Origin: Proales similis
Lineage: Eukaryota; Rotifera; Eurotatoria; Ploima; Proalidae
Direction of reading: 5' to 3'
Length of the DNA: 64,000 nt
Assembly (NCBI GenBank): GCA_019059635.1
Contig: JAGVRJ010000005.1
Coordinates: 186,001-250,000 of the forward strand
The notes under the pieces were generated by a model that was not told the DNA's origin, did not search any database, and saw nothing but the letters and a program-made list of their open reading frames with translations. Positions 1 to 64,000 of this stretch are shown here, piece by piece (position 1 is the stretch's first letter; every line of letters begins with the position of its first letter). Made by a program: the position numbers and the translations under genes.

Positions 1-428
1 CGCAAGAGGCAAATGACATAATCGACTGAAAAAAAGGCGCTTTGAACGCTGATTGTACCTGATTGCTGGGTTTGAGCGACAACCAGATTGGAGGCTGGCC
101 CTTCATGCCCGTCCTGGTTGAACGCAGACACTTGAATGCGGTACTCGGTGTTGGGCTTTAGATTGTCGATGCGAAAGCGTCTGGCTTGCAGATCGTTTAG
201 AACAAGAGGCGCGAACTGAACACTGTTTGAGAAATATTTGATTTTGAATCCGAGCCAGCGATTCGCGTCCGACTGGTAATGAGTGTCAACGGACCAGTCG
301 ACAAGCAGCGAATTGGACTCGCGGCTAATCACGCGCAGATCCTGGACTCGGATGCTCTTCACCTGAGAGCACAGTGCGCTCAACAGGACCAATAAAACGT
401 GAATCAGTGCTCTCAGCCGACGCTCCAT
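1..428 (-). CDS. Secreted/membrane fibronectin type III protein, 5' part only
   Basis: The reading frame starts at an ATG at 428 and stays open to the window edge, so the 3' part of the gene is missing. The first ~24 residues are a clear signal peptide (MERRLRALIHVLLVLLSALC). Next comes one fibronectin III domain at about residues 25-125, with the typical LLVDWSV, the LKPNTEYRIQVSAFNQDG core and a closing NLVVAQTQ strand. A possible donor (CAG|GTACAA) lies near 50, so the last bases may be intron. An in-frame TAA lies just upstream of the ATG, and no splice from the neighbouring LAR-like gene keeps this frame, so I treat it as a separate gene. It is probably a receptor or adhesion protein; the subfamily cannot be told. 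Confidence 0.7.
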   Translation of the reverse strand, partial: MERRLRALIHVLLVLLSALCSQVKSIRVQDLRVISRESNSLLVDWSVDTHYQSDANRWLGFKIKYFSNSVQFAPLVLNDLQARRFRIDNLKPNTEYRIQVSAFNQDGHEGPASNLVVAQTQQSGTISVQSAFFSVDYVICLL

Positions 429-3062
429 TGCATTCTGGTGTCCGCTTTAGACGACTCGACTGTGTGTCTCAGACTCTGTGTGTCGCCAAACGACAAATAA
501 AAAAAGAAATGTTTCGAATGAATTAATTATAGAAATGGCTTCGTTTGGGTGGGTGGGTGGATGGCGAGCGGTGTCGTTTGCGCCGACTACTGCGCTCATG
601 AATGAATAATTTTGGCCGCAGCGTACGACATGCGACCACACAATGCAGCCGATCGACCGGACTCTGTCCGCCGCTTTGTCCGATTCTACTCTGAGTGACA
701 GTAGCCAATAGAGAGGGCAAAGCCAATAAACATACTCGCCCTTTAATTTGTAGACTGGCCGATGCACACACACGGGCGCACGCGGCGGCCAGCATACGTA
801 GACTCCTTACTTCACAGGCTTCACAATGAATTTAACGAACGGGAGCCGAATTAAACTATCTGGCTCGATCTCTTTTGATTGCGCCTGAATTGGGGTCGAG
901 TGGGCACTTGGCCGGGCACAAGTGTTTTGCATTGTTGTGCACAAGCAACGCACCAGAGCGCCTGGCCGGGCTAATGACGAGCGCTCGCTCGGCCGTGAGC
1001 TGGCAGGCACCAGCAGAGCGGCGATCTTGTTGTTTTTGATCAGGTTGGCGCCTTCCACTCATAATTGAAATAAAACAGAGTTGTGAGCGGCAATAATTAG
1101 GCAAGTAACATTAATCATTGAGACGAGCAATGGCGTTGATTTAATCAGAAGCCCGGCGCATTCAAACGACGCGCCTCGTCAGCGCTTCTTCTTCATCAGC
1201 ACCATCAGCAGCATCGTCTTCTTCTCTTTCTTACTCCATAGTGGGCGTGTGTGTGTGTGTGCGCGCTCGGCTATCGATCAGTGAAACAAACGGTCGTTTG
1301 AATGCAAATTCAAATTGTGTACTTTATCAGCGCTTCGAAATCTCAACTTGTGGCCCGAATACTAAACTGCTGCGCTAGGTCGAAGCGTCGGTCTGTAAAT
1401 AGGCTGTGTAAACAGCGCGATATTGAAGCTGACCGAGAAAGTAGGCGTTCGATGAGAGAACAAAAAGAAAGCAAAATAGGAGAGAGAGAGAGAACGAAAA
1501 AAAGAAAAGGCCCATGGAAATTCAATTAATAAAATGACTTGAATTGCGTGAGAAATGGTTGCCGCGAGCGACGTGTGTTGTCGCCGCGCCGACCTACTGC
1601 AGTGACTGCTACTACGGCCAAGTGAAATACTCATCGATGCGTCACCTGAATGCGGCTGCCTTTCATTCACAGTGACAGTGATTGCGTAAGCGGCTGCTGG
1701 CCAGGCGGGCGGTCTGGCTAAATAGGTGTCCTACGTGACTCTACATGCTTTCATTTGGCTTCGTATATGTTTGAATGACAAGCCCACTGGCAGCAGGCAT
1801 TTAATTAAGCCGACGTTTGATAAGCTCATGAAATCCAATAATAATATTAATAATATGACGATGAAGGAGTTTTTGTATCTGGACCAAACTCTTGGCCGAG
1901 GCACGATCGAGTATCGCACGAGAGAGATGCGGCGAGACAAGGCGAGATGTTGAAAAAGAGAACTTGGGATGCAAAGAGACGAGAAATGAGGATGAGGAGA
2001 AGATTAGGATGAGAGTCAAGAGATGCAAATTGACTCGAGTTTCGAAGCTGATGAATTTCTAATGGACAGTGTCTCGATACGCAATTTGCGTCCCATCGGC
2101 CGCAATCGAATCTCGCCCTGCGTTATCTCGGACTGCTCGCATTTCCACTCTGCTTAATTGGCCGTGTCAATCAAAGCGGCAGCGGCGGCGCAACTTCAAC
2201 TACTTTATGCCCCAAGCCAATAGGGCATGACGGCGCAATATTTGCCCGACGTCCAACAGCATCCATTCGGGACAGCTGCTTTAGGAGAGGTTCCGCCTCG
2301 TCGATCTCTTTTCGGCCCGTGCTGCCACTAGACTCGCCACTGTCGACTCGTGCTGCAGTCACAGCCGCTGGTCCCTCTCTCTCTCTCTCTCTCTTACTCT
2401 CTCGCATCCATAAGCTAAACTGAATAATTCTCAGAAATGATTGATGCATGAGCTCGTTACCCATGCCTCTCGCATACCGGCTAGCAATCGATTTCCCTCA
2501 AGTCTCACTAATCACTTGAACAAAAAAGCAGCACTGGCGAAAAACTTCTCCTCGCATGCTCTGTTTAAGCGCCATTTACTCGACTCTGTTCGGCCAGGCG
2601 AATCATCATCTGGCCATAAACGATCGCGCCATCGCACTGAATTAGACGAGCAAATAAACAAACCGCGAAAGGAACCAAAAAAAAAAACGGAAAACAGCGG
2701 CAATTGCAGCAGCCCGAATGCTAGACTCGTATCAGTTCGAGCCGCGAGGTGTTGGGCTTTTTCGTTTCTCCATCGACTTGTTCTCAGCGTAGTAAACAAA
2801 CGTCGCGCGTATTCGGCCCGAGTGCACAGGAAGGTTGTTGCGCTAAGACAGAGAGCACAAGCAAAGGCTGCAAGAGCCAGAGGCTAGTTTGCGAGAAATG
2901 AGAGCGAGCAAAAGAGTGAGGGAGAGAGTGGGGGGGAGGGAGTGAGGGACGAGGAAAGGGAGAACTCAGCGATGGGGACTGTAGTTAATATCAAAGCGAG
3001 CGGATAGACAAGATTTAATCGAAGCATAAATAATTCAGCTGAATAAACAAAGCGCAACTTAC
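429..3062. other. Non-coding stretch between two FN3 genes
   Basis: I recognise no convincing gene here. It must contain the 5' flank of the FN3 gene ending at 428 and probably the missing 3' exon(s) of the LAR-like gene, whose last visible exon ends at a good donor at 3063. Reading through that donor gives a stop at 2884 after low-complexity sequence. The stretch holds a short GT run near 1251-1262 and a CT run near 2375-2394. Confidence 0.5.
2375..2394. repeat. (CT)n microsatellite
   Basis: About ten uninterrupted CT units in non-coding DNA. Confidence 0.9.
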
Positions 3063-6054
3063 TCATGCCCTCTTCCTCGGGCGTCGACGCTGGTGTCAGG
3101 TCCAGCGAGGACGACGGCGATGATGATGGTGCAGGCGGCGGCGGTGGTAGCTGCGGCGCTCCTAGAGGCGAAACAACATTTAGATATCGGATAAATGAGC
3201 ACGAAACTTGTATTTAATTATTTATGAGTAAACAAAAATGTCTCTTACGTTTGTCGGTGGCCAAGCGTAGCGTTTCGCTCAGTTCACTTTCAACTTGAGA
3301 AATGCGCACGGAGATCCTCAAGGCATAGGGCACGTCCATCAACAAGTCGGTCAAATTGAATCTGAGCGCTTGACTGCGGCTCATTGTAACGTCCGGCCAC
3401 GAGCTCGGTGTCTTGTCCACAAGTTCACGCGCACTCACGCTTTTAAACGAGCCAAACGATGAGATGGGCTCGAACGGCTGCTGTAAGTAGAGTTCAAAGT
3501 TGAGCTCGTCGACCACACTCGACTCCGGCCTGATTGCGGAGAACAGATTCTCGCGCTTTATTTCGCTCAGACTCTTTTCCATCTTGGCCATGTCCACGAT
3601 CCATTCGAGCAGGGCCCAGCTGCTGCCTGTCAACACCGATCGAAATCCGTGCGGTTTTTCGATTTCTTTTTCCGTTAGAAATCAGCTCTCTGGCCGACAA
3701 GCCAAGTCGAGTATTCTGGCCGACTTACCAATCGGACTGAGACGCAGCATGCTCGAGTAGGCGCCTTCGCCCATTTGACGATTGACCGCCGCCAAACGAA
3801 TAAAATAGCGTTCATCGGTCGACTGGATCTGCAGTGAAAATGGCAGTTCAGAGAAGCTCAGGCTTTTCATTTGCCATCGCTGGATCGGATCAGTCACTTG
3901 AGTGGTGAAATAGACGTTGATTTTCTTTGATTGCCGACCAGATGAAAAATTTTAATCAAGAAATCGAGTTTGGAGCAAAATTGTGAAACCTCAAGTTGGC
4001 CGTTTGGCTCTGTGGGAGGGTTGCAGTTGACCAAGTAGTTGCGGGCTCCTTTTAGAGTGTAGCGAATATTACGAACCGGACCAGGCTCTGTGCGAAGTGT
4101 GAGACCAGAACGATAAATTGTGGCGGTTTGATTTCAAATTACTTGAGGCTGCAGTGCGCACTCTGACCACATCGGACTCTTCGCTCTGGCCGTACGAGTT
4201 GAGCGCAGTCACTTTGAATTCGTAGAGTGTGAAGGGCGTGAGCGAGCCGGATACTCGAATTCGCGTGCTGGACGTGTTGAGGACAAGGAACTCGCTGGTT
4301 CGGTCGCTTTCGAATTGAGCTCGTCTGTACATGAGCTGGAACAGCTGCACTTGGCCCAAGCCGCCAGGCTTCCATTCGAGCTCAACCGCGTCGTAGTAGA
4401 TGTTGGTGACGTTAAAGTCGATGGGCGTCTCTGGCCTGCCTGTAAACGCACACGCGCATGAATGAGTTGAATTTGGGTGAAAAATAATGCGCCAAAATTG
4501 CCAAAGCAGACAAAACCGAGCCAAGTGAACAGCAGGCCAGTGCTAGTGCTGGCTGGCTGCGGTTATGTCGCTCTTGACAAGATTGGAAACAATAGAAACG
4601 CCAAATTGCCTTGCACAATCACGGTGAGATTAAATAGGACCATGCCGAAAGCGTTGTGCGCCTGGCACGTGTGGTTGCTCGTGCGGGTTATGTTAGTCAG
4701 CCGGAGAAAGTCTACGTTTGGCTCAAACTGGTGTTGCGTGTCATGCTCGGCGGCGGCGGCATTCGGCATCTCCAACCACTCGATTGCCTTGTCGGTGTCT
4801 GTTCATCCATCAGACGTGAATCATGCAAACAGTCGGAACACCAGTCGAAAGAGGAAAGGAAGAAGGAGAAAATGAAAAAAAAGAATGATTAGTTTAGATT
4901 GCGAGGTGCGAGGAACTTGTCTAATTCTGATTCAAACAAGCAGTTTGAATTAAAATCAGACAAGAGGGGAAGAGTGGAGGGGGGGGGCAAAGAAACGACA
5001 TTCACAGACCTGTTCGCCATTTGACTGTGGGCAAAGGCTCACCATTGGCAAGACAAGTGATGTTCAACGAAGCGCCATGCTCTACTTCGATTACGGATCT
5101 CTTGGGCGCCACAATCGTCGGCGGCATGAATCGGTCTAGTGTTGGCAGTTAGTTTGAGCAAACATGCAAAATGGCCATTCAAACGAGAGCAGAGAGAAGC
5201 CAACTCACTTCGCACGAGGACGGACGTCTCGGCCAAAGTGCTGCCGATCGGATTGATGCCCACACATTGGAATTCAATTTGACGAGTCCTGCGCAACGGC
5301 TCAGACGCGAGCATCAGACCTCGAACGAACAAAAAGTGCTGGTAGGAGCCTAGACGATCGCATTCATAAAACCAGTCGATAGACGAAGATAGGAGAAGCC
5401 ACTTGCCTGGCGCGATTTGTGTCGAGTTGCTAAAGTAGTGGTCGGTGTTCAAGTCAACCGGCACGTTGGATTGATACCAGCGAACATAAGCGGCGTTCGA
5501 TGTGTTGCATTCAATGCTGAACTGCACATTTGGCTCGACTGCTTTCGGATAGGAGATGCTCACGAGCGGTAATTGCCGAGCCAGATGCGGATCTGATGAC
5601 AGTCATTCGAATCGAAGATTAGAAACGAGGCTGATTGCGTGATTGCCATACTAAAATGCAAACCTCGAATGAAATTGAGCTGAGCCGATCGCTCATCGCG
5701 GCCGTAAATGTTCTCGGCCACGCAGCTGATGTCGAGCTGTTCGTGGTTGGCTCTCACGTCCGTAATGCGTAGGTAGCTTAGATTGGCGCCGCTGATTATT
5801 TTGAACTTTTGACTGTTGCCGCTGATCTTGCGCTCGTTCTTGCGCCAGTGGATCTGAGCATGCGGGTAGCTGAGGACGTAGCACTCGAATATGGCATCGC
5901 CCTCGGCGCTGATGTTCGCTCGATGCGGCCTGACCTCGATGATGCGCGGACGCGCTTTCTCTACGCCGCCAGGACCGTTGCTGCATTCCACTTGCCTGAA
6001 CGTGAGGGCAACGAATGCGCCGACAACCACGATCCATACAATCATCGAATGCAT
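3063..6054 (-). CDS. LAR-like (type IIa RPTP-like) Ig + fibronectin III ectodomain, 3' end not found
   Basis: Exons I can join in phase: 6054-5664, 5592-5407, 5349-5209, 5135-5010, 4798-4610, 4439-4143, 4087-3990, 3924-3729, 3626-3249 and 3161-3063. The protein has a signal peptide (MHSMIVWIVVVGAFVALTF) and then three Ig domains. The first contains IHWRKNERK and DISCVAENIYG; the third contains SLNITCLANGEPLPTVKW and TCQAHNAFG. FN3 domains follow (ETPIDFNVTNIYYDAVELEW, then PPTEPNGQLE...YFIRLAAVN), then a diverged FN3-like part and a Pro/Ser-rich exon. The order Ig-Ig-Ig-FN3-FN3 and the wording of Ig1, Ig3 and FN3-1 resemble LAR/PTPRF-type receptors of axon guidance and synapse formation. No membrane segment or phosphatase domain is visible, so membership is by ectodomain only. 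The last donor (ATGA|GTAAGT) has no identified partner. Two introns appear to use GC donors (at 5406 and 4609). Confidence 0.72.
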
Positions 6055-6744
6055 TTGGACTCGTGACTGTCTTCTATTCTTGATTTAGCATGAACTCAAT
6101 CCGGACGCCCTTCTCCTCTATCTTTCTCTGTGTTAGCCACATGTGCGCGCGCCGCTCTGAACGTAAAGCGTCCACGTCTAAAATTACAAATGCGTCAATG
6201 AGGTAGGCGGTCGAGAAGAAAGGACGCGCGATCACGGCCAAGTAAGAAGCGAATAAAAGGCGCGCGCGCGCGTGGCCAGCAGGGCGCTTATCATCGTGTT
6301 CTGTTGTATGCGCGATTGATTGCAATCGATGCGAGAAAAAGGCCCGAATCGCTAATGACCGTCGGCGCTTCGCTATTCTTGCATTCGAATTTTACTCTTT
6401 GTGTTGAATTTAAAGCAGCTTGTGCAATTGTCGACAATTGCAAATTAATTTCTAACAATTCCGCCGCAAACAATTCATCCGGCTCGAGTAATTTCAGAGC
6501 AAGCGAGTAGATCGAGCCTGGCCGGCCGCCATCCGCCCGTCAGTCATCGTCGCACAAGCGCGCTCGTCCGTCCATCAGCACACGCTCGGAAGTTGCTTGT
6601 CGATGCTTGAGCGGGCGAATTAAAATAAATTCGTCGCCGCATTCGGGCGCTCAAAAGGATTGGAAAGCGATCGCGCTCGATTTGTGAGCATTGCGTAACA
6701 ACGCTCGTTTCAAGACGTTAAACAACACTGGCGGAAATGGGCGA

Positions 6745-6751
6745 ATATAAA
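6745..6751 (+). promoter_or_regulatory. Possible TATA box
   Basis: A TATAAAA match sits in GC-rich flanks. A plus-strand transcript starting ~30 bp on could be a distant untranslated first exon of the gene at 13335, but nothing else supports this. Confidence 0.2.
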
Positions 6752-7047
6752 ACCGGATCGGCCCGATTGGCCTAGACCACGGTCGCTAGCTTCTGTGTTG
6801 TGCACTTATACGCGCCCTTCTGGCAGGCTGCGATTTCAAAATAAAATTCAATTCCGCTTGGCATGAGACCAAATCAGGCTACACGATTTGTTCTCACCAT
6901 TTCTACTCGCACACATAGCACGCACCGGCTGTTTTGTTTTTGTTGCTTTCGCCTTTCTCTCTTGCTCGTGCGGTTCTCTTTTCCGCCTTTGTTTTCATAC
7001 TCTTGTGCCTTCGCTCAAACGAATGCAGTCAACGTAGAGACGAAAAT

Positions 7048-7069
7048 AGAGAGAGAGAGAGAGAGAGAG
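7048..7069. repeat. (GA)n microsatellite
   Basis: About eleven GA units in the gene-poor region. Confidence 0.9.
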
Positions 7070-9264
7070 TGATGAAGAGAGATGAATGAAAAAACTGCAA
7101 ATGTGCTGCTGGATGTGGCTAGTATCGATCTTATCGTCTCGCCGGTTTATCTATTCGAGTCGAACAATGCTCAATTGAGTGGCGAGATTGGCCCGAGCAG
7201 CGGCCACGGCAGCAGTGGCTTTGAGGGTTTAGCTTACACTGGTCAATAGACGAGTATGATCGCTTCAAGCTGAGTGGAAGCGCCAACATGCACTTAATAG
7301 AGATAATGGCGCAGATGATAGGGCGTTTATACACTCGCGAACAAGCAGCGAGAACAAGCAGGCGAACAATAAGAGAGAGAGCTGCTGACTTGGATTACAT
7401 TTAGAGAACAGACTCGGTCTAGTGTCCGTTCTGGTCTAATCTGCTGCAGCGCTCATTAATTCGATGGCAAGTTGTTCTTCTCATAGGCGCGCTCGCTCGC
7501 GTTAAATTAATTAATAAGCTGCATAGGCGCTTAATTCAAACGCAGAAATCAAGCGGCACGTCTGCGTCGCCGGCCGTTCTAATGCAAATGAGCGCGGCTT
7601 GAAATGTAAACGACGAGCGCGCCTCTAAAAAGACGGCCTACTACTGGTGCCTAGTCGAATGTGTAAGCGAGACTTATCGGCTTAATTGAAACGGAGGCAA
7701 AAGTGGCCGAGAGGAAACGAAGCAAAGCGACAATAAATAAAAGCACAAACAGGCAGGCATCCATCATCATCATCATTCGCTTTCAAATGCGTCGCTCCAT
7801 CCTCCTCCTCCTCCTCATGCTCGTTTGCTCGGCTCTTGGTCGACGGGCCTTAATTTCTACTTTTCCTCCTCTGCCTTCTTCTCAGCCTCTCGTGGTCTCA
7901 AGTTCGATTCTTGCTTGTCGCCGCATCAATCCGCCTAAGTGAGCGAGCGCTGCCATCGACGTGGTTGACGACGCGCTCGCAAAAACAGGCCGCGTCCGCT
8001 TCCTTCTTATCAAAACATGTTTGTACGTCCGGCGCTCGCGACTACAAAAATGCTGGCCGCTTGTTTAAGATCAATAAAAAATGATTTATTTGTCTTATTG
8101 AACGTCTAGCAGACTCAAATCAATTAGAGTCTTACATATGACATTTACCGCTGTCAACGAGCAAGCCAGCATCCTTATCGCACCAGCAGCGCCGGCGATC
8201 GCACACCCTGTGTCGAGCACTTTAGTACTTGGAGAGGGAGATTAATGGCGCTGACCAACACAATGACGGGCGTAGAAATATCGGAGCGATCGACAATGCT
8301 GCTGCTGATCATGATCGAGCGCAGTCGGAATGCACAGATAGAGAGTGGCAACGATAACAAATGAGTTTTGACTTTGCTTGTTTACTAGTACTGCTGCTGG
8401 CTGCGATTGCCGACTAACTTAAACGTCTGCTGGAAGAGGCATCTGCTGGAGCGCCTGGCAGCAACACGCAGGCCAAGCAATGAAAGCGTGAAATAGCTTG
8501 CCTGCCTGGCCTATTAGATAGATCGCTTGGCTATTTGCCGAGGTGAGCACAAATTGCCCCCATTGACTTGTATCGCGCGTTGTTCATGGTCATTTGAGCA
8601 GTACCTCGGGCCTCAGAGCGGCACGCTCATCGGTCCGTTTCTAACTCGCCTGTGCGCATGGCCAATTGAAACTGGAGGCTCTAATGAAATAGACGTTCAT
8701 GCTCGAGTTGAGGCGAGTCGACACGAAAGCGAGCGCGAAAGAACAGAGAACAAGGCGAGAAGAAGCAGCTCAAGTCAAAAGAGTCGAGGGCAGCGAGAGA
8801 GAGAGAGTTAATGTGCAGCGGCGAAAATTAAGTTGTTCGAGAGGTGAAGGCAGATAGGCAATTTGTGCCTTAATTGAAAGCACACATTAGTCAGACGCGC
8901 GAGTGTGTGTGTGTGTTTGAAATGGCTCGATTTGCATTCGCAGGGAAAATAACGCAGCTGACCAGCATTTGCCTGGTAGATCGCTTGATCGGCTCAAAGT
9001 CAATCGACACCTTCCTTAATGAGATGAGCAAAGTGCTCCAAGTCTGCTTCGGATCTCGTTTTCACTCTTCTCAAACAGTTCGACGCCGCCAGAAACTCGC
9101 TCTCTCCTTCTCTTCCGCTCGGTCTCTTTCGGCAACCTCGATTTATCTGTTCGGCTCGATTTTCAATTAAGGTGCTGGCATCTGGCGCCTACTCTTAGTC
9201 TTATTTTCGGCCCTTGTTTTTCATTATTTCGACCAGTTCTGGAAAAGACAATTCAAAATAACGC

Positions 9265-9265
9265 A

Positions 9266-9298
<33 letters not shown>
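9265..9298. repeat. (CA)n microsatellite
   Basis: About seventeen CA units, the longest CA run in the window. Confidence 0.9.
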
Positions 9299-9300
<2 letters not shown>

Positions 9301-9640
9301 AGAGGCGCAGGCGTAGAAAAGAGAAGAAGAGCCGATTGTGCTGACAACTCAACAAGTCAAAGCGTTTCCGTCGCTCTTTCTCTTCCTCCTCTCACACGCG
9401 CTCGTGTCCGCGCACAATGGCCTGCATTATTTAATCCAGCGTTTCTCGTTTCATCAAGTTGTTTGTGAAGTGAATGAGAGCACAAATTGCAATAACTTGT
9501 TAAACAATGTCCGTAGGGCGAATGATGAGCCTATGCTAATTGAAATCGCTTATCGCGACGCGGCGGCCATTAGCCGGCTCTTTACTCTATTGCCGCTCGA
9601 TAACGACAATAATCGTAAAGCAAGCGGCTGGCAACCAGCA

Positions 9641-9664
9641 GACTGACTGACTGACTGACTGACT
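9641..9664. repeat. (GACT)n tetranucleotide repeat
   Basis: Six tandem GACT units. Confidence 0.9.
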
Positions 9665-11141
9665 AGCTCACTGGCTGACATGGAGGCGCTCGAGTGGCCA
9701 AGTCTCTTCGGCCTCCAGCAAACTCTAGCAAGCATGCAGACAGAAGAGTGAACAACAGCAAAACAACAACAACAACCAGTCGGAAGCAAAGACGTAGAGC
9801 AGGAAGGAGTTGGCGCGTGATGCTTTAGCCGACCTACCTTCCTCGAGCGCCTGCAAAATGACACAAATCAATTAATGGCAATAATCTTGTCCGGGCTCAC
9901 GCTCCTAGGCCGAATTTGACACTTTGCGCTCGTTGCTTGCCCAATCGTGGGCCAAACAGAGTGCCAGGCAATATCGGCCTAAGCGAGAAATCCTATGCCA
10001 ATCGCAATTAATTAGTGCTCGCTGACATATTTCTCAAAACGATCATCGCCCTAGTCATTCCCTCTCGCTCGTTGTCCATTTCGGTGCTCGGCGGTGAATT
10101 TTGATAAGAAGTTGGACCAGGCGATCGGCTCGGCAGTTTAAGGCCACGTGATCGGATTGTGCTTGTGAGAGTGGTAGCGGCGGTTTGGGAATGCGCGCGA
10201 TTCAACAAATCTTTCCTCTGACCCGTTGTTCGAGCTCGAGATTCTGCGGCAACATGAGATTCGCAATTAACAATCGACTGCTAGAATAACAAACTAGTGT
10301 CCTAGGAATTTGCATTTGCAATTGTAAGTATTGTGGCCAGCCTCTCGCGGGTGCAGCAGCCAGTCGAGAATCGAGTTTGCTTTTCTCGCCGCCTTTTCAA
10401 TGCAAAGCGATTAGCAAGAGCAAGCAGCAGTGACTGCAACGAATGATGCAGCTGTAATCGGCCAATAAATTCAACGGCCAATAAACGCGCGCTGCTGCTA
10501 AAGAGGCCAGTGGCAGCGGCGGCGGCTGGGGACCGTGTTCTGATTAATGGCTAACTATTGCGTGCTCACAGCTTGAGGCACGCGAAACTTATCTAATCTT
10601 GATCGCAATCGTTTGCATGGCTTATTTGCAGACGCTAAGAGCAGTCAAACGCATTGATATCGACCTGCTTCTGCTCTCAATAGGCGATGGCCGACACTCG
10701 CTCAATAGTTTGGCGCGTTGCGTGAGTGCGCGTCTAGTAGTTGGCAGCTTGAATGCAAAGTGCCATTCTCTATTTAAAGCACCACAATGGACAAATTAAA
10801 CTAAAAGTGAGACAGAAGAGCTCAATTCGCATGCCAAGCCACGTATCGTCTGACGCAATAAAAACGACTTTCTTTTTTTTTCTCCCCTTCTTTTCTTCCT
10901 CTTGTTTCCTCTCCATGCCTCTTTTGCATTCTCTCTTACACACACTCTCTCTCGGTCTCTGCCGTTTTCCTAATTTTTCTTTTGTTTGTCGAGTGTCACT
11001 GTTCCTGCCGCTAGCCGAGCACCTGAGCAAACAAAAGTCGAAATGGAGAGAAAATTTTTGACTTGAAGAGTCCTTGTCGAAGCTGAAGTAGACGACGCTG
11101 ACGTTGACGATGCTTACAATCATGATGATACTTGGACTTGT

Positions 11142-11164
11142 CCCTCTCTCTCTCTCTCTCTTTC
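11142..11164. repeat. (CT)n microsatellite
   Basis: About ten CT units ending in TTTCTC. Confidence 0.85.
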
Positions 11165-12671
11165 TCAGCAAACATAAGCCCAAGTTGGCAACTAATCGCA
11201 AGAAAGTCAAACGCAGCAGTCGACACATTCCGTCATTTCTATTCAACGGGACCGGATGGGACGAGTGGAGGCGAGGAAGGCTTGACCAGAGAATGAGGGG
11301 CTCGAAATGAAAGGTTAGCGGCAATCAAGAAATCTCGAAAGACAGACAAAGGGAGCTAATTTGCGATAAAGCGGCGCCAATCGAGAACTGCTGACCAATC
11401 GAGCGAGTCCAAAAGACCAAAATGTTGAACGACGATTTTGTCCATTTATTTAAGTTTGGTTCGAACGAGGCGTCAAGTGATGGTGGTCAGAGGCGCATCA
11501 TGAATGCTCAATCAGCGCCTCGCAATAGACCAGACCAAAGTGAGCTGAGAGTTACGCAATTAGGCAGGGCTTTGGACAACGACGTTCGAAAATTAATTAT
11601 ACCGACTATTGTGGGCCGGGAAGGGGACGATTAATTGACGCAGAGAGAAACAAGCGAATTGATTGCCTCGCAGCCCCTCGTCGTGGCCGGCGCTTAAAAT
11701 TGCTCAATTTTGCCTGCAAAAACAATTTCAAATTTAAATCAAAGCAATTTGGCAAAAAACAACAAACGCGAGAGCGATGAATTGACGCTTGACTTGAGTC
11801 GCTTGTTTACACGCTCTTCTCAATTCTTCTTAGCCATTATCTACGAGTTTCTGCAGCACAACCGATCTCATCATCCTCTTGGCCAATTGTCGATTGCGCA
11901 AATATTTCCAATTTGCGTCCCCTTCTCTCTCTCTTGGTTGCTTTTCTATTCGACCGCTCACTCTCCTCTTTTCTAATATATTGAGCAGCTGGGCAAATAG
12001 ACGAGGCCCAACAAAGGCGAGACAAAGAGAGCGAGCGATGAAACATGGCCAAAATGAAGGAATATAGGGAGAGGAATTCAAATTTAGCTTTAATTTCTAG
12101 TTGCTCTCTTCTTCTTTTTATATCATGCGTGACCAGGCCGATTTGGCGTCTAGTTTGCTTTAAAAAGGCAACACAAACCAGCCGGCAAGCAGACATCGTC
12201 ATCCTTCGCCTGAAATAGAATGAGCAAGTCTAAAGCGCTGGTTGCAAACTATCTGCTCTGAGTTCTAGCGAGTGAGACTCAACGACCGGCCGACAAGACA
12301 GAGAGAAAGGAGAGTGAAGAAGAAAAGAAAAACAACAGCAGTCAGCTGATCAGGCAGCTTTAGTCGATGAGAGAGATATTTGTAGTCGTTTGGTGCGTGG
12401 TCGAATATGGCGGCCGCATCAGCTGTCGCCAGGTCGCAATTGATCATCGCTTCAATTTAACTCGAAGCTTGGAGTGGTGCCCGAGACTATGCCAAACAAG
12501 AGTACACTCTGGTCTCTGTTCGCATCGGGTGTGTTCATCAAGCGTATCAATCGCATTGTTATTGTTTGCCACCAGAGCCCATCGTCGTTGTTCTTTACCT
12601 TGTTTATCTTGTCCGTCTCGAGCCTTGTTATTATTGGCCCCCTTTTTTTTTAATATGAGACCCTCTCGCCC

Positions 12672-12691
12672 AGACACACACACACACAGAC

Positions 12692-12722
<31 letters not shown>
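12672..12722. repeat. Compound (CA)n-(GA)n microsatellite
   Basis: A CA run passes through an ACAGAT linker into about fifteen GA units. Confidence 0.9.
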
Positions 12723-13334
12723 TGCAGACTCAAATAGACAAGTCAACAGGCGATCGAGCAGGCACTTTCGAACGAGTAAATGCGACGACAAGGGAATGAG
12801 ACACCAATATAATGAGCAAGTAAAGACACATTTAATCAAGTCTAGCTTGGAATTGGCCCGCCTGGTAAATTAGAGCAACTAATTGTGTCGACAGGCGCAC
12901 GCGGGCCAACTTGCTCGCTGGGATAGACGTTGCGCATCAGCGGCCAATGCTGCCCGCCGTCGCCCAGACCATCACCACCTCACAATAATCTTCACTGCCA
13001 TCGTCATCACCATTTTACTCAATTGGCCAAATTTCGGGCTTTTGATTTTCTTTCGTTTTGAATGCATTCAGTTCAACAAGAGAATTGTCTCTTCTTTGTT
13101 TCTCACGCCAAGCGCGCTCAATTGAGACGTTGCTCATTTCAAGAGTTTGAGCGCACGCCGTCTTTTTAAAACTTTAGATAGCGACAAAGTGAAAGTGACA
13201 AAGGACCAAACTAAACGAGAAAGAGGGAGAGAGAGAGGAGAGCAAGGAGGGTGAAAAAGCACCCAACTGCCAGTGTCCGATAAGAAGCAACAGAGAGAAA
13301 AAGAGCCAAACAGACTCGATCGAACCATTCGAAT

Positions 13335-15755
13335 ATGAACGCCTATTTCAGCAACTATTCGGGCTCCAGCTTTAACTCGCCGCATCCCACAATTCATCCA
13401 AATGTCACATTCGGCCGCCACCCGAACGCTCACATCTACAGCACGTTCAGTTCGTTCTATCAAATGTCGTCGAGCGAGTCGGGCAAGCAATCGCCACCTC
13501 ACCAGAGCGCTCCGACACAGCCCCAGCAGCAGCAGCAGCACCAACGAGCCCAGCAAAACGAATTCAAATACAATGAGCATCCGTCTTCCTACAAGGAATT
13601 CTTCGATCCGAGCTACTTCAACTACTCGTTTCATTCTTATCCCAACTTTCAGTACCAGGGAGCGGCGAACGGCAAAAAGAACCGCCAGGAGTACTTCAGT
13701 CAGTTCTTTCGCAACTTCAAGGCGGCAAGCAAAAGCTACGCAGGACAAGAGGGCGCGCCCGAGGATCTCTTTCTGATCATGGAGGACCCGTACGACCCGA
13801 ACAAGATGACGGTGAGTAGATCTACGACCTACGCTCTCTGATTTACTCGCAAGTGATGCAAAATGAAAGATTCAAATGACGAGGACTCAGATTGGACCGA
13901 GCGGAGAGCAGCAGCGAGTGACGGTCGAGCGCGATTTCAAAAATCAGCACGAGCTCGAGAAATTCCTCAAAGACTTTGAGCAGAGTTTGGAGAAAAATTT
14001 GAAAAAAGAAAAAAAGCAGAAAGAAGCAGACGCCGATCAAATGAAACAAGAGCAGCAGCAGCAGCAGAGCGGCGACGCAGAAAGAGAAGGATCGAATGAC
14101 ATTCATCCGGAGCCTGGGTAACTACAACCGAGCCAGACTCGACCATTGTGACAAGAATTGGCTTAATTTCGTGAAAAGCGTGATTGTGATCGAAGAGCCA
14201 GGCGAAGAGCCGCGTCTCTACCGTCAGGACACGGGCGAGCTAGTCGGCAGGAAGGGCAAGGACGGAGTTGATCTGAACGAGGAGCTCTTACGCGGTGAGA
14301 ACGACGAGCACCCTAATCAGCTGCCAAAGAGCAAAGAGCGGTCAAAGAGCTCTAAACCCTCTCACGCATACAAGGACATGGCCGATCTGGTCGAGAAATT
14401 GAAGCGAACAGAAAAGAAAATTGTAGAAGAGGACTTGGCCGAGGAGAAGCGCAGTTCGTCTCCAACCAGGACCGAAAAGGCGGCCAAAGTCAAAGTGGCC
14501 GACACCGACAAAAAGCTGCAGTCGCCGAGTAAAAACGAGAAAGACTCGACAAAATCGAACAGAAGCTCCGAGTCCAAGTCGCAGCAGAAGCAGCCGCAGA
14601 AGCAGCCGCAACAGCAGCAGACAAAGGCCAAAGTCAATGATGGCAACTTTCGTCGGGCCAAGTCCATCAGAGTGGAACGTGCCAAGACTTCAGAGGTTTG
14701 TTGCAAATTTTCTCGATTCGCTTGAGCTCTGGTCCAAGTCTTTATCTCTTGCTCAGGTGCTAAAAGAGCAAGGAAAGCGACGATTGAGCGAACAACTGCT
14801 CAAAGGACAAGCAGTCGATGAGAGTCGAATGAAAAGTCAAAAAGAGGAGAAAAAGAGCGACGAAGTGGGAAAAGAGAACTGGTTCAAGAGCGCCACTTAC
14901 AAGAGCTCGACCCCAAAGAACAAAGTGAGCTTCAAAGAAACGACGAAGCGAGAGACCAGCAAAAAAGGCGAGCAGCAGAAGAGCGGCCATTTGCCGCGGT
15001 CAGAGTCACTGTCGCACAACTCGTCGAGGGCGATGTTTGCGGAGAAGAATCGATTTGTTCGCAAGCGAACACGAGAGAGCGACGGCAAGCCCAAAGTGCA
15101 GGACAGCGAAAAGACCCGTCTTTCGACTGAGCCCGAGCCGAGCAAAATCTCCAAGTCGTTTGACGCCGGTTTCCGCCAATACGTCGAGTCAATAAGCACC
15201 AAGGGCGGCAAGGCGACAACCACTAGCGCCGAGGCACAGAATGAGCCGGCGGTCGAGGAGAACGTCAGCTACTACGACTACCACGAGTCGAACGTGTTCG
15301 TTAGAAAAGAGCAAGAGCCGAGCGTCAGTTTGGAGCAGGAGCACGGCCAAGCGGAAGACTACAACGAAGAGGAATACAGAAATCTGTTCAACGACCAGTA
15401 CCAGAACACGCACAACGTCAACTACGAGTTCTACAGCTACAACCAGCAGGAGAGTCAAAGCGAAAGCAAGGAGGAGAGTCAGGTCTACTCGAACGAGCCC
15501 TATTACAGCTACTTTGCCAACTCGAGCAACTATGCCGCGCCTTGGAGCGATCGAACTCAATCGCCCAGCGAACGCTCCTATCACCAGAACGACATGAACC
15601 GATCGTTTTACGGCGGTCACTACCACTCGGCTCACCATCCGAGTTACATCATGCGGCACTCGAGTCTCTACTCAACCTGGTACGGCTCTGTTCCTTCCCT
15701 GAAAGTGATGGGCGGACAGACCATGTCAAATCGACAGAGTCTCTACTTTGCCTAG
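13335..15755 (+). CDS. Orphan low-complexity Tyr/Ser/Gln-rich protein
   Basis: Four exons join in phase: 13335-13811, 13891-14117, 14179-14695 and 14757-15755, giving about 739 residues. The introns are 61-79 nt with GT-AG ends. The N-terminal ~60 residues are rich in Ser, His, Tyr and Pro and are followed by Gln runs. A more ordered-looking piece sits around residues 120-200 (EDLFLIMEDPYDPNKMT, RDFKNQHELEKFLKDFEQSL). A long Lys/Glu/Ser/Gln-rich charged middle follows, then a Tyr/Asn/Gln-rich C-terminus (SYYDYHES, NYEFYSYNQQE) that ends NRQSLYFA. The composition suggests a disordered protein that could form condensates or act as a scaffold, but I recognise no family. Its 3' end lies only 80 bp from the converging gene at 15836. 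Confidence 0.75.
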
Positions 15756-15790
15756 ACCCGTCACTTGTCCCCTTTTTCACTTTCATCTCA

Positions 15791-15796
15791 AATAAA
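15791..15796 (+). promoter_or_regulatory. Poly(A) signal AATAAA
   Basis: It lies 36 bp after the stop codon at 15755 and fits the end of that gene's transcript. It is also only ~40 bp from the stop of the opposite-strand gene. Confidence 0.7.
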
Positions 15797-15835
15797 GGCC
15801 AAACGAACGCTCGTCTGTCTGTGTGTGTTTATTGG

Positions 15836-16806
15836 TCAAAGTCCGTAGAACTCGCTGAGCGGGTCCTTGATCTCCTCTGGCGCCTCTTTCTTGGCCGCCT
15901 CAATTCGCAGCGAGTCGACCTTCTTGTCGAGCATTCTGATCAGAGCGGCCTCGTCGTTCACTATGGAGCTGTTGCGAATCAGACTCAGCGTTTCTCTCAG
16001 CACTTCTTCTCGATTGATCGAATTGTCCTCGAGCTTTCTTATCAACTCGTCGGTGAACACGAGGCTTATTTGTCGATCGAGTTTATTGTCGGCCACGGCT
16101 CCCACTTCAACTGTGGCATCGGACGCGCTGCTCTCGGTCCTCTGCGACACGGACGCCGTGCGGAACGAGCTCATGTTCTCCTGGAGCATCACCATCGAGT
16201 CGAGCAGCATGTAAAACTCGCGATAGCTCTTGTTGTCCGGCTCAAGGCGAATCACTATTGGCAAAGCGTTTCAGTCACTCGCTCTAACGCCAAAAGACAA
16301 TCAAAAGCAGCTCACTTTTGCGACAGATTTTGTTCGCCTCTTTCCACTTGGACTGGTTGAGCAGATGACAAAACTTGAACAAAAAGCTGAAAAACGAGGC
16401 AGACAAGAGAGAGAGAGAGAGGTTTTAGGTTGAGAGTGAGACTGACCTTGAGAGTGAGACTGGCTGGCACTTGATAGAGCATCTTGTGCTGGATTTCATG
16501 GCGAGTCTGCTGCAGAATTGCCTGCTCTTTGCCAATCGACGCCTTGGACAAATTCGATTTTTCTTCTCCTGTCCAGTGACTTGAGCGACGTCTGTTCTGA
16601 AACAGCGAGTCGACAAAGTGCTCGTCAACTTCTTCGTCGTCCTCCTGATGCCTTCGGCTGCGGTCTATTCGCTTCTTCAAATTTCGCAATCCGATGTTGC
16701 CTTCGGCTAGCTTCGAGTTTTCGATTTTATCGCTCGAAGCGCCTGCTCCCGTTTTATCGCCACCGCCTTTGTTCACCTTGATTCTGACTTTTTTGCTTTT
16801 GCTCAT
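15836..16806 (-). CDS. Small charged protein with a short TPR-like helical C-terminal region
   Basis: Three exons join in phase: 16806-16447, 16373-16316 and 16254-15836, giving about 278 residues. I chose the ATG of MSKSKKVRIKVNKG; a further upstream in-frame Met exists but adds an unconserved-looking leader. The N-terminal third is basic and Gly/Lys-rich, then acidic (HQEDDEEVDEHFVDSL). The core around residues 105-160 reads KFCHLLNQSKWKEANKICRK...RLEPDNKSYREF, like one TPR-type helix pair. It faintly resembles the conserved end of ERICH2-type proteins, but this is a guess. A heptad-like acidic helix follows. The acceptor of exon 2 was chosen because the stronger-looking CAG at ~16381 breaks the frame. 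Confidence 0.6.
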
Positions 16807-17277
16807 TACGTTAGACCTAAACCTAAACTGACGAAGACCACATAGAAGGCGCAAGTTTCTTCAAATTCAAATTTGCGGCCGCCTAGCAATGAACTTAAAA
16901 TCTGACTCGACTCACAATTTAGAGCCAACTGAAACGACAAACAGTCTCATTTCGCAGCGAGTGAGCAAGCGAGCAGCTTCCTGTTTGCACGCCTCTTCCA
17001 TTCAGTTCGCATGTAAATTTGCGCTTTAAACAAAGTAAACACGTTCTCGTGTTGCAGTTTATTAAATATTCATTTTGTTGTCGCAGCCACAGTCCTGCTA
17101 CTGCTGTGTTCAACTTATTTAGATCTGTTAGTGTGTGTGTGTGTGTGTGTGGTTCCCGATTTAGCTCTCGTGCAATGCTTTAATCCGATCGATTAAAATT
17201 CACGGAAATTTGAATGCGATCACAAGTAGAGAAGCGGATTAGTGGCCGTCGATTTGGTCCTAATTAAAACGAACTCG
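16807..17277. other. Intergenic stretch
   Basis: Nothing gene-like is seen except a GT microsatellite at 17131-17151. It contains the 5' flank of the gene ending at 16806 and the 3' flank of the LIM gene. Confidence 0.5.
17131..17151. repeat. (GT)n microsatellite
   Basis: About ten GT units. Confidence 0.9.
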
Positions 17278-17607
17278 TTAGTAGACGTCGATCAGAAATG
17301 CGAATGTTTGGCACCCGAACGGCTGATGAGTCCACTGCGCCCTGAACATGGCAGTCTGAGTTGGCCCGTACTGCTTCAGACGGCAGCTAGAGCACACGAA
17401 GCTGTTTTGTGCCTTGAAGTAGCCGCCATAAGTCAAATCCACTCCGCAGGAGCCTTTCATTCAAGAGTTGGCTTCTTTCTCTACTCTCCTCCTGAGCAGC
17501 AAATACTGACCGCATTTGAAGCATTGACGATGCCACTTCTGATTGCCCATCAGAAGAGAGCCGCGATAGTCCACAATTGGGTTCAAACAGCCTTGGCAAT
17601 AAATCAT
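17278..17607 (-). CDS. Single-LIM-domain protein, about 90 aa
   Basis: Two exons, 17607-17511 and 17453-17278, join in phase 1 across a 57 nt intron. The join restores one full LIM zinc-finger pair: YCQGC, then W-HRQC, FKC, GSC, and FVCSSC. Spacing is right for C-x2-C...H-x2-C-x2-C-x2-C...C-x2-C. LIM domains bind two zinc ions and mediate protein contacts. The first in-frame ATG lies directly before the domain. The frame stays open upstream to an AG at about 17665, so an earlier start or a spliced leader is possible. The IARS stop codon is only ~185 bp upstream on the same strand, so no room exists for a normal promoter plus more LIM exons. The C-terminal ~35 residues match nothing I know. 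Confidence 0.6.
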
Positions 17608-17792
17608 GTTGTCGCCAATCTCGTCGACGCCAAATCCAGATTGAGTCGTCAAGCAACCTGTCGAGCGCAATTATTCCCCTCCCCCCTTGCCTCGCATCAA
17701 GACGCCCAGTCACACTCTCGTATTATGTGCCTATTTATTTTGGCGTTAAAAGACAAACAGAAACTAGAACAATGAGCTGAGAGATTAGGCGT

Positions 17793-20700
17793 CTAGTTCT
17801 CCTTGGCTGCGGTCTTTTCCACCCAGAGTTCGAGTTTAGCGTCCATGAACTAGAAAGAGCAAACGGTCAGAGAAGCTCGATGGCCAGAGCGCAAAGAAGA
17901 AATTACCTCAAAGCTCTTGGACTTGACCTTCAGACTCAAGCCGTCCTGGTAGGGTCTGAATGGTTTCTTGACGTTCGTCTCCAAGTATTCGATCGACTCG
18001 CTGATCAGATTGGCCAGTTTTCCCTCGCTCGGCTCAGTTCGGTAGTAGACGACTATTTCATCGGTGGGCACGATCTTGAGCTCTTTGCGCAAACGCTGGA
18101 TGCGATTGACAACGTCGCGGAGGACGCCCTCTTTCACCATCTCCTCGTCAGGCGTGGTGTCGAGCAGCACGATCACACTCTCGTCAAAGTCGGCTTCGTA
18201 TTGACTGAACTGGGCCGACGATTTAGGCAAGATTTTCACGTCTTCGAGCAGCAGCTCGTAGCCGTCCAGATCGAAGCGGCCGGCGTTGCGCAGCTGCTGC
18301 ACTTGGTCGTCGGTCAGCTTTTCAATTTTGCCGTTCAGGGTTTTGACTTGGTCCTTGGCCTTGGTGCCGAGCACCTGGAAGTTGGTCTTGGCCTTCAGCT
18401 CTATTCCGTACTCGCTCTTGTTCTTGGTGATCTTGATCTCCTTCACGTTGAGCTCTTCGTAGATGTAAGGCTTCACTTTTCCTATCGCAGTCTGCATCTG
18501 ATCGGCCTCGTCGATGATTATGACCAGCTCTCGGATCGGATGGCGTAGCGGAATCGTTTTGCGGTCTCGGATTATTCGGCCCAAGTTAATCACGCGCTGC
18601 ATGAGTCCGACGAGATTCTCCACGTCCAAGTCGATAAGAGTCTCGTTCACGTCCGGCACCATGTGGAAGTGAATGCTCTTGAACTCTTCCTTGTCGCCGG
18701 CCTCGGATATGTGCGCTCGCATGCGCTGGTACATCGACTCGGTGAGGAAGGGCACGAACGGCGCGCACAGACGAATCATTTGGTAGAGAACGTTGAAAAG
18801 CGTGTTCAAGGACGCCTGTGCCTCCTCGTCGCCGTTCTCGCCGCGCAAACGTCGCCGGTTGAGTCGCACGTACCAGTTGCACAGAGTGTCGATGAACTTT
18901 ACCAGACGAGGCAGGACAGTGTAGAGTTTGTACTGGTCCATTTCGCTCCTGACGAACTTGAGCAGAGTCTGAATGGAGGAGAGTAGCCACTTGTCCATGA
19001 TGTTGTCGCCGTTGTAGACGCTGATCGGCTCGTAGAAGAACTTGCGGCCCACACGCTCTTCGAACGCTTCGATGTTCTGCAGCAAGAACTTGAGCGCATT
19101 GAACCAGGGCAAGAAGGCGTCCTTGATCACGTCCTTGACGCCCGACTCGTTGAACTTGAGCGAGTCGCCTCTAACCGCCGGCGAGGTGATCAAGTACAAG
19201 CGGATGCTGTCTGCGCCGTACTTGCTCAATATCTCGACCGGGTCCGGATAGTTCTTCTTTCGCTTGCTCATCTTTTGTCCGTCGCTGGCCAGCACCAGGC
19301 CGTTCGTGATCAGGTTCTTGAACGGCGGCTTGTCGAACAGGGCCGTTGAAATGACGAGCAGAGTGTAGAACCAGCCTCGGGTCTGGTCGATGCCCTCCGC
19401 AATGAAATCGGCCGGAAAGTTCTCCTCGAACTCTTGCTTCCTCTCGAACGGGTAGTGCACTTGAGCGTAGGGCATGCTGCCCGACTCGAACCAGCAGTCG
19501 AACACCTCGGACACTCGACGCAGCTCTCCTTTGCCCTTCTTGGACGGGATCGTTATCTTGTCCACGTGGTGCTTGTGAATGTCGGTGATTCCTTTCACTG
19601 AGCTCAGCTCTTCAAGCTCGGCGATGCTTCCCACGCACACGACCTCTTCAAAGTCGTCAGAGACCCAGAGCGGAATCGGATTGCCCCAGTAGCGGTTGCG
19701 ACTGATGGCCCAGTCGCGCGCATCGCTCAGCCAGTTGGCGAATCGTTTCTCTTTGGCAAACTCGGGCACCCAGTACGTTTGGCTGTTGTTGGCCAACAGT
19801 TTGTCTTTGAAGTCTTCGACCTTGACAAACCAGCTGGGCACTGCTTTGTAGAGGAGTGGCGTGTCCGATCGCCAGCAGAACGGATACTGATGCTCAATGG
19901 TCGCCTGAGAGTAGAGTCGCTTCTTGTCCTTCAAACACTTGGTGATGTTCTTGTCTGCGTCTTTGACGTATTGGCCGACAAAGTCGCTCACTGGCTCGAC
20001 AAATCGACCCGACGGATCGATAGGACACACAATTGGCCCAGTTTTGGTTATGATTCCGGCCGCGATGCAGACTCGGTTGTCGTCCTCGCCAAAGTACGGA
20101 GCCTGGTGGACTATGCCGGTGCCGCTCTCGCTCGTCACATACGTGTCGTTCAGCACCTTGAACCCTTTGTCTCCGACCAAGTCCGAGAAGTAGTCGAACA
20201 AGGGCCGGTATCTCTGTCCCAAGTACTCTGAGCCTTTCTTCTTTTCCAGAATTTCGTAGTCCTCAGGCGACTTGTACATGGCGCCAAGACGAGCCTCCAT
20301 GAGAACAAAGTTCTGGTTCTCTCGCGTCTTGTCCTTGATTTTCACATACTCCAAGTCAGGGTGCATGCAAAGAGCGAGATTGCTCGGTAAGGTCCAAGGA
20401 GTGGTGGTCCACGCAAGGAAAGAATAGTCAAGGTCATTGCCGTCGGCAGCCAAGGCCGGAAAGATGACCACCACTGCCGGGTCTTGCACGGTCTTGTAGT
20501 TCTGGCCGGCCTCGAAGTTGGACAGCGGCGTGCAGCACGAGGTGGAAAACGGCATGACCTTGAAGCCTCTGTAGACGAGGCCCTTGTCAAACAGCTGCTT
20601 GAACACCCACCAGACAGACTCCATGAACCAGGGATAAAGAGTCTTGTAGTCATTTTTAAAGTCAATCCATCGGCCCAGTCGACCGATGATTTCCTCCCAT

Positions 20701-21113
20701 TCGTTTGAATAACGCATCACTATGCTGCGGCATTCTTCGTTGTAGGCCTCGACGCCCATCTTGGCCACATCCTCGGGTCCTTTGATTCCCAGTTTCTGAT
20801 CTATTTCGAACTCGACCGGAAGACCGTGACAATCCCAGCCGAAGCGTCGCTCCACGTGATGGCCAGTCTGCGAGGCCCATCTGGTCACTGTGTCCTTGAT
20901 CGTGCCCGCCAGAATGTGGCCGTAATGAGGAAGACCGGTGGCAAACGGCGGCCCGTCGTAGAATGTGTAGCGCTTTCTACCTTCGGACAGCCGGAGTTGA
21001 GTCTGAAATGCGTCAATCTCCTTCCAGTATTGAAGGATGCGCTCTTCTTCTTTGGAAAAGTCGAATCGCTCCGATGAATCGGCCTCGTTCAGTTTGGCTT
21101 CGGTCATTTTCAC
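17793..21113 (-). CDS. IARS1: Isoleucyl-tRNA synthetase, cytoplasmic
   Basis: This class I enzyme charges tRNA-Ile with isoleucine using ATP and has an editing domain for valine. A 3.2 kb exon (21113-17907) plus a last exon (17849-17793) after a 57 nt intron give about 1087 residues. The HIGH motif appears as HYGH near residues 63-66 within PPFATGLPHYGHILAG. The KMSKS loop appears as KMSKRKKNYPDP near residue 610. The CP1 editing insertion (TTPWTLPSNLALCMHPD) and the tRNA-binding helical part (LCNWYVRLNRRRLRG) are present. It has no targeting peptide, and the sequence is of the eukaryotic cytosolic type. It is shorter than the vertebrate enzyme (about 1260) and lacks the extra C-terminal repeats that join it to the multisynthetase complex there; yeast length is close to this. 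The start could also be the second Met, at residue 3. Confidence 0.96.
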
Positions 21114-21435
21114 ACTCTAGGGTTGAACCTTTAGACAAATGAAATGCTCTCAAAAATTTGTGCCAGTCGATCGGCTTGTTAATATACTCGACGTGTGAAT
21201 GAGCTGATGCAATCAAGAGAGCTGCAGACGCAATATTCGCGACGGGGCGAGCACAAAGCGAAACAATTTGAACATAAGCTAACACACGCGCTTCGACGCT
21301 CCCACTTACAGTTGACAGTGGTTTTTAATATTTTTATTCACTACTTTTAAAAACTTGTTTCTCTAAACAAACTAAAGAGAAATGAACCTAAGACACAAGC
21401 GATAGAACTCTGTGAATAAAATCTGGAGAGAATAG
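21114..21435. other. Intergenic stretch
   Basis: Between the stop of the SAMHD1-like gene and the start of IARS. It is AT-rich near 21320-21430 and has no gene-like signal. Confidence 0.5.
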
Positions 21436-24400
21436 TCATCGGCTATCACTCATTTCACTTATTAAACGTTTTGCAACAGCATTGGCCCGAGCTTTTTCTA
21501 TCCTGAAATCATAATATAGTAATTTACTATCCTCACTTTCGGATTCAGACTCGGATTCAGGTATTGCTGATGTATGATTTTGACCACCCGTCATATTTTG
21601 AAAACTATTATATTTATTTTTGATATTTTGTATCAATGGTTCAAACAAATCTGAATATTTCTGATTCCTATAAGTATAGAACACTTTTATATCTTTATCT
21701 GGTGTTTTCTCCCATTTTTTTTTTCTTTTAAGCTGATCGATTTTGGAGGTAAGTTGTTTTTCTTCCAGAAAATTTCCTTCGAAATCTTTGGTATTCGTAA
21801 AATAACTATTTTTATTTTGATTGGCCTGATTAGCGAGGAAAAGGAGGCACGCGAATAAGCTCGGCTTTTGCGGGTCATCTAGCTCAAGAGGTCCATAAAC
21901 ATTGAGAATATGCTTTTTTTTCACATTCGAGTATTCAAACTCAAGGAACCAAGTTTTAAGAAGAGAGCTCAAGACTCCCCACTTTTTTCCCTTCAAAAAC
22001 ATGTAATAAGCGGTTTGCAAGATTCCTGGCATCCTATTTGTCTGAGGGTCTGTCTTGCCAGAAGAAGGCAGTTTGATTTCAATCACAAACTGATGATCGT
22101 CGCTATTTGGCGTCGCATCGCAGCATTCAAAATCAGGGGCGAGTGAATTTAACTTCATTAATAAATAGTCATTTCTTTCAAGTCCTTGAATACCTTGTCC
22201 TCTTCTGATCGAATAATTCTGGTAAACTCCGCCAATAAACTTGAATATGTCGTTCATGTTGGAGGCAATGTGCATCTGGAAAAGAGTCTGAATGTCATGT
22301 TCGGAGTGAATCTGTGTGTTCAGATCGAATTTGAGTAAACTGTCTGGCATTAATTCGCCTTTTATCTCATTTATAAATTCATCTTTAAAAGTTGATTGAT
22401 CATTATTCCAGAACTTTCCGAGAAAATACGTGATTTCTATGGGTTCAATTCCAATACTTTTGTTCTCAAATAAATCTTCAAAAAAGCCAAAGTATTTGCT
22501 TTTAGAATTATCGCTTTTCTTGGTAATGTGTATTTCTGTTCTCGGACTCAGGAACACTGGATGCATCAGCATGTTAAACAGCTTGTGATAAATTGATTAA
22601 GAGGCAGATGATAGAAAAGTTGTGAGATTGGCACTTACAATTACTCGCCGCCTCCATTTATTAATAAAAGTGATGCGATTTTTGAAATGTTTTTCGTACG
22701 TGTCTCGGTCGGTGTAGGTAAACAGAATGCAGTCGTTCATCCTGGCGTGGTCATATTTCGAGATCTAATGGTCAGAATGTTAGAACAACAAGAACTGGAT
22801 AAAAAGCAAATCGTCTACAAACCCAGGGCTCCACTTTGTCCAGAGGAAGAATTTTTCCGGGTTTGGATGGGTCGATGCACGGAATGGCGTGAACTCGAGC
22901 AAACTGATCCCAAAACATAAAAACTTTCACTTTTTTTGGTTGTGTCTTAAAAACGTGTTCGACTTGATTTTGAAGCAGTGACTGAAATTTCTCTAGCTTC
23001 GCACTGTCGCTGAAGTCACCGAACAAATCAACTGCACAAATGCACTTGTACAAATTTCTTGTTTCGATATTTCTTGTTTCGATATTTCTTGTTTCGATAT
23101 TTCTTTGGATATTTCTTGTTTCGATATTTTCGTCACTAGATCTATCCATGTACATCAACTCAATGCAAGCCACGGTGGGATGTTTGTAGACCTGGCGCCA
23201 CATGTATTTGCGATGTTCGTAAAACTGCTCGAGATTGTTGATTGTCTTTTTCTTTGCGAAAAGTGAGAAATTCGAATCAACACTTGATGGCGAAATAACC
23301 AACTTACGTCGTATTGGATGGCTATTACGAGATTTCCTAAGTTTTCCTTAAAGATTTTGCAATTCTTGTAGAATCGTGGCCACTCGAAGTTGAGCTTCTT
23401 GCCGCAGTAGAACGAGTCACGCATGAGATAGTCTACTCGAGTGGCGTCTACTTTCATGTTGTCGTTGCGGATTATCTTTGCAATTCGTTATTTACCTCAA
23501 CTTGATGTTGCAATTAAAGCAGATGTACTCACCTCAGCTAAACAATGGACTTCTTTTTGCAACTCAGTTTCCCTTTTCTTTGGTTTTTGCGCTATGGCTT
23601 GAAGAATTGCGGATGCAAGAACAAATTTAGGCAAGTGTTCATCTATAGATTTACTCTCCACCAAACCTAACTCTCTTTTATACTTTTTGTTTTGATTATT
23701 TATATAATTGAATATTTTGCCAATATTTGTCTTTCTGGTGCCTACAATCTGCCCAAGATTTTCACAAGTTTCTTTAAATAGCGTTTCTTCTGTAATTTCT
23801 TCTCCTTGACTTTGACAGTTAATTAGCTCAAATATAACTGCACCGAATAAATGGCAGTGAACATTAGGATCCACATAAGGAGGGTTATCCTTCATCTTGT
23901 TAATACGGTCAACATTCTTCATCTTGTCAATACGGTCAAAATTTTCTTTGCCAAGTTGAGAGCAAAGCGCGGCCATTTGAACGCCCAGAACAATATCATT
24001 TACTGTGTATTTATTTTTTAGGTTCGCCAGTTCATTGAATCCGTTCTTCTCAATAAGTAGCTCTCGGGCCATTTGGCCTGCAAGATGCGCAATGCTAAAA
24101 TGAAAGCAGAATTGAATTGTACAAGATTCAAGAACAAGATTCAATACAACGGACTCACCCAATCGAGTGCTCAAACACGGTATGCGTAGCTGAAGGAAAA
24201 ACATACTCGAGTGGAAAGAGTTGCTTCACATCTCTCAGACGCTGGAAAACGGGCGTGTCAATAACGGTCCACAAAATGTCGTCGAGTTCTATCTGCCCAT
24301 GAACCGGGTCAAACACGCTTCTCTTTTTCTCCTCTTTTTTCTTCTCGTTTTTCTTCTCTTTGTTGGCGGAGGCTAAGGAACCCGTTGGAACACCAAAAGA

Positions 24401-24475
24401 CGCTCTGGATAAAGGTTCTTCAACCTTCCTGGGTTTTTTGGAAGGTGAAGGTTCGGAATCAGAATGTTGGTTCAT
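21436..24475 (-). CDS. SAMHD1-like degenerate HD domain fused to a PD-(D/E)XK nuclease-like domain
   Basis: Six exons join in phase: 24475-24159, 24094-23533, 23475-23308, 23251-22823, 22764-22639 and 22581-21436, giving about 915 residues. Residues ~1-52 are a Lys/Glu-rich leader. Then comes SAMHD1-family sequence: [31 protein letters not shown] and [13 protein letters not shown]1 hydrolyses dNTPs using His167, His206-Asp207 and Asp311. Here the first His is kept, but the HD dyad reads SQ ([12 protein letters not shown]) and Asp311 reads Thr ([12 protein letters not shown]), so metal binding should fail. The middle (~residues 145-285) is unrelated to SAMHD1. Exon 6 carries APDFECC...[10 protein letters not shown] (P-D and E-x-K, about residues 683-704) followed by [19 protein letters not shown], which fits the PD-(D/E)XK fold with a RecB-like QxxxY helix. 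The predicted nuclease site is complete; its activity is inferred. The DNA is AT-rich relative to its neighbours. Confidence 0.78.
23053..23131. repeat. 15 bp tandem repeat inside the SAMHD1-like gene
   Basis: An in-frame 15-base unit encodes the pentapeptide N-I-E-T-R about four times, with one unit shortened to NIQR. The paralogue at 43720-45786 has non-repetitive sequence in the same place, so the expansion is local and recent. Confidence 0.85.
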
Positions 24476-24904
24476 TTTGGAAAAAGATTGGAATAGACCA
24501 AGGTTTACTCGAAAAAGTCTCCTTGAAAATTAGCTTATTTCAGAATGAAAGGTGACGCGTTGCCAACGACAAGACTTTCTCGATTATGTAGCATTTTGAC
24601 AGCATGTGACTGGCTCTTGCAAAAAGAGTTTTGATTAGGTTTCCAAGGTTTGATTAGGATTAGGTTTCCAAGGTAAATTTTTAATCAATTTACCCAAATT
24701 ATGTAAAATTCTAAGGCTTTTTCCATTTTTTTATTGCAGAAATAAAAAGTAAAGAGAGAAAAGTGGGCTAACATTTTATAAGCAAAATTAAGAAGAGAAT
24801 TGAAAAAGGATCAGAAGCATTGGATTTAGAAGGCAGACAAGCAAAGGCGCAGTAAAGAGAGATACAGAGTTAAATCAAGTTCAAGGGAGAGAGAGAGCGA
24901 TGGT
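24476..24904. other. 5' flank of the SAMHD1-like gene and 3' flank of PFKFB
   Basis: It contains the 117 bp block shared with the second SAMHD1-like gene. It also has a short direct duplication of GATTAGGTTTCCAAGG next to that block, and AT-rich sequence to ~24790. No other gene is visible. Confidence 0.6.
24533..24649. repeat. 117 bp block identical to 45842-45958 (copy A)
   Basis: By reading, every base from GCTTATTTCAG to TTTCCAAGGT matches the block upstream of the second SAMHD1-like gene, in the same orientation and at the same distance from the start codon (~60 bp). It is probably the shared promoter/5' UTR. The minus strand holds only a 21-codon open frame. Confidence 0.85.
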
Positions 24905-27435
<2,531 letters not shown>

Positions 27436-28821
27436 TCGATGGCTAATTATTGTTATTATCGCGACTATTTTGTGTGTGTGTAGGTGTGTGATTATTGTGT
27501 TCGCTGAGAATTTTCACTTGACGCGACACTTGATTCTAAGTGACAATGAGCAGATTTGAAATGAAACAGAGGCTGCCAAGCGAGCCAGAGAAGATGAATT
27601 GAGAGAGTTAACCGGCGAACGGCAAATGAAAATGAGCTCGACGGCGCTTGGCCTCCAATAACGTGCGTCAAAATTAAACGAAGGCGCTTTCAACAAGCAT
27701 AATACGCTTACATAATGATCTTTGCAGCGACTTATGCAACTTGCTGGTACACAAACTGCCTGGTACAGACAAATAAATTATGCTTGGAAGCAGACAGCAG
27801 CCGACCGAGTGATGATGCCGAGTCACGCTCCTGAGACGGCTGCTCAACGCACTGGCATACAGACGGTGGCGGTTGAGAGCACCGTTTTAAATGAGAAATA
27901 TTGCCGCCGCGTTAAGCAGCCAATGAATGAACAGGGCGTGAGCAAACTAGTCAATAATAAACTAACTAAACAGTGTTTGTAGATATCGAGTGGGGGAGTA
28001 TAATTGTGCGTTGTAGCCGACTAGGATCGAAGAGAGAGAGCCCGAGCTGAGCCAAATGCATGTTTCAGTGTGTGTGTGTGTGAGCGAGTGAGCGTTGAAG
28101 AGTCTGAGTCGGAATGAAGGCGAATGGGAAGATGCTCTTCTAAATTTATAGACGCATCGCCGCGTCGCCAGTGTGCGCTGATGGGCACTAATTGAATGCA
28201 GAGCCAACGAGATGATGCGATGAATGTGGCCGGTGGCCCGTGCGATTCATACTCCACGTTTGTGATAGACGCGTGATAGCCACTGAGCAGCGTCCCGATT
28301 CTACAATGCATTTTCCAAGGCGAGCGAGACGCAAAGAGAGAAAGGATAGGCCAAGAGGCCAGCTAATACGAGCCAAGGTTCTTTTCCTCTCGACACGAGT
28401 AGCCATCTTATCGAGTTTGGCGGGTGTGTTCGCTCGCTATATTCCTCATCATCTCGTGATTGTCGTCACTGTGATGACATAATAGCAGCAGGAGCAGTAG
28501 CCTGCGACACGCTACACAGCCATCGAACTAGAATCGTGTGGAGCCAGGGAGAAATTTAAAGAGAGAGAGAAAACGAAAGGGAGGGAGAGACGAGAAAGAG
28601 GGCACAAGATTCAGAGATAGAGGCTAGGTAGACAGTGGCAGAGTTGCGTAACTGCGTGGCAAAGATAGCGAGTGAATAGAATGAAAAAAAAAGAGAAAAA
28701 AAAAAGATGGCGCGCCATATCTAACCTTGTGTGGTTGCCGTCGGGTTAAAGTGGATCGCTTTGAGGTTTCAGTCATAAAGCAACATTGACAGGCATAAAG
28801 TAACATGTATTGAGTATTTAC
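27436..28821. other. Intron/upstream region of PFKFB
   Basis: It lies between the proximal first exon and the probable distal first exon. It has a GT run near 28065-28083 and purine-rich low-complexity DNA near 28560-28710. No further exon could be supported. Confidence 0.5.
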
Positions 28822-28921
28822 GCTTGAAGATGTCATAGTCATCTTCTTGGTCCATTTCTGGCGGCGAGTGGGTTCGTCGCACATTATTGTTGTTCTCGTC
28901 GTCTGGCTGCTGGGAGGTCAT
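28822..28921 (-). CDS. PFKFB: Probable alternative first coding exon of PFKFB
   Basis: An ATG at 28921 opens a 33-codon frame (MTSQQPDDENNNN ... QEDDYDIFK) ending at a donor AAGC|GTAAAT in phase 1. The proximal PFKFB first exon also ends in phase 1, so this exon would splice to the common exon at 26985 without a shift, giving a ~504-residue isoform. A TATA box lies ~135 bp upstream. PFKFB genes of other animals often have alternative first exons. It could instead belong to an unseen gene; no other minus-strand exon with the right phase is visible nearby. Confidence 0.5.
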
Positions 28922-29056
28922 TTTTACAATCTGGCGCGTTCTTCTCCTTCTTGTCTGGTTATTTTTGCTTTAAAATCTCGCTTGCCGTTTAGCTCGCTTT
29001 GAGTGTCGCTTCTTCTTGTGTTGCTTCTCTCCGCCTTGTTTCTTCTTTCTCTCCCC

Positions 29057-29064
29057 TTTTTATA
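29057..29064 (-). promoter_or_regulatory. TATA box of the distal PFKFB promoter
   Basis: Read on the minus strand this is TATAAAAA followed by GGGGAG. It sits about 135 bp before the ATG of the candidate distal first exon, leaving a ~100 nt 5' UTR. Confidence 0.45.
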
Positions 29065-30206
29065 AACGACGTTCAATGGCTCTTTGCGACTTGAAAGGCA
29101 AACTTGTCCTCGACTACTGGCGGTAATCAATTCTATTCAATGAATATATATACTCTGCATAAGTTCGAATTTAAAATGTTGGCTTCAACTCGAAAAGTGT
29201 GAGCAGCAACGAGCGAGCGACGTTCGATCAGGCGAATAAATCAAGCCAGTGGAGGAAATCCAGCGCACACTTGATTTATGGAGGCAGAGGAGCGCAGGCT
29301 CGGCCCAGGCAGACCTGTGCGCCGCCTTCTTTCTTGGTCGGCAATAAACAAAGAAAAAAAAAGAGGCGAACGACGACGTGCGAGTGCGAATGTAGAGAGT
29401 ACGACTCTAAGCTTTAAAGCTCGCCATCAGCAGTCGATAAAATGCTGCTCTGGCTAAAGAGAAAAGGGCGTGTCTGTACGAATAGATGAAACGCATTCTG
29501 ATTGCTCAAGCAAATATTTCTGATCCATTCGGCCCGTTCTAAACTTGAAAATTGCGCAATGAACGTTCCGACGGAGGCGGAGGGAAATTATTAGATGAAG
29601 AAGATGAAAACGCGGATGCGAGCGCCAACTATGCGACCGCGCTACTCACTACTTTGGAGATAATCGGCTGCGTTCCTATCTCGATTAGCTGGTTTCTCAA
29701 CAATGCTCGACCTCTGTCCTTGTCGCATTGTTGTGGACGGAAATTTTTCCCTTGGGTCGCAACACCGCCCTAAACTGGGCGGCCGAAGAAAACTGTGCGC
29801 GAACACACACACACACGCCGAAGCACACACAGAAACATAATGCAGCACATCTTTGAATCGAGGCCTGGCGGCTCCATGCTTTACTCTTCTATTCACCCTT
29901 GCGAAGCTTTGTAGACTTTAACCCCGAGTCTCGGCTCATTTTGCGCATGTTCGATTCGCAAGAGCCTGGCAAGTACCGAGAGCTCACACCCAGTACACAG
30001 CTGACTTGCGAGCCTGCCAGACCGGCGGAATTTTTAGAAATAAAATTTTGCACTCGAGACAATTTGCGAGTCGTTTTTTGAATTAGTAGACGCGAGAAAA
30101 AATTTAATTGTCGAAAAGAGCGCTCGCACGCACCGCGCTCAGTAAGAATTGAGTTAGAATTTGGCCGAGCAAATATACAGTAGCGTCGTTCAATTGGCTC
30201 GGTAAA
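29065..30206. other. Divergent intergenic region between PFKFB and SPS2
   Basis: No coding signal. It contains short CA runs (~29808-29830) and is the likely promoter region of the selenophosphate synthetase gene. Confidence 0.5.
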
Positions 30207-31442
30207 ATGTCGGATCTTAGACGCGCATTTGTACCCGAAGAGTTCGGCCTCAGCGATTGCTGGCGTCTCACCAGGTTCTCTGATCTAAAAGGGTGAGGGT
30301 GTAAGGTCCCTCGAGAGGTTCTGCTCCAACTGCTTGAGGGACTCAGTTCCGATTCATCTACAACAACAACAACAACCGCAACATCCAACATTTCTTCAAT
30401 AAACTCAGTCGGTGCCAATGACCAAGAGGCCAATGAGGACCGTCTGAGCGAGCTGTTTGTGGGCCAGAAAAACAAGCCGTCCATAGGCATCGGTCTTGAT
30501 TCTTGTGTCCTGCCTCTTCGGCATTCGGGCCTCTACCTTATTCAAACGACGGACTTTTTCTATCCGCTCATCGAGGACCCGTACACAATGGGCCGGATTG
30601 CGTGCGCCAACGTCTTGTCCGACTTGTATGCGATGGGCGTGACCGAATGCGACAACATGCTGATGCTGCTGAGCGTGAGCAACAAGATGAGCGAGCAAGA
30701 GCGCGACTTGGTCACGCCGAGAATGATTCAAGGATTCAAAGACTGTGCCTCAGACGCGGGCACAACTGTCAACGGCGGCCAGACGGTCATAAACCCGTGG
30801 ATCATTATTGGCGGAGTGGCCACTTCAATCTGTTCGACGCGTGAGTTCATCTCGCCGGACAATGCCATGGTCAGCGATGTGCTCGTGCTAACCAAGCCGC
30901 TCGGCACTCAGGTGGCCGTCAATGCTCATCAGTGGCTGGACAATCCCGACAGATGGAACAAGATCAAACTGGCCATCAACGAAGACGAAGTGCGCAAGGC
31001 GTACGCTCGAGCCATCAGCTCCATGACTCGTCTCAACCGAATCGCCGCCCTGCTCATGCACAAGTACAATGCGCACGCGGCCACCGATGTGACCGGATTC
31101 GGTCTTCTGGGACACGCGCAGAATTTGGCCAAATTTCAAAAGAACGATGTCACGTTTGTGATTCACAATTTGCCCATAATCGCCAAAATGGCGGCGGTGA
31201 GCAAAGCGCTCGGCAACGGCTTCGGCTTGGTCCAGGGCGTGTCGGCCGAGACTTCCGGCGGCTTGTTGGTCGCTTTGCCTCGGGAGCAGGCGGCTGCCTA
31301 CTGCAAGGACATTCAAAGTCAGGAGGGCTTTCAAGCCTGGATAATTGGCATTGTGGAAAAGGGAAACAAGACTGCGCGAATAATCGACAAGCCGAGGATA
31401 ATTGAAGTGCCCGCCAAAGACACTGAGGGCGAGCTCTGGTAG
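30207..31442 (+). CDS. SEPHS2: Selenophosphate synthetase 2, selenocysteine-containing
   Basis: It makes selenophosphate from selenide and ATP, the selenium donor for selenocysteine synthesis. One exon of 412 codons starts at [19 protein letters not shown] and is interrupted only by an in-frame TGA at codon 30 in LKG-U-GCKVP, exactly where SPS2 enzymes have catalytic Sec (or Cys). With the TGA read as Sec the frame continues through [40 protein letters not shown] and [11 protein letters not shown] to a TAG. The ATP/Mg-binding Asp and Gly-rich loops of the family are present. A ~30-residue Ser/Thr/Asn linker with a run of ACA codons follows the Sec site and is longer than usual. A SECIS element lies 60 bp after the stop. 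An ordinary gene caller would start it downstream of the TGA and lose the active site. Confidence 0.95.
30294..30296 (+). other. UGA selenocysteine codon
   Basis: Codon 30 of SPS2, in the conserved G-U-G-C-K-V-P context. Decoding as Sec is supported by the intact downstream frame and the 3' SECIS. Confidence 0.93.
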
Positions 31443-31502
31443 CCATTGGCGCCCATTTTAACCTTTACGAGCAAGCTAATTGAATTCAAATCGCGCGACA
31501 CT

Positions 31503-31565
31503 GAGACTGAGAATGACGACACTCTAGGAAATCCCGCGCGGCTTTAGAGTGTCCGAGTCTCTGTC
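31503..31565 (+). promoter_or_regulatory. SECIS element in the SPS2 3' UTR
   Basis: The core AATGA (31512-31516) pairs across with GA at 31555-31556, the non-Watson-Crick quartet. Between them GACACTCTA pairs perfectly with TAGAGTGTC. AAA at 31529-31531 gives the apical adenines ~13 nt above the quartet. Below the quartet GAGAC can pair with GTCTC. These are the standard features of a eukaryotic SECIS. Confidence 0.88.
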
Positions 31566-31852
31566 CTGAATAGGACTGCGACAGCGCGACCACTCCCATT
31601 GGTTGGTTGTTGTTCATGGGCGTCAGAGCGCTGCCTCGTCTTGGTCCCGTTCATCTCAGAGAGTCTCGTTCTCGCACGATTTGCCTCTCTCTCTCTCTCT
31701 ACTTGATCGATGTGAACCGCTTTTTCTAGCAATAAACTGGTCATCTCAAGCGAACTTGACAGTTTGCCCATTTTAGCGTTTGTAATTCAAACTCGTGAAC
31801 AAGTTTGAGAGCGCAGCTTCGTGGCGAGCACTCGCGACTCGTTCCATCTAGA

Positions 31853-32330
31853 ATGCCCGTGTCTCAGTCTCATCTGGAAAGTAAACTGCAAGCCGAGCTC
31901 GAGCCCGTTTACATGGTTTGCCCAATCATCAGCCTCTTTTCACTTCACAACCTCGTCTAGCTAATCTCTGCCTTTTTCTCTCGCTCCTCCAAAGCGAGTC
32001 GAAGACTTTTCTGACGGCTGTGGGTTCAAGTACAATCTGTTTCTGGTCTCGGCCAAATTCGAATCCAAATCGCTGCTTCAGCGACAACGGTAGGCCGAGT
32101 CGACGTGCGTCCAAAATTCCAGCCAAGTGGCCATTTCTCTCTCTCATCTCAGGCTGGTGAACGAAATACTGAAAGAGGAAATGAACGAAATACACGCGCT
32201 CACGCAGAAATGTGTCACACCCGAACAGTGGAGCAAGATGCTGGAGGAAAATCCAGAGCTGAAGAAAGAGATTGAGAGCCGCAATCTGAACGAGAGCGAA
32301 AACCGCTGCATCAAGCACCAGCACGATTAA
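31853..32330 (+). CDS. BOLA2: BolA-like protein 2
   Basis: Three exons join in phase: 31853-31915, 31995-32089 and 32153-32330, giving about 111 residues. BOLA2 partners monothiol glutaredoxin-3 in cytosolic [2Fe-2S] transfer. The family hallmarks are present: RVEDFSDGCGFKYNLFLVSAKFE with the cluster-binding loop Cys, SLLQRQRLVN, and the conserved His in EIHALTQKCVTPEQW. No mitochondrial presequence is seen, which favours BOLA2 over BOLA1/3. The protein has a ~25-residue charged C-terminal extension (ENPELKKEIESRNLNES) beyond the usual end. It is in the same direction as SPS2, ~400 bp downstream. Confidence 0.92.
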
Positions 32331-32917
32331 AGGCGCCTCCTTAGAACCAGACAGCAGCAGTGTTTTCACAATTGAATAATAAACTTGTGAAGATTGAGCA
32401 AAGACCTTGCCGATTTAGTTTCGATTGGAATTTTATCGCTCCGCTCGAGTCGAGGACGGTGTTGGCTAATCTCAATTTTGGCCGCGCGACCGACATGACT
32501 GAGGCCTGCAGTAGCGGTGGCGGCGATCGTGATGGGAGGGCACAGAAAGGCGTGTGCTCTTTAAGGCCCTAATCAGATGGAGAGCGTTGCGATACAAGAT
32601 AACTTCTCAAACAAAGCAAGATAAGAAGCCAAGATCCATATAATTGCGTCGTAAAGAGCACAGACGATAAAAATAGCCTCAGTCAGTCACGGATAGAGGA
32701 GAGAGGCGAACGAGAGATCGGCCGGCTGTTCAAATTCCTCCTCAGCGGCGAAAAACTTGTTCGAACGAACGCGCGACTTTTTGAACCAGCTGTTGGCCTC
32801 TTGTGTCTCGCTAAAATGGCTGCTTGCTTGCTTCGATGCGATGTTCAGAAGCGAGAGGATTGTAAAATCGGCAGCGGTTTTCTTTTCGTTTGTGCTTCAA
32901 TTCAAATTTGAAATTAG
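32331..32917. other. Intergenic stretch between BOLA2 and AASS
   Basis: It holds an AATAAA near 32378 that fits the BOLA2 3' end, and the AASS 5' flank. No gene is seen. Confidence 0.55.
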
Positions 32918-35900
32918 ATGCGTGAAGTAGCAAAGCACATCAGCTGTTTGAAAACGATCACTCGCAGCATTCACACCAGTCCGCTGCAAATGAGCAAGAA
33001 GGTGATTGCGATCAGACGAGAGGACCAAAGCATCTGGGAGAGACGAGCACCGCTCAGTCCGAGCCATGTCCGCAAACTGGTCAAGAGCGGCTTCAAAGTC
33101 ATTGTGCAGCCGTCCAATCGACGAGCATTCCAAATTCCTGTCGGTTTGCGTTCTTCTCGCTGCTTCTCTGACTTGTCCGTTTCTAATCGATTCGCCGTCT
33201 CGTTCAGGAGTACATCCAGGCCGGCGCCCAGGTGAAGGAAGATCTGAGCGAGGCGTCGGTGATTCTCGGAGTCAAACAAGTGCCCATCGACCTGCTCATT
33301 CCCAACAAGACCTACGCGTTCTTCAGCCACACGATCAAGGCTCAGGAGGCCAACATGCCTCTGTTGGACGCTTTGCTCGAAAAGGTTTCCGACTGAAGCT
33401 GGCCTTCAGCTCACTACAGAGTTCCATAAAGTCTTTCTTTAACAGAACATTTTGACAATCGATTACGAGAAAATGGTCGACGCGAACGGGCAGCGAACAG
33501 TCGCGTTTGGAAAATACGCCGGAGTTGTCGGCATGATTGACATAATGCACGGACTGGGACTTCGATTCTTGGCGCTTGGCCACCACACTCCGTTCATGGT
33601 AGGTAGCCGTTTGCAGACTGAGCTCTTTTTGCCGCTTAAATCGAATACCTGCAAAGCACATCGGTCCTGCACACAACTACCGCTCGAGCGAGATGGCCAG
33701 ACAAGCCGTCCGGGACGCCGGCTACGAGATTGCGCTCGACCTCATGCCCAAGTCAATCGGTTGGTGTCTAGCTCTGGTCGTTCTGAATGACGCTTAGAAT
33801 TGAAACGGCGGTCGAGTAAAGGTCCGCTCACGTTCGTGTTCACCGGAAGTGGCAACGTCTCTCAGGGAGCGCAAGAAGTGTTCAGAGAGCTGCCGTACGA
33901 GTTTGTGAGTCCAAGTCAACTGCGCAAAGTGGCCCAGCACGGCGCCACAAACAAAGTCTACGGATGCATTGTCTCGCGTCAAGACCACCTGGTCAACAAA
34001 GAGACGGGCAAATTCGACTCGGAAGAGTTCGAGCTCTATCCGGAGCGTTACACGTCGACGTTCTCGCGAGAGATAGCGCCCTACTCGAGCGTGATCATAA
34101 ACGGAATTTACTGGGCGCCCAATTCGCCCAAACTGCTGAGAATACCGGACGCCAAAGCGCTGCTCCAGCCTCTGCATCAGCCGTGGCTGCCCTCAAGTCC
34201 GGGCTGTCCCAATTTGCCTCATCGATTAGGTTGGTATTGTTCGAATGTTCGAGTTGACCGCATTCTTCAACTCGCTTGCAATCTCAGTGGGAATCTGCGA
34301 CATATCGGCCGACCCAGGCGGCAGCATTGAATTCATGAAAGAGTGCACCACAATCGATCATCCGTTCTGCTTGTACGACGCCGAGAATCACACGAACAAG
34401 GAGAGCTTCGGCGGCAACGGGGTCCTCGTCTGCAGCATTGACAACATGCCCACTCAGCTGCCCAGAGAAGCGACCGATTTCTTCGGCAGCCTCCTACTGC
34501 CCTACATAAACGAGTTTGCCAAGACGGACGCCAACAAGGAGTTTAGCGCGCAAAATCTCGACCCGGTGGTGAAGAACGCCATCATCACGGCGAACGGCCG
34601 ACTCACGCCCAACTACGAGTACATTGCCGATCTGCGCGAAAAGCAAAAGACAAACCGGAAGATTGCGTCCACTGACAAGCGAGTGCTCATCCTCGGCGCC
34701 GGATACGTGTCAGAGCCTGTGGTCGAGTACTTGGCTCGTGACCCTGACGTCTCAATCACACTCGGTAAGTTGTGGCCCTCATTCTTGCCCCTTGAACTCT
34801 GCTCTCATCTGGCCCGCTCAAGTGTCGGCGTTGAAGAACCAGGCGGACAGGATCGCCACCAAATACCAGAACGTCTATCCATTGATGCTGGATGTGGTGA
34901 GAAGCCAGTCGGAGCTCGAGCAGCTGATCAAGGGCCATCAGGTGGTCATCAGTCTCCTGCCCTACACCTACCATCCGATGATCGCCGAGCAGTGCATCAA
35001 GTACCACGTGAACATGGTCACTGCGAGCTACTTGTCGCGTGAGCTCGAGAAGATGCATGACGCGGCCGTGGACGCCGGCGTCACCATTTTGAACGAGGTC
35101 GGCGTCGATCCGGGCATTGACCACATGCTCGCCATGCAGGTCTTTGACGACATACGCGACTCGGGCGGCATCGTCGACAAGTACTACTCTTACTGCGGCG
35201 GTCTTCCCGCGCCCGAGTGTGCCAACAATTCGCTGCGCTACAAGTTCAGCTGGAGCCCGAGAGCTGTTCTCTTGAACACAATATCGACCGCCAAGTACCT
35301 CAAGTCGGGACGAACCATCGAAATTCCGGGCCACGGGTAATTCAAAAGCCAGATAGACCGCAACGAGCTGAACTAAAACGAGGCAAAAACGCATCAAAAG
35401 GGCCCTGCTGGAACAAGGCTCTGGACCTGTGTCCTTCTTGCCGGGCTTCAATCTGGAAGCTTATCCGAACCGCGACTCGCTCGCCTACATCGACCGGTAT
35501 CAGATAAATTCGGTAAACACGATCCTCCGCGGCACTCTGAGATACCGGGTAAGTCGACGACCCATTCGGCTCGAGTTTCTATCAACTGGGTCTATTAATT
35601 CACAATTTTCAAACAGGGATTCTCGCAGAACGCCATGGCGTTGCTCAAGCTCGGTCTCGTTTCACTCAAGGACTATCCCAGTCTGCATCCGGGCGGACCC
35701 GATCTCACTTGGGTTCGTATTCTACTTCATCGCTCTGATCGAATCACTCATTTGAGCATTCTGTTTAGAGAGAATTCATGTGCGATCTGCTCAACTTGAA
35801 TCGGGACGCGTACGTTGAGAACGTAAAAGAAGCCGTTCTGAACAAGCTGGACCAGAATCTTGCGCAACTGAACGCAATTGTCGAGTAAGTGCCGAGCCGA

Positions 35901-36456
35901 GCTCAATTGGCGAAAAAAACAAAATTTGAAATTTCTTTTTTTCTCAAATTCGATCAGACTGGGCCTCGTCTCGGACGAGATGGTCATCAAATGCCACAAT
36001 CCGCTGGACACTCTTGCCGAGCACTTGGCGCAGAAGCTCGCCTACGGTAGTTGTTGCTTGCCGACACGTTCGACTCGAAATGAATGAAAATTGAATGCCA
36101 AGGTCCGAACGAAAGAGACATAATCATCATGCACCACGAAATCGGATGCCAGTGGCCGAACGGAAACCGCGAGGTGCGCAAGGTCGATTTCATTCACTAC
36201 GGCGAAATGCACGGAATGACTGCGATGGCCAAAACTGTGGGACTGCCGACCGCCATTGCAACGCAAATGATTCTAGAGAGTGAGTAGAACCTTCTTGATT
36301 GCAACTGGAGAGCGAAGAGTTTAATCCCACTTATCAGAGGAGATACAAACGCCCGGCATGGTGCTGCCTCTGGCGCGTGAGATTTACAAGCCAATTCTCA
36401 ACAGACTTCAAAGCGAGGGCCTTCAGTGGACGGAGACAATTCAAAAGCTGGATTAG
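32918..36456 (+). CDS. AASS: Alpha-aminoadipic semialdehyde synthase (lysine-ketoglutarate reductase / saccharopine dehydrogenase)
   Basis: This bifunctional mitochondrial enzyme carries out the first two steps of lysine breakdown: lysine + 2-oxoglutarate to saccharopine, then to glutamate and aminoadipic semialdehyde. About a dozen exons with 50-75 nt introns can be followed. The first 24 residues ([20 protein letters not shown]) look like a mitochondrial presequence. The LKR half has [56 protein letters not shown] and [31 protein letters not shown] then leads to the SDH half with the NAD-binding [37 protein letters not shown] and [10 protein letters not shown]. The C-terminal [12 protein letters not shown] and the end at TAG 36454-36456 match the animal enzyme. 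All domains appear intact. Confidence 0.96.
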
Positions 36457-37273
36457 AGCCAATAGCCCCCTCTAAGCGGAGTGCACTCATTCTAACCGAG
36501 CAGAGTCGGATCAAAATGCAAACAAATAGAAAACAAAAAGCCATGATGATGTTAAGCCAATAAAATTTCAAAACTCGCCTCCTCTGGCCTCCTTCACTGT
36601 GTGCTTAAAGCCGAAGTTTGACTCTTTTCTAGCCGATTGACCGCGTGTTTCAACAAACCGAGCGAGTGAACGCGCAACGAATCGAGATTATTAGCGACCA
36701 GTTTAAGAATTAAACCAGCGCGATCCCTTCCTCCGCCCGACCTTTTTGTACATCTCAACTTGCGAGTGTGTGTACGCGCGGTCTTGCAAGTTGAATCAAG
36801 TTTTCAAATTGGCCGGCAAATATTCGCTCTGCTCGTGTGTTCTCTCTCGCTCGCTCGCTTGCATGGCTCGGTTCCATGCATTTGTCGTCGCTCGCTGGCT
36901 TAGTTGGCTCATCTTCGAATTGTAACACACACACACACAAGAGTTCTAGCGCTTAATTCTAAAGGACACGCAAATTTCAAAGAGCGCAAATAGAGATCGC
37001 ACAATGCACACACATACACACACACACACATACATAGAGTCAATCCCAGCTGATTGAAATCTTATTGGCCGCATTGGCTTTACTTTTAAAAGCGCACCGC
37101 CACCGCATCCACAGTCAGTAATTCATCGTTTGAAATTTTTCTCACACAACCGACGACGTAGACGAGTTTTTTTTTAGAGGAAAAAAAACCCCAAATCAAT
37201 TTGTCGAAATTTGTTTTTGCCAATAGTAATTAAAATAAATTGAAAATCCGAATTGAGCGAGATATAGACAAGA
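36457..37273. other. Intergenic stretch
   Basis: AATAAA near 36560 fits the AASS 3' end. CA runs lie near 36925-36940 and 37010-37034. It is the likely promoter of the gene at 37274. Confidence 0.55.
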
Positions 37274-38911
37274 ATGAGCAGACGATACAATCAGCAGCAG
37301 CAGCAACATCAGACAAACAGAATGAACAGAATGAACGACTACAGCGGCGAGCAGCGAAAATCGTACAACAGACCTTACAAGGCTCGATATCACGAGGCTC
37401 AAATGAAGAGAGAAGCTGTGGCGCAGGTTCCGAACGACTCGGCGTTTGTGTCGCCGTCGCAGAACTCGTTTGTGCCGTGCGTGTCCGTCGAGCATTCGAT
37501 AAACGAAAGTCATTCAGCTGACGACTCACTCGGCCCGGTGGACGCCAGTCTCAAGGAGTGCAACATCTCGCCCGTGTCAAGTCACTCTTCGGAAGCTCAG
37601 AGCACCGATTCGACCGAATGCGACAGAGTAAGTGAATGCGAGCCAAACGAAATGGGCCACCGAGGCTTGCCTGATCAGGTGAGCCCCGAATACGCCGCCT
37701 ATCAGCAGCAGCAACAGTACGAGTACGGACAGCAAATGCATGGCCAATATTACATCTACCATCCTTACTCTGACTACTCGCCGCAGACCTACATGAGCCA
37801 CTCAATGCACTCGCCGCAGCAAATGCCCAGCTTCTATGCCGGCTATGCGGGCTACCAGTGCGCTTATGACGGCTGTTGTTCATACGGGCCCTTGCAGCAT
37901 CAGGCTCCGCAAACAACTCCGTCACAGCAGCAAGCGCAATCACAGCCATCGCAGCAGCCAGCACAATGCTACTCGGCCAATCAGCAAGCTCCGCTGCTTG
38001 CCTCGCCTCAGCACCAGCCGAGCATGCTCTCGTCGTATCACACGCCGCCTCAGGCTCACACTCAGCTTTATGTGAATGCTCAGCAAATGACGCCACCGTC
38101 GAGCGTGTCGCCAAATGAAATAACGCCCAGCTCGACCAGCAGCTCGTCCACAATCGGACCAGAGCAGCCGAATCGTAGCAGCTCGCCCAGCCCTTCGCAG
38201 TCACTCTCCGGCTACCCTGCTCAGACCATGCCGAATCCGATGTACGTGGTCTACTCACCCAACGGACAGTTCATGGCCTCACCGGGCTATCCGTCGCCAA
38301 TGCCCACCTCCACTCCGGCTTACATGATGTACCCAAGTGCAATGCCGGCCTATCAGACCGCGAGTCCAAGCACGCCACAGCAAACAAGCCACAGGCCGAT
38401 GAGAGGAGAGAACAACAAAATGAACCGGGCCAGGGCAAACAGGCGCCAGAGCATGAACCAGAAAGGCGCAGCGAGTCTTGAGCAAACGCCCAAGCTGAGC
38501 TCGGGCTACGGGCACTTTTTGCAGAGTTCGCCAATCAGCGACGAAAACGCCCCGCTGGCCAACGAGGCCAGCGAGCTCAACCAAAGCTCGTGCATGGCTC
38601 AGTCTACGCCCTACTCGTATCCGCCGATGGCCTACATGAACAACGGCGTCTACGATATGGGAGACGCCAACAGCTTCATGCAGGCGTACGGAATGCCGTT
38701 TGACTACGGCCTGTCGGCTGTTACTTACGGTGACGAGCTAGACGAGGAAGAAGAGGACGGCGACAAGGATGAACTCGCCTGTCAGGTGTGTCGCGGCAGA
38801 CGCATGTGCTTCTGCTATTTCCTCAAGGTCAGATACTACAAGTTCCCGTCCTTCTTCGACCTGGTCGACCATCACTACAAAAAGTGGCTCAAGGCCAACC
38901 GAGTCATGTGA
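37274..38911 (+). CDS. Orphan Gln/Pro/Ser-rich protein with a C-terminal Cys-cluster module
   Basis: One exon of 545 codons starting at MSRRYNQQQQQHQ. The N-terminal ~480 residues are low complexity: Gln runs, Pro/Ser/Tyr/Met-rich (YAGYAGYQCAYDGCC, QQMPSF) and one acidic patch (ELDEEEEDGDKDE). The last ~50 residues look folded: ACQVCRGRRMCFCYFLK, then RYYKFPSFFDLVDHHYKKW. The C-x2-C...C-x-C pattern suggests a small metal-binding or disulphide module. I do not recognise the family. Such a layout (disordered arm plus short conserved end) is common in RNA-binding or translation-control cofactors, but that is only analogy. The 3' UTR is probably long, with AATAAA near 39851. Confidence 0.8.
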   Translation: MSRRYNQQQQQHQTNRMNRMNDYSGEQRKSYNRPYKARYHEAQMKREAVAQVPNDSAFVSPSQNSFVPCVSVEHSINESHSADDSLGPVDASLKECNISPVSSHSSEAQSTDSTECDRVSECEPNEMGHRGLPDQVSPEYAAYQQQQQYEYGQQMHGQYYIYHPYSDYSPQTYMSHSMHSPQQMPSFYAGYAGYQCAYDGCCSYGPLQHQAPQTTPSQQQAQSQPSQQPAQCYSANQQAPLLASPQHQPSMLSSYHTPPQAHTQLYVNAQQMTPPSSVSPNEITPSSTSSSSTIGPEQPNRSSSPSPSQSLSGYPAQTMPNPMYVVYSPNGQFMASPGYPSPMPTSTPAYMMYPSAMPAYQTASPSTPQQTSHRPMRGENNKMNRARANRRQSMNQKGAASLEQTPKLSSGYGHFLQSSPISDENAPLANEASELNQSSCMAQSTPYSYPPMAYMNNGVYDMGDANSFMQAYGMPFDYGLSAVTYGDELDEEEEDGDKDELACQVCRGRRMCFCYFLKVRYYKFPSFFDLVDHHYKKWLKANRVM

Positions 38912-39959
38912 GCGCACGTGGCCAATCAATTCAGCAAGCAAGCCAATTTTAGTATTTTCTACGCAATTCTAGTCTCATTCAAGGCAAATATGCTCCATTT
39001 GTGTGCAATCAATCAATTAATTAACCAATTATTCAATGTGTCTTCTTTTCCAATCTGCCTCTCAATTACTCTTACTTTTCGCTGATTTCACGAGGCGATC
39101 AGCATCTCTATGTGCGTGTTTGTGTATTTACAGTTGCATCCATCCAACAATAGAGCCCAACTCAACAGTTTCAAAAATCTGGTGCGCACCAGTCAATCAA
39201 CCAACAGCTTTTAAATTTGAGTCTATTTTAACAAGAGAGCTTTTAAACTGCATTTCAATCAGATCAACAACTGCACAAACGCACACAGTCAGAGTGGGCT
39301 ATTGGCCGGTTGGTCCGTCCACTGCGACAAATTAATTAAAAAAAAAAACAAACAAAAACTTCGCAGACATCAATTTCTTCATCTCAATCAATTAAAAGCA
39401 ATTCGTTCGCGTTAGGTTAGAGATAATTATTCGGTGACCATTTCAATCTGCCATTTGTAACTTTTTTTTTTCTGAAACGAGAATGCTTATGCCAAGTTTT
39501 GACTAAGGTCAACTTTAGCACCGGTTCATTCTAGAGATGGACCGGCGCCTGTGATATTAAATGATTAGTTTTGTTTTGTTCTCTTTGCACTGAGCCAGAA
39601 CTCGTTCACTGATTGAATTGGTTTCTGATCAAATAGTTCACCCTTGAGACGAGGCGCCCGCATGTACCACTTTTATATATTTAAACCCGCTCAAGTGGAC
39701 GGCCGGCCCCCGTTTCCCCGATTTTTCATTTCTAGTTTCTTTCATTTGCCTTCATTCATTCACTATTTTCCAGGCATTTACCTTTGCTTATTCAAGCGCC
39801 GATCCTTCATGGTCGACGTGCACTTGCCATTTATTTCTTTTTGCCTTAAAAATAAAATTTAGCTTTAGCCGAGTCCCTTGCTGCCTGGAGAGTCACTGGT
39901 CCAGCATGATTAGGTGACAATTCAACTGTTTTATTCAACAAGTGGACATTTGCATTTGT
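38912..39959. other. Convergent 3' UTR region
   Basis: AT-rich with no coding signal. A plus-strand AATAAA near 39851 and a minus-strand AATAAA near 39930 fit the ends of the converging genes. Confidence 0.6.
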
Positions 39960-40997
39960 TTAACAAGAGCTTGGCGAGAACTCGGGCTTCAAACTGAGCC
40001 GTTTGACAGTCTCGTAGCCGAATATCATAAATACTGAGTAGAGCATTGAGTAGCAAAGACGAGCACTGAGGCCGCGGTAGAGCAGGCCGAATCTGTCCTG
40101 GCGCCAGAGGTCCTTTAAAACTTGAACAACGCTTTGCTCGCCAGTGGCTGTTTGCTTGTTGGTTCGTAAGACCTCGATCGGGTTGGTGATTGTGTTGGAC
40201 GATAGGCTGCTCAACGGTCCAGCCAGGGTTTGAACCATCAGAGTGGGCACAGCTTCGGGCGTGATCTGACGCAGCTGATCACTGTACAGGTAGTAGAACA
40301 TCCAGAAGAGAGCCGAATTGCACGAGACCAGGCACGTGGACAGCCAGTAGCCACGGTAGAGGCCAACCAGGCCGTTGTCTCTCAATATCTGAGCAGTAAT
40401 GTACTTGGCCAGCAGCAGATTGCTGTTCTGCTTTATTAAACAAGTCGGAACAGCGATTCCTCGTGAGATTGACGAGTTTGCAATGACTGCCTGCTGAGGC
40501 TGGCCAACGAGCATCATGTTCGAAGAGATCACGTCGATAGGCACCGAAATCAAATGCGTAAACAGACTCGCCGACGCTCCGGCCAGGAACGCTCGCACTA
40601 GCTTGTTATCGGTGAGAGCGGATAGTTTGTACCTTGAACTCTTCAAGGTCGTCTCAGTTGAGTTGTTCGAATGCAAGTCATGATGCAATCTTACCTCGAT
40701 GATGTTCATGTGAATAGCCGACGGGATGAAGACGAAAACGTGAACAGGAAATCCTCTGTAGAGAGAGCGGACGCCCTCATGACGGCAGATGCTTAGCAGC
40801 GAATGAAAAGTGCCGCGGTAGAAGCCGTCCAGTCTAGACTGAGTCTGAAGACGCACCCGGGCCAAATTGATCGGATAGAGCAGCGTTCGAATGCCAAGGA
40901 AGTTGCACAGCGTCAACGGGTAGTAGCGGGTCTTATCGAGCATGTGCCATTCGATGTCTCGAACGCATCGGCCATGTTCGCGCGCTTGCACCTGCAT
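39960..40997 (-). CDS. SLC25A44: Mitochondrial carrier, SLC25A44-like
   Basis: The mitochondrial carrier family has three repeats of two membrane helices with P-x-[D/E]-x-x-[K/R] motifs. SLC25A44 imports branched-chain amino acids. Here IEWHMLDKTRYY near the N-terminus is a hallmark of the A44 branch. Repeat motifs are YPINLARVRLQ, VPIDVISSNMM and NPIEVLRTNKQ, and the ends GLLYRGLSARL and YETVKRLSLKPE match the branch. The frame is open for 345 residues. A 54 nt in-frame stretch in the loop after repeat 1 (GAG|GTAAGA ... GAAG) looks like an intron, which would shorten the protein to ~327, nearer the family length. The start Met is upstream of the conserved region. Confidence 0.92.
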   Translation of the reverse strand: MQVQAREHGRCVRDIEWHMLDKTRYYPLTLCNFLGIRTLLYPINLARVRLQTQSRLDGFYRGTFHSLLSICRHEGVRSLYRGFPVHVFVFIPSAIHMNIIEVRLHHDLHSNNSTETTLKSSRYKLSALTDNKLVRAFLAGASASLFTHLISVPIDVISSNMMLVGQPQQAVIANSSISRGIAVPTCLIKQNSNLLLAKYITAQILRDNGLVGLYRGYWLSTCLVSCNSALFWMFYYLYSDQLRQITPEAVPTLMVQTLAGPLSSLSSNTITNPIEVLRTNKQTATGEQSVVQVLKDLWRQDRFGLLYRGLSARLCYSMLYSVFMIFGYETVKRLSLKPEFSPSSC

Positions 40998-41839
40998 CTC
41001 ACCGATTCATCTATTCGAGCAATAAAAATCTTTTTTTTTGTTGTTTTCGCCTAATTTATCAACTATGGACTGAAACACTCGCTCATCTGGCCGCTCTTAT
41101 TCAACAACAAGCGTTGGCGTGCATGAGGCGCACCGCATCGACGCATTAGATAACTTTGGAAATTTTTTCTCATTTTTTTTGAATTGAGTAAATCAATAGA
41201 GTGAGTCTCGCGCTCCAACGCCAAGCTCTACTTTAATAATTTGTTGTGTAATAAGTTAAATTCAGAGATTTTTAAATAATTATGATCCGAGCCAGACAAT
41301 GGGCCGATGGTTCATTTGTCTTCAAATTTTAACAAATTCGATCGCTCCTACCGATTGGATTTCTAATCGAGAATCTGAAACAATCGATTGGTTCGACCAT
41401 TGTCGGCCGTTGATTTCACCAACTAAAGAGGTGATTTTGGCTTTTAGGAATTTAGCAAAATTTCCACCCTGCTCAATAGCCCACTTCGAAAGCCTTGGAC
41501 AAGAGCCCGGCATCCGTCATTCAGTTTCGAAAGCTTTCCAGTCACTTGATCGTAGTAGCTTATGACTGGCCAAGTTTGTTTTCATTTTATTTCAGCTCGC
41601 TTGATTCGAAACCTTTCGACTGCGAGTCTGAACATGTTGAGGCAAGCGGCGCCTAATCTTGCCAAAATTACCGAATAAATTATTCGTCACGAGTGCAAGT
41701 CAAAACTTGTCATGTTCATGTTTGGCGCCAGTTCGCCTATAAAACGAGCTCCAGCCAAGATGAGAAAAGTCAGAAACAGATCGCAATACCAAGCAAACGA
41801 ACTAGAAGAAGAAGAAGAAGAAGAGTCGGAACGAAGAAA
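40998..41839. other. Divergent promoter region
   Basis: Between the starts of the carrier and the VWA gene; AT-rich with no coding signal. It includes the TATA box at 41738 and a GAA repeat near 41803-41823 just before the VWA start. Confidence 0.55.
41738..41744 (+). promoter_or_regulatory. TATA box of the VWA gene
   Basis: TATAAAA lies 96 bp before the start codon at 41840, placing transcription start near 41770. Confidence 0.55.
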
Positions 41840-43198
41840 ATGAGTTCAAACGATTTAAGCAAGCTCGACCTCGCTTTCATTATTGACACCACCTCGTCTA
41901 TGAGCGGCTACATACACCAAGTCAAACAGGTAAGCATTAGATTTGACCAGACTATGTCCAGACTAATTCGATTCTCCTGAATTGCAGAATGTATTGAAAA
42001 TAGCCGAGACGATCATCAAGTCGGAACGGTGCGATTTAAGAATCGGAATTGTGAATTATCGCGACCACGACAAATCGTGGAGCAACCAGTATCTCACACA
42101 GCAGTTTCAGTTCAGTCAAATATTCAGCAACGTGCAGAAATTTCTGGCCAAGACGACCGCTTACGGTGGTAAGTTGCCTTGATTTGCCAAACGAGAGCCA
42201 ATTATTCAAGGTCAGGCTTTTCAGGCGCCGACTTTCCGGAGGCAGTTTGCTGCGGTCTAAAGGACGCATTGGACCAGCTCGAGTGGAGAAACGAAGCGGT
42301 CAAAGTGGCGGTGATAATTGCCGATGCACCGCCTCACGGTCTCAAACTTGCGGGCGACAGCTTCCCGGACGGCTGCCCTCTAAAGAACGATCCGATCAAA
42401 ATTGCTCACAACATGGCCAAACGAGGCATCACATTGTACACAATTGGCTGCGAGCCGAGCTCGGCGCCTTATCGCAAGTTCTTTGCCGCACTCAGTCTGA
42501 TCACAGGCGGCCAGTACGTCGCCCTGAGCAATTCAGTTGGTCTGGCCGATGCCATTGTTGGCAACACCAGAGAGGACATGACCATGGAGAGAATGATGGC
42601 TCAAGTTCATGTTGAACTTCAGAAAGAGGCCGCCCAAAAGGGCACTCGAGTAGACGAGGAAGAGTTGACTCGAAGAATCCAAGCGATCATGAACAAGTCC
42701 GACTTTGTCAACGTGATTGTGCCGAACGCGATCGATCTGGACGATGATATAAAAGCAATGTCCAAAATGGACTCGTTGGATCATGTGGCCCAGTATCACG
42801 CCGGCCTTGGCGATTTGCATTCGTCAACAGGCTCTTTTATTGCTCCTATGCCAGGACGTGGCTTTGGTCTACCCACTCGACGCTTGATTCGTGTCAGACG
42901 CGTTCGAAGACAAAGAGTGCGAGATGACTGCAAGACTTCTTTCGGTGGCCATGCACTTCGAGAAGCGCGCGAGTTTGTGGCCAAGAACGGAGTTCGTCGC
43001 AGTGCTCGTTTGAACAGGAACGGCTCCGAAAAGAAAACGAATCTGAAAAGGACGGCGGGAACGAAGAAAGCGGCCTCGGTCAAGAAATCGCCACCAGTCA
43101 CTGTTGTGCCTGTCAAGTCAGCTTTAGAGGATGCGATGCTCACTAGAGCGAGAAGAATGGCCAAGAAAGCTCTCGCTCGTACCGCAAGCACTTTATAG
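41840..43198 (+). CDS. VWA-domain protein with a basic C-terminal tail
   Basis: Three exons join in phase: 41840-41929, 41988-42168 and 42225-43198, giving about 414 residues. Residues ~8-215 form a von Willebrand A domain with a full metal-ion-dependent adhesion site: DTTSSM at the N-terminal strand, Thr in KTTAYGGADFPEAV, and Asp in IIADAPPHG. It has no signal peptide, so it is intracellular. The nearest known layout is the VWA domain of alpha-kinase-type proteins (vwkA-like), but no kinase domain follows. After an acidic linker the last ~130 residues are strongly basic (RRLIRVRRVRRQRVR, KKAASVKKSP) and could bind nucleic acid or localise to the nucleus. Function is not known. Confidence 0.82.
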
Positions 43199-43719
43199 TC
43201 ACAAAAATTTTCTCTACTTTTTCATGTTATACATAAATATTGATATTTTTCATTATAAATATTGAAATATTGAATATTGAAAACGAGCGCCAATAATTCA
43301 AGACTAAATGCGCTAATCTTAGAATATTGTCAAAGATGCATTTTAAAAGTCAAATAAAACGTGAACATTCTGCTGCAAATTTATTTACTATTTCTATTCT
43401 TACTCAAACTAAATAAAATCTTAAAATGATTGGTTATTTAAATCTGTTACTTGCCGATTTAAATTTACTGCTCTGATGGTCTGATGACTTTTTTCTAATT
43501 TCTTTTTTCAATTCTGAATTTGATTAATTCAAATTCATTTTCGAGAGCTTCTGCTACTTAGAATCCTATTTGCCCAAACTTCTATTTGTTGAGACATTTC
43601 CTGCCTTTCGACATTTCCTATCGAAGAGGCTGTTGTGTAGGCCAACAAAAGGTGCTCGCTTGATTTCCATTTTTGTAATTTAATCTATCGATCAATTCAA
43701 TCAATGCTAGGTTTTTCCG
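43199..43719. other. AT-rich intergenic stretch
   Basis: Notably AT-rich. It could hold a last small exon of the SAMHD1-like gene B, but none joins cleanly in frame. No trace of the nuclease domain of gene A is seen here. Confidence 0.5.
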
Positions 43720-45786
43720 TCAACCAAAGAAAAGAGCTCTCACCATTGGCTGTTCGTTTAGGTTTTTAACTCGATCATTTTCGAAACATTTTAAATTATC
43801 CAGATTTAAAAAAGTCTTTTTGTCGGTTTTATATTCTATGCCATCGATGTCGAAATTTTCCGCCTCTTGAAGTTCGATATCCAAAGAAGCCAGACTTTTG
43901 TAAATCTTTCTTTGGCGAATTTCAGCAATCTTATCTTGCCGCTGAACTTCATTTTGAGCCTCTGCAAGCATAATCTCAATGCAGGCAACCTTGGGATGCT
44001 TGTAAATCTGGCGCCACATGTACCTGCGATGTTCGTAAAACTGCTCGAGATTGGTGATTGCCTTTTTCTTTGAGAAAAGTGAGAAATTCGAATCAACACT
44101 TGCCAGCGAAATAACCAGCTTACGTCGGATTGGATGGCTATTACGAAATTTCCTTGACTTGATCCAGCCACGTTATCTAGTCCAGCAACAGTTGTGGAAA
44201 TATTTGAAAAACAAAGAAGAAAAGTGAAGGAAACCTTTTAAAATTTTGCAATTCCTGTAGAATCGCGGCCACTCGAAGTTGAGCTTCTTGCCGCAGTAGA
44301 ACGAGTCACGCATGAGATAGTCTACGCGAGTGGCGTCTACTTTCATGTCGTCGTTGCGTACTATCTTCAATTTGAAAGCTTATAGTCGTTTTCATTCTAG
44401 AAAGAGGATTAAATACAACTTACTTGAGATAGGCATTTAATTTCATTCAAAAGAGCTTGATCCATGTTATTTTGACGACCAGCGAGAAAATTAAGAACCT
44501 CGAAGGAAATATTGAAAATTTTAGCATGTTGAAACTCGGAATTGACCTCGTCCAATGAATTTAATAATTCTTGCGCTATTGGCTCGTTTTCAATGCTTGA
44601 ACCATCTTGGTCGCTGTTTGTTACCGATTCGGAAAATATTCTTTTCAAATTCTGAAATTTTTCCTCAAGTCCTTGGATATTTGTTTTAATAAGGTTAAAT
44701 GATCCGATGAGTTCTTTTAACAAGTTTTCTAGCTCTTTGTATCTTCCTTTTAGATTTTCTTTAAGCCTAGTTAATTTCCCTTGAGAAAATTTCTCTTCGA
44801 TAATTTTTTCCAGAACATTATCTATCAGATTGATTGCTTGTTTAAATGATTCTCTAGCCTTATTAGCTGCATCAAAAGTTAGGTTTCGACCAACGCTACG
44901 AGCCAAGAAACTAAGAAGTTCAGAGGCAGTATTGCAAATTTTCAAGTACTGTTGATTTGCATTATGATGATCATTCTCAGGTTCGGAATTGACCTCGTCC
45001 AATGAATTTAATAATTCTTGCGCTATTGGCTCGTTTTCAATGCTTGAACCATCTTGGTCGCTGTTTGTTACCAAGGTGTTGTTAGCACTTCTGAAATTTT
45101 GAATTTCTTTAATAAGTTTTATGAGCTCGTTAACCAAGTTTTCTAGGTCTTTGTGTCTTCCTTTTAGATTTCCTTTAAGCTTAGTTAATTTCTCTTCAAA
45201 ATACTTCACTTGTATAATTTTTTCCAGAACATAATCTGTAAGATTGATCGCTTGTTTAAATGATTCTTCTGCAGCAGAGGTTGCAGAATCAATCACAGAA
45301 GTTAAAAGTTTAATAAATTTGTCGATATTTTTTGATCTGGAATCGATTTTTTCAATACGGTCAAACTCTTCTTTGCCAAGTTGAGAGCAAAGCGCGGCCA
45401 TTTGAACACTGAGAACAATATCATTTCTCGTGTATTGATGACTTTTTAGGTTCGTCAGTTGATCGAATCCATTCTTCTCAACAAGTAGCTCTCGGACCAT
45501 TTGGCCTGCAAGATGCGCAATCCTGAAACGAAAGCAAAATTGAATTGATCTTACAGCCAGATTCAATATAACAGACTCACCCAATCGAGTGTTCAAACAC
45601 AGTATGCGTGGCTGAAGGAAAGACATACTCGAGCGGAAAGAGTTGTTTTACTCTCCTGAGACGCTGGAAAACGGGCGTGTCAATAAGAGTCCACAAAATG
45701 TCGTCGAGTTCTATCTGCCCATGAACCGGGTCAAACACGCTTCTCTTTCTCTTGAGTGAGGAACCCGATGAATCAGCAGTAGGCAT
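43720..45786 (-). CDS. SAMHD1-like paralogue with degenerate HD domain and coiled-coil insert, no nuclease
   Basis: Five exons join in phase: 45786-45581, 45522-44424, 44364-44235, 44152-44124 and 44067 on, ending at a stop at 43720 if the last GT (43743) is not used; about 603 residues. The start ([32 protein letters not shown]) and the later segment ([40 protein letters not shown]) are almost the same as in the gene at 21436-24475. As there, the HD dyad is SQ and the Asp311 position is Thr, so it should not bind metal or cut dNTPs. Between these parts lie ~330 residues of Leu/Lys/Glu-rich predicted coiled coil in two tandem copies. It has one intron more than gene A, within NCKILK|GNF. The C-terminus is unrelated to gene A and lacks the PD-(D/E)XK domain. 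It may be truncated or decaying, though all frames are open. Confidence 0.72.
44537..45072. repeat. 447 bp in-frame tandem duplication in SAMHD1-like gene B
   Basis: An ~88 bp segment starting CGGAATTGACCTCGTCC at 44537 recurs base for base at 44984, 447 bp (149 codons) away. The flanking coiled-coil sequence (SFKQAINL..., LKGRYKELENL) is also repeated but more diverged, so the true repeat units extend beyond these limits, to about 45290. Confidence 0.85.
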
Positions 45787-46243
45787 TTTCGGTAAAGATT
45801 GGAATAGACTAAGGTTAACTCGTAAAAGTCTCTGTAAATTGGCTTATTTCAGAATGAAAGGTGACGCGTTGCCAACGACAAGACTTTCTCGATTATGTAG
45901 CATTTTGACAGCATGTGACTGGCTCTTGCAAAAAGAGTTTTGATTAGGTTTCCAAGGTGAAGCGGGTGCCCAACTGAAATGACATGCATTCTTCAACATC
46001 GTCGAGTCGACATAATTCCGTTGACTGTCACCTTTTTGCTGAAAGTTTATAAAATTTAGAGAAATTATTGGCGAATATTATAGCGAATGGTTAAGATAAA
46101 AGATTGAATTGTTTGATGTTGCTTTATATTTTAGCTTGGTATCCATAAGTAGCGTCAAATTTGATGATTCGTTAGAATATACACGAAAGAGAGAATGAAA
46201 TATATATATAGAAAATAGATATATTGCGAAGAAGACGAATAAT
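45787..46243. other. 5' flank of SAMHD1-like gene B and 3' flank of CDC27
   Basis: It contains the shared 117 bp block and then unique AT-rich DNA with a short TA run near 46200. No other gene is seen. Confidence 0.55.
45842..45958. repeat. 117 bp block identical to 24533-24649 (copy B)
   Basis: The upstream block of SAMHD1-like gene B. Identity stops sharply at both ends: the flanks beyond TTTCCAAGGT differ between loci, which places the duplication breakpoint there. Confidence 0.85.
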
Positions 46244-49200
46244 CTAGGCGTCCTCCTCGACCGAGTCCATGAGCTGGTCGTGACAAGAGGGCGAGAATTG
46301 GTTGAGCATCAGGCTCCTCGAAGTGTTGGGTCTGCAAGTGGCAAAGCTCGCGTTTCCTCCGGGCGCAGCCACGTAGCTGACTGATATCTGCGACTGGCTC
46401 AGGAATGAGATGGTCTCGTTGTTCTTGCTCGAATCGATGGCGCTCGTCATCGATATGAACGACTTGCAATCGTCCAGCTCGAACGTCTTGCTCTCGTTGC
46501 GAATCTCGAGAAACTCGTTCACTAGATTCACTGGCTTTATGGACGCCTTGATTGGCGCCGAGTCGGCCGACAAGTTCAACGAGTTGGACGACAAACTGTG
46601 ACGTGCGTTCGAATCGCTCAGATTGGCCCACAACTTTTCTCCACTGTCATTTGCGGCATCGTCGCTATCTGACTTGGTCATTTCGACGAAATTCAGCATC
46701 GGCAGACCTTTGCCCAGGCGCGAGCTCATTTTCGATTTCTTCGAATGCCTGTCCAGCATGCGAAAGTTGGACGTGCTCGGCTTTACATCGTTTGATTCGG
46801 GCGTGTTGAGTTCGTCGATTGACTGCTGCTGCTGCTGGTGTTGGACTTCTTCGTCAAATTGCTTGATTGCCAGTTCAAACTTGCGTCTAAGACTCGCGCC
46901 GCGGCCAGCTAAACGACTTATTCGTTTTGAGCCATCTCTTCCCAAGAAGCCTTTGGCCATTTTGCTATGAGAAACAGCACAACGAGTCTTGGCCATGCTT
47001 GAACGTCCGTAGGCCGAACAGTGATCGCCGTTATCTTCCTCGTCGTAGAATTGGCCGTCCCGAGTGACATGGTCGCTTCGGGACTCGGTATGTTGGCCAT
47101 CGTCTCCATCATCAGGACTCTCTTCGTTGTCATTTGGATTATCACCTCCGTAGTGACCTTGACGATCTTGATGCTCGTTTTGCCGGTCTCTCTGGCTAAA
47201 CTGACCGTCATCGTCGTCACCATCATTATCTTGGTCGTCGTCATCGTTTTGGCCTTGTGCATCTTGATCTTCGTTCTCGTCATTGTCGTCGTCTTCGTCC
47301 TCTTCGTCGTCGTCGTCCTCCTCCTCTTGGTCATCATCTTCATCGTCCTCTTCGTCTTCTTGCCTTTCGTTGTCCTGGTCGACATTGCTGGCGTCATCTT
47401 GTTCGTTCTGGCCGTCGTCATTTACCGTCTCGGTCTGTTCCTCTTCGCCGTCCTCGTCTTGGTTATTATCGTCGAGCAATACTTTGACCTGATGCCGCAT
47501 TCGGCTCTCGAGCTCTTCGCTGGTCGAGCTTGTCTCGTGCTGATTGCCCTCTTGGATGAGAACGTTTATCTCGTTTGTGTTGTTTTCGTCCGCGACCGAG
47601 TTCTCCGGCTCCACACTCAAATTGGACGGCTGCGGGCGGCTGTTGCTGATCAGCTCCGGAGTTGAGCTTTCATCGTCAAGGCCGAACCGCTCCTCAACTC
47701 CGGCCACGTCCTCGTTCATGTTGGCGTCGGCGATAGTCTCAATCTCGTGCTGGTTCTCCTCTTCCATGTCGTCGCCGTAAATCGCGTCCAGCGTGCTCGT
47801 GTTGATGGTCTCGAGTTCGCGCGCGAACGTCGAGTCAGAGTCGGCCACGTAGCGTTTGTCTATGTTCTCTTTAAGCTGATTGTTCACTCCTTTGGGATCG
47901 AGGCCCATGGCCCACGACATGAACATGAGCGACAGATGCACGTTGCGCAGCTTCTTGTGCGTCTTGCTAATCATGTAATAGATGAGCGACTCGCGCGGCA
48001 CTAGACAGCGCAGCTTTTCGAACTCGGCCAGCGCCTGGTCGTACCGCTCCATTGAGAACAGAATCGAGGCCCGATGGAACTTGCATAGATTGTTGCGCGG
48101 CTCGAGCTTCAGAGCCCGGTTGAGAATTTGAAGAGCCCGATCGGACTGCTTGAGCGCATGATAGACGACAGCGATGTGACACATCAGGGTCGGACTGTGC
48201 GGGTTGATGAGCAGCGCCTTTTTGAGGTACTTCTCGGCGAGCACGAACTTCTCCTGCTTCATGTGAATGGAGCCGATGCCGTACCAGGCGTTGTAGTGGC
48301 GCGAGTCGAGGAAGATGGCCTTGCGAAAGCAGGACAAGCCCTTGTCCATCTCCTCGATCAGGCAGTATTCATGTCCGAGCAGATTGTAGGCGTAGACGAA
48401 TTTCTCGTCCACTTGAGTGGCGCGCTGGAAGAACTTGATGGCCGCGTCGTGCTCCTTGTGCAAGCTGAAGCAGTTGCCAACCACGCACCAGGTCTGCGGC
48501 GCGAGCTTGTCGAATTGGGTCAGCTCCTGTGCCAGTGCGGACAAGGCGACCTCCTTGTGCAAATGCCACAATGTGGTGCTGTAGTACTCAAGTCCGTCCA
48601 AATGGTACGGATACTTGTTGCGGAGTTTGACGTAGACATTCTCCGCCTGGCCGTAGTCGTTCAGCTCGAAATAGGCGCGACCGATGCAACTGAGCACGAA
48701 CGTGGACTCGAGCTGGGCGGGCGGCAGCTGCTGAAACGTTTCAATCGCTTTCTGACACTCGAACTGCTTTAGACTTTGATAGGCGGCGCCGATTTCACGG
48801 TAAAGCTTCATGAGCAGCTCGAGCGACACACTCGTCTCAATGAGCATGTTCATGCGAGAGCTGTTGCGTCTCAGCAGCGAATGATCGGAGCGGAACGTGC
48901 CTGTCTCGGACGTCTCTTCGCTCTCTTTGATGCCCAGACGACTTCTCTTGTTCTCCTTGGTGAGCAGATTGCAGTGCGGACAGTCAATGTAGGCGCAGTC
49001 GCGTTGAAGCTCTTCGTACTCGCTGCCGCCTCCCGTCTCGGCCGTCTCGATCAACTCGATTGACTTTTTCTTCGTCTTGAGACGCTTTTTCACTTTGCTC
49101 GGCGACGATCTAGACTCGCTCGATTTACTCTCGCCTGTGCTTGCCGGCGGACTCTCGTTGCCGGTCGACGTGGACGCATGCGGACACTGGCCAGAGCCCG

Positions 49201-50488
49201 AGCCTGAAGTCTTGTTCTCTTTGACTGCGTTCTGGTTGGCGTAGATGCGCGAGCTACGTCTGACAGTCGAGCTGGCGTTCGACGAGGACACGTTCGACAA
49301 GCTGTTGGTCGTGTTCTGTCCGAACAGGGTGCGCGTGCTTGTCTGGCTCCTCTTGTTGAGGCACTTTTTCAGTGGCGGCGCGATTATGATGTTTGTGGTG
49401 CCGATCAGCTGTGGCGGCGGTGTGTACATTGAAGTGTTTTGCGAGCCTGTCTTGCTCAGCACCTGATTAAGGAGCGAGGTTGGCTTGGCCTGGGCGGGCG
49501 CCTGATTGCTTGTGTTTGTCACAGGAGTCAAGCCGATCGACTCGTCGCCCTTGCCGCTCTCGGCCGTCTCGTCTCTGCTGATTGAAACATTGGGCTCTGT
49601 TGAAGAATGATGCTCGTTTTCGACCAGTCGAAGTATCTGCGCGATCTCCTCTCTACTCTCAAAGAGCTCGCAGTTGGGATCGCTATGCGACCGACTCGGC
49701 TCCGAGTGACGGTGCGGCACCTGATCTGAGTCGATTATTTGCGTTTTGTAGGTGTTGAGCGCCGAGTTGAAATTGAAGTATTTGCTCGTGTCGACCTTCT
49801 CGCCTAATGCAACAGCGGCGGTTAGAATGCGAGCCATTCTGGAGGCCAGCTGCTCTTACCGAGTTTACAAATGGCGTCAAACGACGACCACAGAAATGGA
49901 TTAAGGCGAAGACTTTTCTTGTAAAACTCAATGGCCTGTGCGGTGCGGTCGGTCTTTGAGTAGACGGTGGCCAGCAGCTGGAGCACATGCGAGGCGAACT
50001 CGGTGCCGTAGATGCGAATTATCTCGTCGTGCAGCTTTGGCTTGGACGTGCCACTTGCTTGCTTTTGCGGCTTTGCGCACTCGCGGGTGAGAATGGCCTC
50101 CGCCTCGCCGTAGATTTCCAGCTCAACGCAGCATTTGCCCATCAAATACTTTGACTTGGCAAGTTTGACCTCCCACTCGCGCAGCATGTGATAGGTGCGA
50201 AGTGGCCGCGCGCCAGATCGGTAATGGCTCAGTGCGAGCAAGTAGAGCGACTCTTCCGATTGATCTGGACAAAAACAGACGGACTAGAGGCAGCGGTGGC
50301 CAGCCAACAGATAATTGACGCTTACGTTCGGCGTGCAGTCTCTCGGCCAGAAAGATGGCATCCTGATAGGCAAAGTGGTTGAGGCAGTTCAAGACGATTT
50401 GCTATTGAAGAGAGCAACGGTTAGCCAGAGAGCGTAGACATTGCTCGCAGCTGATCTCACTCACTTGGGTCGAGTCCATGACACTCAT
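46244..50488 (-). CDS. CDC27: CDC27/APC3 subunit of the anaphase-promoting complex, with a long acidic C-terminal extension
   Basis: APC3 is a TPR scaffold of the APC/C ubiquitin ligase and binds the IR tails of the Cdc20/Cdh1 activators. Four exons join in phase: 50488-50465, 50401-50326, 50264-49860 and 49803-46244, giving about 1354 residues. The N-terminal TPR part has NCLNHFAYQDAIFLAERLHAE, KYLMGKCCVEL and FYKKSLRLNPFLW. A Ser/Thr-rich linker follows, then the C-terminal TPR array (TWCVVGNCFSLHKEHDAAIKFF, YNLLGHEYCLIEEMDKGL, HYNAWYGIGSIHMKQEKF, LMCHIAVVYHALKQSDRAL). Usual CDC27 is ~800-850 residues and ends soon after the TPRs. Here ~500 more residues follow, with an Asp/Glu run of more than 60 residues, then Ser-rich sequence ending MDSVEEDA. 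The frame is open throughout, so the tail seems genuine. Confidence 0.95.
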
Positions 50489-51640
50489 GCTGTTTTACGC
50501 GCGCGCGTGCCTCTGCCTCCTGTGTTCAACGCGTCTAAAAAAAAGAAACTGGACGTTCTAAGACAACCATGTTGATGAGTTCGTGAGTTGGATTATATGA
50601 AGCAAATACAATTCATCATCCACATCGTCCCTCCGAACATCTAATCATAATATTCTTGTAACGAGCATTATTACTTGGAGTCGCAACTATTAATGCGTTC
50701 GTGTATACACAAGCCCACTCGCACTGCACACACACTCACTCACACACTCACTCACACGTACACTCACACACTGGTTCAGAAGTACGCACATTTGAATACA
50801 CACACACACACACACACAAATAGAATTAGAAGCAAAGCCTAAACAGGTCAGCAGGGCCATTCGAGAGCGATCTAAGCCGCCACGCAACGTTGTAGGCGCC
50901 GTTTGATCTTGCCAGGCCGCGTTGCACAACTAAGTCACCAGCGGCGCCTATGCGCTGACCAGAGCTGCCTTATTGACCTCTATTTAGCAGGTGTCCCCTT
51001 TCGATTGCCATTTTGTCCGTTGCTATGCCCCTATCTCTCATAAGCGTCTGCCTCGGGCCAATTGTGCGAAACATCTTTCATTTGTCAACCGAGTCTCTCA
51101 ATTCACAGCGCGGTCACATCAAGCAGTTCAACATCCAGGCCGCTCTGTCCCAAATTCTTGGCCCAGGGGCAATTAAAAAAAAGGCTCGAGTGTCAGGGTC
51201 AAACAAAGATATAGGCAGCGAATGGGAGACGACCGGGTGCGGCAGGAATGGCAGAGGGCCAGCTTTTTGGCGCCGATTTGCTCTTATTCTTGGCAGTTTA
51301 CATTTGGCCGCTTCGAGTGAGAACAGCGCAACGGCGGGGATGGGCATTGTTCCAGAATAATAAATTAAAACTTTCGACAGGCAACGGCGGCGGCGGCAAT
51401 CGGTCTATGGCCGCATAATGTGCCCAAATCATTCATATATAGTTCTCTCAAGTGCGAGCTCGTCTAATGTTGGTTGAATTCATAATTTGAGACACACACA
51501 CACACATATACAGATTCACATTCACACACACACACACGCACACATCGATAGAGTTGGAAGAAATAAAGGCAAAAGATGAGCAGATCGGCTGCAGTAGTAG
51601 ACTCAGGAGCTAGACAGACCTAATCTGGCAAAGAGACAAA
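50489..51640. other. Divergent intergenic region
   Basis: Between the CDC27 start and the RSBN1-like start. CA-rich blocks lie at ~50720-50820 and ~51490-51545. No gene is seen. Confidence 0.55.
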
Positions 51641-53686
51641 ATGAGCTCAGAGAAGGCGGTCGTTGGCCAAAATGCAACGCCTATAGCAAGGCGCCAATTC
51701 TCCCTGGTCAACGCCAGTAAACTCATACCCATAGGTCCTCAAGCAGTCTCTGTGCGTCCCAACTGGACGAGCATTCTTCAGAGTAAAACGAGCAGCCCGA
51801 GCAAACCGCCTCTGTCGTCAGCGTCCACATCGTCGTCGTCGTCGTCGTCGTCGTCGCCAATCAAGTCACCAGTCCACTCGCCAGCAGAGCCGAGCGTGCC
51901 CACTAAAGCAGCGGCAGCCCAATCAAGCAGCGAACTGTCGCCCGCTCGAAAAAACAACTTTCTTAGCACCATAGTCACCAAGCCGCTCATGTCCACTCGT
52001 GTAGAAGTGGTGAAAACGCAGCTAACGCAATCGAGCAAACAAACCGGCTGCATTTCTTGTAAAAGCCACGAGTGCAAGAATGACGGACACAGTCCGGTGG
52101 ACAAAAAGCCGCCAAAACTCACTGCGCCTGATTCTAGTGCAAAAGAAACCAAAGCCGGAGACGAGTCGGAGCATAAGACGATTAAAAGATTCAAAAACAA
52201 ATCCAAAATGATGGAGTCTTGTCAACGAAAGAACAAAATGGCCAAACTGGAGCAGAGCAGCCGTTCGGCTGAGGCACAGTCGAATGAGAAACTCGCGGCT
52301 GCAACTGGCGGCGATCTAAAGCTGTTCGAATCGCTTATTCACAAGGAAAAGGACGCGAACGGCGGCGCAACGTACCTGGTCGCCTACCAGGACGAGTTGG
52401 ACGCCAAGCTGGCCAATCACCAACTCATGGACAAGTTCGCCTTGTACTTTGTCAACAAGACCTATTCGGAGTCGTCGAGCAAAGCGCCGCCTCAATCGTC
52501 CTGCTCGCCGAACGCGTTCAAGGAGAACGAGTTCGACCTGGGCGTGTTGGCCAAGGCCAAGAGCTCGGCCAATTTCGTCATGGGAATAATCCGAGACTCG
52601 GCCAGGGCCATTCCGGACATTCTCGACTACTTTGCCAGCAACTATCCGCAAATGATTGTCAAATCGTCGCTCTTGCTCAACAGCAAAGAGATAAGCACCA
52701 TGACCATGGGCGAGTACCAAAAGTGTGTCAAGTCGACCTACTCGAGCGGCACATTCAGATACGGTCCCCTGCTGCAGACCTCGATTGTGGGCGTGCGCAA
52801 AGAGGAGATCGGCGACTACTTTCCAGAGTTCATAGGCCGCCATTTGGAGAGCAACGCGTTCATTCGTCACACTCTGCCTTGGTCCAGCTTGTCCATAAAC
52901 GAGAACATGAGTCCGTTGAACAGCGACGACGGGCCGATAATCTGGGCCCGGCCCGGCGAGCAAATGATACCAACGTCTCATCTGAAAGACCAGAACGAAA
53001 TCAACCTCTGCTCGACCGGAGCGAGCAGTCCCAACGACAAGAAGCGAAAGTAAGATTTGTATGTTTTTCGTCGCCTAAAACGAGTCTAGTTCAACTCTGG
53101 TCTGCAAAGGAAAAGCTCTGACCTCAGCCGATTGGGCGCCTATTATGGAAGAGCGTCTAATCCGCGCGAAATACTGTTCGAAGACAGAACAAAGCCGCAT
53201 TCGGACCACGTGGGCAACGGAACGGACACTACGGCCGCGGTGGGCGTCCTAAAGGCAGTTCACGGCGACACGGACTCGGAAGATGACGCCGAAGACGAGA
53301 GCAGCAAGCCGGTAAAGCAGAAAAGCCTGAACCGAGTTGTAAAGCACGTGGTCTGTTTTCACGCCGCCGATTACTCGCGTCTGATTGAGCAGCTAAAAAT
53401 AGACGTCTACGAGCCACCACTGAACCAGGTAAGGCTCCTGATTTGCGGCATGTTGGGCTTTGGTCTCTAAACTAAAATCTTCTTCAAGTGCGTTCTATGG
53501 TGCGATGACGCAAAGCTGAATCAATTGCGACGCGAAGGCGTTCGATATGCCCGGATTGAACTCAAAGACAATGATGTCTACTTCATCCCGCGCAACGTGG
53601 TGCACCAGTTCAAGTCGGTCTCGGCCGTCTCTTCGATTGCCTGGCACATTCGTCTAAAGCAGTATTACGAGCAGCAATTGCCATGA
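51641..53686 (+). CDS. RSBN1: RSBN1-family JmjC-type protein (KDM9-like, H4K20 demethylase family)
   Basis: Three exons join in phase: 51641-53049, 53110-53428 and 53489-53686, giving about 641 residues. The N-terminal ~230 residues are disordered (Ser/Lys-rich, with a Ser run from TCG repeats). The conserved core starts at [26 protein letters not shown] and includes [28 protein letters not shown] and [10 protein letters not shown]. Exon 2 has [17 protein letters not shown] with the H-x-D iron ligands. Exon 3 has [15 protein letters not shown] with the distal His, and [13 protein letters not shown]. The Fe(II) triad is therefore present. The family includes nematode DPY-21, an H4K20me2 demethylase in chromatin. 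The protein ends soon after the core, without the long C-terminal tail of the vertebrate proteins. Confidence 0.92.
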
Positions 53687-54145
53687 CCATACTGTGCGCC
53701 GTCTTTCTCATTTTAGTCGCAGCCTTCGACTGCAAGCCACCATTCTATGTACTTGATGTCACCGCAATGTTCATTTGGGCATTTTTGTACATTTTCTACC
53801 CTTCTTTATACATTATTCAAATTCTTTGTTTTTGTTCGATGTTTACTTGAAGCCGCTTCGTTTTTATTATCAAAAAAAAAAAGAAGCGATGAGCTCTAGA
53901 CGGCTAGCCGTTGCCTAAATGATCGCTGCCATCGCTGATATGTGTGGCCGTTGAACTCAACTTGGCGCTTGTCTTCGCTCTGCGCTCTGATCATAATAAT
54001 GAATGAATAAATAAAGTTGATCATAATTCAACGAATTGAACGATATTTCTAGCGCCCAATCATCACGAATGAAGGTTATGCTTCACTCGTTAGCCTAATT
54101 CAATTTGTTTCTCAATTTAATAATCGTCAGTTTGTTTGGAAAAGA
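53687..54145. other. Intergenic stretch
   Basis: AATAAATAAA near 54006 is a likely poly(A) signal for the RSBN1-like gene. No gene is seen. Confidence 0.55.
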
Positions 54146-54963
54146 ATGAGCGGCGACCAGCAGCTTCAGTTCGCGCCCTTTCGAGATCTGAACGACTTCG
54201 TGGGCCAGGCGGAAAAGTACGCCATACCCAACTTCAACGACCTGCCGCGACTCAACAACCGAATCACCAACAACCTGCTCTACTACCAGACCAACTACAT
54301 CGTAATCTTCATGCTCATGTTCGTTCTGATCAGGTGAGTGGAGTCCTAGTCGACCGCTAAGCAGCTCTATGACCTGCCTCAAGTATGATGCATCCGATCG
54401 AGTTCATCGGCGGGCTAGTCGCATTTGCGCTGCTCTTCGGCGGCTACATAATTCTCACCGATCGCAGTGCCGAAGTGCAAAGGCTGAAGCGCGATCGCCC
54501 CTACGTCAATCTGATCGTCATCCTCCTTCTCTCCGGCTTTATATTCAACTTGTTCGGCGCTCTGCTTACATTCACTTTCAGCATTTGCATGCCGTTGCTG
54601 AGTAAGTGCAACTATTGAAACCAGCCGCCCGCACAAGCCCACCCATTCAACTCTGCGTTTAAAAAAGTAATATTCGTTCATGCAGCTCTGCGACTGCGCA
54701 ACTTGAAGAACAAGGTGGCCAACAAGATCGAGTCGATCGGGGTGTCGCGAACGCCCATGGGCTTTCTGCTCGAGAAACTAGGTGCGATCCATGAGGCAGC
54801 TTCATGAGCTCGACTCCGTTCTGTCTCTTCTCTTTTTAACCCCTCGCATGACTCTGACAAACTAATTTGTGTTCTTGTTTTCCTCCTGCGTTTGCCTGTC
54901 GCTTTTTTAGGTTTAATTTACATCGCGTTCAGCTCAAAAGAGACCAGCAGCAAGCTGAACTAG
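54146..54963 (+). CDS. ARL6IP5: PRA1-family membrane protein, ARL6IP5/PRAF3-like
   Basis: Four exons join in phase: 54146-54333, 54384 to ~54600, ~54685-54781 and ~54911-54963, giving about 184 residues. PRA1-family proteins sit in ER/Golgi membranes and affect Rab and transporter traffic. The family core is clear: [37 protein letters not shown], and paired hydrophobic segments [10 protein letters not shown] / [20 protein letters not shown] and [12 protein letters not shown] / [14 protein letters not shown]. Then comes [19 protein letters not shown], closely matching the ARL6IP5 (JWA) branch. The short C-terminus ends KETSSKLN. Confidence 0.9.
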
Positions 54964-55558
54964 AGCTTATAGATCGAGTCCTTAGTGCCCGAGACCATGT
55001 CGCCCGCCCGCCCCCAACAGTAGCGTTGCTGTTTGTTCGAAGCACCCCAAAGTTCATTTGTTCATTTTATCCTCTAAATTGTCGCTGTTTGTTTATTGAC
55101 AAGTTGAAATGCTTTATTTTGCCGAATAAAAATTTTCGCAAAATTTCGCCTCTTCTCTAATCTAAACTCTTCCCCCAATCCGACAGGCATTGAGGCGAGT
55201 CCATTGCTTCCGGATTGCTCGTAGCCACTCATTCAATTTGAAAGCTTCTTATTAACTGTCCTTGTCCGTAAATTATTATTCTGACCAGAAGAAGAAATCT
55301 GAATTGAAGTTGGAAAGCTTTATTTTGCCGAATGCGTGAGAGTGTGTGTGTGTGTGTGTGGATGGGCTTAGTGGAGCTTGGATGCAAGTTAAAGGGCAAG
55401 CGAGGCCAGCTGACTCGTTGTCATTGTTTTTCGCACGACCAGCTTTTCATTCGCGGTCAAATCAATTTTTCCATTCAGTCGGCAATTTAAATAATCGGGA
55501 AAAGAAAACGCAAAAATAAATAAATGCCCGCTGTCGAGCGTGTGGACCGGAGTAAAGT
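54964..55558. other. Convergent 3' region
   Basis: A plus-strand AATAAA near 55127 ends the PRA1-family gene. A minus-strand signal near 55319-55324 could end the Tudor gene. A GT microsatellite lies at ~55340-55361. A ~17 bp direct repeat (CTTTATTTTGCCGAAT) occurs near 55111 and 55317. Confidence 0.55.
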
Positions 55559-58500
55559 TCAAATCATTTTCAAGACATTCTGGCCGCTGATCTTCATGTT
55601 GACGTCGTAGAAATTGTTCAGGTCGTCATCTTTTACATCGACAACATCGATGGTTACATTCGAGTTTGTGCTGTACGCCAAGGCCTTTAGCTTGGTGACT
55701 CGTTCGACACTGAGCGAAATGAGCTCCGAAGTGTTCATTGCCAGACAGCAGCGAATGGCCACTTTTGGCAGACGATTGAACTTGTCGCTGAGTCTCTGTA
55801 GTTTGCTTCGTGGCACTCTCTGCGAGCTGCCTTCGTCCACAAACTCGACCAGGGCCATTTTGTTGTCGGTGTCGAGCACCACGCATCTGAACCATTGGTC
55901 CCTGACTTTGCAGGCGTAAGCCAAGCCCGGAACTATGCCGCGGTCGACATCGATGCTGTCGAGACTGTCGAACGCGCTCGGGTCCATGCAGCTCTCGGTC
56001 GCCTCGCTCTGGTCGGTGGTGTTCTCTCGCAGCAAGTAGAAAGCGTTCATCGACCTCCTCAGCACTGCATACTCGGCCAACAAGCTTTTCCTCTGGCAGT
56101 AAAAGTTCTCGGGCGTAAACGAGTCGCCCAGCACTCGGACAGACACGTCCTTGTCGCCGGGACGAAGCTCACGCAACGACTCGTTGTCGTCAATATCCTT
56201 CACCCATCTGGACGTGTCTTCTCTCTTGTTATTGGCCGGCTCGTTCAAGCGGATTATGTTCGAGTTGTGTAAGATCGAGTTCGGATTCTCCAAGAGCTTT
56301 AGGCTCGGTCCGGGCGCCATCTCAGGCTGAATGCGTGTCGACTCTGTGATGGCGCTGAACGACGAGGACGACGAGTCGTATTCTTGATTCAGCTCGTAGT
56401 TTGTCACTTTGGTCAATTTAGACGAGGCGTTTGAAATGGCCTGATTGCCAGTGGTGTTGAACGCGAACTCTTTCTGCGTCGAGCACAATATGTTCTCGGG
56501 AGTCGAGTCGTGCTCCTTTAGAATGCGAGGCGAGTTGGCGAACGAGAACATGGCGGTTCGCTTCAGATCGGGCATGCAGGGCGAGAGCAGCATCGGCGAT
56601 CTAATTCGCTTGAAATACTCGACTCGAATCGTGTACTTGTAGTTTCTCAGCTCTTCATGCTCTGGACTCAGCGGACTCAGCTCTCGAGACAGACAGACTA
56701 TTTTGAGCTCAAAGTTTCTTATCGAAATATACGACTGATTCTGATCGGAGCTCAAGTCCTCCTCGTTGCTCTTGATCAAGTCAAGATACTTGGCGAACAG
56801 CTCTTGCTGACTGGGCTCGTTCGCCAGCTGACATCGATGAACCATCACAGGCATGTTCAAGAAGTGCTCCTCCTCCAATCTGAAGGCTTTGGACACTTTT
56901 ATGCTCACAGTGCGGCAGTAGTCGACCAGATAAAGGTTGAATAGGCCGGCGCTGGCCTGATGGCCCACAATCAGCCCTCGGCACCATTTGGCCGTTTGAA
57001 TGGACAGAGTGGCACACGCTTGGCCAACGAACGAGTCGAGCAGCTGCTTGCTCACTTTGACTGTGTCGTCCACAAGTCGCTTCAGAGTCGATTTGTTCTG
57101 TGAATGCCACCGATGAAAGTAGTCGAGGAAATCGGACCGTTTAGCCACGTCCGCGTTGTTTATGATTCCAAAGTGGTTTACGTTGTCCACTTCGATCAGC
57201 TGCACTTGATAGTCTTTGCCGCGTTCCATCTCTGTCTCGTAGTAGACCAGAGTCTTGTCGGCCAGGCTCTCGCCCAACAGCGTCTGATCGTTCAGTTTCA
57301 TCGACGGCGCACTCAGCTTGGGCGCGTACTTGACCAGGTCGCAAGCGTTCCTCAACGACTTCTCCCTCTCGTCGAACTTGTTCAGTCGGTCGACGAACTT
57401 GTCCACTTCGTCTTGGCTCAGCTCGGCCAAATCGTTGCGCATCGGCACGTGGATGACCACCTCGACCGGCTTGCTGTTGTCCGACTGAAGCGGCAGGCGG
57501 TTCTCGATTTTTGCTTTCTGCACAAAGCGTCGAGCGCTGGTGGCGAACAGCGGCCGATTGGCAAGCAGCTTCTGTAAACTCTCCGAATCAGCCTCATCGA
57601 CACCGGCCAGGCGACAGTTGATCGCTTGTGGTGCCAACTGCTCTAAAAAGTCGTCGTCCAGCTCGATTAGCTCCTCGGTGTGCACCTTGCTGGTGAAGCC
57701 GTAGTCAATGTGAAAGGCCACAAACACTCCCTCGCTCAGCACGCCGGTCAATTTCACTCGGTAGTACTTGCCTTGCTTGCAAATAACGTAAAGCTTGTCG
57801 GTGTCGGGCGTGACCTTGAGCTCTCTGGTCAAATTTGAAAAATCGTCCTTCAGCTGCTCTTCAATCTGCATGAGCTGCCTGACCGAGTCGCTGCTGTGCA
57901 AAAAGAACTGATTCACCGACTTGAAGTGGCTGAGTCGGAAAAAGTGACTTGTACTGTGCAGGTCGTTGCGTCTCAGCTCGTAAAAGTCGTGTCTTAGGTT
58001 GATCTTGGCAAATCTTTGTGCTCGATTGACCTCAGTGGCCGACTTGACATCGGCGACCACTTCGACAGTCTTGTGCAAGTCAGCTTCGCTCTGAGTGAAC
58101 TCAAACTCGGCCTTTGTGCTCAGGCCGACAATGTTCAGTCTCACTGTGCGCGCGTAGAAGCGCGACTCGTTCAAGAGCTTCTTGGTCTCTTCGCTCACAA
58201 TCGGTCGACTTGGCTTGGCCATGATGGCGAAAAAGGGCAACACCGCAACGACCGGATCGGTCGAAATTCCGAGACGCTTAACCGAGAACGTGATGCGCTT
58301 GCCCGTGTCCACATTGTAGACCAAGCAACGATCGTTGCACTGATCGAGCAGGACTCCTCTGGAGACGTCGCGCGCCGCCTCTGCTTCTCCTTGACCTTCA
58401 TCATCGATCACGTGCTCGCTCAGTGACAGAATCGACGCCGATTTGTGCGTTTCGCAACGAGCCGAATGATCGAACAAATAAATCTGGCCCTTGACGCCCG

Positions 58501-61500
58501 TCTCCGACTCGAGCGGCTTGAAGCTTGCCCGATAGATTTTCTTCAGCTGCTTGAGGGCTGTGTCGCTCGACTGATGGAGACACTCAAGTTTGCTGAGGTC
58601 GTTCTCCAACAGCGTGAGTCGGCCAGTGAAAGGCGACTGCATCAGCGACACCAGGCAGTCGACAAGTGAATTTATGTCCAAATTGTAGCGGCTCGGGTCG
58701 GTGATGTAGACGCTCGAAGTCGAATCTTTGCTGCACGGTCGTACACTGACTCTCAGCTTTGCCGCTGAGCCCACATCGCTCGGCAACAGAAGAGTGCGAA
58801 CGATTTCGGCCAAATGAGCCAACTGGTTAAGGTTGAGACACTCGAGACTCTGACTCAAATGCAGCCGATATTCTTGAACGGCAGAGGCGAATTCCATGAA
58901 GCTCGAGTCGACTTTTACCGTGTCCTTGACTCTGACCACCGCCTGTAGATCGTAGTCGACAAAATCGACTTTCACAAGCTCGTTGCTTTCGGCCTCAATC
59001 AGACGAGCTCGAGCGCACACGTTCTCTGGCTTGAACTTTTTCACTATGCCCTCAGGCAGACGAGCAAAGTGACCGTAACTCTCGGCCTTGACGAAATACT
59101 GCTTGAACGAGTGATCGAAAAACTTGATGATCGAGTCATTTTGAATGCGCAGCTTGAACCCGTTCTTGGAGCATTCGGACAGCTCGAGCGCAAAACCGTC
59201 AAACTCGCCGCTCCTCACCACCTGTTCGTACTCGAGCAGGGTTTTCTTTCGCGCCACTGTCGAGCAGAGAGCGTCGCAAATGTTCTGACTGCCCACGTAG
59301 ATCTCGACCAGATGACACTGTTCGTCGTCAATGAACTGTTTCTTGCGAATAATCACGTTCGCCTTGTTCGTAAGGGCCTTGAAGTCCTTGAGCAGCGCGG
59401 CTCGTTCGATATGATTCATGCGCTCGAGCATGGAGCGGAATCTGGCGCTGCATTCAAGGCGACATTTGACTGCTTGTGCCGGCTCGTCCAAAATGCTCGA
59501 ATTTGCCTTGAACAGCTCGTTGAGGTTCACAAACGCTTCGAAGCCAAAGTCTATGAACAAGACCTTGGTCAGATCGTTTTTGATCACCGATGAGTTGATG
59601 CTGCTGTTCGGATTGAGTGCATCGGCCGACTCGAGCACTCTGACTCGGTAAAATTGACCGTCCAAGTGGTACTTGACCACACAGATTTGACCTTGACTCG
59701 GCATCTTGTCCCATTTCTTGTGGCACTCTTCCAATTTCATCTGCATGAGCTTTTCGTCCGCGTCGGCCAGTTGAACGTAAAACTGGTCGAACGATTTCAC
59801 GTCCATTATTGGTCCGACCAGGATGTTGGACTCACCCAAAGTCGGCTTGTTCGCGTCAACAATTGACTGTTCGGCATCTGGCAGCCAAATTGAGCCGCTC
59901 TTCTCGTCAATGGTTCGACTTGGCGCCAGCTCGCTCTGATCCATCCTTGTCTCGTTCTTTTGCTCGTCCCACACTGTTGTCTGGTCGGCGAAACGAGACA
60001 CAGATAAATTCGGTTCACCAGTTTTAACACTCACTTCGCTCGTTTGGCTCCAGTTGCTCTCATTGAAAGAAGAAACGGTAAGGTTGCCAGCAGGCTGCGT
60101 TTCGTTTATGCTTTTACTGCGATTCCATTCGGATTTGTTGGCGAAGCTGTTTGCAGTTTGCTTTCTTTGGCCAACAAGCGATTTGTTTGAGGAGATCGAA
60201 CTTGCTCTTGACTCGTCCAGTGACGTGTAGCTGCTCAGATCGGCCTCGTTCTTTGTCTTTTCTTGGCTCCAATTTGAGTCTTGGTCAGCGAATCGGCTCA
60301 CCGTCAAATTGTTGCCGTCCAGCACGGTTGCAGTCGCTGTGCTCGATTCGCTTTTGTTCGGATCGTAGAAAAAGTCCTCTGGATTCGAGTTCTCGATCAC
60401 TTTGGTCATGACCGGGTCTTGCTCGACCTCGCGAAGCTCAGCAGCCACATGCGAGTCGAAGTTTTCCAGCTCCTGGCCCTTCTTGTCTCCTCCAACCTCC
60501 TCGCATGCCTCTGGCTGCATGAACTCGGCCCAAGCACTCGGCTTGCTCAGACTTTCAATGTTAACTTCTAAACCCAAACTGGACGAGCAGAGTTTAACAA
60601 CGACCGGCTGACCCAGCTTCAGCTCTCCGTTCTTCCATGAGTCGTAAACACTCTTAGGCAGCTTTACGTCAAATTGATGCTCAAGATTGACCAGAGCCGC
60701 AAACTGCTCGTAGGCCGGCGTCTCGGCCTGCAGCTCGAAATCGAACTTACAGTTCAAAGCCAGCGGAGCAGTTTTGGTCAACTCGTCACTCAAACGAGTG
60801 GTTATGTCAAAGTCAACGGTGTCTTTGTTGCCGTAGTCGATGAACAAAACGAACGCTTCATTCTTCTCTTGGTCCAAAGTCAATATCTTCGATCTGTAGA
60901 ACTGCTCGTCCTCTCTGAACTGCGCCACGCACAACTCGCTCTCAGATATGTCGAACGGGTCCAGGCAAGCGTCAATCTGCGGCTTGAGCTTTTCAATCTG
61001 CGACTCGAAATCGCTCTCTTGCACGTAAAAGTCATCGCCGGAGATCATGAAACTGACCAAGCATTTCGAAATAACGATCGACTCCTCGTCTGTGGCGTGT
61101 TTCATGTCCAAATGCAAACTAGGCAGGCTTGAGTCGGTCACTTCTTGTTTAGAAGTGTCCAGGATCGAGCTGCTCGCTGTACTGTACATGTCATCTTGAA
61201 TGCCTGGGCGAGCGTCGTTTTCAGACTCGCTGAGCATGGTCGTCTCGTCGGGCATCTGATGGTTCTTTAATTCGGCCGGAGTCAGACACCAAGTGTCTGT
61301 CAGATTGGCCGTCAATGCTTTAGACTCGTTCACAGGCGCTCGGGTGTGCGTCAAATCGACCGAGCGCAGTGTGTCGGAGAATGTGCTCTGAACTTTGGTG
61401 AGGCTCTCTGCAAGGGCTCTGTCGTCTTCGTCTGAACTGTCGCTCTGCTGCTGCTGATGTCTACTGAAGCTTGGCTCAATAGTTCGATCTTGAAACATTT

Positions 61501-64000
61501 GGAAAAGCGACCTCTGCGTTTCCTTCTCGACCAAATGCACTTGGTAGTGGCCGAGGCCGGTCTCGCTATCAAAGCTGACCTGTTTGATCACTTGCAAATT
61601 GAATTTGAATTCGAGCGCCGCGTCCAGAAAGAACTTGTTCAACTGCTCGTATTCACTTGCATCGTACTGGTCTACAGGGAGCTCGCACTCGATCGCCAAA
61701 TTGAACGGATGCGAGCTCATCACCTCCGGTGGCATTTGCCACACATCACTCAAGTCGACTGTGGCCATGTTGCCAAAATCGTAGAACAACACTTTCACCT
61801 TGTTCTGCATGCTGTCGAGTACGCGAGCACGGTAGAGCTGCTGGTCTTCGTCGAACTTGGCCAGGCAGAAGGCGTTCGGCAAGGCCCGCTCAAGCTGAGT
61901 GAGCTTTGAGCTGGAGGCGTACGATTGAATTGCGGCCTGGAGCTCGTCGACAAGCTTCTCGTGCGCTTCGTCCGCAAATTGAACGTAAAATGTTTTCAAC
62001 GAGATTATGTGCGTGATGATCACTTGGAACGAATGTTTGCACGCCAGACTCAAACAAGACTGCATGAGCAGTTCGACAAGGCTCTTTTGACTGTCCTCGA
62101 GCTCGATAATGTCCACTTGGCGCTCCGAAGGGTGCGGATCGAGCCAGGATGGAGAGAAGTCGGCCAAATATCCGTGTGGGCTGACCTCGAACGGCTTGTT
62201 GGCCAGAATGTCCAAATAGGTGAGTGAGTCGATGAACTCGTTGCGTCGAGCGGACGACTTGAGCTGATCGCTGATTGCCGTCTGACTCAAGCGGCAGTCG
62301 ACTGCAAATTGCGGTATAACTCTGAACTGGGTGGGCAAGTTGAGAAAGTCGAAATTGCTGAAGCTGGCAAGCGACAGGTCTTGGCTGTCATCGTAGCTGA
62401 ACTGCGCTTCCAGGCCCAAATCACAGTAGAACAAATGAACTGTTTTTTGAGTCGTTTCTTTGTTTCTCTTTATGGATTTGATTATCACACGCGACCAGTT
62501 GTCTTTGATTAAATCGCCAATGTCCGGCGCCAAGTCGCTGAGAAACGGCGCCGAACTGGTCTTGCACAGACATAAATCTTCTTTTTTCAAAGACTCAAGA
62601 CTCAAGTTGGCCTGCTTGCCCGAGTCAACAAAGCTCTTGACCGTTTCTAAAAATTCTTTGAGCTTTTTTATGCGCCGCTCGGACAAGAGATAGACTGGCT
62701 TTTGGATGAGCTCGGTGCTGGCGGGCGGAGTGCGTCTGAGAAAGTTGCCGGCCAACTTGAACACTTCGTGTCTTGACGAGTTAAAGTGGCCGCCGATCGA
62801 CGACGCCGGCTCAAGTGTGTTTGATTTAATGCGCGCAATTATGGACTTGAAGCCAAAGTCGATGTTCTGCTCGTCGCAGAATTCAAACATAAGAGGCTGC
62901 TCGGCGCTCAGCACTTTGATCTCAAACTCCTTTTTGGGCCGAATCTGCTCATAGAACTTTTTCTTCTCCTCCTGAGCCCACACGGCTTCAATGTTGCTGG
63001 CCATGGTCAGGCGGCAGTGCAGCGCAAACGACCTGTACCGGTAGTACTTTGGCATGAGAACAAAGTACTCGAGCTCTTCATGCCCGCTGAACTTGGTGCC
63101 GTAGTCGATTGAGAGGAACATGAGCTCACTGCTCGACCTTTTGGCAATCAGCAGAGCTCTGTACAAGCGGCCAGAGCTTTTTAACAAATAGAAATGGTTG
63201 AGCTCGAGCTGTTCGGCCCTCAGCTTGATCAGGTCGGTGGGCAGCTCCATGGAGAGCTCGCGCTCGAGTTGCTTGAGTCCTTCGATTGATTGCTTCAAAT
63301 TGAAGTAAATAAAGCCGAGGCCGTAGCTCAAATCGGTCACCACCGCTTCGTATTTAATTGATCTTATCGCTTGGTCCGGACTCGAAGCGGCCGCCTTGAA
63401 CCGATCGATTATCTCGTGCATGTTCTCTTGGTCGCAAATGTTGCATCCGTATCGCCACGGATTCAAGTGCGCCGACAGATCGACGACCTTCAACTGATTC
63501 AGAAGCTTGTAAAGGCTGTCGATGCCGATCATCACTTTGTCTTGCTGTTGGATGAAAAAAGCGTCGCTCCACGTGACCGCCTCTTTCTCTTCTGTGCTCG
63601 CGTAGGTGAGAAGATTTTCCAGATTGGTGGCCGAGTCTAGCGCCACTTGATCAAGGTAGGCGATGCCGTCACACTTAACTGCGCACTGCTTCAGCGAGCC
63701 GAACTGCTTATCCAACAGAACGCAGTCTTTTATTGAGGTGAGCTGTTTGTTGCCGTAGTCGACAAACTCGAGCAATATTTTGTCATCGTCCTGCTCTATT
63801 TTGTCCACAGTAAGCTGCGGTCGAGTGAGAATTCGAGCTCTATACCATTGGCCGTCGTCGATGAAAATAGCCGCCACCGCCAGGTTGTCAAGGTCGACAC
63901 AGTTCTTCAAGTTATCCGGTCTCAGTCTACGAGCGCTTGAGCAGTAGGTCTGAAACAGCTCGAACTGATCATCGAACTCGGCAAACGCGTCCACAATCTG
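55559..64000 (-). CDS. Giant multi-Tudor-domain protein (Tudor/TDRD6-like), N-terminus cut by window edge
   Basis: A single uninterrupted frame of more than 2,810 codons runs from the stop at 55559 to the right edge. The sequence before the first valine codon (Q-I-V-D-A-F) is still open, so the start lies outside. I count about eleven extended Tudor units, each with W/F-Y-R-[A/V]-x-[I/V/L] followed by a D-Y/F-G core. Their cores lie near 63756, 63100, 62420, 61775, 60832, 59546, 58951, ~58300 (degenerate), 57700, 56920 and 55836. Most keep aromatic residues, while those at 62420, 58951, 56920 and 55836 have altered cores. Between the fifth and sixth units is a ~300-residue disordered linker with short repeats of NLTVSxF / RFADQ. 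Such proteins bind arginine-methylated Piwi/Vasa-type partners in germ granules and piRNA pathways; that role is inferred from family. Confidence 0.9.
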   Translation of the reverse strand, partial: QIVDAFAEFDDQFELFQTYCSSARRLRPDNLKNCVDLDNLAVAAIFIDDGQWYRARILTRPQLTVDKIEQDDDKILLEFVDYGNKQLTSIKDCVLLDKQFGSLKQCAVKCDGIAYLDQVALDSATNLENLLTYASTEEKEAVTWSDAFFIQQQDKVMIGIDSLYKLLNQLKVVDLSAHLNPWRYGCNICDQENMHEIIDRFKAAASSPDQAIRSIKYEAVVTDLSYGLGFIYFNLKQSIEGLKQLERELSMELPTDLIKLRAEQLELNHFYLLKSSGRLYRALLIAKRSSSELMFLSIDYGTKFSGHEELEYFVLMPKYYRYRSFALHCRLTMASNIEAVWAQEEKKKFYEQIRPKKEFEIKVLSAEQPLMFEFCDEQNIDFGFKSIIARIKSNTLEPASSIGGHFNSSRHEVFKLAGNFLRRTPPASTELIQKPVYLLSERRIKKLKEFLETVKSFVDSGKQANLSLESLKKEDLCLCKTSSAPFLSDLAPDIGDLIKDNWSRVIIKSIKRNKETTQKTVHLFYCDLGLEAQFSYDDSQDLSLASFSNFDFLNLPTQFRVIPQFAVDCRLSQTAISDQLKSSARRNEFIDSLTYLDILANKPFEVSPHGYLADFSPSWLDPHPSERQVDIIELEDSQKSLVELLMQSCLSLACKHSFQVIITHIISLKTFYVQFADEAHEKLVDELQAAIQSYASSSKLTQLERALPNAFCLAKFDEDQQLYRARVLDSMQNKVKVLFYDFGNMATVDLSDVWQMPPEVMSSHPFNLAIECELPVDQYDASEYEQLNKFFLDAALEFKFNLQVIKQVSFDSETGLGHYQVHLVEKETQRSLFQMFQDRTIEPSFSRHQQQQSDSSDEDDRALAESLTKVQSTFSDTLRSVDLTHTRAPVNESKALTANLTDTWCLTPAELKNHQMPDETTMLSESENDARPGIQDDMYSTASSSILDTSKQEVTDSSLPSLHLDMKHATDEESIVISKCLVSFMISGDDFYVQESDFESQIEKLKPQIDACLDPFDISESELCVAQFREDEQFYRSKILTLDQEKNEAFVLFIDYGNKDTVDFDITTRLSDELTKTAPLALNCKFDFELQAETPAYEQFAALVNLEHQFDVKLPKSVYDSWKNGELKLGQPVVVKLCSSSLGLEVNIESLSKPSAWAEFMQPEACEEVGGDKKGQELENFDSHVAAELREVEQDPVMTKVIENSNPEDFFYDPNKSESSTATATVLDGNNLTVSRFADQDSNWSQEKTKNEADLSSYTSLDESRASSISSNKSLVGQRKQTANSFANKSEWNRSKSINETQPAGNLTVSSFNESNWSQTSEVSVKTGEPNLSVSRFADQTTVWDEQKNETRMDQSELAPSRTIDEKSGSIWLPDAEQSIVDANKPTLGESNILVGPIMDVKSFDQFYVQLADADEKLMQMKLEECHKKWDKMPSQGQICVVKYHLDGQFYRVRVLESADALNPNSSINSSVIKNDLTKVLFIDFGFEAFVNLNELFKANSSILDEPAQAVKCRLECSARFRSMLERMNHIERAALLKDFKALTNKANVIIRKKQFIDDEQCHLVEIYVGSQNICDALCSTVARKKTLLEYEQVVRSGEFDGFALELSECSKNGFKLRIQNDSIIKFFDHSFKQYFVKAESYGHFARLPEGIVKKFKPENVCARARLIEAESNELVKVDFVDYDLQAVVRVKDTVKVDSSFMEFASAVQEYRLHLSQSLECLNLNQLAHLAEIVRTLLLPSDVGSAAKLRVSVRPCSKDSTSSVYITDPSRYNLDINSLVDCLVSLMQSPFTGRLTLLENDLSKLECLHQSSDTALKQLKKIYRASFKPLESETGVKGQIYLFDHSARCETHKSASILSLSEHVIDDEGQGEAEAARDVSRGVLLDQCNDRCLVYNVDTGKRITFSVKRLGISTDPVVAVLPFFAIMAKPSRPIVSEETKKLLNESRFYARTVRLNIVGLSTKAEFEFTQSEADLHKTVEVVADVKSATEVNRAQRFAKINLRHDFYELRRNDLHSTSHFFRLSHFKSVNQFFLHSSDSVRQLMQIEEQLKDDFSNLTRELKVTPDTDKLYVICKQGKYYRVKLTGVLSEGVFVAFHIDYGFTSKVHTEELIELDDDFLEQLAPQAINCRLAGVDEADSESLQKLLANRPLFATSARRFVQKAKIENRLPLQSDNSKPVEVVIHVPMRNDLAELSQDEVDKFVDRLNKFDEREKSLRNACDLVKYAPKLSAPSMKLNDQTLLGESLADKTLVYYETEMERGKDYQVQLIEVDNVNHFGIINNADVAKRSDFLDYFHRWHSQNKSTLKRLVDDTVKVSKQLLDSFVGQACATLSIQTAKWCRGLIVGHQASAGLFNLYLVDYCRTVSIKVSKAFRLEEEHFLNMPVMVHRCQLANEPSQQELFAKYLDLIKSNEEDLSSDQNQSYISIRNFELKIVCLSRELSPLSPEHEELRNYKYTIRVEYFKRIRSPMLLSPCMPDLKRTAMFSFANSPRILKEHDSTPENILCSTQKEFAFNTTGNQAISNASSKLTKVTNYELNQEYDSSSSSFSAITESTRIQPEMAPGPSLKLLENPNSILHNSNIIRLNEPANNKREDTSRWVKDIDDNESLRELRPGDKDVSVRVLGDSFTPENFYCQRKSLLAEYAVLRRSMNAFYLLRENTTDQSEATESCMDPSAFDSLDSIDVDRGIVPGLAYACKVRDQWFRCVVLDTDNKMALVEFVDEGSSQRVPRSKLQRLSDKFNRLPKVAIRCCLAMNTSELISLSVERVTKLKALAYSTNSNVTIDVVDVKDDDLNNFYDVNMKISGQNVLKMI

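Follow-up and report, generated by a model that had tools for sequence, protein, structure and literature searches.

Results

A six-exon gene on the minus strand

The window analysed here is a stretch of 64,000 nucleotides from the genome of Proales similis, a tiny marine monogonont rotifer. Within it, six exons on the minus strand (24475..21436) join into a frame of 915 residues (2748 nt) without an internal stop. An earlier note on this DNA had proposed such a join with all phases intact, and this is borne out, the same order and intron sites being found in the copy at C1 as well. The features needed below are these:

Exon 1, 24159..24475, minus strand: Lys/Arg-rich N terminus, then the start of the pseudo-HD region, with the equivalents of SAMHD1 D137, Q142, R145 and H167
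Exon 2, 23533..24094, minus strand: HD region, with H206 replaced by S and D207 by Q, and a divergent insert
Exon 3, 23308..23475, minus strand: SAMHD1 block, with D311 replaced by T and the equivalents of Y315 and D319 kept
Exon 4, 22823..23251, minus strand: SAMHD1 helix block, an IETRN-type repeat, then a poorly aligning C-lobe
Exon 5, 22639..22764, minus strand: last SAMHD1-like helix, read by eye
Exon 6, 21436..22581, minus strand: 381-residue C-terminal region with a PD-(D/E)XK-like core and a Ser/Glu-rich tail
PD of the nuclease signature, 22132..22137, minus strand: exon 6 residues 149-150, protein residues 683-684
EIK of the nuclease signature, 22072..22080, minus strand: exon 6 residues 168-170, protein residues 702-704
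HD-only copy in the window, 43720..45786, minus strand: exons at about 45786-45581, 45522-44424, from 44364, and 44067-43720

All five introns are GT-AG, with lengths in order of 64, 57, 56, 58 and 57 bp and phases of 2, 0, 0, 0 and 0. Their donors read GTGAGT, GTGAGT, GTAAGT, GTTTGT and GTAAGT, and the acceptors are TAG at introns 1 and 4 and AAG at introns 2, 3 and 5. The frame of exon 6 spans 381 codons; in 500 simulated sequences of 3300 bases drawn from a first-order Markov model, no open frame reached that length, the longest having 235. A Lys/Arg-rich stretch of 10 residues at the N terminus presumably resembles a nuclear localisation signal. Short in-frame repeats, the IETRN units, lie in the HD half at about 23045-23130.

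On one side the gene adjoins an ORF of 1085 codons (17850-21107) that we take to be isoleucyl-tRNA synthetase, and the ORFs on its other side presumably encode a PFKFB-type enzyme. GC3 is 0.415 in the fusion gene versus 0.747 in the next gene, and lies at 0.66-0.75 in the 7 other ATG-started window ORFs of at least 300 codons. Horizontal transfer was considered on the strength of this low value and rejected because GC3 in the genome's canonical SAMHD1 is lower still, at 0.339; the canonical gene (L020) and three relatives (the window gene, L016 and L017) span 0.34-0.53.

The N-terminal half is a SAMHD1 derivative with lost metal ligands

Judged from its sequence, the N-terminal half of the fusion protein is a descendant of SAMHD1. 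Among PDB sequences, phmmer matched SAMHD1 to residues 53-159 and 286-386 (best E 2.8e-25), and the window protein is 30% identical to the genome's own canonical SAMHD1. The canonical gene carries the full HD motif and matches PDB SAMHD1 at E 2.2e-107, with its N-terminal exons omitted from the splice. An intron at EHxIG, in phase 2, is common to the canonical and fusion genes, and intron 4, before exon 5, appears to share both place and phase with an intron of the canonical gene. The Pfam HD model found no match in the 915-residue protein and also missed the locus in a genome scan, and no SAM domain was found in the protein with Pfam at E up to 10. The C-lobe aligns poorly (32 aligned columns only in the profile alignment to SAMHD1, probability 2.1, E 0.023), so the R451 equivalent was not located, and for exon 5 homology is judged from intron position and by eye.

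In alignment, H167 (human numbering) is the only one of the four metal ligands to be kept, with H206, D207 and D311 replaced by S, Q and T; exon 2 reads ALCSQLGKE versus ALCHDLGHG in the canonical protein. Since three of the four ligands are lost, dNTP hydrolysis is almost certainly impossible, and the half would thus almost certainly be without dNTPase activity. The earlier suggestion of a pseudo-HD of SAMHD1 type therefore holds, with similarity that is clear in two stretches. The guanine-pocket residues D137, Q142 and R145 are all kept. At what we take to be SAMHD1 site A2 (N119 and D330), N119 is replaced by F and D330 by E, and R333 is kept. The tetramer-interface residues D361, H364 and R372 are changed. 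Exon 4 keeps the equivalents of K354, N358, R366, Y374 and H376 in alignment; the last four are also kept in the HD-only neighbour and the C1 copy, and K354 in those two and in an HD-only copy at C10. Beyond the guanine pocket, several of the residues retained by the window protein thus correspond to ones facing nucleotides or oligonucleotides in the human enzyme.

The roles in SAMHD1 of the HD motif, of the A1 residues D137, Q142, R145 and R451, of R333, and of D361, H364 and R372 are as given in the available parts of PMC7045340 and PMC7854603. According to the available parts of the latter, oligonucleotides occupy the allosteric sites of SAMHD1, with guanine in the D137/Q142/R145/R451 pocket and a backbone contact made by H376; the D311A change leaves this binding unaffected, and the oligonucleotide-bound protein sediments close to a dimer (PMC7854603).

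The C-terminal domain resembles PD-(D/E)XK nucleases

The signature APDF...EIK...LQTAYY lies in exon 6 as the earlier note had it, giving the motif order PD...ExK...QxxxY. P149, D150 and E168 are invariant in the three aligned copies of the domain. The PD letters are identical in all four copies (window, C1, C10 and C8), and at ExK the E is present in all four and the K in three, C10 having T; the C8 piece carries the same PDF...EIK as other copies. Beyond weak rows, no family match was found for the domain in Pfam, NCBIfam or PADLOC. The weak Pfam rows (Peptidase_M64, E 0.075 and 0.023; Pallilysin, 0.19; Flexi_CP_N, 0.075) and a CFAP36 row among PDB sequences (E 0.084) were taken as chance. 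Scans with two short peptide patterns gave 185 pattern stretches in viral contigs and 116 in prokaryote genome contigs, among which no relative of the domain was confirmed.

Prediction with AlphaFold2 gave a pLDDT of 32 for the whole of window exon 6 with three sequences. For the 194-residue core of the C1 sister, with an alignment of six rows from four loci, the best model reached pLDDT 57.8 and pTM 0.54, the four others having pLDDT of 43-48. This best model runs through a helix (22-40), strands at 46-49, 65-68 (PDF) and 76-80 (EIK), a helix (98-107) and a strand (112-116), followed by two strands and a helix. If an additional short strand ahead of the motif is left uncounted, this modest model has a helix-strand-strand-strand-helix-strand order, which is that of helices and strands in PD-(D/E)XK proteins.

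Foldseek searches of the C1 core against the PDB returned 376 matches at E up to 10 and none at 0.001. The first five rows were Hjc, Hjc, PBP-related factor A, DrdV and YaeQ (E 0.03-0.24, query TM 0.16-0.33, probability 0.07 for the fifth), all of which we take to be PD-(D/E)XK proteins, and HincII and HsdR were also among the rows. By our assignment, half of the first 20 rows are such proteins (10 rows representing 7 entries), and the other 10 carry other names. Against viral models there were 889 matches and none at 0.001; the first five rows had no informative name, and rank 6 was a type I restriction R N-terminal protein, rank 9 a YqaJ exonuclease and rank 14 a nuclease. As a control, the pLDDT-32 model of exon 6 gave 8 PDB matches, all at E above 3 and none of them PD-(D/E)XK. 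A PD-(D/E)XK fold is thus probable, though not proven. Of the nuclease domain first proposed, the motif is kept and the order of elements in the C1 model fits, while a family profile match is lacking and structural scores are weak; the structure prediction suggested at that time was poor for window exon 6 and modest for the C1 core.

A family of fused and HD-only copies

The whole-genome search covered 15 contigs (32,716,893 bases), with match counts that are lower bounds. Patterns for telomere repeats had no match, a result of little weight since the scan passes over simple repeats. The window protein gave at least 22 matches: at least 5 in its own gene, 4 in the HD-only window copy (C5:229942-231753), 4 in the fused C1 copy, 3 each in a fused and an HD-only copy at C10, 1 at C8, and 2 within the canonical gene (C2). 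With the exon 6 domain as query and E up to 10, at least 4 matches were obtained; they lie on four contigs, in every case behind exons of the pseudo-HD. Queries with the C1 and C10 versions of the domain yielded at least 5 and at least 6, all at the same four places. Searches with these three queries did not find the domain on its own.

The C1 copy (L016) splices to 1054 residues without a stop, with five introns at the window gene's sites and one more in exon 4. Its HD half carries in-frame E/D-rich repeat units (at about 2820-3030 of L016) that differ from the IETRN units of the window gene. The fused C10 copy is readable in two stretches only, with T at the catalytic K and the guanine pocket lost, and about 5 kb from it (L018, C10:1173500-1179500) lies the HD-only C10 copy, which keeps D137, Q142 and R145 and has Y in place of H167. 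At C8 (L019, C8:1363500-1369500) the copy is fused, has lost the guanine pocket and matched in one HD exon at 35.8 bits; frame breaks in its nuclease-like exon suggest either that the gene is decaying or that the assembly is wrong here. D137, Q142 and R145 are thus all kept in four of the six tabulated non-canonical copies: the window gene, the HD-only window copy, C1 and the HD-only C10 copy. No counterpart of exon 6 was found at the HD-only window copy at E up to 10. Exon 2 of that copy contains an internal duplication, with 90 nt identical (44536-44625 and 44983-45072) and 147 nt at 86% identity (44707-44853 and 45121-45267).

Constraint was gauged by differences at codon positions 1, 2 and 3 rather than by formal dN/dS. 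In the C-terminal core these were 0.41, 0.34 and 0.56 between window and C1 (169 codons), 0.45, 0.36 and 0.61 between window and C10 (166 codons), and 0.37, 0.30 and 0.64 between C1 and C10 (181 codons). Between the window gene and the HD-only window copy they were 0.04, 0.02 and 0.20 in exon 1 (55 codons) and 0.09, 0.07 and 0.17 in exon 3 (46 codons). Differences are most frequent at position 3, which suggests that both halves of the predicted protein are under constraint.

Discussion

We tentatively propose, with slightly less than even confidence, that the pseudo-SAMHD1 half senses a guanine nucleotide or nucleic acid and controls the attached PD-(D/E)XK nuclease, perhaps in defence. We infer this function from a single genomic frame, the loss of metal ligands, the residues that are kept and the constraint on both halves. 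In this scheme, the N-terminal half would bind GTP, dGTP or guanine-containing single-stranded nucleic acid, and binding would position or switch on the C-terminal domain, which would then cut DNA or RNA, using its PD and ExK residues to hold a metal. Because tetramer-interface residues are changed, we find it easier to picture a dimer with bound oligonucleotide than the dNTP tetramer. The protein may be nuclear. We favour defence, directed at nucleic acid that is foreign or mobile, over other settings, given the rapid turnover of copies and inserts; this is the weakest step. A broader version, in which a dead SAMHD1 guanine pocket switches on a covalently attached nuclease throughout an animal ‘sense and cut’ family that evolved in rotifers and diversifies like an immune gene, seems to us rather doubtful. 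The sensing and cutting defence protein suggested at the outset is accordingly a plausible reading, alongside which a role in genome maintenance is likewise possible.

Genome maintenance is the main rival to defence because of the dNTPase-independent partnership of SAMHD1 with MRE11 and CtIP (PMC9640623, in its available parts). Here the pseudo-SAMHD1 half would act as a recruiter where DNA is broken or forks have stalled, with the nuclease half performing the resection for which human SAMHD1 relies on MRE11 and CtIP, and there would be no role in defence. In the available parts of the same source, human SAMHD1 acts in resection through CtIP and MRE11 independently of its dNTPase, and the state of K354 affects ssDNA binding (PMC9640623). 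The fusion protein has a Lys/Arg-rich N terminus, and the K354 equivalent is kept in it, in the HD-only window copy, at C1 and in the HD-only C10 copy. Against this stand the divergent inserts, internal duplication and copy-number change in the family, which are atypical of a conserved repair factor, and we regard maintenance as unlikely. A protein with both halves catalytically dead, acting as a scaffold or decoy either by binding nucleic acid or by pairing with true SAMHD1 to tune it, is less probable again. It would accommodate the lost HD ligands, the C10 copy without the ExK lysine and the existence of HD-only copies, but the window, C1 and readable C8 copies all retain PD and ExK despite identities of only ~33-55% between copies, and the differences from the canonical protein at the tetramer interface disfavour co-assembly with it.

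Two further explanations appear very improbable. The earlier note had also raised a domesticated mobile-element product, and a mobile element, domesticated or still selfish, would agree with the presence of copies on several contigs; PD-(D/E)XK domains do occur in mobile elements. This origin is not supported so far: the copies are multi-exon, with introns at shared sites, one of which is common to true SAMHD1, the genome searches found no solitary C-terminal domain, the domain had no family match in Pfam, NCBIfam or PADLOC, and the two-pattern scans of viral and prokaryote contigs confirmed no relative. The remaining explanation, given the same very low weight, is that two adjacent genes have been read as one. 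The fourth codon of exon 6 is an ATG whose M is conserved, which would allow a separate gene of 378 codons, and the join is a prediction from genomic sequence. Yet F2 and N3, just upstream of this ATG, are invariant in all three aligned copies and present in C8, the same adjacency and an acceptor before FNML recur in the window, C1 and C10, and all four C-terminal copies found lie behind pseudo-HD exons.

If the sensing and cutting reading is true, the gene would supply an animal protein for nucleotide- or nucleic-acid-triggered cutting, and the order of pseudo-SAMHD1 and PD-(D/E)XK would be, to our knowledge, a new animal architecture for it. The fusion protein would also offer a clean test of the SAMHD1 guanine pocket without catalysis. 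We found no report of a SAMHD1-nuclease fusion in the open-licence literature, where searches on SAMHD1 in rotifers or an inactive SAMHD1 paralogue gave only unrelated work, as judged by titles and the starts of abstracts.

Compared with known systems, the fusion protein shares with SAMHD1 two matching stretches, the guanine-pocket residues D137, Q142 and R145, and the EHxIG intron site in phase 2, to which reading by eye adds a second site. It differs in the loss of three of the four metal ligands, in its inserts and altered tetramer interface, in having no recognised SAM domain and in its extra C-terminal domain. That domain resembles Hjc, PBP-related factor A, DrdV, YaeQ, HincII and HsdR, which we assign to the PD-(D/E)XK superfamily, in the element order of the C1 model and in PD...ExK...QxxxY; unlike known nucleases of this class, it has no library sequence match and weak structural scores, and it is fused to a pseudo-HD. 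MRE11 is a phosphoesterase, and the nuclease-like part described here, probably of another fold class, lies in the same chain as the SAMHD1-derived half, unlike the pairing of SAMHD1 with MRE11 and CtIP in resection. What the two arrangements would have in common is a SAMHD1 fold alongside a nuclease, with no need for dNTPase activity, as that pairing is presented in the available parts of PMC9640623.
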